A stretch of DNA of 64,000 nt from Chloroflexia bacterium SDU3-3 (GTDB lineage: Bacteria; Chloroflexota; Chloroflexia; Chloroflexales; Roseiflexaceae), in assembly GCA_009268125.1 (NCBI GenBank), contig WBOU01000003.1, positions 186,001-250,000 on the forward strand, written 5' to 3'. Positions 1 through 64,000 of the stretch are shown here, piece by piece. The first letter of the stretch is position 1; each line of letters starts with the position of its first letter. A model generated the notes under the pieces. That model searched no databases and was not told the DNA's origin. It saw nothing but the letters and a program-made list of their open reading frames with translations. Both the position numbers and the translations under genes were made by a program.

Positions 1-165
1 ATGTGCGCGCACCGCGAGGCGCCCTACCAGCACCAGCAGCGCCAAAGTCTGCTAGAATCGGAGCGCGCGCAGGATCGCAGCCTGATCCTGCCACTGTATC
101 CACAGATGACCGATTCCGATCAGGATTATGTCTGCGAGTGCCTCGCCGCAGCCTGCCGGGGGTAG
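1..165 (+). CDS. DegT/DnrJ/EryC1/StrS aminotransferase, C-terminal fragment (5' end outside window)
   Basis: Frame 1 is open from the first base to a TAG at 163-165 and gives 54 residues. The tail LPLYPQMTDSDQDYV is the characteristic C-terminal end of PLP-dependent sugar aminotransferases of the DegT/DnrJ/EryC1/StrS family, which put an amino group on nucleotide-linked keto-sugars for polysaccharide or glycoconjugate synthesis. The catalytic lysine lies upstream of the window and cannot be checked. The glycosyltransferase starting 21 bp downstream on the same strand fits a role in making an amino-sugar for the same polymer. The first ATG of the window is internal, not the start. Confidence 0.8.
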   Translation: MCAHREAPYQHQQRQSLLESERAQDRSLILPLYPQMTDSDQDYVCECLAAACRG

Positions 166-186
166 CGCACCCTGCGGGAAGAAAGT

Positions 187-1383
187 ATGAGCCACATGAA
201 CCAAGCATCTGTTCAGCAGCAGGCCCACGCCCAAGAATCGGGCGATGCGCGCATCCGCGTGCTGCTCTTCACCAACAGCATTGTGGTTGGCGGCATGGAG
301 GAGCATGTCGAGCTGCTGGCCCGCGACCTCGACCGCCAGCAGTTCGAGGTCTACGCCATCTGCCCCGACTGGCCGCAGACCGCCCCGTTCGGCCAATCGC
401 TCGCCAGGCTCGCCGACCGCTTCGCCATGTTCACCCCCGATCATCGCTACGGCCTGCTGAAGCTCTACCGCGACAGCATCCGGCTCTACCGGCAGATCCG
501 CAGGTGGGGCATCCAGGTGATGCATATGCACTCCACCACCTACCGTGGCCAGTACTACGCGCTGCTGGCCGCACGGCTGGCCGGGGTGCGCGCTATCTAC
601 GTCACCGAGCACCTCGCCCCCGAGCAGCGGCTGCCCCCGCTCGAACTGCTGACCCGCAACGCCTTCAGCGCGCTGGTCGACGGCATTGTCTGCGTGTCGC
701 AGAAGAACTTCGCCGCCCGCGCCGCCCACATCTACACCCCCGCCGAGCGCACCACGGTGGTGAATAACGGGGTTGATCTTGGCGATTTTCCGCCGATCGA
801 CCCGGCGACGCTGGCCAGCCTGCGCAAGCGCTACCGCATCCCCGCCCACGCGCAGGTGGTCGGCACCGCCGTGCGCTTCGAGCCTGAGAAAGGGCTAGAG
901 TACCTGATCGACGCCATGCCCATCATCCGCAGCACCTGCCCAGACGCCTACTTTCTGATGGTGGGCGACGGCACGCTGCGCGCCCAGCTTGAGCGCCAGG
1001 TGGACGCGCTGGGAATGGGCGACTACGTCCGCTTTACCGGCTTCCAGGATGACCCTCGGCCCTTCCTGGGCCTGATGGATGCCTTCGTGCTGCCGGTGCC
1101 AGTCGGCTCGATGTCGATCGGGCTGCTTGAGGCCATGGCCATGCAGCGCGCGGTGGTGATGACCTTCGGCGGCACCGGCGAGGCTGTCATCCATGGCGAA
1201 AATGGATTCTGCGCCGAGCCGCGCAGCGCCGAGTCTATCGCGCTCTACGTCACCCAGCTCCTCAACGACCCAGCGCTGCGCATGCGGCTGGGCACAGCAG
1301 CGCGCCAGCGGATCGAGAGCGACTTCTCATCCCAGCAGGTCGCCGAGAAGCTCAGCCAGATCTATCGCCATGGCCGCAGCTAG
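187..1383 (+). CDS. Glycosyltransferase family 4 (GT-B fold)
   Basis: 398 residues. The N-terminal half carries VLLFTNSIVVGGMEEHV, the usual acceptor-side opening of GT4 enzymes; the C-terminal half carries a PNxGVD-like segment (VNNGVDLGDF), the E-P-E-K-G loop (RFEPEKGLEYLIDA) and LLEAMAMQRAVVMTFGGTGE, matching the EX7E nucleotide-sugar site region. It probably transfers a sugar from a nucleotide donor to a lipid-linked or growing polysaccharide at the cytoplasmic face. A purine-rich stretch (GGGAAGAAAG) precedes the ATG. The next glycosyltransferase begins 3 bp after the stop, so the two are almost certainly co-transcribed. Donor and acceptor cannot be told from sequence. Confidence 0.9.
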   Translation: MSHMNQASVQQQAHAQESGDARIRVLLFTNSIVVGGMEEHVELLARDLDRQQFEVYAICPDWPQTAPFGQSLARLADRFAMFTPDHRYGLLKLYRDSIRLYRQIRRWGIQVMHMHSTTYRGQYYALLAARLAGVRAIYVTEHLAPEQRLPPLELLTRNAFSALVDGIVCVSQKNFAARAAHIYTPAERTTVVNNGVDLGDFPPIDPATLASLRKRYRIPAHAQVVGTAVRFEPEKGLEYLIDAMPIIRSTCPDAYFLMVGDGTLRAQLERQVDALGMGDYVRFTGFQDDPRPFLGLMDAFVLPVPVGSMSIGLLEAMAMQRAVVMTFGGTGEAVIHGENGFCAEPRSAESIALYVTQLLNDPALRMRLGTAARQRIESDFSSQQVAEKLSQIYRHGRS

Positions 1384-1386
1384 AGG

Positions 1387-2511
1387 ATGCCGCAGATGAC
1401 CTACCAGTTTGGCTTTGTGATGGACCAGATCGCAGGCCATATCACCACCTACAAGAACCTGCGGGCCGTGGCCAGCCAGCACGCCGACATCGCCGCCGAC
1501 TGGCACGAGATCGCCTACTACCGCGAGGGCGGGGCGATCGAGCGGCTGCGGAAGGCGCTGCCCTTCATCCCCGGCTACGCCACCGGCATCGCCCGCGCCA
1601 CCCAGGAGATGCGCCGCGCCGTGCGCAGCCGCCCCTACGACGCGCTCTACAACAACGCCTCGGTGTTCGTGTTCTTCAGCAAAACCTACCGGCGCATCCC
1701 CACCCTGATCGACTTCGACTCGACGCCCGTGCAGCTCGACCGCATGGAGGCCTACGGCGCGCAGCCCGACCCCGCACCTGTGGCCAAGCTCAAGTGGACG
1801 CTGACCCGCAGCGCCTACCAGAGCGCCGCGCTGCTCCAGGTCTGGTCGCGCTGGGTCAAAAGCTCGCTGATCGACGACTACCAGATCGACGCCGAGAAGA
1901 TCGTGATCAACCCTCCAGGGATCGACCTGAGCCTCTGGCAACCCGGCCCGCCCCGCGAGGAACAGGCGGGCCATCCGCTGCGCGTGCTGTTCGTGGGTGG
2001 CGACTTCGGGCGCAAGGGCGGGCCGCTGCTGCTCGACTGGCACGCGGGACAAGACCCCAGCCGTGTCGAGCTGCACGTCGTCACCCGCGAGGATGTGGCC
2101 ACGCGGCCTGGGCTGTACATCTACCGCGACATCGAGCCGAACAGCCCACAGCTCATCCGGCTCTACCACCAGGCCGACCTGTTCGTGCTACCCAGCCTGG
2201 GCGAATGCTTTGGCATCGCCACCGTCGAGGCCATGGCCGCCGGCCTGCCCGTGATCGCCAGCGATGTGGGCGGCACTGCCGACATCATCGAGCCGGGCCG
2301 GAACGGCCTGATCGTGCCGGGGGGCGACGGGGCCGCGCTGGCCCAGGCCATCGAGCACATCCTGGGCGACCCTGCGCGCCGCGCATCCATGGCCACCCAG
2401 TCGCGCCAGCTCGCCGAGCAGCGCTTCGACTTGGTGAAAAATGCCAGCCGCACCTTCGGCTACCTGCGCCAGATCGCCGACGCCCGCCATCACTCTTCAC
2501 GCACCGCCTAA
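1387..2511 (+). CDS. Glycosyltransferase family 4
   Basis: 374 residues. The N-terminal Rossmann half is divergent (FGFVMDQIAGHITTYKNL), while the C-terminal half is typical of GT4: INPPGIDLSLW, the G-x-D-F-x-R-K-G loop (GGDFGRKGG), LPSLGECFGIATVEAMAAG and a D-V-G-G-T turn. The glutamates of LGECFGIATVE sit where GT4 enzymes bind the donor nucleotide. The gene is 3 bp downstream of another GT4 and 18 bp upstream of a polysaccharide deacetylase, pointing to one operon for an exported or capsular polysaccharide. A second ATG four codons in (1396) is an alternative start; there is no strong ribosome site to decide between them. Confidence 0.88.
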   Translation: MPQMTYQFGFVMDQIAGHITTYKNLRAVASQHADIAADWHEIAYYREGGAIERLRKALPFIPGYATGIARATQEMRRAVRSRPYDALYNNASVFVFFSKTYRRIPTLIDFDSTPVQLDRMEAYGAQPDPAPVAKLKWTLTRSAYQSAALLQVWSRWVKSSLIDDYQIDAEKIVINPPGIDLSLWQPGPPREEQAGHPLRVLFVGGDFGRKGGPLLLDWHAGQDPSRVELHVVTREDVATRPGLYIYRDIEPNSPQLIRLYHQADLFVLPSLGECFGIATVEAMAAGLPVIASDVGGTADIIEPGRNGLIVPGGDGAALAQAIEHILGDPARRASMATQSRQLAEQRFDLVKNASRTFGYLRQIADARHHSSRTA

Positions 2512-2529
2512 CAAAAGAGGAGCAATCCA

Positions 2530-3267
2530 ATGGGCCTGCAACCCAAGCAGCTTGCCATCCAGGCCATCGATAAGCTGGGCACCCTGGTGCTCAGCCCGCC
2601 CGTCGGCGGGTTCGGCTACTTCCACAACCACGGCCCACGCGACCAGCGCAAGGTCGCCATCACCTTCGACGACGGCCCCAGCATGCCCTGCACCGAGGAG
2701 CTGCTGGATGTGATGGGCGAGCTGGATGTGAAGGGCACCTTCTTCTGCGTGGGCGTCAACACGCGCTGGCACCCCCAGATCGTGCGCCGCGCCTACGAGG
2801 AGGGCCATATCATCGCCAACCACTCCTACGAGCACAGCCGTAAGGCAGGGCTGCGCCTGGGCAGCAACGGCGACCACATCGACCGCGGCGCGGCCCTGAT
2901 CAGCCAGGCCATCGGCTGCGCGCCCCGGCTCTACCGCCCGCCCTGGGGCTGGATGACGCCCTGGGAAGGCCAGCGGCTCACCCAGCGCGGCTACACCGTG
3001 GTGGGCTGGGATGTCTATACCCTCGACTGGCAGTGGCCCGAGAACGACGGCAGAATGATGGCCGAGGATGCGCGCAGCAAAGTCCAGCCCGGCTCGATCA
3101 TCCTCTGGCACGACGCGAACGCCGGGGTGCGCGTGTGGGAGAAGAAGGAGACCGCACGCGCGATCAAGCATCTGGTGCCCATGCTGCGCTCCGACGGCTA
3201 CCAGATTGTCACCGCAGCCGAGCTGCTGGGCGTGCCCGCCTACGGCCCTGCGCTCTCCCCTGCCTAA
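2530..3267 (+). CDS. Polysaccharide deacetylase (NodB/CE4 domain)
   Basis: 245 residues with a clear ribosome site (AGAGGAG) ahead of the ATG. The NodB motifs are present: VAITFDDGPS with the two aspartates (catalytic base and metal ligand), HSYEHS giving the H-x3-H metal pair, the R-P-P-W-G motif, and a late I-L-W-H-D motif with the second histidine. Such enzymes remove N- or O-acetyl groups from polysaccharides. No signal peptide is seen: the N-terminus (MGLQPKQLAIQAIDKLGTLV) is only mildly hydrophobic, so it may act on a cytoplasmic or lipid-linked intermediate. It is the last gene of the polysaccharide group. Confidence 0.9.
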   Translation: MGLQPKQLAIQAIDKLGTLVLSPPVGGFGYFHNHGPRDQRKVAITFDDGPSMPCTEELLDVMGELDVKGTFFCVGVNTRWHPQIVRRAYEEGHIIANHSYEHSRKAGLRLGSNGDHIDRGAALISQAIGCAPRLYRPPWGWMTPWEGQRLTQRGYTVVGWDVYTLDWQWPENDGRMMAEDARSKVQPGSIILWHDANAGVRVWEKKETARAIKHLVPMLRSDGYQIVTAAELLGVPAYGPALSPA

Positions 3268-3268
3268 C

Positions 3269-3304
3269 AAAAAAGGCGCGGGCAGGCCTACACCCGCCCG
3301 CGCC
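3269..3304 (-). terminator. Intrinsic terminator of the PhzF gene
   Basis: A perfect 9-bp stem (GGCGCGGGC at 3275-3283 with GCCCGCGCC at 3296-3304) is preceded on the plus strand by six A residues, so read on the minus strand it is a stem followed by TTTTTT. It lies between two convergent genes, 12 bp past the stop of the minus-strand gene. Confidence 0.75.
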
Positions 3305-3315
3305 CACGCCCACCG

Positions 3316-4206
3316 CTACAGCGAAAGCGTGCCGCGCAGCACCACCACCGCCGCGCCGCCCACCTCCACCCACACGATCGCATCTCGCGCGCCCTCCACA
3401 TGTACAAAGCCCAGGCCAGGGCGCTTCATCCAGTGGCCCTGCTCGGCCACAAAATCGGGCGTGTCGATCAGCCCATAGCGCCACAGGTAGCAGGCCATCC
3501 CGCCCGTCGCCGAGCCGGTGAAGGGATCTTCCAGCACATCCGGCGGCGGGCTGAAGTGGCGAGCAAAGGTGTGCCCCTCCGGCGTCGCGCCGCCCAGGCA
3601 GAACAGATGCGGGCTAAAAAAATCGGCGCTGGCGCGGAACTGCTGGTAGGCCGCCACATCCAGCTGCGCGCGGCGCAGCGCCCCATGGTCGCGCAGCGCC
3701 ACCATCAGCTGGGGCGTGCCGGTGCTCACCGTCTGGATGGGCGCACCCGGCAGCACATCCTCGGGCAGCAGGCCAAACAGCGGCGCGATCTGCTCGGCGG
3801 TGTAGCTGCGCAGGAAGGTCGGCGGCAGCTGCCGCATGGTGATCTGCTCCACCTGCTCGCCATCGGCCTTGATCCGCACCTGGATCGGCCCCACCCGCAG
3901 CTCAAGCGAGATGCTCGTCAGCTCGCCCGCCAGCCGCACCCGCCCTGAGTCAATCAGGGCGAAGGTGGTCGCAATTGTCGGGTGGCCCGCCAGCGGGATC
4001 TCCTCGGCGGGGGTGAAGTAGCGCACGCCCACATCGGCCACGCTCGACCACCGCACAAACGCCGTCTCCGACAGGTTCATCTCCCGCGCGATCGCCAGCA
4101 TCGTCGCATCATCCAGATCATCTGCATCGAACACGATCGCGCAGGGGTTCCCGCCCAGCGCCGTGGTGGTGAAGGCATCCACCTGGTAGAAAGGATAGTC
4201 GGCCAT
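3316..4206 (-). CDS. PhzF family isomerase/epimerase
   Basis: 296 residues, the normal length for the PhzF (diaminopimelate-epimerase-fold) family. Family marks are the opening YQVDAFTTTALGGNPCAIV, the NLSETAFV motif whose glutamate (about residue 47) is the catalytic acid/base in PhzF, and a late F.DPFTGSATGG motif. PhzF itself isomerises a phenazine precursor, but most members act on unknown small molecules. The gene is single, convergent with the polysaccharide operon and has its own terminator; no other phenazine gene is nearby, so a phenazine role is unlikely. Confidence 0.9.
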   Translation of the reverse strand: MADYPFYQVDAFTTTALGGNPCAIVFDADDLDDATMLAIAREMNLSETAFVRWSSVADVGVRYFTPAEEIPLAGHPTIATTFALIDSGRVRLAGELTSISLELRVGPIQVRIKADGEQVEQITMRQLPPTFLRSYTAEQIAPLFGLLPEDVLPGAPIQTVSTGTPQLMVALRDHGALRRAQLDVAAYQQFRASADFFSPHLFCLGGATPEGHTFARHFSPPPDVLEDPFTGSATGGMACYLWRYGLIDTPDFVAEQGHWMKRPGLGFVHVEGARDAIVWVEVGGAAVVVLRGTLSL

Positions 4207-4586
4207 AGCTCCTGCTCACCCTCCATGTGTAAAGCGTTCTGTGACTATAGCATAGCTATGCGCGAAGCAGGAAGGAACAATAGACTGAGGAAAAACTAGA
4301 CAATCAGCAGCATGCAATAGTTCCGATATACTTTCTTGCTATAATGTATGGCACAACAGCACAACATCGTAGCGAGAAACGGCCCCGAATGGCCCTAGGC
4401 CCAAAAACCACTGGGTAGCGACCAATAACCTCGGCCCTGTTCTACGCCGCCAAGCTGCACATGCCAGGCAGCTGCGCCATGCTATGCCGCGTGCTCAAAA
4501 AATAGTTTGCAGGCCGTAGCTACAGCTTGCCCAACTCACCAGCGGCGTGTATAATCCGCCGCGATACGCTTCTGGGCGGAGGACTC
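4207..4586. other. Intergenic region with a candidate promoter
   Basis: 380 bp without a convincing gene. A TTGCTATAAT stretch at 4336-4345 is a good extended -10 box pointing right, about 240 bp before the next start, which would imply a long untranslated leader. No matching -35 box and no recognisable riboswitch were found. Confidence 0.4.
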
Positions 4587-5789
4587 ATGCGCGTTCTAAT
4601 CATCTCGTGGGAATACGCGCCGAATATGATCGGTGGCCTCGGAAAACATGTCATGGAGCTTGCCCCAGCCCTGGTCTCCCAGGGCTGCCAAGTGCACGTG
4701 CTCACCCCCCGCCTCAACGGCGGGCCGAGCCGCGAGATCGCCGAGAGCGGCATCGCTATCTACCGCCCAGATGTGCCACTGATGGATCGCGACTTCATCG
4801 CATTCAACCAGTATGTCAACCTGCTGCTACAAGAGGCAGCCCTAAAGCTCGCCGACGAGATCGGTGGCTTCGACCTCATCCACATCCACGACTGGCTCAC
4901 CGCCCCGGCGGGCATCGCGGTGAAGCACGCCTGGAAGATCCCGCTGGTCGCCACCATTCACGCCACCGAGCGCGGGCGCGGCCAAGGCCGCCTGCTCAGC
5001 ACGCAGTCCGAGCAGATCAACGCGATCGAGTGGCAGCTCACCTACGAGGCCTGGCGGGTGATCGCCTGCTCCGACTTCATGGCCGATCAGGTCCACAGCT
5101 ACTTCAGCACCCCGCCCGACAAGATCGACGTGGTGCCAAACGGCGTGTGCATCCAGCCCAGCCCCTTCACATCCGAGGCCGACCGGCTCGCCTACCGCCG
5201 CGCCTTCGCCGAGGACGCGCAGCCGCTCGCCTTCTATGTGGGGCGCATCGTCTACGAGAAGGGCCTGCACATCCTGCTGGACAGCTGGCCCAGTGTGCTG
5301 CGAATCTACCCGCGCGCCCGCCTGCTGATCGCTGGGTCGGGGCCATTCCTCGCCGACCTGCGGCAGCAGGCCAGCGCCCTGGGCATCAGCGACAACGTTA
5401 CGTTTGGCGGGTTCATCACCGACGACGAGCGCGACAAGCTCTACCATATCGCTAGCGCCGCCGTGTTCCCCTCGCTCTACGAGCCATTTGGCATGGTCGC
5501 GCTTGAGGCAATGGCAGCCCGCTGCCCCGTGGTGGTCAGCGCCACCGGCGGCCTCACCGAGGTGGTCAAGCCGCACGAGACCGGCATCACCGTGCAGCCT
5601 GGCAACCCACAGTCGCTCACCTGGGGGCTGCTGCACACCTTCCAGAACCCCCCGTGGACCCAGGCCCGGGTCGAGAACGCCTACGCCGACGCCCGCGACA
5701 ACTTCAGCTGGGAAAAGATCGCCCGCGAGACCATGGCCGTCTATAATCATGTGAAGGCCGAGTGGGATACCAACAGCTGGGGCAAATAG
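4587..5789 (+). CDS. Glycosyltransferase family 4, glycogen-synthase-like
   Basis: 400 residues from the ATG at 4587, chosen because GGAGGA lies just upstream and the protein then begins MRVLIISWEYAPN, the normal N-terminus for this group; a longer frame opens at 4527 but its extra 20 residues are not family-like. IGGLGKHVMELAPAL, VPNGVC, GRIVYEKG, and PSLYEPFGMVALEAMAARCPVVVS match starch/glycogen-synthase-like GT4 enzymes (donor pocket and EX7E pair). It could make an alpha-glucan or trehalose-type product or another surface glycan. A strong terminator follows 21 bp after the stop, so it is transcribed alone. Confidence 0.9.
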   Translation: MRVLIISWEYAPNMIGGLGKHVMELAPALVSQGCQVHVLTPRLNGGPSREIAESGIAIYRPDVPLMDRDFIAFNQYVNLLLQEAALKLADEIGGFDLIHIHDWLTAPAGIAVKHAWKIPLVATIHATERGRGQGRLLSTQSEQINAIEWQLTYEAWRVIACSDFMADQVHSYFSTPPDKIDVVPNGVCIQPSPFTSEADRLAYRRAFAEDAQPLAFYVGRIVYEKGLHILLDSWPSVLRIYPRARLLIAGSGPFLADLRQQASALGISDNVTFGGFITDDERDKLYHIASAAVFPSLYEPFGMVALEAMAARCPVVVSATGGLTEVVKPHETGITVQPGNPQSLTWGLLHTFQNPPWTQARVENAYADARDNFSWEKIARETMAVYNHVKAEWDTNSWGK

Positions 5790-5810
5790 ACGCCTCGCCC
5801 GAGAGAAAGA

Positions 5811-5848
5811 ATGGCCCAGGATCGTGCTGATCCTGGGCCATTGCTTTT
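5811..5848 (+). terminator. Intrinsic terminator
   Basis: Perfect 13-bp stem (ATGGCCCAGGATC, 5811-5823, with its complement at 5829-5841), 5-nt loop, then TGCTTTT. It follows the glycogen-synthase-like gene and lies just beyond the stop of the convergent histidine kinase, so it may serve both. Confidence 0.8.
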
Positions 5849-5867
5849 AGGCACATCTACCGAGCAG

Positions 5868-8570
5868 CTATACCGCTGGCAGCACAATGCTGAAGGTGCT
5901 GCCCTCATCGGGCACGCTCTGGAGCCAGATATTACCGCCAAACAGCTTCATCAGGGGACGAACCAGCGAGAGGCCAAGACCGGTGCCACCAGCCTCTACC
6001 TTCAGACGATTCTCGGTGCGGTAGAAGCGGTTGAAGATCAGGTCTTGCTCTTCTGGGAGAATGCCCACACCGGTATCGGTTATATCAACCTGCACATAGC
6101 GCCCGCGCGTCAGCTTCTCGGCGATCTCCTCAGGCAGCGCGGTCGAGTCAACCTCGTGTGCTGCCACCTTAAGCTTCCCGCCCACCGGGGTATACTTCAC
6201 CGCATTTGTGATCAGGTGGGTCAAGATCTGGTCAAAGCGCCGCGCATCGGCGCGCACCAGCGGCAGTCCGGGCGGGATCTGAATCTGGAGCTCGTGCTGG
6301 CGCAGCTGGATAGAAGATTGCACATCGGCGATCACGGTGCCCAGGGCCTCGGCCACATGCAGCGGGCGAAGATCCAGATCGACACTGCCAGCCTCGATCT
6401 TGGTCAGATCCAGCAGGTCGTTGATGATCGAAATCATGCGCTCGGCGTTGGTGTGGATGGTGCTCAGGAACTCCTTCTGCTGCTCGTTGACCGGGCCAAG
6501 GCTGCCCATGGCCAGCAGCTGGGTGAACCCCTTGATCGAGGTCATCGGCGTGCGAAGCTCGTGTGAGACGGTGCCGATAAACTCATCCTTCAGGCGATCC
6601 GACTCGACCTCGCGGGTGATGTCGCGGAACACCGCCACGGCACCGATCACCTCATCCTTGTCAGTGGCCACCGGGTCAAGCGTCACGCGGATCATCCGCC
6701 GACCGCGCTGGAAGTCGGTCGCGTAGCTCTGCATATCACTCTTGCCGCGCAGCACACTCTCCACCGGAACTTCCTTGGCGCGCTGGGCAAGCATCTTGCC
6801 CAGCAGATCGGGCAGCGGCATGATCAGCAGATCTTCCAGCGGCATATTCAGCACGCGGCCTGCGGCGGGGTTGGCGGTCAGCACTAGGCCATCCACATCG
6901 CACACCACCACTCCATCCGAGAGGCTCTGGAGGATGGCATTGCTCTGCGTGGTGGCGCGGCGCTCGTTCTGCAGCATCTCGCCCTTGCGCATCGACTCGC
7001 GCAGGATCTCGTCGTACAGGCGGGCATTGTTGATACCAAGGGCGATAGCGCCCGCCGAAGCGCCCAGCAGGCGCATATGGTCGTCGTTAAAGTAGCCTAC
7101 ATCATCATGCGAGAGCGACATCACGCCAGTCAGTTCGCCCTGCACGATCAGCGGCACCAGCGCCATCGAGCCAGTCTGCTTGCGGCCCAGGTCGCTCTTG
7201 GGCAGGCTCACCCAGCGCTCGTCGCTGTTCACATCGGGCACCAGCGCGGGCTGGCGCGACTGCGCGACCCACCCGGCGATACCCTGGCCCACCGGGAAGC
7301 GCGTGAAGCCCACCGTCTCGCGCGAGCGCCCAAGCACCGCGCGGTCGACCAAGTGCTCGGTGTCGTTCTCGATCAGCATGATCGAGCCATGGTCGGCACC
7401 GATCAGATCGGCCAGAGCGTGCAGGCTGCTCTCCAGCAGCATGTCGAGGTCGAGCGTGCTGCTGATCTCCAGCGAGATCTGGTTGAGCGTGCTAAGCATA
7501 TCGCGCTCGATCTGCAGCTCTTTGGTGCGATCGGCGATGCGCTGCTCCAGCACCGAGTTGAACTCGCGCACCTCGGCGTACAGGCCGGCATTCTGCAGCG
7601 CAATAGCCGACTGGTTGGCCACCGACACCACAAAATCTTGCTGGGTGCGGGTCAGCTTCTCATCCGGCTCGGGATCTTGCACCACGATGATGCCAGTCAC
7701 CACATCTTGGGTGATCAGCGGCACCGCCAGCACCCCGCACGAGGGCTGGTACCAAGCGCCCTGGGCCTGGGCCTCGGGCGCGGAAGCAAAGACAATCTGA
7801 TGCGTGCGATACGATTGCAGGATAATATCGTGCTCTTTTGCCGGGTCGACCGTGAAGCTGCCCTCGATGCTCTCGCCCCACTGCTGCGCCACGCTCAGCC
7901 CGTGCTCACCCTTGGCAAGCCAGACCGACACATGGGCTGCGCCAAGCACCTCGACCAGCTTGCTGCCTGCGGTGTTCACGAGGGCATCGGGGTCAAGGCT
8001 GGCAGCAAGCTCGCTGGCCAGGGTGTTGAGGTTGTGCAGCTGAAGCGCGATCTGATCAGCCTGCTCGGCAGATTCGGCCAGGCTCTGGGCGAACAGCTCG
8101 CTGTGCTGGAGCTGCTGGCGAATAGCGGCGGCGGCTGTGGTCCAGTGCTCGGCAAGTGAGAGGGTGGTGTACTCGATCAGGCGCTCGGCGTCATCCAGAA
8201 GGATGCGGCGGTCGCCCTCGGGGAGGGGGTCTTCAAAGATCTGATCCCAGATCACGCGGCGAAGGTGGAAGGTCAGCTCCAGTCGATCGCAGAGCTCGTC
8301 CTCACCCTCGGATGTGCGCAGGGCGCGAAGCAGCTTGAGGCACTCATCCAGCAGCTCGTAGTTCCCCCCGGCGGCCTCTACCAGACCATCGTAGATAGAG
8401 GCGACGAGGACATCGCGTTCATTGGGATGCGACACAACACCCGAGGCCGGATCGGCCTCGCTCGCACTCACGCCAACAAGCTGCGGCGTAGTGACCGCCT
8501 CTAGGCGCGCGATCCAGCGTGGGAGCAGTGTCGTTCGATGTTGGGCTAGCCATTGCGCGATCATGGGCAT
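5868..8570 (-). CDS. Sensor histidine kinase: RsbRD-like N-domain, two GAF, PAS, HisKA, HATPase
   Basis: About 900 residues from the ATG at 8570 (MPMIAQWLAQHR); the frame is open to 8657 but the extra residues look non-coding. The first ~170 residues are helical and resemble the RsbRD N-terminal sensor fold (AQWLAQHRTTLLPRWIARLE). Two GAF domains, a PAS domain (SNAILQSLSDGVVVCDVDG), a dimerisation helix with the phosphoacceptor His in SHELRTPM, and an ATPase domain with N box (HLITNAVKYTP), DTGVGI and GGTGLGLSLV follow. No membrane segments, so a cytoplasmic sensor. It begins about 140 bp past the rsbX-like stop and probably ends that operon; no response regulator is adjacent. Confidence 0.9.
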   Translation of the reverse strand: MPMIAQWLAQHRTTLLPRWIARLEAVTTPQLVGVSASEADPASGVVSHPNERDVLVASIYDGLVEAAGGNYELLDECLKLLRALRTSEGEDELCDRLELTFHLRRVIWDQIFEDPLPEGDRRILLDDAERLIEYTTLSLAEHWTTAAAAIRQQLQHSELFAQSLAESAEQADQIALQLHNLNTLASELAASLDPDALVNTAGSKLVEVLGAAHVSVWLAKGEHGLSVAQQWGESIEGSFTVDPAKEHDIILQSYRTHQIVFASAPEAQAQGAWYQPSCGVLAVPLITQDVVTGIIVVQDPEPDEKLTRTQQDFVVSVANQSAIALQNAGLYAEVREFNSVLEQRIADRTKELQIERDMLSTLNQISLEISSTLDLDMLLESSLHALADLIGADHGSIMLIENDTEHLVDRAVLGRSRETVGFTRFPVGQGIAGWVAQSRQPALVPDVNSDERWVSLPKSDLGRKQTGSMALVPLIVQGELTGVMSLSHDDVGYFNDDHMRLLGASAGAIALGINNARLYDEILRESMRKGEMLQNERRATTQSNAILQSLSDGVVVCDVDGLVLTANPAAGRVLNMPLEDLLIMPLPDLLGKMLAQRAKEVPVESVLRGKSDMQSYATDFQRGRRMIRVTLDPVATDKDEVIGAVAVFRDITREVESDRLKDEFIGTVSHELRTPMTSIKGFTQLLAMGSLGPVNEQQKEFLSTIHTNAERMISIINDLLDLTKIEAGSVDLDLRPLHVAEALGTVIADVQSSIQLRQHELQIQIPPGLPLVRADARRFDQILTHLITNAVKYTPVGGKLKVAAHEVDSTALPEEIAEKLTRGRYVQVDITDTGVGILPEEQDLIFNRFYRTENRLKVEAGGTGLGLSLVRPLMKLFGGNIWLQSVPDEGSTFSIVLPAV

Positions 8571-8713
8571 CGGTATGTTGTCCGTTATCCGTTGTTTTAG
8601 GCTACTGCTGCACAGAACCTGGGACAGTAGCCTAAACCGAAAGTACCAGAGTGCCAAAAAATGAAGCGAAATTGTGTAGGCACGCTATGCAAAAGCGGGC
8701 AAGATACACCAGA

Positions 8714-9295
8714 TCAGCCGCTTGTCTTGATGGTGACGACAGTCGCGTCGTCAATGGCCTTGCCGTACTGCTTCAGGATGCTCTCGCTGATCTGCTGCGG
8801 GGTCTGGCGAAGGTCGACGTTATTTTCCTGGCCAAAACGCGACGAGATACCGTCGCTAAAAAGAACGAAGGTATCGCCTGGATCGTAGGTATAGCGCAGC
8901 TCGAGCAGCGCAGGCAGCCTAAAACCCAGTATACCATTTTTTGATATTGGTTTGATGGGCTGGCGGCTGTAGACGTGAATACCGATGTTTCCCACGCCCA
9001 TGTAGTTTATCTTATGGCCATCGGGGTCGAGCTTCAGCACACCGATCACTGCGCCGCGCGTGCTGTGCAGGGCCGTGTGGCTCTGCTGGATCATATGCGG
9101 CAGCGGCCACTCGGGGTTGGCGCTGATCACGGCCTCGGCGGCGCGGGCAGCGCGAGCGGCTTCTTCACCGCCGCCAAGGCCATCCACGACCACCGCAAGC
9201 AGCCGACCTTCGGCCAGCTCTTGCACAATATAAAGATCGCCGGAGACGCTCTGTCCCTGTTTTGCACGACAGACGGCCCCCCAAGTATATGTCAC
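8714..9295 (-). CDS. rsbX: RsbX/SpoIIE-type PP2C serine/threonine phosphatase
   Basis: 193 residues, a minimal PP2C-like phosphatase domain with no extra domains, as in RsbX. Metal-binding aspartates are visible in VVVDGLGGGEEAA, in LFSDGISSRF and in the terminal DDATVVTIK. RsbX-type enzymes remove phosphate from the STAS proteins of a stressosome and reset the switch. The start codon overlaps the stop of the rsbT-like gene by 4 bp (ATGA), so the two are translationally coupled. The family call is firm; that the substrate is an RsbR/RsbS-type STAS protein is inferred from the neighbour. Confidence 0.85.
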   Translation of the reverse strand: MTYTWGAVCRAKQGQSVSGDLYIVQELAEGRLLAVVVDGLGGGEEAARAARAAEAVISANPEWPLPHMIQQSHTALHSTRGAVIGVLKLDPDGHKINYMGVGNIGIHVYSRQPIKPISKNGILGFRLPALLELRYTYDPGDTFVLFSDGISSRFGQENNVDLRQTPQQISESILKQYGKAIDDATVVTIKTSG

Positions 9296-9726
9296 GGTCG
9301 CCGTCCTTCCACACTACGGCTCGCACGCTTCGACATCCATTTTACTGCGCGTACGACGGTTCCTACCCCAACTGTTGACTCTATATGAAAATCATCCATC
9401 AGGCGCTGCACCCCGGGGAGGCCAGCGCCGAGTGTCTGCGCGGTGCTATAGCCATCGCGCATCGCCAGGGCGATGTCGGGGATGCCAGGCCCGGTGTCGC
9501 GGGCCTCGACGGCGATGCCCTGCCGACCATCGTGCTCGATCTTCTCAAGCAGAAGCGTGCCACCTGAGGCGTGAACAATAAGATTGCGGGCAAGCTCAAG
9601 GATAACGATTTCGATACGGGTGCGGTCGATGTCATCAAAACCGAGCGACGATGAGATCTCGCGCCCGCGACCGATTGCCACATAGACATCGACCTCGCGG
9701 CGGATTGTGCATGTGACCGCCTGCAT
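9292..9726 (-). CDS. rsbT: RsbT-like anti-sigma-factor/switch serine kinase
   Basis: 144 residues from the ATG at 9726, preceded by GGGGGT at good spacing; a TTG 15 bp further out is the alternative. It is a GHKL kinase: ELARNLIVHASGG (N box with Glu and Asn), ARDTGPGIPDI (G1), then GYSTAQTLGAGLPGVQRLMDDF (lid and G2), the last being very close to RsbT itself. In Bacillus RsbT phosphorylates RsbS and RsbR in the stressosome and, once released, activates RsbU. No RsbS or RsbU gene is adjacent here; instead an RsbX-like phosphatase and an RsbRD-like histidine kinase follow. Confidence 0.88.
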   Translation of the reverse strand: MQAVTCTIRREVDVYVAIGRGREISSSLGFDDIDRTRIEIVILELARNLIVHASGGTLLLEKIEHDGRQGIAVEARDTGPGIPDIALAMRDGYSTAQTLGAGLPGVQRLMDDFHIESTVGVGTVVRAVKWMSKRASRSVEGRRP

Positions 9727-9823
9727 GTAGTGTACCCCCAAGTAGCAATAACAGCCAATGTGAACGGATTACAGTTTGCTAAATAGGATTGGCTGCCCTT
9801 GGATGTAAAACGTTACTAGCCCT

Positions 9824-9829
9824 ATTATA
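9824..9829 (-). promoter_or_regulatory. Candidate -10 box for the rsbT-rsbX-kinase operon
   Basis: Read on the minus strand the sequence is TATAAT, about 100 bp ahead of the rsbT-like start. No good -35 box at 16-18 bp was found, so the assignment rests on the -10 hexamer and position only. Confidence 0.4.
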
Positions 9830-9886
9830 GACGAGCGCAACAAACTTTGTAGTAGCAGGTTTATTGCACTTTCGGCAATTTATCCG

Positions 9887-10114
9887 CTAGAGCGCCGCCC
9901 GCCAGCGGGCAAGCTGTGCGCGCAGGTGCTGCGCCGACCAGCTGGATGGAAGGTATGCGCCCGCATCGGTCACCACCACCGCGAGCGTGTTGGCAGGCAC
10001 CCGCCCATAGGCCATTATGACGCGTTCGGCAAGCTCGGCGCGGTAGATCAGCACCGCCGAGATATGCGCATAGGGTGTCGAGAGGCCATCATAGCCGAGC
10101 CAGAGCATGTCCAT
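9887..10114 (-). CDS. Small hypothetical protein
   Basis: About 75 residues from the ATG at 10114 (MDMLWLGYDGLSTPYAH). The frame is open further out to an ATG at 10150, but that codon lies inside a perfect inverted repeat, so the inner start is preferred. The sequence has a balanced composition with a hydrophobic core (TLAVVVTDAGAYLP) and a basic C-terminal helix (HLRAQLARWRAAL). No family is recognised. It sits 68 bp downstream of pfkA on the same strand, beyond a terminator-like hairpin, so it may be a separate transcript or not a gene. Confidence 0.45.
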   Translation of the reverse strand: MDMLWLGYDGLSTPYAHISAVLIYRAELAERVIMAYGRVPANTLAVVVTDAGAYLPSSWSAQHLRAQLARWRAAL

Positions 10115-10135
10115 AGCTTCGCATACGCGCCGAGA

Positions 10136-10166
10136 AGAAGTATAAAGCATGGCGCTTTATACTTCT
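10136..10166. terminator. 13-bp perfect inverted repeat downstream of pfkA
   Basis: AGAAGTATAAAGC at 10136-10148 and its exact complement at 10154-10166, with a 5-nt loop. It lies 16 bp past the pfkA stop, so termination of pfkA is the simplest role, although there is no long T-run. It is AT-rich compared with the other hairpins of the window. Confidence 0.5.
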
Positions 10167-10181
10167 GTGCGCATGTTGGCG

Positions 10182-11246
10182 CTAGTCGCCAAAGGTGATA
10201 CCAAGGCTGCGGGCGGTGCGGATGAGATCGTTGTGCGGGCGAACGGTCTTCAGGTGGCCGGTGGCCTCCTCAAGCGGCACCGTGACGATCTCCTGTGCGC
10301 GCAGGGCGACCATCTCGCCGCTAAGGCCATTGTGGATGGCCGCAACCGCCGCCGCGCCGTAGCGGGTGGAGAGCAGGCGATCGTAGGGGGTGGGCGGGCC
10401 GCCGCGCTGGACGTGGCCGAGCACGACGCAGCGGCAGTCTTTGCCGGTGAGCTGGCCGAGCTGCTCGGTGAGCATGAAGCCAACACCGCCCAGGCGGCCC
10501 GCGTTGGCGTAGATCGGCTGGCTACCCTTGGGGTAGGCGCCCTCGGAGATGACCACGATGCTGAAGGCGCTGCCGTTGCGCTCGCGCTCAAGGATCTTGT
10601 CGGCCACGATCTGGGAGTCGAAGGGGATCTCGGGGATGAGAATGGCATCGGCACCGCCGGCGATACCGGAGTGCAGGGCGATCCAGCCGACGTGGCGGCC
10701 CATGACCTCGATCACCATCACGCGGTCGTGGCTGGCTGCGGTGGTGTGCAGCCGATCGATTGCGTCGGTGGCGACCTGGAGCGCGGTGTCGAAGCCAAAG
10801 GTGCGGTCGGTGCCGGGCAGGTCGTTGTCGATGGTCTTGGGGACGCCGATGATCGGCACACCCATCTTGGCAAACTCAAGCGCGATCGCCTGCGTGCCCT
10901 CGCCACCAATGGTGATCAGGCCCTGGATGCCCATGCGCTCGATGTTCTGCGCGGCCTCAAGGTATGGGTCGTGCTCGGCCCCCACCACACGCTTGCCGCC
11001 AAAGTGGCCCTTGTTGGTGGTGCCGAGGATAGTGCCGCCCATGGGGAGCAGGCCACGGACATCCTGGTGCGTCAGCACGCGGTAGGTCATGTCGCCGAGC
11101 AGACCCTCGTAGCCATCTTCGATGCCCAGGACCTCGTAGCCCAGGCCGATGCCTGTCTTCACTGCCGCACGGATCACCGCGTTCAACCCGGGTGCATCAC
11201 CGCCGCTGGTCAGGACGCCAATGCGCCGGGGTGTATGTTTCGCCAT
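10182..11246 (-). CDS. pfkA: 6-phosphofructokinase (mixed ATP/PPi-type site)
   Basis: 354 residues from the ATG at 11246, which has GGAGG directly upstream; an in-frame ATG 12 bp earlier contains that site. It phosphorylates fructose-6-phosphate in glycolysis. Family motifs: LTSGGDAPGLNAVIR, IGGEGTQ, PKTIDNDLPGTD with the catalytic Asp, FGFDTALQVATDAID and MGRHVGWIALHSG. The glycine in GGEGT corresponds to the residue associated with ATP use (Gly104 in E. coli), while the lysine in PKTIDND is the one associated with PPi enzymes; this pair is known from actinobacterial-type ATP-PFKs. It is transcribed alone. Confidence 0.93.
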   Translation of the reverse strand: MAKHTPRRIGVLTSGGDAPGLNAVIRAAVKTGIGLGYEVLGIEDGYEGLLGDMTYRVLTHQDVRGLLPMGGTILGTTNKGHFGGKRVVGAEHDPYLEAAQNIERMGIQGLITIGGEGTQAIALEFAKMGVPIIGVPKTIDNDLPGTDRTFGFDTALQVATDAIDRLHTTAASHDRVMVIEVMGRHVGWIALHSGIAGGADAILIPEIPFDSQIVADKILERERNGSAFSIVVISEGAYPKGSQPIYANAGRLGGVGFMLTEQLGQLTGKDCRCVVLGHVQRGGPPTPYDRLLSTRYGAAAVAAIHNGLSGEMVALRAQEIVTVPLEEATGHLKTVRPHNDLIRTARSLGITFGD

Positions 11247-11258
11247 CGTTGCCTCCAT

Positions 11259-11910
11259 ATTGTCGGGTACTCATTCCTCGCCTGCGTGCCGCTGGTGGCG
11301 GCAGGGCACGATCCTGTACCAAAAGGACAGGCGGGGAAACCGTTTCCATTATACACCAGAGCATCTGCCTCTTCGCATAGGATTTGCTCAACCAAACGCA
11401 TAATCTTAGCAATACGCAGCATAGTGCACACAGCACACGCTCGGAACACCACGTGCGCTATGCTACGGGATTGCTCAAGGGCAGATGCACCTTATGTTTA
11501 TGGCTTTCCCGTGCTGTTTCCTGGCGGCTGGCGTTCGTGCATATGGCCATCAAGACACGAGCGACACCTTCGCCGCATGGGCCGTGTGGGAAAGGTTTGC
11601 TCTGCCCGGTTCCCGTGCATGGCTTGGCACGCGGCCCGCCCCGACGTCACTGATTCCATCGCGCATGCTCAATCGCTGTCGGTGGCCCCACTGGGCATGC
11701 CTCGGCACGTAGGAGCACGTGTGCAGCCGCATCGGAACACCCCGCACAGAAAAGAGCTCCCTGTTGAGACCGTCGCCCTTTCGCATCTTCGTGGTGAATT
11801 GTCTTGAGAAGTCCTAAGCCCTATGGGCATTCCTCCGCGCTTTGCCGCTGGGCCGGTTCTGTGTTAGACTGCGCACGTTTTCCATTCCAGAAGGCTTATA
11901 CGCGGATCTG
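11259..11910. other. Intergenic region, partly repeat-derived
   Basis: About 650 bp without a convincing gene. Short frames exist on both strands, but the part at 11508-11590 is a partial copy of the window's structured intergenic repeat. A TTAGACT stretch near 11864 could be a -10 box for the downstream membrane glycosyltransferase. Confidence 0.5.
11508..11590 (+). repeat. Structured intergenic repeat, partial copy (right module)
   Basis: Carries the diagnostic pieces of the right module: TTCGTGCATATGGCCA followed by ACACCTTCGCCGCATGGGCC. The hairpin module is missing. Confidence 0.75.
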
Positions 11911-14238
11911 ATGCGGCAGGAAGCGACAACCAGAGAGGCGGCCCATGGCTGGGTGAGGCAGGCGCTGGCGCTGCTGGCGACGCTGCTGGCGGGCGCTGCG
12001 CTGGTGGTATTGGCGTACCAGCTACCTGCGGCGCACGCCGTGGATGTGGGTGGTGCCGATGGGGCCTATGTGCAGGGCTTCTACGACCCCAGCCGCGCCG
12101 ACGCCCAGCCCAGCCCCGAGTACCTGGCAGGGTCGGATGGGCGGGCGCGCTGGTCGAAAGATCGCTCGTTTCTGCTGTTCCCCCAGGTCGGCCTGCCCGC
12201 CGAGCTGACGCTGCGGCTGCGGGCGGCCCCCCAGGCTGCGCCCAGCGCGACGCTGGATGTGCTGCTGGGCGGTACGCCGCTGGGCACCGTCGTGCCGACG
12301 CAGGAATGGGCCGAGTACCGCTTCCCCATACGTGGGGGGCTGACCAAGCCCACCGATGTGCTGATCGAGCTGCGGGCGAGCGCGACCTCGGCGGCGGGCG
12401 AGCGCGATCCGCGCGCGGTGGGGGTGCTGCTGGACCGCGCCGCGCTGCGCACCGTGGGCTGGCCCATCCTGCCCTACCCTGGGCAGGTGGCGCTGGGCGC
12501 GCTGGATGCCGGGCTGCTGTGGCTGCTGGCGCGGGGCTGGCGCTGGCAAAAGCGGGCGATGCTGGCGGGCGCGGTAGCGCTGCCGCTGCTGTTCGTGCTG
12601 TGCTGCCGCGCCCAGCCGCTGTGGGGATACCCGCTGCGCCCGCTGCTGGCCTGGGTGGCGCTGGGCCTGGGCGCGGCGGCGCTGGTGCGCTACACGCCCG
12701 CGCTGGCTGGCCGTTTCCACGCGCTGCCGGATGTGGCCGCGCTGGCCACCGTGGCGGCGTGGGTCGCGGCGGTAGGGCTGGCGGCGCAGGGCCATGTGGT
12801 GCTCTCCCGCCCTGGGGTCGAGAGTGATTTCAGCGTGTTCGCCAACCGCTCGGCGCGGCTGGCGGGCAGTTTTCAGCCGGGCGGCATCTACGACGCCAGC
12901 ACCGACGGCGTGCTGCGGGCCGACGGCTTCTACAACATCGGCTACCCCCTGCTGCTGTGGCTGGCGCGACCGCTGGCCCACGGCAACGCCTTCCTGGCAG
13001 CGCGGTATCTCTCGCTGGCGGCGGGGGCGGCGCTGCTGCTGGCCACATGGTGGCTGGGGCGCAGCCTGGCTGGGCGCGGCGGCGGGCTGCTGGCCACACT
13101 GGCGGCGGCGCTCAGCCCGCTGGTGGTGGAGTATGGCCTGTATGTGGGCACCGACATGGTGTTCGCGGCCACCTGCGCGCTGGCGCTGGCCCTGCTGCAC
13201 GCGGCTGGGCCTGGGCGGCGCGGCTGGGCCTGGGCGGGCGCGGGCCTGCTGGGCGGGCTGGCCTTCAGCGTGCGCCACCCCGGGGTGCTGCTGCTGCCGC
13301 TGGGCATGCTGGCCATCACGCTGGCGTGCTGGCGCGACTGGCGCGCGGCGCGGCTGGCGCTGCTGCTGTTCGCGGGGGCCTTCGCGCTGGCGTCAGCGCC
13401 ACAGGTGGCGATCAACCTGCGCGACACCGGCAGCCCGCTGTACAGCCAGCAGGCCAAAAACATCTGGCTGGCCGCCTACGCCGGGGGCGACTGGGGCCGC
13501 TGGTACGAGGTGCCAAACAGTATCGGCATGGCCGAGGTGGCCCTGAATGATCCAGCGCGGTTCCTGGGCAACTGGATCACAAATATCAGAAGTTTTTTGG
13601 GCGCTGGCGGCGAGGATGTGAGCGAGTTCGGGCGGGCCGACCAGCTGCGGCTGCTGGCCTTCCCGGCCAACTGGCTGGCCGTGGGCGCGCTGGGCGCGTG
13701 GCTGCTGGGGCGCGGGGCCAGCCGCGAGCGGCGGCTGGCGCTGGCCTGGGTGGCCATGAGCGCCACGTTTGTCTCGGTGGGGCTGGCGCTGGTGCGCTTC
13801 GCGCTGCCGCTGGCCCCGGTGTACGCCGCCGCCGCCGCCGCCGCCGCGCTGTGGCTAGGCCAACGCATCGGCGCATGGGCTGCGCCGCGCATGGGCTGGC
13901 TCACCACGGCGCGGGCCACTGCGGCGCTGGGCCTGGCGCTGGCCGCGCTGATGTGGGGCGGGTTCGCCGCTGGCGCGGGGCTGGTGCTGGGCGGCCAGCC
14001 CGATGGCGAGCTTGCGGCAGTGTCGCTCATCCAGCGCCACGTGGGCGCGGGCCAGCGCGTGCGGGTCGAGGCCGACGCCCGCGCGCTCTTCGACAGCTAC
14101 TCGGCGATAGCACATCTGGTGGCGAGGGGCGACGAGCAGGCCAGTTTCCTGCTTCAGCCCAAAAGCACCGCAGCGCAGCCGAATGAGCAGCTAGTGGACA
14201 GCGCGGGTGACTTCGCGCTGTATACGATAGATCCATGA
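11911..14238 (+). CDS. Membrane GT-C-type glycosyltransferase (ArnT/GT39-like) with N-terminal beta-sandwich insert
   Basis: 775 residues from the ATG at 11911 (MRQEATTREAAHGW); a TTG-started frame opens at 11842. A first membrane helix is followed by ~150 residues outside the membrane that look like a beta-sandwich (LTLRLRAAPQAAPSATLDVLLGG), then about a dozen membrane helices. After the second helix group, FANRSARLAGSFQPGGIYD and DGFYNIGYPLLLWLARPL match the acidic-loop region of lipid-linked-sugar transferases. It probably moves a sugar from a polyprenyl-phosphate carrier onto a surface polymer or protein. The stop overlaps the next gene by 4 bp. Confidence 0.75.
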   Translation: MRQEATTREAAHGWVRQALALLATLLAGAALVVLAYQLPAAHAVDVGGADGAYVQGFYDPSRADAQPSPEYLAGSDGRARWSKDRSFLLFPQVGLPAELTLRLRAAPQAAPSATLDVLLGGTPLGTVVPTQEWAEYRFPIRGGLTKPTDVLIELRASATSAAGERDPRAVGVLLDRAALRTVGWPILPYPGQVALGALDAGLLWLLARGWRWQKRAMLAGAVALPLLFVLCCRAQPLWGYPLRPLLAWVALGLGAAALVRYTPALAGRFHALPDVAALATVAAWVAAVGLAAQGHVVLSRPGVESDFSVFANRSARLAGSFQPGGIYDASTDGVLRADGFYNIGYPLLLWLARPLAHGNAFLAARYLSLAAGAALLLATWWLGRSLAGRGGGLLATLAAALSPLVVEYGLYVGTDMVFAATCALALALLHAAGPGRRGWAWAGAGLLGGLAFSVRHPGVLLLPLGMLAITLACWRDWRAARLALLLFAGAFALASAPQVAINLRDTGSPLYSQQAKNIWLAAYAGGDWGRWYEVPNSIGMAEVALNDPARFLGNWITNIRSFLGAGGEDVSEFGRADQLRLLAFPANWLAVGALGAWLLGRGASRERRLALAWVAMSATFVSVGLALVRFALPLAPVYAAAAAAAALWLGQRIGAWAAPRMGWLTTARATAALGLALAALMWGGFAAGAGLVLGGQPDGELAAVSLIQRHVGAGQRVRVEADARALFDSYSAIAHLVARGDEQASFLLQPKSTAAQPNEQLVDSAGDFALYTIDP

Positions 14239-16379
14239 ACAACACACCTTTGGCCACGGGCGCGACCCTCTGGGATCGGGTGCGCGGGCAGATCACGGCG
14301 CGGCGGGCGCTCTTCCTGCTGCTGCTGGTGGGGCTGGGGCTGCGGCTCTGGCTGATCGCGATCAACCCGATCGACCCCAGCTCATCCAGCGCCGACGACG
14401 GCGACTACTACCGGCGGGCCATCCGCCTGGCGATCACCGGCCAGTACCTGGACGACAGCTGGCTCATCCGCCCGCCCGGGCACATCTTCTTTTTCGCGGC
14501 CTGGATGCGCATCGGCGTGCTGGCGGGCGACTACCGCCTGGGCGTGCTGCTGGTGAAGCTGGCCGAGGCGGCGGCGGGCGTGGCCCAGATCGCGCTGGGC
14601 TACGGCGTGGCGCGGCGGATCTTCCGCGCGCCTTGGGCCGGGGTGCTGTTTGCGGCCTTCCTGGCGCTGTGGTACCCCTTCGTCGAGCAGCCCTCGCTGC
14701 TGTTCAGCGAGCTGCTCTACAGCACGCTGTTTCTGGCCCATTTCTGGCTGCTGCTGCGCTTCGACGAGGGCGAGCGCAAGCGCGACCTGGTGCTCTCGGG
14801 TATCTTCCTGGGGCTAGCGGCGCTCACCCGCTCGCCCGCGCTGTACAGCGTGGCCTTCGTGGCCATGTGGCTGCTGGTGCGCCAGTGGGTGCGCCAGCCC
14901 AGCGCGGCGCGGGGCTGGCTGATGCGGCTGCTACCTACGGCGACCACGCTGCGCCAGGCCGCGCTGGTGGTGGGCTGCTGCCTGGCGGTGGTGCTGCCAT
15001 GGACGGTGCGCAACTACATCGAGTACCGCCACTTCATCCCGGTGGACACGCTGGGGCAGGTGAACCTCTGGCTTGACCTAGACACAGTGGACCAGCGCAA
15101 CCCGCATATCGAGGAGCTGCGCGGCATGCCCCAGGCCGAGCGGGCGGGCTACGCCATGGCCAAGGCCCGCGAGATTTTGGCCGAGGATCCGCTGCGCCCG
15201 CTGCGCAACTTCTGGCCGACCTTCCGCCACGTGTGGAAGGCCCAGTTTGTCGAGGACTACTACCTGCGCGAGAGCTTCTACGACCGCCCGCTGCGCCAGG
15301 CCGCCCCGCTGGGGCTGGCGGGCGATCTGATGTGGCTGGTATTCGTGGGCGCGGGGCTGGCCGGGCTGGCCGCCAGGCCGCGCGAGGGCTGGCACACGCG
15401 GCTGTTCACGCTGGCCTGGATCGGCTACTCGCTGTTCACCGTGGTGGTCTTCCATGTCGAGCCGCGCTACCTGCTGCCGTTCTGGACGCTGATCGCGCTA
15501 TACGGCGGCGGCCAGCTGGCGGCGCTGCTGGGCAAGCGGCCCACGCGGCCCCGGCTGGATGGCGTGCTGGCGCTTCAGGCCGCGCTGCTGGTGGCCTACG
15601 CCGCGCTGCTGGTGACCTACCGCGACTACCCGACGATCATCGGCGGGGGCGAGGCCCGCGAGCGCGGCATGCGGGCGGGCGATAGCGCCTTCGCGCGCGG
15701 CGACTACGCCCAGGCCGAGCAGGCCTACGCCCAGGCCCAGGCCGCCCAGCCCAGCTTCCAGGATGCGGGCATCCAGCGCGCCCTCGCCCAGATGGCCCAG
15801 GGCAAGCGCCAGGAGGCCGCCGCCACCGTGGAGAACATCGAGCGGCGCACCGCATGGCTCACCGGCCTGGTGGCCAGGGGCGGCGGGCCAGAGAACCTGG
15901 AGCGCCTGACCTACGCCGAGGACTCGACCGGGCTAGACGTGCAGCGCTGGGTGATGCGCTGGACCAAGCCCGCCCCCGCCGCCAGCGTGCACCTGGGCGA
16001 TGGCCGCGACATGGGCTATATCGCCGGGTTCGCGCCCTCGGAGAGCGACCAGCGCGGCAGCTACCGCTGGATGACCGGGCGCGGCACCGTGCGCATCCCG
16101 CTACCGCAGCCGCTGGCCGCAGGCTCGCGGCTGGTGCTGCGGCTGGCCGCGCCCAGCGACACCCCGCTGACCGTGGACTTCGGCGGCAGCGCCCAGACCA
16201 TCACCGTGGCGGGCGGGCAGTGGCGCACCTACACCCTGCCCATCCCCCCCGCGCTGGAAGGCCAGCAGACCCTGGCCATCGAGCTGCGGGCCACGCCATT
16301 CATCCCGTGGGTAAACAACCCAGCGAGCAACGACCTGCGCCAGATCAGCGTGATGGTGAGCGACATCTCGGCGCGCTAG
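14235..16379 (+). CDS. Membrane GT-C-type glycosyltransferase with TPR-like and beta-sandwich C-terminal part
   Basis: 714 residues, starting inside the stop of the preceding membrane glycosyltransferase (ATGA overlap). About ten membrane helices; the first loop holds [19 protein letters not shown] and a nearby [12 protein letters not shown], the acidic motif and pocket typical of GT-C/RgtA-D-like enzymes. After the membrane part come a short tetratricopeptide-like stretch ([24 protein letters not shown]) and a C-terminal beta domain ([18 protein letters not shown]) similar in style to the insert of the preceding protein. The two look like paralogues with the extra domain at opposite ends. 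Substrate unknown. Confidence 0.75.
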
Positions 16380-16399
16380 ACAGCATCAAGGAGCCACCT

Positions 16400-17020
16400 A
16401 TGCCCCCCAAACCAGCCCTGATCGCCAGCGACCTTGAGGGCGTGTTCGTCCCCGAGATCTGGATCGCCGTGGCCGAGAAGACCGGCATCGAGCAGCTGCG
16501 CCTGACCACCCGCGACGTGCCCGACTACAGCGTGCTGATGCAGGGCCGCATGGCGCTGCTGCGCGAGCACGGCCTGACCCTGCGTGACATCCAGGATGTG
16601 ATCGCCACGCTCGACCCCATGCCCGGCGCCGCCGAGTTCCTGGCATGGCTGCGCGGCACCACCCAGCTCGTCATCCTGTCCGACACCTTCTACGAGTTCG
16701 CCATGCCGCTGATGGCCAAGCTGAATCAGCCCACGCTGTTCTGCCATTCGCTCGCCACCGACGAGCGTGGTATGATCAGCGGGTATACGCTGCGGCTGCC
16801 CGACAGCAAGACCGAGGCCGTGCGCGCCTTCAGCCAGATCGGCTTCCGCGTGCTGGCCATGGGCGACAGCTACAACGACACCGGCATGCTGGGCGTGGCC
16901 GAGCGGGGCATCCTGTTCCGCGCGCCCGACAACGTGATCGCGCAGTTCCCGCAGTTCGCCGTGATCAACGAGTACGACTCGCTGCGCGGCGAGATCGAGC
17001 AGTTTCTGGCAGCACACTAG
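16400..17020 (+). CDS. thrH: ThrH-type phosphoserine phosphatase / homoserine phosphotransferase (HAD)
   Basis: 206 residues; AAGGAG precedes the ATG at 16400. The HAD motifs are present: [12 protein letters not shown] (motif I, nucleophile and acid/base; Glu replaces the usual second Asp, as in ThrH), ILSDTFYEF (motif II), a lysine in PDSKTEAV, and [11 protein letters not shown] (motif IV). The stretch [17 protein letters not shown] is close to ThrH, which in Pseudomonas dephosphorylates phosphoserine and can move the phosphate to homoserine. It lies between surface-glycosylation genes, an odd place for an amino-acid enzyme; a phosphosugar substrate is an alternative. serC lies 30 kb away. 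Confidence 0.85.
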
Positions 17021-17052
17021 CGTCGCCACGATGCGACCGATGGGTACCCACA

Positions 17053-18000
17053 ATGAGCGTTGATATTGCACCAGAGCGCCCCGTGGCCGAGGCAGTCGCC
17101 CCGGCCACGGGCGGGCGCTACGACTTTAGCGTCACCGTCGTCATCCCGGCCTACAACGAGGCCCCGCGCGTGGCCGCCACCGTGGCGGGCGTGCGCGCCG
17201 CCGTGCCCGAGGCCGAGATCATCGTGGTGGATGACGCCTCGCGCGACGGCACCGGCGACGAGGCCCGCCGTGCCGGGGCCACCGTCATCCGCCGCCCCCA
17301 CAACAACGGCGGGCCGGGCGCGCCGATCAAGCGCGGCATCCGCTCGGCCAGCGGCGATGTGGTGGTGATCATCGACTGCGACGGCCAGCACGACCCGAAC
17401 GACATCCCCCGGCTGCTGGCGTTCATGGGCGAGTACGACATGGTGATCGCGGCCCGCCCTGGGCGCGGCAGCCACGAGAACATGCGCCGCTACCTGGGCA
17501 ACCTGCTGCTGAACAAGCTGGGCAGCTACCTGATCGAGATGGAGATGAAGGATCTCACATCCGGCCTGCGCGCCATGCGCCGCGATGTAATGATGGACTT
17601 CATCCACCTGCTGCCCAATGGCTTCTCGTGGGCCATGACCAGCGCCATGGCCTTCGCCAAGGCGGGCTACACCGTGCGCTTCGAGCCGATGACTATGCAG
17701 AAGCGCCAGGGCGGCCAGAGCACCCAGAAGCTGATGAAGAACGGCATGAAGTTCGGCGTGATCATCCTGCGCATGGTATCGCTGTTCGCGCCGCTGCGGC
17801 TCTACACGCCGGTGGGCCTGGCCATGTTCGCGCTGGGCATGATCTCGTGGCTGCTGAATATGTTTGTGCTGGCCCCCCAGCGCGGGCTGTACATCCCGAA
17901 CTCGGCGATCATGCTGTTCATCGGCGCGATCGTGGTGTTCCTCTACGGCCTCCAGGCCGAGTCGATCGCGGCGCTGCGCTTCAAGGGGCCGGAGCGCTAG
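17053..18000 (+). CDS. Glycosyltransferase family 2, dolichol/polyprenyl-phosphate-mannose-synthase-like, with C-terminal membrane helices
   Basis: 315 residues from the ATG at 17053; longer frames upstream are shadows of the HAD gene. The GT2 A-domain shows VTVVIPAYNEAPRV, IIVVDDASRDGT, the D-x-D-like DCDGQHDPND and a late MTMQKRQGGQST. Two hydrophobic helices at the C-terminus (LAMFALGMISWLLNMFV and AIMLFIGAIVVFLYGL) anchor it in the membrane, as in DPM1-GtrB-type enzymes. It probably makes polyprenyl-phosphate sugar, the donor that the two GT-C enzymes upstream would use. Confidence 0.9.
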   Translation: MSVDIAPERPVAEAVAPATGGRYDFSVTVVIPAYNEAPRVAATVAGVRAAVPEAEIIVVDDASRDGTGDEARRAGATVIRRPHNNGGPGAPIKRGIRSASGDVVVIIDCDGQHDPNDIPRLLAFMGEYDMVIAARPGRGSHENMRRYLGNLLLNKLGSYLIEMEMKDLTSGLRAMRRDVMMDFIHLLPNGFSWAMTSAMAFAKAGYTVRFEPMTMQKRQGGQSTQKLMKNGMKFGVIILRMVSLFAPLRLYTPVGLAMFALGMISWLLNMFVLAPQRGLYIPNSAIMLFIGAIVVFLYGLQAESIAALRFKGPER

Positions 18001-18004
18001 GCTT

Positions 18005-18215
18005 TTCACCACAAAGGCGCGAAGGCGCGAGGGTTTGATTTTCACCACGAAAGCGCGAAGACGCGAGGATCTTGATGAATGGAATGAGGCGAACCTGCAT
18101 TTCATAAAAACATCTTTTGGTGTCTTGGGGTCTTGGTGGTAAAAACCTTCGTGGTAAACGGTCTTTTTGTTCCCTTCGTGCCTTCATGTCTTCGTGGTAA
18201 ACGGTTCTTCTGGTA
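18005..18215. repeat. CACGAAG-type dispersed repeats, both orientations
   Basis: Repeated ACCACGAAAGCGCGAAGACGCGAGG-like runs read on the plus strand in the first half and on the minus strand in the second (CTTCATGTCTTCGTGGTAAA), so the spacer folds back on itself. The same family occurs at about nine places in the window. Confidence 0.85.
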
Positions 18216-18240
18216 GACAAGAACCCGCAGGGGGTATCGC

Positions 18241-19215
18241 GTGAACAAGTACCTACGCTGGGGCATGCGCCTGATCGGGCCGCTGCTGCTGATCTTCATC
18301 CTCTCCCGCACCGATCTGGCCAGCATCGGCGCTGCGCTGAGCCAGATCGACATCTGGCCGCTGCTGCTCTCGCTGGCGCTGATGCCGGTATTTGTGCTGG
18401 TGAAATCGTGGCGCTGGAACATGCTGATGCGCGAGCTAGGCATCACGCCGCCCAGCCTGTGGTACTCGGCGGCGCTGTACTGCATCGGCCTGTTCTACGG
18501 CAGCGCCACGCCCGGTCAGTCGGGCGACTTCCTCAAGGCCGTCTATCTGCGCGATCGCGGGCCTGCCGCGCCGGTGCTGTTCTCCATCCTGATCGACCGG
18601 CTGTTCGACTTTATGATCATGGCTCCGCTGGCCCTGCTCACGCTGGTGGCGTTCCAGGGCATCGTGCCGGCATCGGCGGTGCCGGTGGCAGTGGTGGGGG
18701 CGGTGGTCTTCATCCTGGCCACACCGCTGATGATGGCGCGCGGGGTGCGCAACTGGGGCATGAACCTCATCCAGCCGCTGCTGCCGGGCAAGCTGCGCGC
18801 CATGCTGGAGAAGTGGCGCGGACAGCTGGATGTGCTGACGCTGCGGCCAGGGCTGATGGTGAACCTGCTGGTGGCCAGCGTGTGCTCGGCGGCCTCGACC
18901 ATGGCGCGCATCTGGGCGCTGTACATGGCCATGCGGCTCTACAATGTGGATCTGCTGGCGATCATCGGCTCCACCGCGCTGATCGCGCTGCTGCAGACGC
19001 TGCCGATCAGCTTCTCGGGGGTGGGGGTGCGCGACGCGGTGCTGCTGGCGGTGCTGGCGGCCTACGGCTACAGCGACCCCTCGGTGGCGATCGCGCTCTC
19101 GGCGCTGTTCCTGGTGCTGAACATCGAGCACCTGATCGTGGGCTTCCTGATCTCGCTGCGCTACCCGCTGGATCAGCAGGCCGCCGCCGAGCAGGCCGCG
19201 CCCAAGGCACCATAG
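18241..19215 (+). CDS. Flippase-like membrane protein (UPF0104 / lysylphosphatidylglycerol synthase membrane-domain family)
   Basis: 324 residues from a GTG with GCAGGGGG upstream. About eight membrane helices. Family features are KSWRWNMLMRELG after the second helix, FYGSATPGQSGDFLKAVYL (the conserved G-x-x-G-D-x-x-K/R pattern), and FSGVGVRDAVLL near the end. Proteins of this family are proposed to help translocate lipid-linked sugars or aminoacyl-lipids. Position after a polyprenyl-phosphate glycosyltransferase supports a lipid-carrier step in glycan export. The aminoacyl-transferase domain of true MprF is absent. Confidence 0.85.
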   Translation: MNKYLRWGMRLIGPLLLIFILSRTDLASIGAALSQIDIWPLLLSLALMPVFVLVKSWRWNMLMRELGITPPSLWYSAALYCIGLFYGSATPGQSGDFLKAVYLRDRGPAAPVLFSILIDRLFDFMIMAPLALLTLVAFQGIVPASAVPVAVVGAVVFILATPLMMARGVRNWGMNLIQPLLPGKLRAMLEKWRGQLDVLTLRPGLMVNLLVASVCSAASTMARIWALYMAMRLYNVDLLAIIGSTALIALLQTLPISFSGVGVRDAVLLAVLAAYGYSDPSVAIALSALFLVLNIEHLIVGFLISLRYPLDQQAAAEQAAPKAP

Positions 19216-19236
19216 ACACGGGGGCTTCTTCTGACC

Positions 19237-19644
19237 ATGGCAATGAGACGACACCTTTCGACCCTGACGCTGGCGGTTCTGACGCTGGTATTTTTGGCCA
19301 GCTGCGGGCAGACCGGCTACGTCACCCACCAGCAGGTAGTGGCCGGCAGGACGGTGGACTTTGAGCACCCAGCCAAGGCCGAGCTGCTGAAGAACTATGA
19401 CCTGTTTGTGACGCTCAAGGACAGCGCGGGTAAGCCCATCGACGGAGCGGATGTAGTGCTGACCCTGGACATGCCCTCGATGCCCATGGGGGTGAACCGC
19501 CCTGTGGCTGAACCGGCGGGCAGCGGGCGCTACAAGGTGACCACGGCCTTCAGCATGGAGGGCGACTGGGTGATCACGGTGGATGCGAGGGCCAATGGTG
19601 ATCGCTCGACGGTGGTCTTTGACCAGGTGGTGGTGCCGCAGTAG
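19237..19644 (+). CDS. FixH/YtkA-like domain lipoprotein
   Basis: 135 residues. A basic start, hydrophobic stretch and lipobox (LVFLASCGQ) mark an exported lipoprotein. The mature part is one beta-sandwich of the FixH/YtkA type: YDLFVTLKDSAGKPIDGADVVLTLDMPSMPMG, then PVAEPAGSGRYKVTTAFSMEGDWVITV. Such domains occur in copper- or oxidase-related periplasmic proteins; the methionine-rich MPSMPMG could bind copper, but this is inference. It starts 21 bp after the flippase-like gene and is probably co-transcribed. A CACGAAG-type repeat begins right after its stop. Confidence 0.85.
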   Translation: MAMRRHLSTLTLAVLTLVFLASCGQTGYVTHQQVVAGRTVDFEHPAKAELLKNYDLFVTLKDSAGKPIDGADVVLTLDMPSMPMGVNRPVAEPAGSGRYKVTTAFSMEGDWVITVDARANGDRSTVVFDQVVVPQ

Positions 19645-19645
19645 T

Positions 19646-19765
19646 TTTTACCACGAAAACGCGACAGTGCGAAGGGGAGCGTTTTACCACCAAGGCTCCA
19701 AGGCTCCAAGGGGGCGAAAAGACCGTTTTACCACGAAGGCCCGAGGTTTTCCAAGACTCCGGCGA
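19646..19765 (+). repeat. CACGAAG-type dispersed repeats
   Basis: Three successive units beginning TTTTACCACGAA or TTTTACCACCAA, each followed by degenerate GCGAAG or GCTCCAAG runs, start immediately after the lipoprotein stop codon. Confidence 0.85.
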
Positions 19766-19844
19766 TGTTCCGTCGTTGCTTAGGCGATGCCGAATCGCCG
19801 CCATCATCGAGCTTCCGCATGATGATGGCGATGGATAGCCATCG

Positions 19845-19945
19845 GTATAGGGCCGGATCTGGTGTCCGCCCGCATTGCAATCACCGCATGCATCGCCCGC
19901 ATCGAGGCCACACGCGATGTGAGCGATGCATGCGGTGAGGCACAA
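19845..19945 (+). repeat. Partial copy of the GTAGGGGC-type inverted-repeat element
   Basis: Contains GTGTCCGCCCGCATTGC and several CGATG/CGCATG runs like the interior and inner arms of the element at 30124-30256, but without the GTAGGGGC ends. The rest of the 860-bp spacer (19645-20506) shows no gene. Confidence 0.5.
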
Positions 19946-20050
19946 TAGGCGCGTTGCTCGGGCGGGCAGGGGCTGTGGGCAGATTGTTCAGGCTGGTTCT
20001 GCGTCCGGTCGACCGTAGGCAATGCTTGCAGCGTTGCCCAGTCAACCGGA

Positions 20051-20272
20051 CCGATTGCGGCTTCGATGATGAGGGTTCCTCGCGGCTGCTGGGTGTGTGC
20101 CCTGCGCGGGCGGCGCACAGGGGCCAGCCCCTGTGAACCCCGCCATGGGGCGATGCCCCCTTGGAACCCCAATTTTGAGCGTTCCTATGCTGTTCGCTGG
20201 CAGCTGATGTTTGTGCATATGGCCAGCTTGCACGCGTAGCACCTTCGCCGCATGGGCCGGGTGGGTAGGGTG
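20051..20272 (+). repeat. Structured intergenic repeat, full copy A
   Basis: Left module GATTGCGGCTTCGATGATG then AGGGTTCC; hairpin 1 ACAGGGG-CCAG-CCCCTGT at 20117-20134; hairpin 2 GGGGC-GAT-GCCCC; a GGAACC that can pair with the left GGTTCC; right module with AATTTTGAGCGTTCC, TTTGTGCATATGGCCA and ACCTTCGCCGCATGGGCC. Frames that cross it are not genes. Confidence 0.85.
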
Positions 20273-20506
20273 GGCAGTAATCCATGGTATGTTGGCGATA
20301 TGGCCTTGCACCATGGCTGCTTGGCCTTGCACTATGCCAAGATCGTACCGCCAAAAAACGCGCGGCCTCGCCCATCCGGCGAAGGTGCTGTATGATGATG
20401 GCGGGCCATAATCCACCCCGTAGCGAGAGGATACGCGCAGCGATCCAGCCTTGCTTTTTCCTCTTTCGCGCGACCCAGCGGCGCACCACCACACAAGGAG
20501 CAGCGC

Positions 20507-21421
20507 ATGAAATTGCCAGCCGCCACCCCTGCCGACGGCGAGGCCACGCCCGCCGATGTCACGCTCACGCTCTCGCGCCCGGTCTTGCAGTTTGCGCTAG
20601 ATGCCTACGCCGACGAGCACTTTGTCGGGCGGCTGTTCGAGCAGCCCAAGCTGGGGCTAGTGGCCACCGGCAAAAGCATGCGGCTTGAGCTGGGGCAGCA
20701 GCAGGCGGCGATCGCGCTGGCGCTGGACTGGAACTTCCTGTTCTCGATGGGCGAGTGGATGGGGCTGAAGACCGAGCCACACGCGGTGCGGGCGGCGGTG
20801 GGGGTGTCGTTCACCGTGCGGGATGGGCGGCTGTTCCTGGCGCTGGATGAGAGCAGCATCCAGCTGGAGAAGTTCGAGAAGCTGGGGGTGTTCCTGAAGA
20901 GCATGGTCAACAGCCTGACCGCATCGCTGCGGCAGCGACCGCTGCTGGCGCTGCCCATCCAGATGGATCTGGGCGGCAGCCAGGCCCAGGGCACCGACGA
21001 GACCGCGCTGCAGCTGGCCGCGCTGGATGTGCGGCCCGAGGGGCTGGCCATCGCCTTCCAGCTGCGCCACGACAGCATCCCGCTGCCGCCGTGGGCCGCC
21101 GAGAAGCGGCCCAGCTCGCGCGCCCGCGCGGCGCGGCTGGTGCAGCAGGGGGCGCAGTGCTTCGGCCAGGGCGACACGGCCCAGGCGGCGGCCTACTTCG
21201 CGCGCGCCTGCCTGCAGGCCGACCCATCCTACGAGCTGGGCTGGATGTGGCTGGCCGCCGCGCTGGGCGACAGCGCCGAGCAGGCCTACTGCCTGCGGCG
21301 GGCGATCGCGATCAACCCCGAGAACCGCGACGCCATCCGCGCGCTGGCCGCGCTGCCGCCGGTGGCCGACCGCCCGCCTAGGCTAGAGGACCACCCGCTG
21401 CGGGCGGCGCTGCCCAGCTAG
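20507..21421 (+). CDS. Hypothetical protein with C-terminal tetratricopeptide repeat
   Basis: 304 residues; AAGGAG precedes the ATG. Residues ~1-195 form a domain I do not recognise, with alternating beta-like segments (VTLTLSRPVLQFALDAY, RLELGQQQAAIALALDW, VSFTVRDGRLFLALDE). Residues ~210-285 are tetratricopeptide-like (RLVQQGAQCFGQGDTAQAAAYFARACLQAD followed by AYCLRRAIAINPENRDAI). No signal peptide or membrane helix, so probably cytoplasmic; TPRs suggest protein binding. It is bounded by copies of the structured repeat on both sides and appears to be a single-gene transcript. Confidence 0.7.
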   Translation: MKLPAATPADGEATPADVTLTLSRPVLQFALDAYADEHFVGRLFEQPKLGLVATGKSMRLELGQQQAAIALALDWNFLFSMGEWMGLKTEPHAVRAAVGVSFTVRDGRLFLALDESSIQLEKFEKLGVFLKSMVNSLTASLRQRPLLALPIQMDLGGSQAQGTDETALQLAALDVRPEGLAIAFQLRHDSIPLPPWAAEKRPSSRARAARLVQQGAQCFGQGDTAQAAAYFARACLQADPSYELGWMWLAAALGDSAEQAYCLRRAIAINPENRDAIRALAALPPVADRPPRLEDHPLRAALPS

Positions 21422-21499
21422 GCCTCGCATGGGGTCACTTTTGGGGACATTTCCGCGTCGTTTTGGGGTCGGCCCGACCGTAGGCGTTGCCCGGTCGGG

Positions 21500-21806
21500 C
21501 CGATTGGCTGCGGCCTCGATGATGAGGGTTCCGCTTGGTTGGTGGGGGCATGCCCTGCGCGGGCAGCGCCTAGTTGGGCCGATTGGCTGCGGCCTCGATG
21601 ATGAGGGTTCCGCTTGATTGGTGGGTGCATGCCCTGCGCGGGCGGCGCACAGGGGCCAGCCCCTGTGAACCCCGCCATGGGGCGATGCCCCCTTGGAACC
21701 TCCAATTTTGAGCGTTCCCGTGCTGAAGAACTGGCGGCGAGTGTTCGTGCATATGGCCAGTTTGTGCGAGCGGCACCTTCGCCGCATGGGCCGGGTGGGT
21801 AGGGTG
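21500..21806 (+). repeat. Structured intergenic repeat, copy B with duplicated left module
   Basis: Full copy at 21579-21806, with the same hairpin 1 as copy A (ACAGGGG-CCAG-CCCCTGT), hairpin 2, TTCGTGCATATGGCCA and CACCTTCGCCGCATGGGCC. An extra left module (CGATTGGCTGCGGCCTCGAT and GAGGGTTCC) at 21500-21570 precedes it, so the left module is tandemly duplicated. This fills most of the 536-bp spacer between two convergent genes. Confidence 0.85.
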
Positions 21807-21957
21807 GAGCGACGATCATAGCTCATGTGCGACATAGGCGCAGTACTCGTTTTCCGCCTGACCCGCGTTCAGCAATGCGTAACGCATGGCACGGCGCGCT
21901 GGTTTTGTACCCTTCGCCGCACCCCAATGCCCCACGAGCGAGGCACATGTGGGGCGG

Positions 21958-23796
21958 CTAGACCTTGGCCACATCCCACACACGCAGCGCGCCATCCATG
22001 CCCGCCGAGATCAGACCGTGCTCGGCCCAGATCAGGGCGTTGACGCCGCGCGGGTGGGCGGGGTGCTCGGCCACCAGGGCCGCGTCGGATGTGCGGAACA
22101 GGCGGATCGCGCCGTCGATGCAGCCGGTGGCCAGCAGCGCGCCATCGGGCGAGAAGGCCACGCAGGCCACGTTGCCGCCGTGGCCATCCAGCGAGCGCAG
22201 GGGCTGGCCGGTGCGCGGGTTCCATAGCATGCCGATGTTGTCGTTGCCCACGGTGGCCAGCAGGCTGCCATGTGGCTGCCAGGCCACGCCGGTGACAATG
22301 TTGCTGTGGGCCTCGAACTTGCGCAGCAGCAGGCCGTCGTGGCGGCGGCGCACCTGCACCTTGCCATCCTCGTGGCCGGTGGCGAACTGGTCGCCATCCA
22401 GGCTCCAGGCCAGGCTCCACACCCCGCTGCCCGACTGCACGCTGCCGATCGGACGACCGTCGTAGAAGCGCCACAGCCAGAGCATGCCGTCGGCGCTGCC
22501 GCTGGCCAGGGTCTCGCCGTCGGGCGAGGCGGCGAGCGCCAGCACCCAGTCGGCGTGCTTCTCCAGCGTGAGCACATCGCGCGACTCGGGCAGGTGCCAG
22601 ATCTTGACGGTGGTGTCCACGCTGCCGGTGGCCAGGTAGTCGCCGTCCGCCGTGAAGGCCAGGCCGTTCACGCCCCGGCTATGGCCGCGCAGCTGGGCGA
22701 CGCCGGAGCCGTCGGCCAGCCGCCAGACGGCGGCGGTGTCGTCGGCGCTGCCGCTGGCCAGCAGGCCGCGCTCGCGGTGGATGGCCAGGGCCAGGATGCC
22801 CTCGGCATGGGCGGCGATCGACTGGCGCTCGGCCAGGGCCATGCTGATCTCGGGCGGGGCGGGCGGCGGCAGGGGCGAGTCGGCGGGGCGGCCCATGCCC
22901 AGCAGCACCTTGGCGAACAGGGCCACGCTGGCGAACCGATCGCGCTGGGCGATCGCCATGGCCTGCTCGACCACGGCGGCCACGCCGGGCGAGACCGCCG
23001 GGCTGGCCAGACGGATAGGCACCAGCGGGTCGGGGGTGACGGCCACGCGCTCGGTGGCGGGCGGCGGCACAATGCCGGTGAGCAGGCGGTAGAGCGTGGC
23101 CCCCAGGCTGTAGACCTCGCTGCGCTGGTCGGTGTGCTGGCCGGTGGGCGAGTACTGCTCGATCGGGGCGTAGGCGGGCGTGCCCATGCCCTGGATGGTC
23201 TTGCGGGTGCGCTGGTGGCCCAGCTTCAGCAGGCCGAAGTCAACCAGCTTGATCTGGCCGCTCTCCATCACGCGCACGTTGGCGGGCTTGATGTCGCGGT
23301 GCAGCAGGGGCGGGTCTTGGTTGTGCAGGTAGATCAGCACGGCGCAGAGCTGGCGGGCGTAGGCCAGCACCTCCTCCTCGGGCAGCGGGCCTTTGCGGGC
23401 CTCGGCCAGCTCGTGCAGGCTCTGGCCGGGGATGTACTCCATGGTCATGTAGCCGTTGCCGTTGAACTCGAACAGCTCGTAGTAGCGCGGCAGGCCGGGG
23501 TGCTGCTGCCGCCGCAGGGCGCGGAACTCGTCGCGGAAGCTCTGGGTGCCGCTGGGGTCGAAGGTCTCCTTGAGGGCGACGAGCTTGGCATCGCGCATGT
23601 CGAGCGCGGTGTAGACCGCGCCGCCGCCGCCGTAGCCGATCAGCTCCAGCACGCGGTAGGCCCCCACCACGGTGTCGGGGTCCATGAGCATGAGGGCGTA
23701 GCGCAGGGGCCGCCCGCAGGTATGGCAGGTGGTGTCGGTGTCGCTATTTTTCGCGCCGCAGCCGCCGCCGGTGCGCTGGTCGAGGCAGATGATCAT
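21958..23796 (-). CDS. Serine/threonine protein kinase with zinc ribbon and WD40 repeats
   Basis: 612 residues. An N-terminal zinc-ribbon (CLDQRTGGGCGAKN then CHTCGRPL) precedes a kinase domain at ~45-300: ELIGYGGGGAVYTA (P-loop), VALKE (catalytic Lys), LHRDIKPANV (catalytic loop), VDFGLLKLG (DFG). A short linker leads to WD40 repeats at ~330-612 (units such as LASGSADDTAAVWRLADG and FSPDGALLATGCIDGAIRLF), enough for about a seven-blade propeller. No membrane helix between them, unlike many bacterial kinases, so it is probably cytoplasmic with the propeller as a docking surface. Transcribed alone; target unknown. Confidence 0.92.
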   Translation of the reverse strand: MIICLDQRTGGGCGAKNSDTDTTCHTCGRPLRYALMLMDPDTVVGAYRVLELIGYGGGGAVYTALDMRDAKLVALKETFDPSGTQSFRDEFRALRRQQHPGLPRYYELFEFNGNGYMTMEYIPGQSLHELAEARKGPLPEEEVLAYARQLCAVLIYLHNQDPPLLHRDIKPANVRVMESGQIKLVDFGLLKLGHQRTRKTIQGMGTPAYAPIEQYSPTGQHTDQRSEVYSLGATLYRLLTGIVPPPATERVAVTPDPLVPIRLASPAVSPGVAAVVEQAMAIAQRDRFASVALFAKVLLGMGRPADSPLPPPAPPEISMALAERQSIAAHAEGILALAIHRERGLLASGSADDTAAVWRLADGSGVAQLRGHSRGVNGLAFTADGDYLATGSVDTTVKIWHLPESRDVLTLEKHADWVLALAASPDGETLASGSADGMLWLWRFYDGRPIGSVQSGSGVWSLAWSLDGDQFATGHEDGKVQVRRRHDGLLLRKFEAHSNIVTGVAWQPHGSLLATVGNDNIGMLWNPRTGQPLRSLDGHGGNVACVAFSPDGALLATGCIDGAIRLFRTSDAALVAEHPAHPRGVNALIWAEHGLISAGMDGALRVWDVAKV

Positions 23797-24052
23797 AGAT
23801 GCTGTTCTTCTGTTGTGCTATTCGGTGCGTGGAACTATAGCACACAGTGTACCAGCGGCGCGAGCGGGGCGGGGCGGGGTGTTCGTTCGATCTGGCCTTT
23901 TCTTGGGACTTGAGCGACCCGATCAGCACCGTAGGGGCGGAGCATTGTGGTATCGGGGCGGGGGCGATGACGGCAATGGGAAGTGTCCGTCGCATGGGGC
24001 ACTTCTTATGTCGCCTCGACGCTGGTGCGCCTTCGTTTATGGCGGTGGTGGT

Positions 24053-24130
24053 TAGTTCCCGGGCGGATGCCCTGCGCGGGTGGCGCCGAGTGGCCTCACT
24101 CTGGGAACCCCGCCAGGGGCGATGCCCTCA
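24053..24130 (+). repeat. Structured intergenic repeat, partial copy G (hairpin module only)
   Basis: Has GTTCC, GCCCTGCGCGGGTGGCGC, a diverged hairpin 1 (GAGTG-GCCT-CACTC) and AACCCCGCCAGGGGCGATG; the right module is missing. A short GTAGGGGCGGAGCATTG motif like an end of the 30-kb inverted-repeat element lies just upstream near 23931. Confidence 0.65.
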
Positions 24131-24215
24131 CAGCGCGGCGCTTGCGAAGCCTATGTGGATAGCCCACACAGGCTTCGCAAGCGCACCAGAACCGAGCCGC
24201 CGATGGCAGCCAACC

Positions 24216-24677
24216 TTAGTTCGTTTGGGCCACCGCGACATCAAGGATCCACGTCACGCCGAAGCGATCGGTGAGAATCCCGAACAGCCGCGCCCACTGC
24301 GCCGGGGCAATCGGCTCGATGATCGTCGCACCCTCCGCCAGCCCGGCCCACAGCGCCGCGATCTCATCCGCGTTCTCGCCGCGCAGCGAGATGAAGAAGC
24401 GATCTTGGGTCAGCGTCATTCCATGCTCGCGACGGGTGGTCGGCGCGGCGGGCGCGGTCGGCGCAGCAGCAGGCACATCGTAGGCCATGATGCGGAAGCC
24501 GCTCGCGGCGGCAACCTGGCCCCACACGACATTCCCTGCGCCCGGCATCTCCCTCGGAGCGCCGAAGTCGGCGTAGGTGGCGATGGCCAGGTCGCCCCCA
24601 AATACGGCGTGGTAGAACGTGAGGGCCTCGCGGGCCTCGCCGTGGAAGTTCAGATGTGTGACGGCGTTGACTGACAT
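24216..24677 (-). CDS. PhnB-like VOC (glyoxalase-fold) protein
   Basis: 153 residues from the ATG at 24677, which has AGGAGAG upstream; the ATG at 24707 adds ten residues without family similarity. The sequence NAVTHLNFHGEAREALTFYHAVFGGDL is the typical start of PhnB/3-demethylubiquinone-methyltransferase-like VOC proteins, and FFISLRGENADEIAALWAGLAEGA the second half. Most members have no known reaction. It is divergent from a WYL-domain regulator with 107 bp between starts, so that regulator probably controls it. Confidence 0.88.
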   Translation of the reverse strand: MSVNAVTHLNFHGEAREALTFYHAVFGGDLAIATYADFGAPREMPGAGNVVWGQVAAASGFRIMAYDVPAAAPTAPAAPTTRREHGMTLTQDRFFISLRGENADEIAALWAGLAEGATIIEPIAPAQWARLFGILTDRFGVTWILDVAVAQTN

Positions 24678-24784
24678 TATCTCTCTCCTTTGTTTGAACG
24701 ATAGCACAGCCAGATTCGTTGCTACCTGCTCTGAGTATCGCGTATCATTAGGTCAGATTCAGTCCTGATAGATCGGCGAAAATC

Positions 24785-25741
24785 ATGTATAGCCCCACCA
24801 CCCGATTGCTCACCATTCTGGAGCTGCTGCAATCGCACCATCAGATGAGCGGCGCTGAGATCGCGCGGCGGCTTGAGGTGAGCGCGCGCACCGTGCGCCG
24901 CTACATCGTGATGCTGCAGGATATGGGCATTCCCATCGAGGCGGTGCGGGGCTCTGCGGGGGCCTACTATCTGCGGCGCGGCTACAAGCTGCCGCCGCTC
25001 ATGTTTAGCGACGCCGAAGCGGTTGCGCTAACCCTCGGCCTACGGATGATCCGCACGGTTGAGATGCCGAGCGAGGTTGCCGCCATCGAGGGGGCGCTCG
25101 CCAAGATCGAGCGGGTCGTACCGGAGCAGGTGCTTGAGCAGGTGCGCGGGGTGCAAGGGGCCATGTACTCTTATGGTGCGCCGCGCCCCTCGCAGCTGCG
25201 GGTTCGCTTCGTTGCGCAGCTGGGCGTGGCGGCGCGGCAGGGCAGGCGTGTGTTTCTTCGCTACGCCGATCTCAGCGGCAATCTCTCCTCGCGCGCATTT
25301 GACCCATATGGGATTGTTTGCCACGAGGGGAACTGGTACACGCCCGGCTACTGCCACATGCGCAGCGCGCTGCGCATCTTTCGCATTGACCGTATTGCGA
25401 CGCTCGACCTGCTTGATGAGCCGTTTGTGCGCCCAGTAGGTTTTGATGCGCTGCAGCACGTCATCAGCGCATTTGCGACGATGCCAGGGGCGTATTCGGT
25501 GGCGATCTTGCTACGGGGGAGCATCGAGCAGGTGCGGCAGGTGCTGCCGCCAGAGGCTGGAGCGCTGGAAGAGACAGCAGATGGGGTCATCTGGCGACGC
25601 GAGACCAACGAGCTGACTAGGACCGCGCAGCTGCTTCTGTCGCTCGAACTCTCGGTCACAATCCTCCAGCCCCCGGAGCTGAGCGAGATCATGCGCGGGC
25701 TGGCGGCAAAAGCGCTTCGCATAGCCGACCGCCAGCGCTAG
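24785..25741 (+). CDS. YafY-type transcriptional regulator (HTH plus WYL domain)
   Basis: 318 residues. The N-terminal helix-turn-helix is clear (RLLTILELLQSHHQMSGAE then RRLEVSARTVRRYIVMLQ), followed by GIPIEAVRGSAGAYYLRRGYKLPPLMF, usual for this family. The middle-to-C-terminal part is a WYL domain (AARQGRRVFLRYADLSGNLSSR and DPYGIVCHEGNWYTPGYCH, with the W-Y variant), believed to bind ligands or nucleic acid fragments. It is divergent from the VOC gene and probably regulates it and itself. A CACGAAG-type repeat starts about 20 bp after the stop. Confidence 0.92.
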   Translation: MYSPTTRLLTILELLQSHHQMSGAEIARRLEVSARTVRRYIVMLQDMGIPIEAVRGSAGAYYLRRGYKLPPLMFSDAEAVALTLGLRMIRTVEMPSEVAAIEGALAKIERVVPEQVLEQVRGVQGAMYSYGAPRPSQLRVRFVAQLGVAARQGRRVFLRYADLSGNLSSRAFDPYGIVCHEGNWYTPGYCHMRSALRIFRIDRIATLDLLDEPFVRPVGFDALQHVISAFATMPGAYSVAILLRGSIEQVRQVLPPEAGALEETADGVIWRRETNELTRTAQLLLSLELSVTILQPPELSEIMRGLAAKALRIADRQR

Positions 25742-25754
25742 GCAGGGGCCTTAA

Positions 25755-25840
25755 TCTTCGCGCCTTCGCGCTATTCGTCCCCTTCGCGCCTTCGCGTCTT
25801 CGTGGTGAATCGCCCCCCTTGGTGTCTTGGTGGTAAATTG
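25755..25840 (-). repeat. CACGAAG-type dispersed repeats
   Basis: Minus-strand units (CTTCGCGCCTTCGCGTCTTC then GTGGTGAA, and TTGGTGTCTTGGTGGTAAA) fill the gap between two convergent regulator genes. Confidence 0.85.
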
Positions 25841-25841
25841 G

Positions 25842-26543
25842 TCACTCCACCGACTCGGCGACCTCGCGGGCGAGGGCGGAGGCCAGCTGGCGGCCCGAGA
25901 TCTCCACGTGGGAGCGGGCAGCGTACTCGGCCCCATCGGGGTCGCGGTGCTCCAGGGCGGCCAGGATGGCGGCGTGCTCCTGGGGGTCGCTGGCGTCGCG
26001 CTCGGGCAGCGAGCGGGCGGCGGTGGTGGAGAAGTTGCCCCACAGCATGCTGGGGAAGGAGGACCAGATCTGCGCGAGCGAGCGGATGAGGTAGGGGCGG
26101 CGGCTGGCGGCGGCGATCAACTGGTGGAAGGTGCGGTTGAGCACGCGGTACTCGGCCACCAGCTCGGGGGCGGTGCGCTCCATCATGGCGTCGTAGAGGC
26201 GGCGCAGCTCGGCCAGCTCGGCGGCGGTGATGGCCTCGGCGGCGGCGCGGGCGGCGCGGCCCTCTAGGAAGGCGCGGTGGGCGTAGAGATCCTCGACATC
26301 CTCGGGCGAGAAGGCCACCACGCGCACGCCACGGTAGGGCACGTGCTCGACCAGGCCCTCGGCGGCCAGCTCCTTCAGGGCCTCGCGCACGGGCATCTGG
26401 CTCACGCCGTACTCCTGGGCCAGCCGCTCCTGGCGCAGCCACTCGCCCGCGTGCAGGCGGCCCTCCAGGATGGCGGCGCGCAGGCGCTCGGCGACGACGT
26501 GGCGAAGCTGGCGGTGGGTGGGGGCGAGGGCGAGTGACGACAT
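25842..26543 (-). CDS. GntR-family transcriptional regulator (FadR/FCD type)
   Basis: 233 residues. The N-terminal winged helix is typical (VVAERLRAAILEGRLHAGEW, RLAQEYGVSQMPVREALKEL, EGLVEHVPYRGVRVV). The C-terminal all-helical FCD domain shows YAHRAFLEGRAARAAAEAIT, an H in FHQLIAAASRR and HAAILAALEHRDPDGAEY, with histidines placed to bind a metal as in FCD proteins that sense small acids. It starts 36 bp after the stop of the aldehyde dehydrogenase on the same strand, so it may be co-transcribed with and regulate that gene. Confidence 0.93.
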   Translation of the reverse strand: MSSLALAPTHRQLRHVVAERLRAAILEGRLHAGEWLRQERLAQEYGVSQMPVREALKELAAEGLVEHVPYRGVRVVAFSPEDVEDLYAHRAFLEGRAARAAAEAITAAELAELRRLYDAMMERTAPELVAEYRVLNRTFHQLIAAASRRPYLIRSLAQIWSSFPSMLWGNFSTTAARSLPERDASDPQEHAAILAALEHRDPDGAEYAARSHVEISGRQLASALAREVAESVE

Positions 26544-26579
26544 AGACAGCGCTCCATCGGGGAAAGGGCTAGGCCGCGC

Positions 26580-28067
26580 TCACCAGTGCAGGGTGCGGCG
26601 CAGCGCGGGCTTGATACGGTACAAGAACAGCTCGGCCAGCCGCAGCCGGAAGATCTTGCGGGCGGTGTAGGGCGGGTAGAACATGGGCAGGAAGCTGCGG
26701 CGCGACTGGCGCAGCACCGCGCGCTCGTGCGAGAAGGCGCGGAAGCCGTGCTCGCCGTGGTAGCTGCCCAGGCCGCTCGCGCCCACGCCGCCGAAGGGCA
26801 GGTGCGGGTTGGCTAGGTGCACCACCGTGCCGTTCACCACCGTGCCGCCCGCCGTGGTGCGGCGCAGCACCTGCTCCACCGCCCGCTCGCTCTGGCTGAA
26901 GATGTAGAGCGCCAGCGGCTTCTCGCGGGCGTTCACCAGCGCCAGCGCGTCATCCAGGCTGCGGTAGGGCAGCACCGGCAGGATGGGGCCGAAGATCTCC
27001 TCGGCCATGATCGGGCTGTCGGGGGCCACATCGGCCAGCAGGGTCGGCTCGATGATCCGGGTGGCCGCATCGTGCCCGCCGCCCAGCACCACCCTGGCCC
27101 CGCGCTCGCAGGATGCGCGCAGCATGCGCACCAGCCGCTCGAAGGCGCGCTCGTCGATGATCTGGGGCAGCTCGGCGGTCTGCATGCGGGCCTGGGCGCT
27201 GCGCCCGTAGAAGCGCGCCACCGTGGCGCGGGCCACATCCAGAAACGCGGCGTAGCGCGACTCGTGCACCAGCGCGTAGTCGGGGGCCACGCAGGTCTGC
27301 CCGGCGTTGATCAGCTTGCCCCACACCACGCGCTCGGCGGCCAGCTGCAGGTCGGCGGTCTGGTCGATGATCGCGGGCGACTTGCCGCCCAGCTCCAGCG
27401 TGACCGAGGCCATGTGCTGGGCGGCGGCCTGCATCACCTTCTTGCCCACCGCCGTGCTGCCGGTGAAGAAGAAGTGGTCGAAGGGCAGGCGCAGCAGGGC
27501 GTCGGCGGCGCTCACATCGCCGCCCACCAGGGCCACCTCGCGCTGCGAGAAGGCCTCGGCGATGATCCGCGAGAGCACCAGCGCCACGCGCGGCACCTTC
27601 TCGGATGGCCGCAGGATGGCGCAGTTGCCCGCCGCCACCGCCGCCACCAGCGGCGCGAGCAGCAGCAGCACCGGGTAGTTCCATGGGCCGAGGATGAGCA
27701 CCACGCCCTTTGGCTCGTAGCGCACCTCGCTGGTGGCCTGGGCCAGCAGCAGCGGCGTGCGGGCGCGGCGCGGGCGCACCCAGCGGCCCAGCTCGGCCAC
27801 GGCGTGGTCGATCTCGGCCAGCACCGGCTGGATCTCCAGCAGGTCCACCTCCAGCTTGTGCTTGTGGAAGTCGGCCTGGAAGGCGCTGTGCAGGGCGGCG
27901 CGGTGCGCCACGATCGCGCGGCGCAGGGCCTGCAGCCGCTCGGCGCGCTCGCGCGGGCTGGTCTGGGCCATAGCCCAGCGGTGCTGGCGCTGGGCCTGGA
28001 ACAGCCGCTGCAGCTCGGCGGCGGTGGGTGTGGGGAGAAGCATCCCAGTTCGGGCCGGTGTCGACAT
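26580..28067 (-). CDS. Aldehyde dehydrogenase, class-3 (ALDH3) type
   Basis: 495 residues from the ATG at 28067; ATGs at 28076 and 28118 are alternatives with no better ribosome site. NAD(P)-dependent oxidation of aldehydes to acids. Landmarks: GPWNYPVLLLLAPLVAA, TGSTAVGKKVM (cofactor loop), TLELGGKSP (catalytic Glu), NAGQTCVAPDYALV (catalytic Cys) and LPFGGVGASGLGSYHGEHGF, the signature of fatty/aromatic ALDH3 enzymes. The C-terminal tail (PPYTARKIFRLRLAELFLYRI) resembles the hydrophobic tails of the fatty-aldehyde group, suggesting membrane association. Fatty aldehyde is the likeliest substrate class. Confidence 0.93.
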   Translation of the reverse strand: MSTPARTGMLLPTPTAAELQRLFQAQRQHRWAMAQTSPRERAERLQALRRAIVAHRAALHSAFQADFHKHKLEVDLLEIQPVLAEIDHAVAELGRWVRPRRARTPLLLAQATSEVRYEPKGVVLILGPWNYPVLLLLAPLVAAVAAGNCAILRPSEKVPRVALVLSRIIAEAFSQREVALVGGDVSAADALLRLPFDHFFFTGSTAVGKKVMQAAAQHMASVTLELGGKSPAIIDQTADLQLAAERVVWGKLINAGQTCVAPDYALVHESRYAAFLDVARATVARFYGRSAQARMQTAELPQIIDERAFERLVRMLRASCERGARVVLGGGHDAATRIIEPTLLADVAPDSPIMAEEIFGPILPVLPYRSLDDALALVNAREKPLALYIFSQSERAVEQVLRRTTAGGTVVNGTVVHLANPHLPFGGVGASGLGSYHGEHGFRAFSHERAVLRQSRRSFLPMFYPPYTARKIFRLRLAELFLYRIKPALRRTLHW

Positions 28068-28155
28068 AGGCGGCATCCCATTGGGAAAATCTTGTCGAAG
28101 CATTATACGAAGTGTCACGGCACTGTCAAGGCCTATACATGCTCGGCAGATTCAT

Positions 28156-28262
28156 GTACCACGAAGACACGAAGACGTGAAGGGGACAATTTACCACCAA
28201 GACTCCAAGACACGAAGGGGGCAAAAAGGACGTTTCACCACGAAGGCACGAAGGGAGCGCGC
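28156..28262 (+). repeat. CACGAAG-type dispersed repeats
   Basis: Units GTACCACGAAGACACGAAGA, TTTACCACCAAGACTCCAAG and TTCACCACGAAGGCACGAAG follow one another between the aldehyde dehydrogenase promoter region and the next structured repeat. Confidence 0.85.
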
Positions 28263-28302
28263 AAAAAGAAAGGAAAACCGGGCCTCAAAATAGGCACCGC
28301 CC

Positions 28303-28526
28303 AGCCTTACCCACCCGGCCCATGCGGCGAAGGTGCTACTAAGTCTTGATAGCCATATGCACGAACACCAGTCGCCAGAGAACAGCATAGGAACACTCAA
28401 AATTGGGGGTTCGAAGGGGGCATCGCCCCATCGCGGGGTTCTGGGGGCTGGCCCCCAGACGCCGCCCGCGCAGGGCACACACCTAGCGCCAAAGAGGAAC
28501 CATCATCATCGAGGCCGCAGCTGGTT
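28303..28526 (-). repeat. Structured intergenic repeat, full copy C
   Basis: Minus-strand copy. Read in the repeat's own direction, hairpin 1 is TCTGGGGG-CCAG-CCCCCAGA (28440-28459 on the plus strand): stem bases differ from copies A and B but the pairing and loop are kept. The right module (TGGCCATATGCACGAA read reversed) and left module (GAGGCCGCAGC) are both present. Confidence 0.85.
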
Positions 28527-28542
28527 GCTCCAACCTCCAAGG

Positions 28543-28625
28543 CGACAAAGAGGACGTTTCACCACGAAGACGCGAAGACGCGAAGGGAGAAGTGGCAAAA
28601 AAACTTCGTGTCTTTGTGGTAAAGC
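28543..28625. repeat. CACGAAG-type dispersed repeats
   Basis: TTTCACCACGAAGACGCGAA then GACGCGAAGG on the plus strand, followed by the opposite orientation (CTTCGTGTCTTTGTGGTAAA), forming a fold-back pair. Confidence 0.8.
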
Positions 28626-28721
28626 ATCCCCGGCGTATCAAAAACGCAAGGCCCATTTGCGCAAAGCCAGCGCGGGATGCTACCATGGTGCGCAGCATTT
28701 TCCATACGGAACGGAGCCGAC

Positions 28722-29777
28722 GTGTCCCGCTCTCCCCTCTCCATCCCCTACTCGGTCCTCGCGCTGATCATCGCCGTGGGCGCGGCGGCGATCTTCATGG
28801 CCCTCCAGCCGCCCAAGCCGATCATGTCGCGCTGGGGCGCGGCCAGCGCCGGTGGCCAGACCATCGGCGGCGAGGCGCGGGCCGAGGCCGCGCCCGCGCC
28901 GCTGGGCGGCGTGGCCCAGCCGTTCGGCAGCGGCCAGGCCATGCTGGAAAGCTACGCCCAGGCCAGCGCCCTGCGCGAGGATGTGGGCGGCGGCCAGGTG
29001 CGCATGTTCCAGCGCGAGGTGGCGGGCGGCGCGCTCGACTTTATCGTGGTGCGGCTAGGCGGGGCCGCGCAGGTGGCAGTGGTGAACGCCGACGGGGCCA
29101 CGCCCGCCAGCGACGCGGGCGGCGACACCATGTGGGCCGACGGCCAGCGCCACCTGCGCACCGTGCAGGAGATGGCCACCGCGCCCTACGCCGCCCGCGC
29201 GGGCCACGAGCTGCTGGGGGCCATGGCCTTCGGCTTCCACGGCGACGTGCGCACCTCGGATGAGGGCAGCGTGGTGATCGACGGCCAGGTGCTGCGCTCG
29301 AACCCCGGCAGGGCCACGCTGTGCATTGGCGGCCAGGGCCACGCCAGCATCGGCATGCTCTCCACCAAGGCGCTAGAGGGCTGCCAGCAGGCCATCGGCG
29401 GCGGGCCGGTGATCCTGTGGGAGGGGCGGGTCGCCAGCACGGATGTGGGCAGCGTGCAGGGCGAGCTGGTGCCCTTCAACCCGCTGGGCGAGGATTTTGT
29501 GCTGCTCGACTGGCGCAGGCATATCTACACCGGCAGCTTCCCGAAGACGGCGGCCTGCGTGGGCCTGCTGGACAGCGGCGAGTCGTTCTTGGTGCTGGCC
29601 ACCTCGTTCAACATGGTGGGGGTAGATCTGGCCCGCCAGCTGCGCGACATGGGCTGCTACGCGGCGCTGGGCGGCGACGACGACACCTCCACCCAGCTGG
29701 TCTGGCGCGGTCAGCTGGTGCGCGAGAAGACCATCCGCCCGGTGCCGGATGCTATCGCGGTGTATATCCGCCAGTAG
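28722..29777 (+). CDS. Exported protein, phosphodiester-glycosidase-like (NAGPA/DUF2233-type) C-terminal domain
   Basis: 351 residues from a GTG at 28722 preceded by GGAG; a longer frame opens at 28677. An N-terminal hydrophobic helix (SVLALIIAVGAAAIFMAL) acts as signal anchor. The rest resembles the phosphodiester glycosidase family: IGGGPVILWEGRV, PKTAACVGLLDSGESFLVLA, then VDLARQLRDMGCYAALGGDD, where family members have a D-G-G-G-S loop; here it reads GGDDDTST. The altered loop makes activity uncertain. Family members remove N-acetylglucosamine linked through a phosphodiester. Single gene between repeats; the family call is tentative. Confidence 0.6.
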   Translation: MSRSPLSIPYSVLALIIAVGAAAIFMALQPPKPIMSRWGAASAGGQTIGGEARAEAAPAPLGGVAQPFGSGQAMLESYAQASALREDVGGGQVRMFQREVAGGALDFIVVRLGGAAQVAVVNADGATPASDAGGDTMWADGQRHLRTVQEMATAPYAARAGHELLGAMAFGFHGDVRTSDEGSVVIDGQVLRSNPGRATLCIGGQGHASIGMLSTKALEGCQQAIGGGPVILWEGRVASTDVGSVQGELVPFNPLGEDFVLLDWRRHIYTGSFPKTAACVGLLDSGESFLVLATSFNMVGVDLARQLRDMGCYAALGGDDDTSTQLVWRGQLVREKTIRPVPDAIAVYIRQ

Positions 29778-29843
29778 CGCCGCCCTCGCGCCGCTGGCGA
29801 ATGTTGCTTCTTCTCATAGAAAAAGCGCCTATGCGCTGATTCA

Positions 29844-29990
29844 TGGTGATTAAGCTTCCGGCGATGGTGATTAAGCTTCCGGCGATGATGATTAAGCTTC
29901 CGGCGATGGTGATTAAGCTTCCGGCGATGGTGATTAAGCTTCCGGCGATGGTGATTAAGCTTCCGGCGATGATGATTAAGCTTCCGGCGA
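29844..29990 (+). repeat. Tandem array, 7 copies of a 21-bp unit
   Basis: Unit TGGTGATTAAGCTTCCGGCGA, exactly seven times (147 bp), varying only at the third base (G or A), then a partial unit. Because 21 is a multiple of three, frames stay open on both strands (repeating VIKLPAM on plus), but there is no ribosome site or non-repeat sequence to support a gene. Confidence 0.95.
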
Positions 29991-30123
29991 TGATGATGTC
30001 CGATTCTCTTGTCTGTTCTTCGCTCTAGATATATTTCCCAGCACATTGGCAATCCGGTGCGATGACCGCATCACAGGCATTCTTCGCCCAATGATGGCGA
30101 TGAAATACATCGCGTTCATTGAC

Positions 30124-30256
30124 GTAGGGGCAGGTTGTGTGCCCGCCCGCATCGAAGACCGCCGCCCACATTGCGATCATCGAACATCCCACGCGATGCA
30201 CCCAATGCCCACGGCGCAACACGACCACCGCATCGCGGGCGGACACACGCCCCTAC
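30124..30256. repeat. Small element with GTAGGGGC terminal inverted repeats
   Basis: 133 bp. The left end begins GTAGGGGC and runs through GTGTGCCCGCCCGC to 30150; the right end (30235-30256) is GCGGGCGGACACACGCCCC then TAC, the near-perfect reverse complement. The interior is rich in GCGATG/CGCATC runs and has no gene. The layout is MITE-like. Single ends resembling it occur near 23931 and 45392, and an interior fragment near 19870. Confidence 0.6.
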
Positions 30257-30354
30257 AGCTTTGTACGGCATGGCTTTCGTCGCCACGCATACGATACATG
30301 ACGCAATATGCAAAAAGAGGCCGCACAAATCGTGTGCGACCTCCTTTCTTCACA

Positions 30355-30418
30355 ACCTTGGAGCCTTGATGGTAAAACGGCCCCACCTCGCGCCTTCGCG
30401 TCTTCGTGGTATTCGTTC
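30355..30418 (-). repeat. CACGAAG-type dispersed repeat
   Basis: CTTGGAGCCTTGATGGTAAA then CGCGCCTTCGCGTCTTCGTG on the plus strand, ending at the uvrA stop codon. The remaining part of the 640-bp spacer (29778-30418) shows no gene. Confidence 0.8.
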
Positions 30419-33478
<3,060 letters not shown>

Positions 33479-33697
33479 AGCGCGTTTATCCTCTTCCAAG
33501 CAGCAAAAACACCGCCAGAGACTGCGGTCCTTCGTTCTGGCGGCGCTGCATTCACATGGGGTAATCGAACGTACGTGCGGGCATTGTACCATCTGCGATG
33601 GCCGAGCGTCAACGAACAGATATACGAAAAATGGCGGATTGCGGATGGCTGATCATACGCGGGGCAGGGCCTATGCGTTCTTGGCAGACCGCAGATT

Positions 33698-33785
33698 TTT
33701 ACCACCAAGACTCCAAGACACCAAGGAAAACGGGAACAAATAACCACAAAGATGCAGAGCTTGAAGGAAAACAGCGATTCATCAC
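33698..33785 (+). repeat. CACGAAG-type dispersed repeats, degenerate
   Basis: TTTTTACCACCAAGACTCCA then AGACACCAAGG, followed by a weaker AACCACAAAGATGCAGAG unit. They lie in the 519-bp spacer between divergent uvrA and an ABC transporter; no gene was seen in that spacer. Confidence 0.75.
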
Positions 33786-33905
33786 CGAAAAGCCAAGATG
33801 CGACAGGGCATGCGGCAGAACGCATACACCCTACGAGCAGAACGGGTGATCAAACTCTCACCATACCTATAGATACCGCGCCGCAGGCGTGATCGTGAAA
33901 TATGC

Positions 33906-33911
33906 TACAAT
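33906..33911 (+). promoter_or_regulatory. Candidate -10 box of the ABC-2 exporter operon
   Basis: GCTACAAT (hexamer TACAAT) lies 87 bp before the preferred ATG of the ATPase gene. It resembles the GCGCTACAAT seen upstream of the third STAS gene. It overlaps the first codons of the longest frame (start 33902), which argues against that start. Confidence 0.45.
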
Positions 33912-33997
33912 TCTCAGCACGACCTTTCTTACGGGCGATGGCAAGCGCGCCGCAGCCCCATATCACTGATACCCGAGGCCCCCTCGTGGCGGACTAC

Positions 33998-34933
33998 ATG
34001 ATCGAGGCGAAAGCCCTCAGCAAGCGCTATGATACGGTTGTAGCGCTGGACGGCGTGGATATCTCTGTCGGCACCGGCCAGATCTACGCCCTGCTTGGCC
34101 CCAACGGCGCAGGCAAAACCACCACCCTCAGCATCCTCACCACCCTCATCCAGCCCAGCGGCGGCAGCGCCACCATCGGCGGCCACGACATCCTGCGCGC
34201 GCCGAACAAGGTGCGCCAGATGATCGGCGTGACGTTTCAGGACATCGTGCTCGACCCCGATCTGACCGGGCGCGAGGTGCTGGATGTGCACGGCCAGCTC
34301 TACCAGATCCCCGCCGCCCAGCGCCGCGCGCGCATCGCCGAGCTGGCCGAGCTGGTGCAGCTCTCCGACGCGCTGGGCCGCATGGTCAAGACCTACTCGG
34401 GCGGCATGAAGCGGCGGCTGGAGCTGGCGCGCGGCCTGATGACCAAGCCCAGCCTGCTGTTCCTCGACGAGCCGACCCAGGGCCTCGACCCGCAGAACCG
34501 CGTGGCGATCTGGGATCACATCCGCACCCTCAACCAGCAGGAGGGCCTGACCCTGCTGCTCACCACCCACTACATGGATGAGGCCGAGGCCCTGGCGGGC
34601 CGCGTGGGCATCATCGACCACGGCAAGATGGCCGCCGAGGGCAGCCCGGCTGAGCTAGTGGCAGGCATGGGGTCGGATGTGGTGCGGATCGTGGGGCGGG
34701 GCGACAGCTCGCACTTCCTGGAAAACCTGAACGCGCTGCCGTATATCGACGCCGTGAGCTACAGCCCCGAGGACCGCGTCATCCAGATCGGGGTGGACAG
34801 CGGCAGCCAGCGGCTGGCCGAGATCATCGCGCAGGCGGGCGGCAACGGCTACCGCATCGACGATGTGATGATCGCCCGGCCCTCGCTCGGCGATGTGTTT
34901 CTGAAGTACACCGGGCGCGCGCTGCGCGACTAG
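33998..34933 (+). CDS. ABC-2 type transporter ATP-binding protein (DrrA-like)
   Basis: 311 residues from the ATG at 33998 (MIEAKALSKRYDTVVALDGV); an ATG at 33902 is less likely because a -10 box overlaps it. All nucleotide-binding motifs are present: LLGPNGAGKTTT (Walker A), TYSGGMKRRLELARGL (signature), LLFLDEPTQGLD (Walker B) and the switch His in LTTHYMDEAE. The C-terminal ~80 residues match the extra domain of DrrA-type exporters for drugs, lipids or polysaccharides. The permease follows 15 bp later. It powers export; the substrate is not predictable. Confidence 0.94.
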   Translation: MIEAKALSKRYDTVVALDGVDISVGTGQIYALLGPNGAGKTTTLSILTTLIQPSGGSATIGGHDILRAPNKVRQMIGVTFQDIVLDPDLTGREVLDVHGQLYQIPAAQRRARIAELAELVQLSDALGRMVKTYSGGMKRRLELARGLMTKPSLLFLDEPTQGLDPQNRVAIWDHIRTLNQQEGLTLLLTTHYMDEAEALAGRVGIIDHGKMAAEGSPAELVAGMGSDVVRIVGRGDSSHFLENLNALPYIDAVSYSPEDRVIQIGVDSGSQRLAEIIAQAGGNGYRIDDVMIARPSLGDVFLKYTGRALRD

Positions 34934-34948
34934 AGCATAAGAGAGCCT

Positions 34949-35701
34949 ATGAACGCAACCATTACGATCTGGGCCAAGCACATGCGGAAGTTCTTCCGCA
35001 GCCGCGAGGAGCTTGGCGGCCTGCTCATCCAGCCCATGCTGTGGGTCGCGCTGTTCGGCGTGGGTATGGGGTCTATTCTCAGCAGCGCGGGCAACCCCAA
35101 CTATATGTCGTTCCTGCTGCCGGGCATCCTGGCGCTCACCGCGCTGGGCGGCGCGGCGGGCGGCGGCATCATCCTGCTGGATGAGCGGATACGCGGCATC
35201 ATGAAAGAGTACCTGGTGGCCCCCATCCCCCGGCTCAGCATCCTGATGGGCAGCGTGGCCAGCACCACCACCAAGGCCCTGTTCCAGGTGGTGATCATCC
35301 TAGTGCTGGGGCTGCTGCTGGGCGGGCAGCTCACCGCCAACCCGCTGGGCTGGCTGGGGCTGTTCGTGCTGATCACGCTGTTCTCGGTAGGCTTCGCCGG
35401 GCTGGCGCTGGCGGTGGCCAGCAAGTCGCGCAGCATCATGGGCTACCACGGCATGCTGTTCCTGTTCAACCTGCCGCTGCTGTTCGCCTCCAACGCGCTC
35501 TACCCGCTGAAGCAGCTGCCCGCCTGGATCAACGTGGTGGCCATGCTCAACCCCACCACCTACCTGATCGATGCGGCGCGCGCGGTGGCATTCAACGGCG
35601 CAGCCACCATCCCGCTGGGCGTCTCGTTCGCCGTCCTGCTGGTGCTTGCAGTCGGCGGCATGTGGCTGGCGCTGGCCTCGTTCCGCAGCACCATCCGGTA
35701 G
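34949..35701 (+). CDS. ABC-2 type transporter permease
   Basis: 250 residues with six hydrophobic segments: a short N-terminal amphipathic start (IWAKHMRKFFRSREELGG), PMLWVALFGVGMGSIL, an ILALTALGGAAGGGIILLDE segment with the conserved acidic R-G-x-x-K-E-Y-L-V/A-P loop (IRGIMKEYLVAPIPR), and a final FAVLLVLAVGGMWLALASF helix. This loop is the ABC-2 family mark. It pairs with the ATPase gene 15 bp upstream to form a DrrAB-like exporter. Two strong hairpins follow the stop. Confidence 0.92.
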   Translation: MNATITIWAKHMRKFFRSREELGGLLIQPMLWVALFGVGMGSILSSAGNPNYMSFLLPGILALTALGGAAGGGIILLDERIRGIMKEYLVAPIPRLSILMGSVASTTTKALFQVVIILVLGLLLGGQLTANPLGWLGLFVLITLFSVGFAGLALAVASKSRSIMGYHGMLFLFNLPLLFASNALYPLKQLPAWINVVAMLNPTTYLIDAARAVAFNGAATIPLGVSFAVLLVLAVGGMWLALASFRSTIR

Positions 35702-35726
35702 ATACCGCCGCGCAGCCCGCACCCCC

Positions 35727-35788
35727 ATGCCGCAGCGCCTATCGCTGCGGCATTTTCGCCCCATGTGCCGCTCTGGGCACATGGGGCG
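35727..35788 (+). terminator. Two tandem hairpins after the ABC exporter
   Basis: First: ATGCCGCAGCG (35727-35737) pairing with 35743-35753, followed by TTT. Second: CGCCCCATGTGCC (35757-35769) pairing with 35776-35788. The first has the U-run of an intrinsic terminator. The rest of the 315-bp spacer to the next gene has no gene. Confidence 0.7.
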
Positions 35789-36016
35789 CGGTTTCGCTCT
35801 GCGGGAATCTGCCCTTGTGGCAGCAGCGGGGCAGGCGGCGGGCAGCACACAAAAGTGTAAAAAATGGTAAGATGGTGAATCAGAACTGAAAACATCCCAG
35901 GGTAGCCCTGCCGCATGCGATGTTCTTGGCGTATACTACCAACACGCCACACCATCGACGCTGCAACCGATACCCACCGCGCAGCCTAGCTGCACCAACC
36001 AGCAGGGTATAGCAAC

Positions 36017-37549
36017 GTGCAAAACTACCACGAACAACCCAAGGCCATCCGCACCCAGCTTGGGTCACGCCTATGGCCCCAGATCGCCCCTGCGGTAGCC
36101 GCGCTGCTCTGCCTCAGCTGGTTTTTTCTCAGCATCACCCCGCTGCCCCCGAATGATCTGTGGTGGCACATGGCGGCTGGCCGCACCATGCTGCACGAGG
36201 GCGCGCTGCTGACCCAGAACCGCTGGTCGTACGCGCTGCCCGCCGACGCCCCCTATATCTACCAGAGCTGGCTGAGCGAGATCGCCATGTACCTGCTGTG
36301 GCGGGTGGGCGATGTGCCCATGCTGTCGCTTGCCCGCATGCTGCTGATCACCGCCAGCTACGGGCTGGTGGCCTGGCACGCGGCCCGCCACACCGGCAGC
36401 GGCAAGGCAGCGGCGGCGGCGCTGCTGCTGGCCATCCTGGCGGGGTGGAGCAACTGGACGCTGCGACCGCAGACCTTCGCGCTGCTGGCCGGGGCCGCCT
36501 TCGCTGTGGCGCTGGGCGAGTTCTTGGATGGCAGGCTCGCGCCCCGCGCGCTGCTGGTGGCGCTGCCGCTGCTGATGGCGCTGTGGGTGAACCTGCACGG
36601 GTCGTTTGTGCTGGGCATCGCACTGGTGGTGCTGGCGCTGGCGGGGGCCGCCGCCCAGCGCGCCCAGGGCGGCGCGAGCGCCTCGCTGCGCACCCTGGGC
36701 GCGGCCAGCGCGCTCACGGCGGGCGCGGCGCTGCTCAACCCGCTGGGCATCGGCATCTTCGCCTACGTGCGCAGCATGCTGGGCAACGCCCCGCTGCAGA
36801 AATGGTTTGTCGAGTGGCAGTCGCCCAAGCCATCGCTCAACCTGCTCGACACCAGCTGCTGGTTCTTCCTGATCGTGCTGCTGATCACCGCGCTGATGGC
36901 GCTGGGGCCAAAGCGCCCTAGCGTCACCGCCGTGCTGTGGTACTGCGCGCTGGCCTGGCTGGCCTTCGGCGGGGTGCGCTACATCATGTGGTTCGCGCTG
37001 CTGATCATGCCGCTGATCGCCCAGCAGATCGCCCCGCACCTGACGCCCGATCGCCCACGGCCGCTTCACCCCGCCGCGCTGGCAGCCATCGCGCTAGTGG
37101 GCATCATCGGCCTGCCCTGGCTGCAGATCAACACGCTGATCGGCGCGGGCGGGTCGACCCTGTTCGCAAGCCAGGGCAGCTACCGCACCCTGATGGCCGA
37201 CACCACCCCGATCGGCGCGGGCGAGTGGCTCGCCCAGAACCCACCATCCAGCGGGCGGATGTGGACCAACATCACCTACGCCAGCTACCTTGAGTGGCGC
37301 ACGCCCGACATCCCGCAGTTCACCGATCTGCGCGTCGAGCTGTTCCCGACCGACACATGGGAGCAGAGCTTCGCCATCGCGGGGGCGAAAGATGAGGGCA
37401 TGGCGCTGATCGACCGCTGGCAGATCACCACGCTGCTGCTCGACCGCCGCCGCGACACCAAGCTGCTCGCGCGCATCTCATCCGATCCGGGCTGGTGCCA
37501 GCGCTACGCCGACCGCGACGCCCAGATCTTTCAGCGCTGCACCAGCTGA
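36017..37549 (+). CDS. Multi-spanning membrane protein, GT-C-like, function unknown
   Basis: 510 residues from a GTG. About eleven hydrophobic helices. The first loop (PNDLWWHMAAGRTMLHEGALL then YIYQSWLSEIAMYLLW) carries an N-D-x-W-W-H motif, and the last ~120 residues are outside the membrane (TPIGAGEWLAQNPPSSGRMW). The layout resembles GT-C-fold membrane glycosyltransferases of the PMT/RgtA-like type, but the usual acidic D/E-x-D motif is not clear and the substrate is unknown. The sensor-cyclase gene starts 45 bp downstream and may be co-transcribed. Confidence 0.65.
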   Translation: MQNYHEQPKAIRTQLGSRLWPQIAPAVAALLCLSWFFLSITPLPPNDLWWHMAAGRTMLHEGALLTQNRWSYALPADAPYIYQSWLSEIAMYLLWRVGDVPMLSLARMLLITASYGLVAWHAARHTGSGKAAAAALLLAILAGWSNWTLRPQTFALLAGAAFAVALGEFLDGRLAPRALLVALPLLMALWVNLHGSFVLGIALVVLALAGAAAQRAQGGASASLRTLGAASALTAGAALLNPLGIGIFAYVRSMLGNAPLQKWFVEWQSPKPSLNLLDTSCWFFLIVLLITALMALGPKRPSVTAVLWYCALAWLAFGGVRYIMWFALLIMPLIAQQIAPHLTPDRPRPLHPAALAAIALVGIIGLPWLQINTLIGAGGSTLFASQGSYRTLMADTTPIGAGEWLAQNPPSSGRMWTNITYASYLEWRTPDIPQFTDLRVELFPTDTWEQSFAIAGAKDEGMALIDRWQITTLLLDRRRDTKLLARISSDPGWCQRYADRDAQIFQRCTS

Positions 37550-37594
37550 TGCAGCCTACCGAGCGCAGCCATATGCCGCGCAGGCAACAACACT

Positions 37595-40519
37595 ATGATA
37601 GAACCAGCCCACATCCTGATCGTCGATGACGACATCGGCATCCGGCGGATGCTGCAGCTGCTGCTGCACGACGCGGGCTACCGCGTCTCTACCGCCGACA
37701 GCGGCGAGGAGGCGCTCGCCTACCTGGAGCTGGTGACCCCCGACCTGATCTTGCTCGACCTGATGCTGCCGGGCCTGAGCGGCAACGATGTGGCCCGCCA
37801 GATCAAGGCCCACCCCACCTGGCCCTTCATCCCGATCATCCTGATCACCGCCCGCAGCGACTCGCGCACCAAGGTGAGCGGGCTTGACGCCGGGGCCGAC
37901 GACTTTCTGACCAAGCCGATCGAGTTCGCCGAGCTGCTGGCCCGCGTGCGCGCCCTGCTGCGGCTGCAGCGCGCCCAGCGCTCGCTGCAGGCCGAGCAGC
38001 GCAAAACCGAGCTACTGCTGAACCTGACCAGCGAGCTGGGCATATCGCTCGACCTCGACGCGCTGCTCACCCACTTCCTCGAGAAGCTGGGCGACGCGAT
38101 CGGGGCCGTCCGCGCCAGCGCCATCCTGATCAGCGAAGACCCGCCGCGCTTCTACTCATCCAGCCGCCACCAGGCCGTGCTCAGCATGCAGGATGTGCTC
38201 TCGCGCGGGGTGGCTGGCTGGGTGCTGCGCGAAAAGCAGCCGCTGCTGATCGCCGACTGCAGCGAGGATGAGCGCTGGATCGCGTCGGGAAACTACAGCT
38301 CGGCGGTGCGCAGCGTGGCCGCCGCCCCGATCATGCGCGACAACCGCGCGCTGGGCGTGATGACCGCCGTCCACCACACGCCCAACCACTTCACCGACGA
38401 GCACCTGGCCCTGCTCACCCTGGTGGCGCAGCAGAGCGCCTTCGCGCTGGAGAACGCCGAGCTCTACCACCTGACCCGCAGCCAGAAAGATCTGCTGGAG
38501 CGGCGCACCGAGGATCTGCAGCGTCTCAACGAGATCAGCCGCCACCTGAGCGAGCTGATGCAGCCCGAGCTGCTGCTGCGGCTGGTGGCCCACCTGATGC
38601 ACCACACCTTCCGCTACCCCCAGGTGGTCATCTACCTGCGCGAGGGCGGCAGCCTGCGCGTGCGTGCGATCGCCGGCGGCCTGCTGGATGACCGGCTGCT
38701 CGGCTCGACGCTGCCCGCCGACTACGGCGTGCCCGGCTGGGTGGTGCAGAACCAGAAGGTGCTGCGCATCGACCACGCCCCATCCGACCCGCGCTACGCC
38801 GCGCTCGGTCAGGGCGGCGCAATCGTGTCCGAGCTGGCAGCCCCGATCTTCGCCGGGCGCGAGTTCTACGGCGTGCTCGAGATCGCCAGCACCGCACAGG
38901 GCGCTTTCACGCCAAACGACGAGCAGCTGCTCGATACCCTGGCCACCCAGATCGGCATCGCGCTGGATAACGCGCGCCTGTTCGAGAATGAGAAGCGGCG
39001 CGTGCGCCAGCTGGCCCAGGTGAGCGACCTCTCGGTGGCGATCACCGCCCAGCTGGACAGGACGCACAACCTGCAGATCGCCGCCGATGCGCTGCTCACC
39101 ATCTTTGGCATCGAGCGCAGCGCGATCATTATGTACGACAAGGATCTGCGCCAGGGCTTCTGGGCCACTGGCGGCAGCAGCCCCGCCAGCACGATCGCCT
39201 CGGTAAACCAGATCCTCTTCCCGCCCGAGGGCATGAAGATCCACATCACCAGCCCCGTGATCACCACCAGCGTCGCCGAGAACCCGCTGATGCAGCGCTA
39301 CCTGCCCCTGCTGCAGACCGAGAAGATCGAGGCGCTGGCGATCGCCCCGCTGATGAGCCAGGGCAGCGCGATCGGCGTGGTGACGCTCGACATCAGCAGC
39401 CGGGTCGAGCAGTTCGGCCAGGCCGAGCTGACCCTGCTGGCCACGGTGGCCAGCCTGATCGGCCAGGTGGTGGAAAACGACCGGCTCTACCGCGAGGTGG
39501 AGGACGAGCGCCGCACGCTCAACGCCGTGCTCGATGGCGCAGCCGACCCCATCCTGCTGATCGGTCCGCACGACCGCCTGCTGCTCTCCAACCGCGCGGC
39601 GGCCCACCAGCTGGGCATCAGCAACGCCAACGGCACGCCGATCGCCTCGCTCATCCAGGAGCCAGATCTGCTGCACGCCCTGAGCGGCCCCACCAACGGC
39701 CACGGCCCCCACGAGGTGACGCTGGATGAGGCGATCACTTTCTCGATCAGCGTGGCCCAGGTGCAGAATGGCCAGAACAGCGTGCTGGGACGCGTGGCCG
39801 TGCTGCAGGATATCACTGCGATAAAAGAGCTGGAGCGCCGCGAGCAGGAGCGGCTGCGCGGCGCGCTGCGGCGCTATGTGTCGCCCCAGGTGGTCGAGCA
39901 GATGCTGGCGGGCGGCAACGACTTCGGCACGCCGATGGACCACAATGTGGTGGTGCTATTCGCCGACCTGCGCGGCTACACCGCGCTCACCGAGGGCATC
40001 CCCGCCCGCGTGCTGGTGGAGCAGGTGCTCAACCGCTACTTCACCGCCATGACCGAGGTGCTCTACCACTACGAGGGCACGATCGACAAGTTCCTGGGCG
40101 ATGGGATCATCGGCGTGTTCGGCACACCGATCGCCCACCCCGACGACCTGGAGCGCGCGCTGCGGGCCTCGGTCGATCTGCAGCGCGCCTTCAACCGCCT
40201 GCGCGCCGAGTGGTGGCAGCAGCTGCACCTCGACATCGGCATGGGTATCGGCCTAGGCTACGGCCACGCGGTGGTGGGCAACATCGGCTCGGCCCAGCGC
40301 ACCGACTTCACGCTGGTGGGCGATGTGGTGAATACGGCCAGCAGGCTCTCGGGGCTGGCGCTGGCGGGCCAGATCGTGGTCTCGCACCAGCTGATCGATG
40401 CCTTGCCCGAGCACACCGAGCTGCCCTTTGGCATGCGCGAGCTTGGCCGCATCCCGCTGAAGGGCAAGCAGGATCCGCACCAGATCTACGAGATCGAGTA
40501 TGAGGAAAAGCAGATCTGA
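37595..40519 (+). CDS. Response regulator / multi-GAF / PAS / class III adenylate cyclase fusion
   Basis: 974 residues. Receiver domain at 1-125 with the acidic pocket in IVDDD, the phosphoacceptor Asp55 in LLDLMLPG and the Lys in FLTKP. Then about three GAF domains (~150-300, ~325-470, ~490-640), a PAS domain (~655-760) and a class III cyclase domain (~790-974). Catalytic parts are intact: FADLRGYT (metal), KFLGDGIIGVFG (Lys and second metal), DFTLVGDVVNTASRL (purine-selecting Asp, then Asn and Arg). It should make cAMP or cGMP when phosphorylated or ligand-bound. No membrane segment. pyrC begins 24 bp later. Confidence 0.93.
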   Translation: MIEPAHILIVDDDIGIRRMLQLLLHDAGYRVSTADSGEEALAYLELVTPDLILLDLMLPGLSGNDVARQIKAHPTWPFIPIILITARSDSRTKVSGLDAGADDFLTKPIEFAELLARVRALLRLQRAQRSLQAEQRKTELLLNLTSELGISLDLDALLTHFLEKLGDAIGAVRASAILISEDPPRFYSSSRHQAVLSMQDVLSRGVAGWVLREKQPLLIADCSEDERWIASGNYSSAVRSVAAAPIMRDNRALGVMTAVHHTPNHFTDEHLALLTLVAQQSAFALENAELYHLTRSQKDLLERRTEDLQRLNEISRHLSELMQPELLLRLVAHLMHHTFRYPQVVIYLREGGSLRVRAIAGGLLDDRLLGSTLPADYGVPGWVVQNQKVLRIDHAPSDPRYAALGQGGAIVSELAAPIFAGREFYGVLEIASTAQGAFTPNDEQLLDTLATQIGIALDNARLFENEKRRVRQLAQVSDLSVAITAQLDRTHNLQIAADALLTIFGIERSAIIMYDKDLRQGFWATGGSSPASTIASVNQILFPPEGMKIHITSPVITTSVAENPLMQRYLPLLQTEKIEALAIAPLMSQGSAIGVVTLDISSRVEQFGQAELTLLATVASLIGQVVENDRLYREVEDERRTLNAVLDGAADPILLIGPHDRLLLSNRAAAHQLGISNANGTPIASLIQEPDLLHALSGPTNGHGPHEVTLDEAITFSISVAQVQNGQNSVLGRVAVLQDITAIKELERREQERLRGALRRYVSPQVVEQMLAGGNDFGTPMDHNVVVLFADLRGYTALTEGIPARVLVEQVLNRYFTAMTEVLYHYEGTIDKFLGDGIIGVFGTPIAHPDDLERALRASVDLQRAFNRLRAEWWQQLHLDIGMGIGLGYGHAVVGNIGSAQRTDFTLVGDVVNTASRLSGLALAGQIVVSHQLIDALPEHTELPFGMRELGRIPLKGKQDPHQIYEIEYEEKQI

Positions 40520-40543
40520 AAGCGAAAGTATACAGCACGATCT

Positions 40544-41545
40544 ATGTCTCACCCAACTGAGGTTACGCTCGACACGCCGCTGGACATGCACCTGCACCTG
40601 CGCGAGGGCACGATGCTGGAGACCGTGGCCCCGCTGAGCGCCGCACCCTTCGCCGGTGCGGTGATCATGCCCAACCTGGTGCCGCCGGTCGACTCGCTCG
40701 CGCGGCTCCAGTGGTACCGTGGCGAGATCGCGCGGGCCATCGGCGCACACCAGTTCACCCCGCTGATGGCGCTGTTCTTCCGCAGCTACACCGAGCACGA
40801 GCTGGCCGAGGCCAAGCCGCACATCATCGGCATCAAGCTCTACCCGGCAGGCGTGACCACCAACAGCGCGGGCGGCGTGGCCAACATCGACGCGGCGCGC
40901 GACACGCTGGCGGCCATGGAGCGGCTGGGCATCCCCCTGCTGGTGCACGGCGAGACCCACGGCTTCGTGCTCGACCGCGAGGTCGAGTTCCTGCCGATCT
41001 ACGACCGGCTAGCCCGCGATTTCCCCCGCCTCACGATCATCATGGAGCACATCACCACGCGGCAGGCCGCCGATTTCCTGGCCGAGCACCCCAACGTCTA
41101 CGCCACCGTCACGCTGCACCACCTGCAGATCACGCTGAACGACATGGCGGGCGGGCTGCTCAACCCGCACCTGTTCTGCAAGCCGATCGCCAAGCGCCCC
41201 GAGGACCGCGAGGCCCTGCTGGAGCTGGCGCTGCAGGCCCACCCCAAGCTCATGTTCGGCAGCGACTCGGCTCCCCACCCCACCGAGGCCAAGGAGTGCG
41301 CGGGCTGCGCGGCGGGCGTGTTCAGCGCACCGGTGGCGCTGCCCATGCTGATCGAGCTGTTCGCGCAGCACGGCGCGCTCGCCCGGCTGCAGGCCTTCGT
41401 CTCCGACAACGCGCGGCGGATCTACGGCATCAACCCGCCGCAGAAGCTGGTGCGCTTCGCCCGCCAGCACTGGCAGGTGCCTGCCCGCTATGGCGCGGTG
41501 GTGCCCTACTGCGCCGGGCAGCAGCTCGGCTGGCAGCAGCAGTAG
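40544..41545 (+). CDS. pyrC: Dihydroorotase, class II
   Basis: 333 residues, normal for class II (PyrC) enzymes, which close carbamoyl-aspartate to dihydroorotate in pyrimidine synthesis. Zinc and catalytic residues: DMHLHLREG (H-x-H), the lysine to be carbamylated in [15 protein letters not shown], histidines in LLVHGETH and MEHITTRQ, and the catalytic Asp in FGSDSAPH. It follows the sensor-cyclase gene by 24 bp, so it may be co-transcribed with a signalling protein. Its last codons are inside an exact 59-bp tandem duplication. Confidence 0.95.
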
Positions 41546-41646
41546 AAAGAAACTGCGGCGCGCAGTTATCACTCAATAACACTGTAAGCTGGCAGCAGCA
41601 GTAGAAAGAAACTGCGGCGCGCAGTTATCACTCAATAACACTGTAA
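41529..41646 (+). repeat. Exact 59-bp tandem duplication covering the end of pyrC
   Basis: Positions 41529-41587 and 41588-41646 are identical. Each unit includes the last residues and stop codon of pyrC plus a short hairpin AACTGCG-GCG-CGCAGTT. The first copy is part of the gene; the second repeats its terminal codons and hairpin after it. Confidence 0.95.
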
Positions 41647-41708
41647 GGCGGCTGGCTCTGGTAGGATAGACGGGGCGAGACGGTGAAACATCTCGCCTCG
41701 TCGGATCG

Positions 41709-43133
41709 ATGACGATACAGACCGGAGCCAGCACACGTATGACAACTCGCACCAGCGCTAGCGCGGATGTTCGCGCCAGCACCACCGCCCCAGAGTCCCG
41801 CGCCACCTTCACCTCGCACCTGGGCGTAATCGCCGCCACCCTCGGATCGGCCATTGGCCTCGGCAACATCTGGAAGTTCCCCTCGCTCACCGGCACCAAC
41901 GGCGGCGCGGCCTTCCTGATCACCTACCTGTTCGCCACGCTGCTGGTGGGCCTGCCCGTGATGATCGCCGAGATCAGCATCGGGCGCACCATCCGCGCCG
42001 ACCCCATCACTGGGCTGCGCAGGCTGGCCCCCAGGCAGGTGTGGTGGGTGATCGGCGCGATGGGCATCGTCTCGTCGTTCCTGATCATGGCCTTCTACAC
42101 CGAGGTGGTGGGCTGGGTGCTGGCCTTCATCGTGGCCGCCGCCACCGGCCAGCTGCAGACGACCAGCCCGGAGACACTGGGCGCGCACTTCGCCCAACAG
42201 ATCGGCGACCCCGCGCAGTCCATCCTCTGGCAGTGGGTGGTGCTGGCGATCGTCAGCGGCATCATCGCGTTTGGCGTCACCAAGGGCATCGAGGCCACCA
42301 CCAAGCGGCTGCTGCCCATCCTGTTTGGCCTGCTGGTGCTGATCGGCATCCGCAGCCTGATGCTGCCCGGCGCTGGGCAGGGGCTGGCCTTCCTGTTCGT
42401 GCCCGACTTCAGCAAGGTGACGCCCGCCGTCATCCTGGCGGCGCTGGGACTGGCCTTCTTCAAGCTCTCGCTGGGCATGGGCGCGATGATGACCTACGGC
42501 AGCTATTTCCGCAACGATCAGAACATCCCCGGCACCGCCACCCGCGTGATGCTGGCCGATCTGCTGGTCTCGCTGCTGGCGGGCGTGGCGATCTTCCCGG
42601 CGGTGTTCAGCTTCGGGTTCGAGCCGCAGGCCGGGCCAGCGCTGCTGTTCATCACGCTGCCCGCCGTGTTCGCGGCCATCCCCTTCGGCCAGGTGCTGCT
42701 GGTGCTGTTCTTCGTGCTGGCCGCGATCGCCGCCGTGGGCGCGATGCTCTCGATGATCGAGGTGCCGATCACCTCGCTGATGGGTATGCTGGGCTGGGAT
42801 CGCCGCCGCGCCACCGTGGCCACGCTGGTGGGGCTGGTGCTGTTCGGCGCACCGGCGGCGCTCTCCAACAGCGTGCTGGCCAACGCCAAGCTGTTTGGCA
42901 AGACGCCCTTCGACCTCTACGACTTCCTCACCTCGAACCTGCTGCTGCCGCTGGGCGGCCTGCTGATCTGCGTGTTCGTGGGCTGGTTCTGGGGCCTCGA
43001 CCAGTTCGCCGCCGCGCTGGGCAACCCGCCCGGGCAGCCGAGCGCGCTCACCAAGGCGCTGTTTGTGCTGCTGCGGTTTGTCTCGCCCATCCTGCTGGTG
43101 ATCGTGCTGATCAACGGGCTGATACCAGCCTAA
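41709..43133 (+). CDS. Sodium:neurotransmitter symporter (NSS/SNF) family transporter
   Basis: 474 residues from the ATG at 41709; a second ATG at 41739 is possible. About eleven membrane helices. The first has the family signature (GVIAATLGSAIGLGNIWKFP, with the unwound G-S-A-x-G-L-G sodium/substrate site) and is followed by NGGAAFLITYLFATLLVGLP. Bacterial relatives such as TnaT and MhsT import amino acids with sodium. Helix 6 region (AALGLAFFKLSLGMGAMMTYGSY) also matches. Substrate is probably a hydrophobic or aromatic amino acid, by family only. A perfect terminator follows. Confidence 0.94.
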   Translation: MTIQTGASTRMTTRTSASADVRASTTAPESRATFTSHLGVIAATLGSAIGLGNIWKFPSLTGTNGGAAFLITYLFATLLVGLPVMIAEISIGRTIRADPITGLRRLAPRQVWWVIGAMGIVSSFLIMAFYTEVVGWVLAFIVAAATGQLQTTSPETLGAHFAQQIGDPAQSILWQWVVLAIVSGIIAFGVTKGIEATTKRLLPILFGLLVLIGIRSLMLPGAGQGLAFLFVPDFSKVTPAVILAALGLAFFKLSLGMGAMMTYGSYFRNDQNIPGTATRVMLADLLVSLLAGVAIFPAVFSFGFEPQAGPALLFITLPAVFAAIPFGQVLLVLFFVLAAIAAVGAMLSMIEVPITSLMGMLGWDRRRATVATLVGLVLFGAPAALSNSVLANAKLFGKTPFDLYDFLTSNLLLPLGGLLICVFVGWFWGLDQFAAALGNPPGQPSALTKALFVLLRFVSPILLVIVLINGLIPA

Positions 43134-43146
43134 CTTCCACCCCATG

Positions 43147-43185
43147 GCAAAAGCGGCCTGGGAAATGCTCCCAGGCCGCTTTTGC
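43147..43185. terminator. Bidirectional intrinsic terminator
   Basis: 17-bp perfect stem (GCAAAAGCGGCCTGGGA with its complement at 43169-43185), 5-nt loop, TTTT at the 3' end of the stem on either strand. It separates two convergent genes. Confidence 0.85.
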
Positions 43186-43206
43186 TCTACCGCATCGCGC
43201 CGGGCG

Positions 43207-44361
<1,155 letters not shown>

Positions 44362-44523
44362 TCAGATTTATCTAGTACTGGGTATTGTACCGCAGAAGCT
44401 CAGCCGTTGTCGAGCGGCCAGAGGATGAGGTTTTGCCGCGCCACCATGGGCGAGCGCATGGGCAAAGAGCGCAGAGCGCCCTGGCAAGCCCTACGCCCAA
44501 CGCCCGTTGCTGGCCTGCCGCGC

Positions 44524-44829
44524 CTAGGAATAATGCTCGCTGCTGTTGGTGGCGCTCACGATCTCGCCGCTGCGGGTGAGCAGCAGTCGGCAGGTGTTGC
44601 GCAGCTCGCAGCGCACGCTGCAGCGCCCCGAGGCCGACATCTCTGCCGACACGCCAAAAGGGCACTCCTTCGCCAGGCACCCCTCAATATTCACAGCGTA
44701 GCGCGGGCCGCCAGCGGGGCCATCCAGCTGCCGCAGCCGCATAGAGGCACTGATAAGATCGGGGCGCTGCTCTTGGGTGAATGCGCGCGCAATTCGCAAC
44801 ATTGGATGGACACGTTTCCTGCGTGGCAT
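44524..44829 (-). CDS. Small Cys-rich protein of unknown function
   Basis: 101 residues from the ATG at 44829, chosen because GGGAGGT lies at good distance; the frame opens at 44856. The N-terminal half is basic and helical (RKRVHPMLRIARAF). The second half has five cysteines, in GCLAKECPFGV and in CSVRCELRNTC, an arrangement that could hold a metal or Fe-S cluster. No family is recognised. It is divergent from another Cys-cluster gene (YkgJ-like), so the two might act on related metals, but that is a guess. Confidence 0.6.
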   Translation of the reverse strand: MPRRKRVHPMLRIARAFTQEQRPDLISASMRLRQLDGPAGGPRYAVNIEGCLAKECPFGVSAEMSASGRCSVRCELRNTCRLLLTRSGEIVSATNSSEHYS

Positions 44830-45034
44830 TGCTTGTACCTCCCGCATCACAGCCACTTGACGAGTGGAACCTTCCGCTATTCGTGAAAGTTCTCACACGT
44901 ACATTATGCCAATTTCCAGCCGAAACAATGTGAAAAAAGCCGCCACGTTCTGTTATCATCCAACTACTATTTCTTTTGGGGCAGGATCGCCGATCACAGG
45001 CGTGTGATCGGCTGCGCCACGCATGGAGAGCGCT

Positions 45035-45289
45035 ATGGAATGTCGTATCGGCTGTGGCGCGTGCTGCATCGCGCCCTCGATCTCCTCGCCCATCCCAGGG
45101 ATGCCGGACGGCAAGCCAGCCGGGGTGCGCTGCATCCAGCTGAGCGAGGACAACCGCTGCCGCCTGTTCGGGCGGCCCGAGCGCCCGGCGGTGTGCGGCA
45201 GCTTCCGCCCGTCCCCCGAGACATGCGGCGCGACCGACGCCGAGGCGCTGGCCACGCTGACCCTGATGGAGCGCGCGACCGCCCCGTAG
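45035..45289 (+). CDS. YkgJ-type cysteine cluster protein (UPF0153)
   Basis: 84 residues from the ATG at 45035, which has GGAGAG just upstream; an ATG at 45023 lies over that site. The C-R-I-G-C-G-A-C-C motif at the start, RCIQLSEDNRCRLFG and PAVCGSF fit the YkgJ family, in which conserved cysteines probably bind zinc or iron. Function is unknown for the family. The stop is followed within 10 bp by a partial copy of the structured repeat. Confidence 0.85.
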   Translation: MECRIGCGACCIAPSISSPIPGMPDGKPAGVRCIQLSEDNRCRLFGRPERPAVCGSFRPSPETCGATDAEALATLTLMERATAP

Positions 45290-45295
45290 CGGCCG

Positions 45296-45352
45296 ATGTT
45301 CGTGCATATGGCCAGTTTGCACAAGTAGCGCCTTCGCGACATGGGCCGGGTG
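45296..45352 (+). repeat. Structured intergenic repeat, partial copy F (right module)
   Basis: GTTCGTGCATATGGCCAG, then GCGCCTTCGCGACATGGGCC and GGGTGG. A GTAGGGGCGGGGCATTG end-like motif lies 40 bp further on (from 45392). Confidence 0.75.
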
Positions 45353-45504
45353 GCAACATAGGCAATGCCACGCCAGCAATGTCATCATTGGCGTAGGGGC
45401 GGGGCATTGCGGCCATCAGGTCGGGGGCCATGTCGGCAATGCGTGATCATCGCCAGCCCATCCGACCGATCGGATGAGGCTGGCCGCACCACCGCTCGTC
45501 ACTT

Positions 45505-45590
45505 TCTCTTCGCCTTCGTGCCATCGCGTCTTCGTGGTAAATGGAATCTTGTGTTCCTTGGTGTCTTGGCGTCTTGGTGGTAAAACGTTC
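45505..45590 (-). repeat. CACGAAG-type dispersed repeats
   Basis: CTTCGTGCCATCGCGTCTTC then GTGGTAAA, and TTGGTGTCTTGGCGTCTTGG then TGGTAAAA, fill the middle of the 425-bp spacer before the acetyltransferase; no gene was seen there. Confidence 0.85.
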
Positions 45591-45714
45591 TGCCGAACAA
45601 GAACGCATAGGCCCCACAGCCGCCGAGCGAGGAGATTGACGCCCCCCAAGCTGTCAGGTAGAATGGCGGCCATATGGGCTGGCCTGCCAGCCGAATAGAA
45701 AGCGCCCCTAGCCT

Positions 45715-46365
45715 ATGGCTTTTACGCAGTCGCAACCACCCGCGCCGCTCACCGTCGAGATCCGCCCGGCCCACATGTCCGATATCTACCCCATCCTCCA
45801 GCTCCACCGCGAGGCCTTCGCCGACAAATTCGGGGCAGCGTTTGGCAGCCACGGCCACGACCGCGGTGTCGAGGCGCTGGCCGAGGCCTGGCGGCGGCAG
45901 GGCCACGGGGCGCTGCGCGGCATGCTGGTGGCCGTGGCCGAGGGCCAGGTGATCGGCACCACCACCCTGCGCACCTGGGAGATGGGCGGCGACGACACCA
46001 CCGCCGCCGAGATGGCCTTCCACCGCGTGCTGGGGCCGTGGGGCGCATTCCGCTCCATCCTCACGCTCTCGCTGCTCGACCACCAGATCGCCCGCGACGA
46101 GGGCTACATCACCGATGTGGCCGTGCTGAGCACGCACCGGCGGCACGGCGTGGCCCAGCAGCTGCTGGCCCGCGCCGAGGACGAGGCCCGGCTGCGGCGC
46201 AAGCGCAGCGTGACGCTGTATGTGAGCGCGTCCAACCAGGGGGCCATCCAGCTCTACCGCCGCGTGGGCTACGAGCAGGTGCGCGTGCGCCGCTCCATGA
46301 TGGCGGGGCTGGTGCTGCGCCGCTGGGCCTGGGTGTTTATGCGCAAGCTGGTGGAGGATCTGTAG
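45715..46365 (+). CDS. GNAT family N-acetyltransferase
   Basis: 216 residues. The GNAT fold is evident: an early IRPAHMSDIYPILQLHREAF, the beta strand GMLVAVAEGQVIGTTTL, and the acetyl-CoA loop in ITDVAVLSTHRRHGVAQQLL (R/Q-x-x-G-x-A), then YVSASNQGAIQLYRRVGYEQ. The closing segment before LYRRVGYEQV with asparagine and tyrosine is typical of RimI-like members. The substrate is unknown. Single gene; a 16-bp hairpin follows, shared with convergent serC. Confidence 0.9.
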   Translation: MAFTQSQPPAPLTVEIRPAHMSDIYPILQLHREAFADKFGAAFGSHGHDRGVEALAEAWRRQGHGALRGMLVAVAEGQVIGTTTLRTWEMGGDDTTAAEMAFHRVLGPWGAFRSILTLSLLDHQIARDEGYITDVAVLSTHRRHGVAQQLLARAEDEARLRRKRSVTLYVSASNQGAIQLYRRVGYEQVRVRRSMMAGLVLRRWAWVFMRKLVEDL

Positions 46366-46379
46366 CGCGGGGAAACGCA

Positions 46380-46415
46380 GCGCGGCCCCTGCGGCGTCTG
46401 CCGCAGGGGCCGCGC
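46380..46415. terminator. Hairpin between convergent genes
   Basis: 16-bp perfect GC-rich stem (GCGCGGCCCCTGCGGC and its complement at 46400-46415), 4-nt loop, no U-run on either side. Probably ends both the acetyltransferase and serC transcripts. Confidence 0.6.
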
Positions 46416-46429
46416 GTGGCCAGCGGTGC

Positions 46430-47515
46430 CTAGCCGTGCTTGTCGGCGAAATCGAGCATTAGGGCGGCCAGAGCCTGCGCGCCCTCTAGCTCCATGGCGT
46501 TGTAGAGCGATGCGCGGATGCCGCCCACCGAGCGATGCCCAGCCAGGCCCACCATGCCCGCCGCCACCGACGCCGCCAGGAACTCCTTCTCCAGCTCGGG
46601 CGTGGGCAGGCGGAACGCGATGTTCATGGGCGAGCGGAACGCCTTCTCGGCGTGGCCGCGGTAGAACCCGCCCGTGCTGTCGATCGCGTCGTACACCGCC
46701 TGGGCCTTGGCGGCGTTGCGCTGGCGCACGGCCTCCAGGCCGCCCAGGTCGGCGATCCAGCCCAGCACCAGATTCAGCACGTACACCGCGAACACCGGCG
46801 GCGTGTTGTAGAGCGAGTCGTTCTTGGCGAAGGTCGCGTAGCGGAACATGGTCGGCAGGCTCTTGGGGGCCTCCTCCAGCCAGTCCTCGCGCACCACCAC
46901 CACCGTCACGCCCGCCGGGCCGAGGTTCTTCTGCGCGCCAGCGTAGATCAGCGAGAACTTGCTGGCATCAAGCGGGGCCGAGAGGATGTCGCTGGACATG
47001 TCGGCCACCAGCCGCCGCCCGCCCACATCCGGGATGCTGGGGAACTGCACGCCGTGGATGGTCTCGTTGGTGGTGTAGTGGACATAGGCGCTGTCGTCGC
47101 TCAGAGTGATCTCGCCCGCGCTGGGGATGCGGCGGAAGCCACCCTCGGCGGTGGTGGCGGCCACGTGCGCCCCGCCGACCTTCTTGGCCTCCTCGTAGGC
47201 CTTCTCCGACCAGGTGCCGGTCACCAGGTAGTCGGCGGTCTTTCCGGCGGGCAGGAAGTTCAGCGGGATGAGCGCGAACTGGCTGCTCGCGCCGCCCTGG
47301 ATGAACAGCACGCGGTAGCCCTCGCCCACGCCCAGCAGCGCCTTCAGGCGCGACTCGGCCTCGGCGTTGATCGCCTCGTATTCCTTCGCGCGGTGGCTCA
47401 TCTCAACGATGGACATGCCGCGCCCGTGGTAGTCAAGCAGCTCGGCCTGGACCTGCTCCAGCACCGCGCGCGGCAGAATAGCCGGCCCGGCGTTAAAGTT
47501 GTAGACGTTGGACAT
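46430..47515 (-). CDS. serC: Phosphoserine aminotransferase
   Basis: 361 residues from the ATG at 47515 (MSNVYNFNAGPAILP), with AAAGGA upstream; the frame extends beyond but is not family-like. Converts 3-phosphohydroxypyruvate and glutamate to phosphoserine and 2-oxoglutarate in serine synthesis; also used in pyridoxal phosphate synthesis. Landmarks: FNAGPAILP, SHRAKEYEAI, LFIQGGASSQFALIPLNFL, the PLP lysine in IYAGAQKNLGPAGVTVVVV, and TPPVFAVYVL. Single gene, divergent from a GNAT gene. A ThrH-like phosphoserine phosphatase is encoded elsewhere in the window. Confidence 0.96.
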   Translation of the reverse strand: MSNVYNFNAGPAILPRAVLEQVQAELLDYHGRGMSIVEMSHRAKEYEAINAEAESRLKALLGVGEGYRVLFIQGGASSQFALIPLNFLPAGKTADYLVTGTWSEKAYEEAKKVGGAHVAATTAEGGFRRIPSAGEITLSDDSAYVHYTTNETIHGVQFPSIPDVGGRRLVADMSSDILSAPLDASKFSLIYAGAQKNLGPAGVTVVVVREDWLEEAPKSLPTMFRYATFAKNDSLYNTPPVFAVYVLNLVLGWIADLGGLEAVRQRNAAKAQAVYDAIDSTGGFYRGHAEKAFRSPMNIAFRLPTPELEKEFLAASVAAGMVGLAGHRSVGGIRASLYNAMELEGAQALAALMLDFADKHG

Positions 47516-47624
47516 CGCTCGCAATCCTTTCTGGCGTTCGCCCGTAGTATAGCAGATGTGGCCCGCCCGCCCGACAGCGGCGGCTGGGATAATCCGCCCC
47601 CTAGCACCGAGACAAGGAACACCC

Positions 47625-48401
47625 GTGACCCTCTCCCCCACCGAGCTTTCCCGCCAGTGCGATGAGCACGCCCGCCGCGACGCCGAGCGCAGCCGCGAGG
47701 TCTTCGACATCGGCCCCTTCCGCGCCCTGCTCAACCGCAGCGACCCCATGATCTGGCTGAACTACGCCGTGCCGATCGGCCCGTTTGGCACCGATGAGGA
47801 GACCGCCGCCGCGCTGGCCCAGCTGCGCGAGGCCTTCGTAGCACGCCAGCGCACGCTGCGCTTCGAGTTCAACGCGCTGCCATGGCCGGGGCTGCCCGAG
47901 CTGCTGGCCCGCGAGGGGCTGGAGGTGGTCTACCGCCACCCCGTGATGGTCTGCACCGCCGAGACCTGGCGGGCCTTCGACACGCCTGAGGTAGCTGTGC
48001 GCATCCTGGGCGAAGATTCGCCCGAGGCCGACCTGCGCGCCTACCTGACGATCATCCGGCTGGGCTTCGACGACGACAAGCCTGTCAGCCCCGAGGACGT
48101 GATCGCCCTGCGCGACCGGCTGCGCAGCGCCAGCAACGTGTCGGCGCTGGCCGCGCTGGGCGGCGAGCCTGCGGGCGTCGGCTCGATCTCGCCAATCGAC
48201 GGCACCGCCGAGCTTGCGGGCGTGGCCACCCACCCGGCGATGCGACGGCGCGGCGTGGCGGCGGCGCTCAGCAGCTTCCTGATCGGGCACCACTTCGCCC
48301 ACGGCGGCGACCTGATCTGGCTCTCGGCGGCGGATACGGCGGCGCAGGCGGTGTACCAGAAGGTCGGCTTCAGCGAGATCGACGTGCGGCTGAACTACTA
48401 G
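47625..48401 (+). CDS. GNAT family N-acetyltransferase with extra N-terminal domain
   Basis: 258 residues from a GTG at 47625 with AAGGA upstream; the frame is open from 47556. The C-terminal half is a GNAT domain (GGEPAGVGSISPIDGTAELAG, then VATHPAMRRRGVAAAL with the CoA loop and YQKVGFSEIDV). The N-terminal ~120 residues (FRALLNRSDPMIWLNYAVPIG, LRFEFNALPWPGLPELL) are a diverged second GNAT-like half as in tandem GNAT proteins. Substrate unknown. A second GNAT gene begins 10 bp later. Confidence 0.88.
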   Translation: MTLSPTELSRQCDEHARRDAERSREVFDIGPFRALLNRSDPMIWLNYAVPIGPFGTDEETAAALAQLREAFVARQRTLRFEFNALPWPGLPELLAREGLEVVYRHPVMVCTAETWRAFDTPEVAVRILGEDSPEADLRAYLTIIRLGFDDDKPVSPEDVIALRDRLRSASNVSALAALGGEPAGVGSISPIDGTAELAGVATHPAMRRRGVAAALSSFLIGHHFAHGGDLIWLSAADTAAQAVYQKVGFSEIDVRLNY

Positions 48402-48411
48402 GGAGGGGAGC

Positions 48412-48810
48412 ATGCTCGGCGCAGATGAGATCGACTACCGCAACAGCCCACCGCTGGAAAGCGCCGCGCTGAACGCGCTGTTCGCGGCATCCTGGCCCGA
48501 TCACGCCGAGCGCGACTTCCAGCCCATCCTGCGCAGGAGCCTGGCCTACATCTGCGCCTACGCCCAAGCCGATCTGGTCGGCTTCGTCAACATAGCCTGG
48601 GATGGCGGGGTCCACGCCTTCCTGCTGGACCCCACCGTGCAGCCCAGCTGGCGGCGGCGCGGCCTGGGGCGCGCGCTGGTGCTGCGCGCCGCCCACGCCG
48701 CCCGCGAGCGCGGCGCGCACTGGCTGCACGTGGACTACGAGCCGCACCTGGATGGATTCTACCGCTCGTGCGGCTTCGCCCCTACGCTGGCCGGGCTGAT
48801 CCGGCTGTAG
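48412..48810 (+). CDS. GNAT family N-acetyltransferase
   Basis: 132 residues with GGGAGGGGAG before the ATG. A compact single GNAT domain: LVGFVNIAWDGGVHAFLLDPT, then the acetyl-CoA loop in RRRGLGRALVLRAA and the closing YRSCGFAPTLAGLI. It follows another GNAT gene by 10 bp and is co-transcribed with it. Substrate unknown. Confidence 0.88.
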   Translation: MLGADEIDYRNSPPLESAALNALFAASWPDHAERDFQPILRRSLAYICAYAQADLVGFVNIAWDGGVHAFLLDPTVQPSWRRRGLGRALVLRAAHAARERGAHWLHVDYEPHLDGFYRSCGFAPTLAGLIRL

Positions 48811-48912
48811 CAAGCCATGCGCACATAACCGCCGCATCAGGCTACGCTCATTCTCTGCTCGATGGCGCGGTACTATGGTATCCGCATCTGCCTGACGCTA
48901 GAGAGGAATGCC

Positions 48913-49656
48913 ATGGGCACCTGGATCTGCCACCTGCGCATCGCCGAGGCGCTGCTGCCCGCCCTGCCCGAGATCGACGCCGCCGCCTTCTGCTTCGGCA
49001 ACCTCGCCCCCGACTCGGGTGTGCCCAGCGCCGACGGCAGCGCCTACGACCCGCCCAAGGAGGTGACGCACTTCCTAACCCACAGCGGCGAGGACGAGGC
49101 CTCCATCCGCGACATGCGCTTCTACCGCGCCTATGTGCGGCGCGGCGCGGGGGCCGAGGCCAGCTTCCTGCTAGGCTACTTCTGCCACCTGCTGTGCGAC
49201 GGCCTGTGGTCGCGGCGGATCGCGCGGCCCAGCAAGCTGGCCAACGCCGCCCTGTTCCAGCAGGGCGGTGCAGCCGCCTGGGGCGCACTCAAGGGCGACT
49301 GGTACGACCTCGACCAGCGCTACGTGCGCGACCACCCGCAGTGTGCCTTCTGGCGCGTGATCGTGCCCGCGCCCAACCCGCCCATGTACGTGCCGCTGGT
49401 GCCCTCGGCGGCGCTGCATCGGCAGCTCGACTTCATCCGCCAGTTCTACCAGCACCCCGACCCGCAGCGCCCGCTCGACAGGCGCTACCCCTACCTCAGC
49501 CAGCGCACCATGGATCGGTTCGTCGCCGAGAGCGCCGAGGACATCGCACACATCCTCGCGCTGCTGGCCCAGGGCGCGCAGGCCGAGGGCGCGGACACCG
49601 CGCTGGCGCTGCTGCCCGCCGAGCGGGTGCGCGCCTACGATGAGCTGGGCGAATAG
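48913..49656 (+). CDS. Zinc-dependent phospholipase C-like protein
   Basis: 247 residues from the ATG at 48913, preceded by GAGAGG. The opening (GTWICHLRIAEALLPALPE, FCFGNLAPDSGVP), THFLTHSGEDEASIRDMRFY and FLLGYFCHLLCDGLWSRRI follow the pattern of the zinc-dependent phospholipase C/S1-P1-like family, with His and Asp residues spaced for zinc binding. There is no signal peptide, unlike secreted phospholipases, so this is a cytoplasmic member of unknown substrate. A DUF4279-like gene follows 15 bp later. Confidence 0.7.
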   Translation: MGTWICHLRIAEALLPALPEIDAAAFCFGNLAPDSGVPSADGSAYDPPKEVTHFLTHSGEDEASIRDMRFYRAYVRRGAGAEASFLLGYFCHLLCDGLWSRRIARPSKLANAALFQQGGAAAWGALKGDWYDLDQRYVRDHPQCAFWRVIVPAPNPPMYVPLVPSAALHRQLDFIRQFYQHPDPQRPLDRRYPYLSQRTMDRFVAESAEDIAHILALLAQGAQAEGADTALALLPAERVRAYDELGE

Positions 49657-49671
49657 TTAGGATACTACTCT

Positions 49672-50399
49672 ATGCCACATAACGGTCCGGCATTTCGCTT
49701 CGCGGACAGCACCCTTCAGCAGGCCCTGGCCCGCGCCCTGGATGAGGCGGGCCTCGCTACCGATGGCCCGATCACACCCGCCCACGAGCGCATCATCGAG
49801 CGCATCGTCAACGCGGCGCTGCCCGACGGCTGGTATATGGCCACGCTCGACCGCCCAGCGCTAGCCGAGCGCTACCGCCGCCTCAAGCGGCGGCTCGGCA
49901 CGCCCTACGTCGAGTGCACCCGCGATGGCCAGACCACGATCTACCAGCCCATACGCGAGAAGATCTACCACCACGGCGGCATGCCCACCCACGCCGCCCT
50001 GATCATCTCCAGCGCGGCGCTAGAGCCAGATGCGATCACGGCGCTGCTGGGGGTGGGGCCAAGCTACACGTGCCACCAGGGCCAGCCGTTCGAGCGCCCA
50101 CACAGCCTGCGAAGCACAGATGTGCCCGTGAGGCCCAGCCACACCAGCTGGTGGGAGCTTTCCAGCGCGGCCCACGTGGCCTCGAACGACGCCCAGCGCC
50201 ACATCGCGTGGCTGCTCGCCGCGCTACCCGCCGAGCGCATGGCCACGCTGCCCGCAGGCACCGAGCGGATCATCCAGCTCGACGTGGTGGCGCGGCCAGC
50301 GCGGCCAGCGCGGCATCGCTGCCCGGCCCCACGCTGGCCGCGCTGGCCGCGCGGTGCGACCGTGTCGACATCCGCCTGTGGCCCGATGATTTCGTGTAG
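49672..50399 (+). pseudogene. DUF4279-like gene with a C-terminal frameshift
   Basis: The frame from 49672 runs to 50415, but after residue ~208 it turns into low-complexity Arg/Pro/Trp-rich sequence. In the overlapping -1 frame a normal ending appears (SAASLPGPTLAALAARCDRV then DIRLWPDDFV, stop at 50397-50399) that fits the family. The switch lies in GCGGCCAGC GCGGCCAGC GCGGC at about 50292-50315. Residues ~100-205 resemble DUF4279 (HAALIISSAALEPDAITALLG, WWELSSAAHV, HIAWLLAALPAERM). Function unknown. It could be a sequencing error, a mutation, or slippage at the 9-bp repeat. Confidence 0.65.
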
Positions 50400-50494
50400 C
50401 ATGGCAAACTTTTGAGCGGCAGTGCAGTAGCGCGAAGTCGTATCGAGACTTCTTCCAAAGCATACAAAGGCAACCATTCATCTACGGCCACAAC

Positions 50495-50549
50495 CCACAA
50501 CACATCGCCGCGACCCATGTTACAAATGGGTCGCGGCGATGTGTTGTGG
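50495..50549. terminator. 24-bp perfect hairpin
   Basis: CCACAACACATCGCCGCGAC (first 20 of 24 bases, 50495-50518) pairs exactly with 50526-50549 around a 7-nt loop. It lies between two convergent genes and has no U-run on either side. The longest perfect stem found in the window. Confidence 0.6.
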
Positions 50550-50584
50550 ATAACCTGATAAGGCTAGGAACCCTTATACCCCTA

Positions 50585-51187
50585 CAGCAGTTGGCGCAGA
50601 TCCTCTCCTGTCAACGCCGAGGTATAGATGCGTAGATTATTGATCTGCCCTGCAAACCACGAGTCGTTATCGCTAGTATCCTCCTTGCGCCCAATCAGGT
50701 AGGCGTTGGGACTAGACTTCAGCGTATAGCGGTTGTCGAGTCGCTGGTCGTTGCGGTCAATGGTAGGAGTAGCCCTGCCCATCGACTCGCCATCTAGATA
50801 GAGCATGGCAACCGGGGTCTTGCGGTCATCGCCCCAGGTAAAGGTCGCAGCTACATGATGCCACTCCTGCGCACGTACCTCGCGAGTCCCGACTAGGCCC
50901 ACAAGATCCTGATCGGGAATAGAGCCAGTCGTCGGGAAATCCTTGCGCAGATTCAGGGCAGGCTTGCCGCCGCTGTTGACTGCAAGTAGCATCTGCCAGG
51001 CATTCTGGTTACTGCTCCAGTTGCCCAGCAGGATGTTGCGATTCGCGATGCTGTCCAGACGAACCTGTGCAGCAATCGTGAAATCAGTAGCATGCAGGTC
51101 CAGCTTTGGTGTGGCCAGGTAGGCACCGCGCGGCAATGCCAAGGTTGCAATGTGCAGCACAAGGGTGTCATTGAGAGATTTCGACAT
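50585..51187 (-). CDS. LamG-like (laminin G / concanavalin fold) domain protein
   Basis: About 200 residues from the ATG at 51187, which has AAGGAG upstream. The whole protein is a single LamG/jelly-roll domain: TPKLDLHATDFTIAAQVRLDS, ILLGNWSSNQNAWQMLL, EWHHVAATFTWG, AMLYLDGESMG and IGRKEDTSDNDSWFAGQINN then LRIYTSALTGEDL. Such domains bind carbohydrate or protein, usually outside the cell, but no signal peptide is seen here. Its codon use is less GC-rich than that of its neighbours, and it borders a long AT-rich spacer, hinting at acquisition from elsewhere. Confidence 0.85.
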
Positions 51188-51859
51188 TGATCCACTCCTT
51201 TTTGCCATATAGTACGCCATTAGCACTAAAGTGGCACATTTAATCTAACACCCATGTATAATTATACATCGATTCAAATATATTTCAAGATCCATTTTCA
51301 TTATGACATCAATAAATTACACCGCTTAAAATATTTTATTTTGCATCATAAACATTACTACACACATCATGTTTTTACACAATATTATATTCACTAGAAA
51401 ATATATTATCATGCTGATAAATGAACAAAAACTGTTTAATATATCTATCCCGTCTAAACCTCAGGCTTACCCTCAACACCTCGTGCGCTTAGAGATGCGC
51501 AAGTGTATCTGCCTACCCTGAGCCTGCAATGCCTGCATGCGCGTCACCATCGTTGAACATTTCCCATAAAAAACAACTCCTATCAGAATAATAATATGGC
51601 CTATTTACTCAATAATACTTTCTAGCATACGACATGTCGTTTTTATCCTTATCCTCGTGACGTTCTCGTGACGTTTCTTGACTACTATTGCAACATACAT
51701 AAAATAGAGCATATTTAGTAAACAGATACGCTATATCACCCTATTTAATACTATTCATTCGATACGATCACTAAACTCACCCCTACATCTCACCACTCTG
51801 CAGAAGACGTATCAGCGCACCCTGAGCTATCAGCAACAGGAAAAAGAGAGGACAACGCC
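51188..51859. other. AT-rich spacer between LamG and pectinesterase genes
   Basis: 672 bp; the part from about 51240 to 51780 is markedly AT-rich by eye compared with the GC-rich surroundings. No gene found on either strand. It must hold the divergent promoters of both flanking genes; several AT-rich -10-like hexamers make a choice arbitrary. Confidence 0.75.
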
Positions 51860-52840
51860 ATGTTCATCACAGCACCATGGGCGGCGCGCCTAGCCACGCT
51901 GGCAGCGCTGGCGGCATGCCTAGGGCTAACGCCAGCGCAGGCCCAGGGCCGCGCCGCACCCAGCGCCGCCACCACGCTCACCGTAGCCGCCGACGGCAGC
52001 GCCACCTACCGCACCGTGCAGGCCGCCATCAACGCGGTGCCCGCCAACAACAGCTCGGCGGTGGTCATCACGATCAAGGCCGGAACCTACCGCGAGATCG
52101 TCACCATCCCCGCCAACAAGCCCTACATCACCCTGAGGGGCCTGGGCAGCTCGGCCAGCCAGACCGTGATCGTCAACAACCACAGCGCGGTCGACTACGG
52201 CACCTTCAACAGCGCCACCCTTTTCAGCTACGCGCCCAACACCACCGTCACCAACCTGACGATCTCCAACGACTATGGCGTGGGCAGTCAGGCCGTGGCC
52301 GCCCACCTCAAGGCCGATCGCCAGATCTTCAATAACGTGCGCTTCCTGGGCAACCAGGACACCCTGCTGGTGAACGCGGGCACCCGCGCCTATGTGGTGA
52401 ACTCCTACATCGAGGGCACGGTCGACTTCATCTTCGGCGATGGCACGGCGGTGTTCAGCGGTTGCCAGATCTACCAGAAGCGCAGCACCGGCGGCCCGAT
52501 CACCGCCGCCAGGACGCCGTCTGGCCAGGCCTACGGCTTCCTGATCTACAAGTCGACCATCACCGGCGCGACCAACAACACCACCCAGCTTGGCCGCCCG
52601 TGGGGCCCAACCGCCCAGGTGCTCTTCCGCGAGTCCTCGCTCTCGGCCACCATCGCCACCGCCCAGCCCTGGATCGACATGTCGGGCAACTCGTGGAAGA
52701 ACGCCCGCTTCTTCGAGTACAAGAACACCGGCGCGGGCGCGACCAAAAATAGCAACCGCCCGCAGATGAGCGACGCGCAGGCCGCCAACTACACCCCGCA
52801 GAAGTACCTCTCCGGCTCGGATGGCTGGAACCCGTTCTAG
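51860..52840 (+). CDS. Pectinesterase (pectin methylesterase, CE8)
   Basis: 326 residues with GAGAGGAC upstream. A signal peptide (WAARLATLAALAACLGLTPAQAQ) marks a secreted protein. It de-esterifies methyl-galacturonate in pectin. The right-handed beta-helix carries the family active site: FLGNQDTLLVN (Gln and acid/base Asp), GTVDFIFGDG (nucleophile Asp) and LGRPWGPTAQVLF (Arg). No lyase or polygalacturonase gene is adjacent. Together with the LamG and Thr-Pro-rich proteins it forms a small extracellular group, which suggests contact with plant material. A terminator follows. Confidence 0.95.
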   Translation: MFITAPWAARLATLAALAACLGLTPAQAQGRAAPSAATTLTVAADGSATYRTVQAAINAVPANNSSAVVITIKAGTYREIVTIPANKPYITLRGLGSSASQTVIVNNHSAVDYGTFNSATLFSYAPNTTVTNLTISNDYGVGSQAVAAHLKADRQIFNNVRFLGNQDTLLVNAGTRAYVVNSYIEGTVDFIFGDGTAVFSGCQIYQKRSTGGPITAARTPSGQAYGFLIYKSTITGATNNTTQLGRPWGPTAQVLFRESSLSATIATAQPWIDMSGNSWKNARFFEYKNTGAGATKNSNRPQMSDAQAANYTPQKYLSGSDGWNPF

Positions 52841-52898
52841 GAGCACAGCGCTATCGGATTGGTGCACGCACGCAGCCGGATGTAGAAAAGCCAAAACG

Positions 52899-52930
52899 GC
52901 CCCGCAGGAGAACACCTGCGGGGCTATTTA
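52899..52930 (+). terminator. Intrinsic terminator of pectinesterase
   Basis: 10-bp stem GCCCCGCAGG / CCTGCGGGGC (52899-52908 with 52915-52924), loop of 6, followed by TATTTA. Confidence 0.7.
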
Positions 52931-53123
52931 GCATCAGCGATACACGATCATCAAATTGTGTTGAAGCATTTGTTTCTAGGATCATACTTTAGTACGTTTT
53001 TTGCAGAAAAGAGATCATGATATAACCTCACAGGCGCATGCAAGGCCAAACAACCGACACCATCAAACCCAACTAGTGGCCTTCCCCTATACCGCTCTTA
53101 AGCGCATAAGAAAGGAACAGCTG

Positions 53124-54401
53124 ATGCAATTCCGGCTCTGGCTGACATCCCTCATCCTGATCTCGCTTCTGCTGCCCGCCCTGGCGCTGCGCACAGCGCA
53201 GGGCCAGGCCAGCGGCCTAGGCGGCTTCCCGAGGGTCGAGGCAACGCCTACGCCATGCGTGGTCACGGTCACACCCACGCTCACCGCCATCCCCACCACC
53301 GTACCCACCTTCACCCCGACACTCTCGCCCACACCCGGTACGCCCACGCTCACCAAAACCCCAACCATGACACGGACGCCCACGGCCACGGTCATCCCAA
53401 CGACGCCGATCTCCATCCCGTGCCCGACACCACCCACGCCCACGGCCACGCCGTGCTGGCCAACAACCACGCCGACAACCACGCCCACGCTCACGGCCAC
53501 CGCGCCGCCGATCACAAACACGCCCACGTTCACCGCGATGCCGAATACTCCCACGCCCACGTTCACACCCACGCAGATTGTCCGCGCCGCAAACACCCGC
53601 GCCGAGCCGTGCCCCTCGCCCACGCCGCAGCTGCCCACGGCCACGCCGTGCTGGCCCACTAGCACGCCGACATCCACGCCCACCAACACCGCCACGAGCA
53701 TGCCCACCAGCACGCCGACATCCACGCCCACCAACACCGCCACCAGCGCGCCAACATCTACGCCCATGCAGATAGCCGCCCGCGCGGCACATACGAGCGC
53801 CGCGCCATGCGCCTCGCCCACGCCGGAGCCGCCCACGGCCACGCCGTGCTGGCCTAGCGCCACGCCGACATCCACGCCCACCAACACCGCCACCAGCACG
53901 CCGACATCCACGCCCACAAGCACCACCACCAGCTCGCCTACACCACTCGTCGCCCGCGCTGGGGTGCAGCGCACCGACCCATGCAGCTGGCCCACGCCAG
54001 CGCCCACCTCGACGCCCAACCCCAGCGCATCGGGCGTCGAGGCAAACTACAGCACCGGAGCGCCGGGCAGCTACTTCGTGTTCTACCTCACCAGCTTCCC
54101 GCCCAACACCAGCGTCCGCATCACGCTGAACGGCGTGCTGCTCGCCACCATTGTCACCAACGCCGAGGGCTACGCCATCGTCGTGCTGGCCACAGACAGC
54201 GCCGAGGCCGGCAGCTACACCCTGGTGGCCAGCGTGGCCAGCAGCGGCGCGCAGGCCCGAACCATCACCACGGCCAGCGCGCGCTTCACCATCGCGGCCA
54301 GCGCCCCCGTGCGCCCGCTCACCGAGACTGGCATCACGCCGCTTGACGTGCCCGCCGACATCGCGCAGAGCATCGTGCTGCTGCCGCTCATCCAGAACTA
54401 G
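53124..54401 (+). CDS. Secreted Thr-Pro-rich repeat surface protein
   Basis: 425 residues from the ATG at 53124 (AAAGGAACAG upstream). A signal peptide (LWLTSLILISLLLPALALRT) leads into ~260 residues of Thr/Pro/Ser repeats (TPTSTPTNTATS style), likely extended and a good target for O-glycosylation. Within it a block with paired cysteines (PCPSPTP...TATPCWP) occurs about three times. Residues ~325-395 form a beta-sandwich (GAPGSYFVFYLTSFPPNTSV, LNGVLLATIVTNAEGYAIVV). The C-terminus ends VLLPLIQN; LPL-type endings recur in secreted proteins of this group as I recall and may be a sorting signal. Stalk-like wall protein; role unknown. Confidence 0.85.
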   Translation: MQFRLWLTSLILISLLLPALALRTAQGQASGLGGFPRVEATPTPCVVTVTPTLTAIPTTVPTFTPTLSPTPGTPTLTKTPTMTRTPTATVIPTTPISIPCPTPPTPTATPCWPTTTPTTTPTLTATAPPITNTPTFTAMPNTPTPTFTPTQIVRAANTRAEPCPSPTPQLPTATPCWPTSTPTSTPTNTATSMPTSTPTSTPTNTATSAPTSTPMQIAARAAHTSAAPCASPTPEPPTATPCWPSATPTSTPTNTATSTPTSTPTSTTTSSPTPLVARAGVQRTDPCSWPTPAPTSTPNPSASGVEANYSTGAPGSYFVFYLTSFPPNTSVRITLNGVLLATIVTNAEGYAIVVLATDSAEAGSYTLVASVASSGAQARTITTASARFTIAASAPVRPLTETGITPLDVPADIAQSIVLLPLIQN

Positions 54402-54419
54402 CGCGGCGGCAAAACACAA

Positions 54420-54453
54420 GGCGGCGGGAGGGGATGTTTCCCCTCCCGCCGCC
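54420..54453. terminator. Hairpin between convergent genes
   Basis: 15-bp perfect stem GGCGGCGGGAGGGGA (54420-54434) with its complement at 54439-54453, 4-nt loop. Ends the surface-protein gene and probably aspS. Confidence 0.65.
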
Positions 54454-54475
54454 TCGCGCTTTGGCACGGTGAGCG

Positions 54476-56299
<1,824 letters not shown>

Positions 56300-56426
56300 G
56301 AAAGCTCCCTAGCTATCGGTAAATCTATCCCTCTGCGCTACATCATACCACACCACCGGCCCGCGCTATCCATCGGCCAGTCTTGCGGCAGCGCCTATGC
56401 GTTCTTAATCGGCTGATCATTTTTAC

Positions 56427-56460
56427 CACCAAGACTCAACGGCTCCAAGGGGAATAGAGA
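56427..56460 (+). repeat. CACGAAG-type dispersed repeat, single unit
   Basis: TTTTACCACCAAGACTCAAC then GGCTCCAAGG, in the 748-bp spacer between aspS and a small gene; no gene was seen in that spacer. Confidence 0.7.
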
Positions 56461-56555
56461 AGAGCGATCAAGAATGGAAAGCTCTTCATCCCACCCCGCC
56501 CATACGGTGCAAAACCACGTGCCAGACCATACACCACGCATGAGGTCAAGAATCT

Positions 56556-56738
56556 CATCCACCCGGCCCATGCGGCGAAGGTGCCGCTCGTGCACACTGG
56601 CCATATGCACGAACACCAGATGCCTGATTTCGGCATAGGAATGCTACAAATTGGGGGTTTCGAAGGGGGCAACGCCCCCTCGCGGGGTTCCTAGGGGCTG
56701 GCCCCTAGGCGCTGCCCGCGCAGGGCATCCACCCACCA
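56556..56738 (-). repeat. Structured intergenic repeat, near-full copy D
   Basis: Minus-strand copy with right module, hairpin 2 (GAGGGGGC-GTT-GCCCCC in its own direction) and hairpin 1 CCTAGGGG-CCAG-CCCCTAGG. The outer stem bases differ from copies A, B and C, again with paired changes. The left GATGATGAGGGTTCC part is missing. Confidence 0.85.
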
Positions 56739-56802
56739 AACATCGACCAATGCCATCGCTGAAGGAAAAAATGCCCAGCGCCGACGGGAAAAGTGACACC
56801 TG

Positions 56803-56880
56803 TTGAGGGGTTATGCCCCCTCGCGGGGGTTCCAGAGGCTAGCCCCGACGCGCGGCCCGCACAGGGCATCCACCCATTGA
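56803..56880 (-). repeat. Structured intergenic repeat, partial copy H
   Basis: Hairpin modules only: GAGGGG-GCATAA-CCCCTC (hairpin 2) and a weakened hairpin 1 around CGGGG-CTAG-CCTC, then GCACAGGGCATCCACCCA. Confidence 0.65.
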
Positions 56881-57047
56881 ACAGCCCCTACCGCCATCAT
56901 GCATGAGGGACACGCGATAGACCGCTCATGCGCCCCAACCTCTCTTGCCGAACCCTAGTGGTCATAGCGCACACCCCCCAAGCCATGGCATGCATGTTGC
57001 ATAGCATATGCGGTAGAGAGCAAGGTATAACACGCAGGAGGAAAGCA

Positions 57048-57311
57048 ATGGCAGTGGTACCCAAGCAGACAAGCGCCCTCTGGGCCTTGGCCGCAGCTGG
57101 CGGCCTGTGGGCCTGGCAGAACCGCGATAAGATCAGCGGCTACATCAAGCAGAGCGGCCTGCTCGGCGAGGAGACCTCGCACCGCCGCCCGGCCATCGCC
57201 ACGCAGGGCGCGACCCCCGAGCCAGCCACCGGCGTCACCAAGCGCATCGGCGGCGACGACGTGCAGAAGGCCATCCACGAGTCGCACACCGGCTATGACG
57301 ACGCCATCTAG
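57048..57311 (+). CDS. Small hypothetical protein
   Basis: 87 residues from the ATG at 57048 with a strong AGGAGG site. A short hydrophobic stretch (ALWALAAAGGLWAWQNRD) near the N-terminus may be a single membrane helix or an amphipathic segment; the rest is hydrophilic and probably disordered (TQGATPEPATGVTKRIGGDD). No family is recognised. The clean ribosome site and a 20-bp terminator directly after it support a real, separately transcribed gene. Confidence 0.75.
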   Translation: MAVVPKQTSALWALAAAGGLWAWQNRDKISGYIKQSGLLGEETSHRRPAIATQGATPEPATGVTKRIGGDDVQKAIHESHTGYDDAI

Positions 57312-57315
57312 GCCA

Positions 57316-57360
57316 CATAAAAGCGCGGGGCGGGCACTATGCCCGCCCCGCGCTTTTATG
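57316..57360. terminator. Bidirectional intrinsic terminator
   Basis: 20-bp perfect stem (57316-57335 with 57341-57360) around ACTAT, with TTTTATG at the end on the plus strand and an A-run symmetric on the minus strand, between convergent genes. Confidence 0.85.
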
Positions 57361-57392
57361 TGCTGTGCGCAAGTCGCCGGGGCCACCGCACC

Positions 57393-57866
57393 CTACGCCT
57401 CGGCCTGGCGCTCGTGGCGGGCGTAGCTCCCGCGCAGCTGCGCCCGCCCGATGATGTGCCCATCCATCGCGCCATCCACCTCGCGGCGGGTCGCGCGCTG
57501 GCTCAGGGCCAGCAGCGGCACATCCAGCGCGTAGAGCGTGAACTGGTAGACATGCGCGTGGTCGCCATGCGGCGGGCACGGGCCGCGATACCCTGGCTCC
57601 TGGTAGCTGTTGATCGCGGCCACGCCCACGGCGGGCTGCGCGCCGTCCAGCGCAGTCGCCGTCGCGGGGATGTCGAACAGCACCCAGTGCGTAAAGCTGC
57701 CGCTCGGCGCGTCGGGGTCATCCATGATCAGCACGAAGCTCTGCGTGCCATCCGGCGCTCCTGCCCACGCCAGCGGCGGCGACTGATCCATGCCGTCGCA
57801 GGTGTGCTCGCTCGGGATGCTGTCGCCATCCGCAAATGCGGTGCTTGTAAGGGTAAACTGCTCCAT
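57393..57866 (-). CDS. YbhB/YbcL-type phosphatidylethanolamine-binding protein (PEBP)
   Basis: 157 residues from the ATG at 57866, with GAGAGGAG upstream. The bacterial PEBP pattern is clear: IPSEHTCDGMDQSPPLAWAG (ligand pocket), FVLIMDDPDAPSGSFTHWVLFDIP, and GYRGPCPPHGDHAHVYQFTLYALD. E. coli homologues have no settled function; the fold binds anionic ligands. No signal peptide, so cytoplasmic. It is divergent from the MgtC-like gene. Confidence 0.94.
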   Translation of the reverse strand: MEQFTLTSTAFADGDSIPSEHTCDGMDQSPPLAWAGAPDGTQSFVLIMDDPDAPSGSFTHWVLFDIPATATALDGAQPAVGVAAINSYQEPGYRGPCPPHGDHAHVYQFTLYALDVPLLALSQRATRREVDGAMDGHIIGRAQLRGSYARHERQAEA

Positions 57867-58022
57867 GGTGCTTTCTCCTCTCGCTCGATCAGGCCACTGC
57901 CACCCTCCTAGCAGGTGGCGTGCCGTAGCTATGGCCGCTGGTACGCGGCTTGCCACATGCAGCGCAGGGCATGCGGGCGCGCACACAGCCGTGCGACACC
58001 CGGCACAGGAAGGAGCAGGGAC

Positions 58023-58520
58023 ATGGAGCTAGAGCTATGGATCATGGGGCGGCTGCTGTGCGCCGTGGCGCTGGGCGGCGTGATCGGCTTTGAGCGTGAG
58101 CAGACCGGCAAGGCCGCCGGGGTGCGTACCCACATGCTGGTGGCGCTGGGCGCGGCGATGTTCGTCTCATTCAACAGCCTGTTCACCCTGGCCTCGCAGC
58201 CGCTGGCCCCCGCAGGCGGGCCGGGCAACTTCCGCATCCAGATCGAGCCGCTTGCCACCATCGATGCCGTGGTCACCGGCATCAGCTTCCTCTGCGCCGG
58301 GCTGATCTTCGTCTCGCGCGAGAGCGACAAGGTGAAGAACCTGACGACCGCCGCCTCGATCTGGGTCACGGCGGCCATCGGCATCGCCGTGGCGCTCGAC
58401 CGCTACCTGATCGCGGTGGCGAGCACCGCCATCGTGCTGGTCATCCTCAACGGGCTGGGCGGGCTGCTGCCCGCTGCGCGGCGCGATAGCCCCACCCAGC
58501 CCGGGCGCGGGGCCGACTAG
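58023..58520 (+). CDS. MgtC/SapB-family membrane protein
   Basis: 165 residues from the ATG at 58023 with AAGGAG upstream. The family start (LLCAVALGGVIGFEREQTGKAAGVRTHMLVALGAAMF) with the G-x-E-R and R-T-H motifs, then VVTGISFLCAGLIF and KNLTTAASIWVTAAIGIAVA, gives about four to five membrane helices. MgtC proteins help growth in low magnesium or inside host cells by acting on other proteins, not as transporters. The short cytoplasmic ACT-like domain of virulence MgtC is absent. Its stop overlaps that of the convergent small gene. Confidence 0.93.
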   Translation: MELELWIMGRLLCAVALGGVIGFEREQTGKAAGVRTHMLVALGAAMFVSFNSLFTLASQPLAPAGGPGNFRIQIEPLATIDAVVTGISFLCAGLIFVSRESDKVKNLTTAASIWVTAAIGIAVALDRYLIAVASTAIVLVILNGLGGLLPAARRDSPTQPGRGAD

Positions 58521-58858
58521 CCTGCCCCAGGCGGCTCCGCCAGCCTGATTATCGGCTGATCCAGCGCATCCAGCCAGCTGCGGATCCCATCACGCCCCAC
58601 CATATACCCATCATCACCCTGCGCCATGCAGTCCAGCCCGGTGAGCAGCAGCCACTCAAGGTAAGCGCGCAGCTCGGCCACGCTGGCAAACTGCGGCGAC
58701 AGCGGCGCAAGCGCGTGGCCCACCACTGCGCCGCCTGCATCCAGCTCGGCCTCGTGGATGGCATAGCTGGCCTGCGCACTAGCCTCATACCACACCAAGC
58801 GCGGGGCATGCGCCACCCCGCATGATGCTGGCGAAAGCCCCCAACAACCATCCTCCAT
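58517..58858 (-). CDS. Small hypothetical protein
   Basis: 113 residues, acidic, no membrane helix. The pattern (PRLVWYEASAQASYAIHEAEL, GHALAPLSPQFASVAELRAYLE) looks like a folded alpha/beta protein but no family is recognised. Its last four bases overlap the stop of the MgtC-like gene. No clear ribosome site. Confidence 0.5.
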   Translation of the reverse strand: MEDGCWGLSPASCGVAHAPRLVWYEASAQASYAIHEAELDAGGAVVGHALAPLSPQFASVAELRAYLEWLLLTGLDCMAQGDDGYMVGRDGIRSWLDALDQPIIRLAEPPGAG

Positions 58859-59322
58859 CGCGCCTCCTGCTACATCGTGGTGGTGGGCTACGTCTGGTGG
58901 CCCACTGTTCCATCATCCCGACCGGCGTTATGACATGGAATCGTTATTCTATTCACAATTATCTTCAAATTACAGAAGAATCTGCGGATATCAGCCAAGA
59001 AGATTATGCTCTATCATCACAATTTCTCATTTTCAGTCTGGGCAGAATATGTTATACTCTCCCTTACCAATTCTATGTGCCACGAACTAATAGACATGCG
59101 AAGTAAACCATGGCGGTTTATTCACGTATGCAGATTCACGTGCCCAAATAATTTCATCACCGAAATCGTTATCGCCGTACGTTCAACATCATAGAAATAA
59201 AAGGGTAGCAATGAAACCATAACCCAACATCCAAACCACGATAGGTTTCACACACACCATAGCTCATCGTGTCTTTTTTCATGCCCGTTCCCCATGGGCA
59301 GCTAGAATATAAGGATGTTGCC
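58859..59322. other. Intergenic, AT-rich region before the first STAS gene
   Basis: 464 bp without a convincing gene, of distinctly higher AT content than its left neighbours. A TTATACT stretch near 59050 is a possible -10 box for the STAS operon. Confidence 0.5.
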
Positions 59323-60339
59323 GTGTTACGCACACTCTTCGCTATACGCACATCGGACCCCGATCAGTACTTTCGCGGCATGCTACTCAAGGGCATCACG
59401 CTGATTCTTGGTCTCGGCTCGCTGCTCGATATGCTCTTGGTTGCCATCCAGAACCCGCAAAGCGCAATCTTTTGGGGCACGCTGGTCGGCTCGATCGCGG
59501 CATGTATTGTCTTTGGGCTGGCGCATCTTGGGCGCATCAACGTAGGGGCCATTATCCTCGCTATCACCTTCTTGGCCATCACCTGTATCGTTGTGCCAAA
59601 TGAGAACCTGATCTATAGCCCGATTATTCTGATCTTCCTCTTTCCCATTCTGATTGTTGGACTGACGATAGATGCTACCGCATCAGCGCTTTTTGGTAGC
59701 CTCACGGTCATTGTGCTTGGGATACTTCTGCTCGTGAGCTATATCCCACAAAATTCTTGGAGCTTGCTTGCTATCTTGCTGCTTACTATCACCACAACGT
59801 TTTTATGGCTCGTGCTCTTCACCCTTGAGCGGGGCCGAAACCAAGCCCGCAAGCAGGCCCACGATCTTCAAGCAGCGCAGAATGTCATCCTCGCCCGCGA
59901 AGACGATCTCCAGGCCACCAACCAGCAGATGCAGAAGAAGAACGCCGACCTTGAGCATGTGCTAGAGCTGGTCAACCAGCTTGAAACGCCGATCATCCCG
60001 CTCACCGACGAAAGCCTGATCGTCCCGCTGGTCGGGCATCTCGATACGCGGCGGATCGAACATATACGCGAGATGGTGCTCGCAACCGTCTATCAGAGCC
60101 ATGCACGCTTCGTGCTGATCGACCTGACCGGCATTGCGATCATTGACACTGGTGTCATCAGCCGTCTCAACCATATCATCAAATGTATCCATCTGCTCGG
60201 AACGGAGGTACTTCTGACTGGCATTCGGGCGGATACCGCAATCACTATGACCACACTCGGAATCGACTTCGCTGACGTCTGGACATCAGCCAACCTTTCC
60301 GACGGAGTACGCCATGTCCTACGGCAAGTAGCTGTCTAA
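59323..60339 (+). CDS. Membrane-anchored RsbR-like STAS protein, paralogue 1
   Basis: 338 residues from a GTG at 59323, chosen because AAGGAT precedes it and the protein then lines up end to end with the two paralogues downstream. Order: short conserved start (FAIRTSDPDQYFRGMLLK), about six membrane helices (to ~residue 170), a coiled coil (ARKQAHDLQAAQNVILARED and on to ~230), then a STAS domain (IVPLVGHLDTRRIEHIREMV). The two positions expected to be phosphorylated by an RsbT-type kinase are Thr276 (IIDTGV) and Thr308 (AITMTT). It would act as a membrane stressosome sensor. The isoprenoid-synthase gene follows 15 bp later. Confidence 0.85.
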   Translation: MLRTLFAIRTSDPDQYFRGMLLKGITLILGLGSLLDMLLVAIQNPQSAIFWGTLVGSIAACIVFGLAHLGRINVGAIILAITFLAITCIVVPNENLIYSPIILIFLFPILIVGLTIDATASALFGSLTVIVLGILLLVSYIPQNSWSLLAILLLTITTTFLWLVLFTLERGRNQARKQAHDLQAAQNVILAREDDLQATNQQMQKKNADLEHVLELVNQLETPIIPLTDESLIVPLVGHLDTRRIEHIREMVLATVYQSHARFVLIDLTGIAIIDTGVISRLNHIIKCIHLLGTEVLLTGIRADTAITMTTLGIDFADVWTSANLSDGVRHVLRQVAV

Positions 60340-60354
60340 TGGTGGAGGTCTCCA

Positions 60355-61407
60355 ATGACGACGCTTACATTCCCCCAGCAGTTCCAGGGATTCTTTCACA
60401 GAACCAAAAGCCAGTATCTACCGCCACTGCTAATGGCACGAGCGACCCTGAATGATATTTCGATCCCCGACACGTTCGAGCCATTCTACGCCTATGCGGT
60501 AAAAGAGAATCCCCAGCCCTCATTTATGCTCCTTCCGCTCATGTATCTGGGCATCGCCGATGCCTATACAGGAATAAATGAGCGTCACCACCGCTATCTG
60601 CCATATATTATGCTGATGATGGAGCTCTGCGCCATCATGGATGATACCGTGGATCGCACGCCTATGCGATCCAGCAGACCAACCTTTACCCAGCGATTTG
60701 GCGAGGAGAGCGCAACTCCCTTCAGCGTCACGTTGCTATCGATAGCAACCCACGAGACATCGCGGCACGAGCCGCAGCTGCTGCCAGCCCTTCATCAGCT
60801 CGTAAGCGAGCTAGGATCGCGTGAGCTGTGGGAGATGCACAACCGCTATCCGCATCACACGCTTTTCAACCAGTGGCTCGACAACCGCTATGCCCAGGTC
60901 TCGCCTGCGATCGAATATGTCCTCAACGGGGCGCTCAGCATGGCCGATGGCCCCCAGCTTTCGCCCGCCGTCGTAGATGCATTTGCCCGCATCTTCCAAG
61001 ACGTGGACGATGTGATCAACATCATCGAGGCGCGCGAGAACGAGGGCGAAAACCGCGACCTTGACCTGGGCATTGTCACCTACCCGCTGATCGCCGCGTG
61101 CGAGGCGGTGCCAGGGCTGGATCGCGCGATCACACAGTTCTGGCAGCCCTACCACGCTATTGCCAAGCTGCCGCGCGCCCAGTTCCTCGCCGAGCTGCCC
61201 GGCGTGATCGCCGCCCAGCAGCAAGCCAGCGACCATATCTACGAGTGCTTCCACGAGTATGGCATCCCGGCCACCATCCGCCACATCGAGGAAGACTGCG
61301 CCATCTGCATCGAGAACACGCCCGAGGGGCCGCTGCGCACGATCATCGAGGAGTTCGTGCTCACCTTCGCCGCACGTATCCCGCAGCTGCACGTGCGCAC
61401 AGTCTAG
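60355..61407 (+). CDS. Polyprenyl-synthetase superfamily protein
   Basis: 350 residues with a strong GGAGGT site. An all-alpha isoprenoid-synthase protein: first Asp-rich motif DDTVD at 96-100 followed by RTPMRSSRPTFTQRFGEES (the R-x-x-R-P pattern), second motif FQDVDDVINIIE at 214-225, and a late LGIVTYPLIAA where chain-elongating enzymes have K-T-x-P. The Asp motifs suggest magnesium and diphosphate binding; the missing Lys in the K-T region and low overall similarity make a terpene-cyclase-like or regulatory role equally possible. It lies in the operon of the first STAS paralogue and ends at a terminator. Confidence 0.8.
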   Translation: MTTLTFPQQFQGFFHRTKSQYLPPLLMARATLNDISIPDTFEPFYAYAVKENPQPSFMLLPLMYLGIADAYTGINERHHRYLPYIMLMMELCAIMDDTVDRTPMRSSRPTFTQRFGEESATPFSVTLLSIATHETSRHEPQLLPALHQLVSELGSRELWEMHNRYPHHTLFNQWLDNRYAQVSPAIEYVLNGALSMADGPQLSPAVVDAFARIFQDVDDVINIIEARENEGENRDLDLGIVTYPLIAACEAVPGLDRAITQFWQPYHAIAKLPRAQFLAELPGVIAAQQQASDHIYECFHEYGIPATIRHIEEDCAICIENTPEGPLRTIIEEFVLTFAARIPQLHVRTV

Positions 61408-61440
61408 CGACACAACCGCACTACTGCTGATCGCATACAC

Positions 61441-61482
61441 AACGCCACCGCCCGCGCAAGCTTCTGCGCGGGCGGTGGCGTT
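61441..61482 (+). terminator. Terminator after the isoprenoid-synthase gene
   Basis: 18-bp perfect stem AACGCCACCGCCCGCGCA (61441-61458) with its complement at 61465-61482, 6-nt loop, followed by GCGC and not by a U-run. Confidence 0.65.
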
Positions 61483-61587
61483 GCGCAAGCACAGGCTGGG
61501 CAACGGCAGAAACACCGCCCTATCGATGGGATGCGCAATGCAGGCACATCCAGCAGCATGCGCCCACATCCCTATAAATTCACCTCC

Positions 61588-61601
61588 TTTTGCGCTAAAA
61601 T
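61588..61601 (+). promoter_or_regulatory. Promoter-like motif upstream of STAS paralogue 2
   Basis: TTTTGCGCTAAAAT, 64 bp before the ATG. The same motif with one change (TTTTGCGCTACAAT) lies 65 bp before the start of paralogue 3. TAAAAT/TACAAT would be the -10 box; no -35 box was recognised. Confidence 0.6.
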
Positions 61602-61665
61602 GAAGAGAGAATCGCACAGGCGCACCCCACAGTGCCAGCTTTGAAGATAGCAAAGGGAAGGTACC

Positions 61666-62685
61666 ATGCTCAGCACCATCTTCGGCATCCGATCCAGCGA
61701 TCCCGATCAGCGGTCCCGTGGCCTTCTGCTCAAATGTATCACGATCATCTTTGGGCTAGCCATCCTCAGCTCATTCACGATCACCATCCTCGGCCAGCAG
61801 ATCGCCCAAAAGATCCTAATCGGCGACATTGCCATGCTGCTGATCTCGGTGGCGGTGTTTGTGCTGGCCCACGTGGGGCGCGTGAGCTTGGGCGCAATGG
61901 CGCTCGCCATCCCACTGATGCTCAGCATCTTTATCACCCTGCCGCACAATCAGCTGCTCGAACGCCCCACCATGGTGACGCTGTTCTTCCCCATGATGAT
62001 CATCGGCCTGACCGTGCACGCCAGAGCCGCCGCGATCTTCTCGGGCATCACGCTGCTGATCACCGCCGCGCTGCTGATCGCCGGTAATATCCCCTTCACC
62101 TCGTTCAGCATCATCGCCCTCGTGCTGCTGGTGATGACCATGATCTTCATCTGGCTGATCATCTTCACCATGGAGCGTGGCCGCGACAGCGCGCGCGCCC
62201 AGGCCGCCACCATCCAGCAGAGCAAAGATCTGCTGCAGGCCAGCGAGCGCGACCTGCAGGCCACCAACCAGCAGATGCAGCAGAAAAATGATCAGCTCGA
62301 ACACGCGCTGAACCTCGTGCAGCAGCTAGAGGTGCCGGTCATCCCGCTGATCGCTGGCGCGGTGGTGGTTCCAATTGTCGGCTACCTCGATAATCGACGC
62401 CTCGACGCCATCCAGCGCAACGTGCTCTACAGCATCCACACCCACAACGCCCGGTTTGTGCTGATCGACCTCACTGGCCTAGCCCAGTTCGACAGCGAGA
62501 TCATCCGCCAGTTCCAGCGGCTAGTGCAGGGCATCTCGCTACTGGGAGCCGAGGCGCTGCTCACCGGCATCAGCGCCGAGATCGCTGCCAGCTTGATCGA
62601 TAACGAGATCAGCTTTGACCATATCTGGACCTCGGGCAACCTCTCCAGTGCAATACGCTATGTGCTGCAAAATGCCACTGTCTAG
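61666..62685 (+). CDS. Membrane-anchored RsbR-like STAS protein, paralogue 2
   Basis: 339 residues, AAGGGAAGG before the ATG. Same layout as paralogue 1: FGIRSSDPDQRSRGLLLK start, about six membrane helices, coiled coil (SERDLQATNQQMQQKNDQLE), STAS domain (VVPIVGYLDNRRLDAIQRNV). The predicted phosphoacceptor positions are Ser277 (FDSEI) and Ser309 (IAASLI), i.e. Ser in place of Thr at both. The arginine of the G-I-R motif is also replaced by Ser (GISAE). It has its own promoter motif, so it can be made independently of paralogue 1. Confidence 0.85.
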   Translation: MLSTIFGIRSSDPDQRSRGLLLKCITIIFGLAILSSFTITILGQQIAQKILIGDIAMLLISVAVFVLAHVGRVSLGAMALAIPLMLSIFITLPHNQLLERPTMVTLFFPMMIIGLTVHARAAAIFSGITLLITAALLIAGNIPFTSFSIIALVLLVMTMIFIWLIIFTMERGRDSARAQAATIQQSKDLLQASERDLQATNQQMQQKNDQLEHALNLVQQLEVPVIPLIAGAVVVPIVGYLDNRRLDAIQRNVLYSIHTHNARFVLIDLTGLAQFDSEIIRQFQRLVQGISLLGAEALLTGISAEIAASLIDNEISFDHIWTSGNLSSAIRYVLQNATV

Positions 62686-62715
62686 CTTGCCCAGCGCCCC
62701 GCCAGCACCCGATCA

Positions 62716-62729
62716 TTTTGCGCTACAAT
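62716..62729 (+). promoter_or_regulatory. Promoter-like motif upstream of STAS paralogue 3
   Basis: TTTTGCGCTACAAT at nearly the same distance from the gene as the motif of paralogue 2; the conserved spacing suggests duplication of gene plus promoter. Confidence 0.6.
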
Positions 62730-62794
62730 AAAACGGGGCCTACGCCAATCAGATATATGGTCAATGCGGCTTTCCGCAACACGTCACAAACACT

Positions 62795-63814
62795 ATGCTT
62801 GCAGCTATCTTCACTATCCGCACTACCGACGCCGATCGTTTCGTGCGCGGCATCCTGCTCAAGAGCATGGTGCTGATCAGCGCCATCGGCCTGATCACCA
62901 TTTTCATCATGGTCGACCCAAACTCGCCGATGCGCCAGAGCATAAACGCTGGCATCTTCGCGATGCTGGCTTGCCTGCCCATCGTCTTCGCACTGGCGCA
63001 CTATGGCAAAATCCACACGGGGTCACTGCTGCTGGCCATCCCGCTGCTGCTGGTGATCTTCTTCGCCGTGCCGCGCACCGAGGTGCTAGAAAAGCCCAGC
63101 ACGATGCTGCTGCTCATCCCCACGCTCATCGTAGGCATCACCATCCACTCGCGGGCAGCGGCGATCTTTGCCGCCAGCACGGTGGTGCTGGCCGTGGCGC
63201 TGATGTCCAGCGGTTATGTCCCATCGGTGCGCGGCACTAATCTGGCGGTGGTCTACCTGGTCGCCACGTTGCTATTTATCTGGCTGCTGATCTACACCCT
63301 AGAGCGCGGGCGCGACGAAGCTCGCAAACAGTCGGCGGCAGCGCAGCAGCGCCAGGCACTGCTGGCCGAACGCGAGCAGGAGCTGCAGCATAACAATGAT
63401 GACATGCAGCTCAAGAATGCCGAGCTAGAGCGCGCACTGGCCCTGGTGCAGCAGCTCGAGATGCCGATCATCCCAATCGGCCACAGCGCGGTGATTGTGC
63501 CGCTGGTTGGCCACATCGACATGCCGCGCGCCGAGAAGATCCAGGCCAACATCCTAGGCAGCGTCTATCAGCAGCGCGCAAACCATGTAATCATTGACCT
63601 CACTGGCGCAACCGAGATCGCCCCCGAGGTGAGCGATCAGCTGCTGAAGATCATCCACACCATCGCACTACTGGGCGCGCATGTGATGCTCACCGGCATC
63701 AGCAGCACCATGGCGATGGCTCTGGTGGAAAAAGACATCCGGCTTGATGGGATCTGGACGTCGGGCAATCTGGCCGATGCTATCCACTATGTCATCGAGC
63801 ACTCGGCACCCTAG
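62795..63814 (+). CDS. Membrane-anchored RsbR-like STAS protein, paralogue 3, without phosphoacceptors
   Basis: 339 residues. Same plan (FTIRTTDADRFVRGILLK, membrane helices, coiled coil EREQELQHNNDDMQLKNAEL, STAS domain IVPLVGHIDMPRAEKIQANI). At the two positions where paralogues 1 and 2 have Thr or Ser it has Pro277 (EIAPEV) and Ala309 (MAMALV), so it should not be switched by an RsbT-type kinase; it could be a constant structural member or dominant form of the complex. Weak ribosome site. A long hairpin follows. Confidence 0.85.
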   Translation: MLAAIFTIRTTDADRFVRGILLKSMVLISAIGLITIFIMVDPNSPMRQSINAGIFAMLACLPIVFALAHYGKIHTGSLLLAIPLLLVIFFAVPRTEVLEKPSTMLLLIPTLIVGITIHSRAAAIFAASTVVLAVALMSSGYVPSVRGTNLAVVYLVATLLFIWLLIYTLERGRDEARKQSAAAQQRQALLAEREQELQHNNDDMQLKNAELERALALVQQLEMPIIPIGHSAVIVPLVGHIDMPRAEKIQANILGSVYQQRANHVIIDLTGATEIAPEVSDQLLKIIHTIALLGAHVMLTGISSTMAMALVEKDIRLDGIWTSGNLADAIHYVIEHSAP

Positions 63815-63828
63815 CTGCTCGCCAGATG

Positions 63829-63888
63829 CTCAGCACATGGATATATGACACCACATTTTTGATCGTGGTCTATATATCCATGTGCTGA
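63829..63888 (+). terminator. Long imperfect hairpin after STAS paralogue 3
   Basis: TCAGCACATGGATATAT pairs with the complementary arm ending at 63888, and inside it ACCAC pairs with GTGGT; total length about 60 bp. AT-rich for this window; no U-run follows. Confidence 0.6.
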
Positions 63889-63919
63889 TTAACAGCAGGA
63901 TGCACTCCCCCTTGGCGCA

Positions 63920-64000
63920 CCCCTGCAAGAGCCTATGCCGCCCCTGCAAGAGCCTATGCCGCCCCTGCAAGAGCCTGTGCCGCCCCTGCAAGAGCCTGTG
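63920..64000 (+). repeat. 21-bp tandem array running off the window end
   Basis: Units of CCCCTGCAAGAGCCTATGCC plus G begin at 63920, 63941, 63962 and 63983, with a single A-to-G change in the last two. Same unit length as the array at 29844, different sequence. Confidence 0.9.

Follow-up and report, generated by a model that had tools for sequence, protein, structure and literature searches.

Farnesyl diphosphate synthases hold IPP through GKxR, a His, and the second Arg, and hold the allylic diphosphate through the Asp motifs, the first Arg, and two lysines; besides the Asp motifs, three residues usually hold the allylic diphosphate, and the lysines of the KT and GK motifs are two of them. 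The known cytokinin-type transferases belong to a different protein family and have a P-loop fold.

Several described systems come close to parts of the locus presented here. Terpene synthases of insects differ from the chain-making synthases in having lost the IPP site (PMC10962984, PMC12376265). ComQ of Bacillus, which isoprenylates the ComX pheromone, also has the PF00348 fold, with its first Asp motif kept and its second altered (PMC5331326). Class ID terpene synthases (PeuTPS, HauTPS, and SceTPS) are non-canonical, come in some cases from non-actinomycetes, and carry the motifs D(N/D), ND, and RXXKD (PMC11234867). Release of cytokinins from their nucleotides takes either a single LOG step or two steps, catalysed by a phosphatase and a nucleosidase (PMC12066119, PMC8234997). 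SpoIIAA-like proteins of the STAS clan show similarity to CRAL-TRIO carriers, including the capacity for a deep nonpolar cavity (PMC2954212). Our literature search, outside which most subscription papers lay, did not turn up any report of a STAS gene linked with a prenyl-synthase gene, and the pairing of the two is likely a novelty.

The gene and its locus

The window, i.e., the whole 64,000-nucleotide stretch of DNA analysed, carries at 60355–61407 (forward strand, as for all features below; ATG start) an open reading frame of 350 aa encoding a prenyl-synthase-like protein. This protein scores 48.7 bits against PF00348 (polyprenyl synthetase; cut-off, 27), so the family assignment is not by chance, and sequence profile and predicted fold alike place it in the trans-isoprenyl diphosphate synthase superfamily. 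An AlphaFold model built from 13 family sequences has a pLDDT of 91.3 (81.8 for an earlier model), and its best matches among solved folds are trans-prenyl diphosphate synthases, including a solanesyl diphosphate synthase (Z of 29.7; 2.8 Å over 305 residues; 17% identity). Solanesyl, decaprenyl, and hexaprenyl diphosphate synthases lead both the fold and the sequence matches; canonical class I terpene synthase structures do not occur among the fold matches listed, a list filled by prenyl synthases. No curated NCBIfam family matches the 350-aa protein above its cut-off, and the best such matches of the other family members are weak too. We thus regard the family as an unnamed variant inside the trans-prenyl-synthase superfamily.

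The partner gene, STAS1 (59269–60339), encodes a membrane protein with several hydrophobic segments and a C-terminal RsbR/YtvA-like STAS domain (IDLTGIAIIDTGV), which scores 47.3 bits against PF01740 (family cut-off, 22.6); its best NCBIfam match, a YtvA-family model, is below that model's cut-off. Downstream lie two membrane STAS paralogues of STAS1, namely STAS2 (61666–62685; PF01740, 36.2 bits; 45% identity to STAS1) and STAS3 (62795–63814; PF01740, 35.9 bits; 41% identity), and the locus is thus one of three tandem membrane STAS genes with the enzyme gene between the first and the second. Membrane segments and paralogues were identified by hydropathy and a paralogue search.

A preliminary description of this DNA had placed the enzyme gene 15 bp after the first membrane STAS gene, behind a strong ribosome site, and had it end at a terminator. 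The spacing is exact, with 15 bases between the end of STAS1 at 60339 and the ATG, and the ribosome-binding region (60343–60354) presents GGAGG approximately seven bases 5′ of the start codon. Given this spacing and the shared direction, we infer that STAS1 and the enzyme gene form an operon. As to the terminator, a strong hairpin with a perfect 19-bp stem does follow the gene (about 61441–61484; fold z-score, −5.8) and is probably the end of the transcript; it has no T run and is not listed by a consensus terminator scan, and that part of the claim thus stands as an interpretation of the hairpin. The hairpin has no repeat elsewhere in the window.

A 21-bp tandem array (10.9 copies, 96% matches) lies just behind STAS3 (window 63920–64000 and on; locus L026 9920–10148), and approximately 10 kb behind the STAS locus (G000:C3:259640–261060) are two STAS matches, each with an internal stop (TAG and TGA), that look like decaying copies.

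With a GC content of 0.535 for STAS1 and 0.59 for the enzyme gene, both lie below the mean of the window's genes (0.673; sd, 0.046), which suggests gene transfer into this genome. Two further PF00348 genes of the same genome have the usual motifs, enough for housekeeping. Another PF00348 protein of this genome (94 bits; G000:C15:54372–55016; locus L035 9246–10190) has lost both Asp-rich motifs (VHMAMLD and YQVAQDVAD) and may be catalytically dead or a regulatory subunit. Neither the enzyme nor STAS1 has a match in PADLOC, which was run for a defence role.

Active-site residues and phylogeny of the family

Motifs were compared between the 13 family members and canonical synthases of Chloroflexota. 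As the preliminary description reported, both Asp-rich motifs are present in the window's protein, DDTVD at residues 96–100 and DVDDVIN at residues 216–222. The first, together with the R-S-S-R-P-T that follows it, spans 60640–60684, and Ser there replaces the second Arg of RRG; the second forms part of FQDVDDVIN (60994–61020), in which Asn replaces the third Asp. In all 13 members, D96, D97, D100, R105, and S106 are invariant, as are Q215, D218, and D219; i.e., what the family retains is DDxxD with the first Arg behind it and the Q..DD of the second motif, and in every member the third Asp of that motif is Asn or Gly (DDxxN or DDxxG).

The residues that normally hold IPP have fared differently from these kept positions. 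Throughout the 13 members, GGKRxR is replaced by a sequence of the NPQPSF type (60508–60525 in the window) and the second Arg of RRG by the invariant Ser; the His before the first Asp-rich motif is also replaced. With these residues gone, so is the IPP site, and the allylic site is partly kept. Losses on the allylic side comprise the KT lysine, replaced mostly by Gln (RYAQVS sits at its place in the window, 60886–60903), and the lysine of GK, which across the family has become an invariant GE (Glu232 of GENRDLDLGIVTYP, 61045–61086, where GKxxDxxxGxxTLP normally sits). That the usual K-T-x-P lysine is lacking (GIVTYP) had been correctly noted before; it is merely one among several losses. Of the features of a chain-elongating synthase, then, the first DDxxD is present, and the second DDxxD, GKxR with the second Arg, and the KT and GK lysines are absent. 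Loss of the IPP-site residues together with these two lysines makes chain elongation by the family unlikely, as far as can be judged from conserved residues. Within Herpetosiphon, dN/dS is 0.02–0.09 (about 0.05), indicating that the protein is strongly constrained by purifying selection.

Relative to long-chain trans-prenyl diphosphate synthases (PF00348), the family thus shares the whole-length fold and the DDxxD and Q..DD motifs, but differs in its 17% identity and in lacking the IPP site, the KT and GK lysines, and the third Asp of the second motif.

The family is narrowly distributed. Within the order, of which 82 genomes were searched, clear relatives (37–43% identity) are confined to one other family, where seven genomes have them. 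The named copies come from Herpetosiphon species and a Herpetosiphonaceae MAG, and the matches of lower score are ordinary synthases; 400 genomes sampled from the phylum yielded no additional clear relative. Searching named genomes by profile brought in one more, a MAG labelled Deltaproteobacteria (SZUA-265), and a search of its phylum and order added four more genomes. The resulting five (G504, G879, G740, G831, and G988) are termed myxobacteria-like on the basis of genome size and gene content, and probably belong to the Polyangiales. The clade was found here only in Herpetosiphonaceae, the window's genome, and these five. A single-protein scan of genome contigs and a phage search found no relative, and a plasmid search gave one match, an ordinary nonaprenyl synthase.

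A phylogenetic tree puts ten family members in a single clade (100/100), the stem of which measures 4.7 changes per column and which excludes both the canonical synthases and ComQ; long branches make the exact attachment point of the clade unsafe. The protein is therefore not placed with any housekeeping prenyl synthase; had it been, the preliminary description would by its own terms have been refuted. Profile comparison by hhalign gives 98.4% for the family with canonical synthases and 0.2% with ComQ. ComQ shares with it the prenyl-synthase fold, a signalling locus, a kept allylic site, and an altered second Asp motif; profile similarity stops at the common fold, and the family differs in having no ComX gene and other kept residues.

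Class ID terpene synthases were also considered, as HauTPS and SceTPS belong to them, and were rejected: ND and RXXKD are unconserved in the family alignment. Compared by published motifs rather than by the HauTPS sequence, class ID motifs are not the family's conserved ones. As judged from conserved residues, the family lacks some of the features that define chain-elongating synthases, ComQ, and canonical class I terpene synthases, and would be placed outside all three.

Neighbouring genes across genomes

Restriction of the pair to one genome was the other outcome that would have refuted the preliminary description. The order of membrane STAS gene, then enzyme gene is not unique to the window's genome, since it is also present in the Herpetosiphonaceae MAG (G049) with a gap of 14 bp. 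The STAS protein of G049 was compared with those retrieved from the window's genome, and its best match, by a narrow margin, is STAS1 (178 bits, versus 164 for another paralogue). The enzyme gene of Herpetosiphon is preceded by a soluble STAS gene and a DUF1003 gene, and 33 bp downstream of it begins a membrane histidine kinase gene adjoined by a response regulator gene; no common ancestry of the membrane domains of the kinase and the STAS protein was found (hhalign, 0.4%). Between the DUF1003 and enzyme genes, the Herpetosiphon aurantiacus locus also contains an open reading frame of 61 aa with one hydrophobic segment (L028 9304–9489); similar frames are listed in two other Herpetosiphon loci, with no family match over cut-off. 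The enzyme gene of Herpetosiphon aurantiacus lies at about 3714404–3715423 of CP000875.1.

A looser form of the STAS-clan association reaches a second, distant phylum, that of the myxobacteria-like genomes. In G740, G831, and G988, the next gene encodes a SpoIIAA-like protein (STAS clan, CRAL-TRIO-like; two copies in G740), with scores at or just under the PF11964 cut-off. Genome-wide, strong matches to these four proteins occur only beside the enzyme gene (178–214 bits; the next, 40); the query was built from the four themselves, but other close copies would have appeared. G879 encodes a SpoIIAA-like plus STAS protein approximately 3 kb from the enzyme gene, and no STAS-clan gene was found near that of G504. 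STAS-clan genes thus adjoin or lie near the enzyme gene in 7/8 lineages, and STAS genes are absent from control regions round the three other PF00348 genes of the genome. The chance of such adjacency is roughly 0.1–4% per genome, values that we do not combine because G740 and G831 are syntenic, and hence not independent, and because the type of neighbour in the myxobacteria-like genomes was noticed rather than predefined. With respect to described SpoIIAA-like carriers and RsbR-type STAS sensors, the likeness is that STAS-clan partners adjoin the enzyme gene; the differences are the borderline PF11964 scores of the neighbours and the window's own partner, a membrane PF01740 protein.

Nucleotide-cleaving enzymes are a second theme of the myxobacteria-like loci. 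HAD phosphatase genes occur in four of the five (G504, G740, G831, and G988), LOG-family phosphoribohydrolase genes in G504 and G879 (the latter having LOG but no HAD), and nucleoside hydrolase genes in G740, G831, and G988, such that each of the five has either LOG or a nucleoside hydrolase, and the last three genomes have in common a cluster made up of the enzyme gene and the genes for HAD, the SpoIIAA-like protein, and nucleoside hydrolase. The LOG proteins are over the TIGR00730 cut-off, but not over that of the cytokinin-specific model. These neighbours, which were outside the view of the preliminary description and are the context that tells most, recall the cytokinin pathway, with its adenylate isopentenyltransferase and either LOG or phosphatase plus nucleosidase, and they speak for a transferase or a synthase more than for a sensor pure and simple. 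Unlike these loci, the Chloroflexota operons, that of the window included, lack all three gene types (LOG, nucleoside hydrolase, and HAD) next to the enzyme gene.

At L036 7372–9730 and L054 6687–8361, the LOG-family gene overlaps the start of the prenyl-synthase-like gene, and at L036 an overlapping HAD phosphatase gene then follows as well; a compact operon for a prenylated nucleobase is possible. Nucleoside hydrolases (PF01156) adjoin SpoIIAA-like and prenyl-synthase-like genes at L055 6645–7859, L056 10807–11964, and L058 6322–7836; their N-terminal parts have, by eye, the appearance of lipoprotein-type signal sequences, and they may act outside the cytoplasm.

Candidate functions

Our tentative preference, which we hold with more doubt than conviction, is for an active enzyme of trans-isoprenyl diphosphate synthase ancestry, one that would use an allylic prenyl diphosphate with an acceptor other than IPP, or with none, to make a small isoprenoid ligand of its STAS-fold partner. 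The allylic diphosphate would still be bound through Mg2+ and IPP would no longer be bound, such that the product would be a small isoprenoid instead of a longer chain. Were there an acceptor, it would most likely be a nucleotide, affording a prenyl or terpenyl purine-like product; with no acceptor, terpene-synthase chemistry would result. The product would then be the ligand of the STAS-fold protein encoded alongside, i.e., a membrane RsbR-like STAS protein in the window's genome and a SpoIIAA-like (CRAL-TRIO-like) protein in the myxobacteria-like genomes. The deep nonpolar cavity of SpoIIAA-like proteins suits such an isoprenoid ligand. A nucleotide acceptor, which we consider doubtful, is favoured by the co-occurrence of both cytokinin-releasing enzyme sets with this prenyl-transfer-type enzyme. 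Unlikely in its entirety, and more so than that single step, is a full isoprenoid signalling module, in which an enzyme of the trans-prenyl-synthase fold would prenylate a nucleotide, nucleotide-cleaving enzymes would release from it a terpenyl base resembling a cytokinin, and the receptor or carrier of that base would be a STAS-fold protein, either membrane RsbR-like or SpoIIAA-like. The family may thus work like a synthase-derived terpene synthase or like a cytokinin-type prenyltransferase. Against the ligand-making reading are the abundance of STAS genes in Chloroflexota, the G504 locus with no nearby STAS-clan gene, the borderline PF11964 scores of the SpoIIAA-like proteins, and the Chloroflexota operons with no nucleotide enzymes; moreover, loss of the KT and GK lysines could mean a protein that only binds.

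Terpene synthesis alone is an unlikely account of the family, and the one that survives best among the alternatives. GPP, FPP, or GGPP would be ionised to a terpene or prenyl alcohol, a secondary metabolite rather than a STAS signal, with the STAS neighbour regulating or carrying the terpene or sitting there for other reasons. The pattern of the family, Asp motifs retained and IPP site lost, is the one that marks the synthase-derived terpene synthases of insects, and profile matches of the family extend to the prenyltransferase domains of fungal chimeric terpene synthases. The insect enzymes arose independently, in animals, and their activity has been demonstrated; the family described here has a predicted activity and signalling and nucleotide-enzyme neighbours. 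The NSE/DTE motif of canonical class I terpene synthases is absent, there being no such conserved columns in the family alignment, where DDxxN/G is instead followed three to four residues later by an invariant Glu225. LOG, nucleoside hydrolase, and HAD neighbours would be unexpected for a plain terpene, and the recurrence of STAS-clan genes would be left unexplained.

Slightly less credible is a catalytically dead sensor, one that would bind prenyl diphosphate or Mg2+-diphosphate, signal to the STAS protein by direct contact, and so report isoprenoid supply. The KT and GK lysines are indeed lost along with the IPP site, co-orientation with a membrane STAS gene is tight in two lineages, and several loci have signalling neighbours. 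Yet all five Asp residues of the two motifs are unchanged in both phyla, an argument for retained metal chemistry, and the nucleotide-cleaving neighbours suggest that there is a product.

Improbable, in turn, is an ordinary prenyl diphosphate synthase with drifted motifs that lies beside STAS genes by chance in STAS-rich genomes. The family's best matches by fold and sequence are long-chain synthases, and Chloroflexota genomes contain 33–56 STAS genes each (53 matches in all in the window's genome). However, the compared IPP-site residues are lost clade-wide, the clade is separate at 100/100, and the association recurs in genomes where SpoIIAA-like genes number 1–4 per genome, with a rough chance of adjacency of 0.1–4%.

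A ComQ-like peptide prenyltransferase of quorum sensing, with a small precursor peptide and a kinase or STAS protein as receptor, is very improbable: for all that ComQ has the same fold and that Herpetosiphon has a kinase and a response regulator gene close by, hhalign against three ComQ proteins gives almost nothing, ComQ is placed elsewhere in the tree, nearby small open reading frames have no ComX match in a run that did match true ComX, and the gap between STAS and enzyme genes in the window and in G049 has no room for a peptide gene. ComQXPA-like quorum sensing had been an early favourite from the Herpetosiphon kinase and response regulator genes and was dropped on the profile, tree, and ComX tests.

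Ultimately, the family constitutes an unnamed bacterial branch of prenyl synthases in which the acceptor site has been rebuilt, and the copy in Herpetosiphon aurantiacus DSM 785 renders its chemistry directly testable. Many stressosome-type and membrane STAS sensors have no known signal, and a dedicated enzyme gene conserved alongside them would offer a handle on the ligand. If true, the signalling module would represent a new use of this fold and would provide a defined small-molecule ligand for a STAS sensor.
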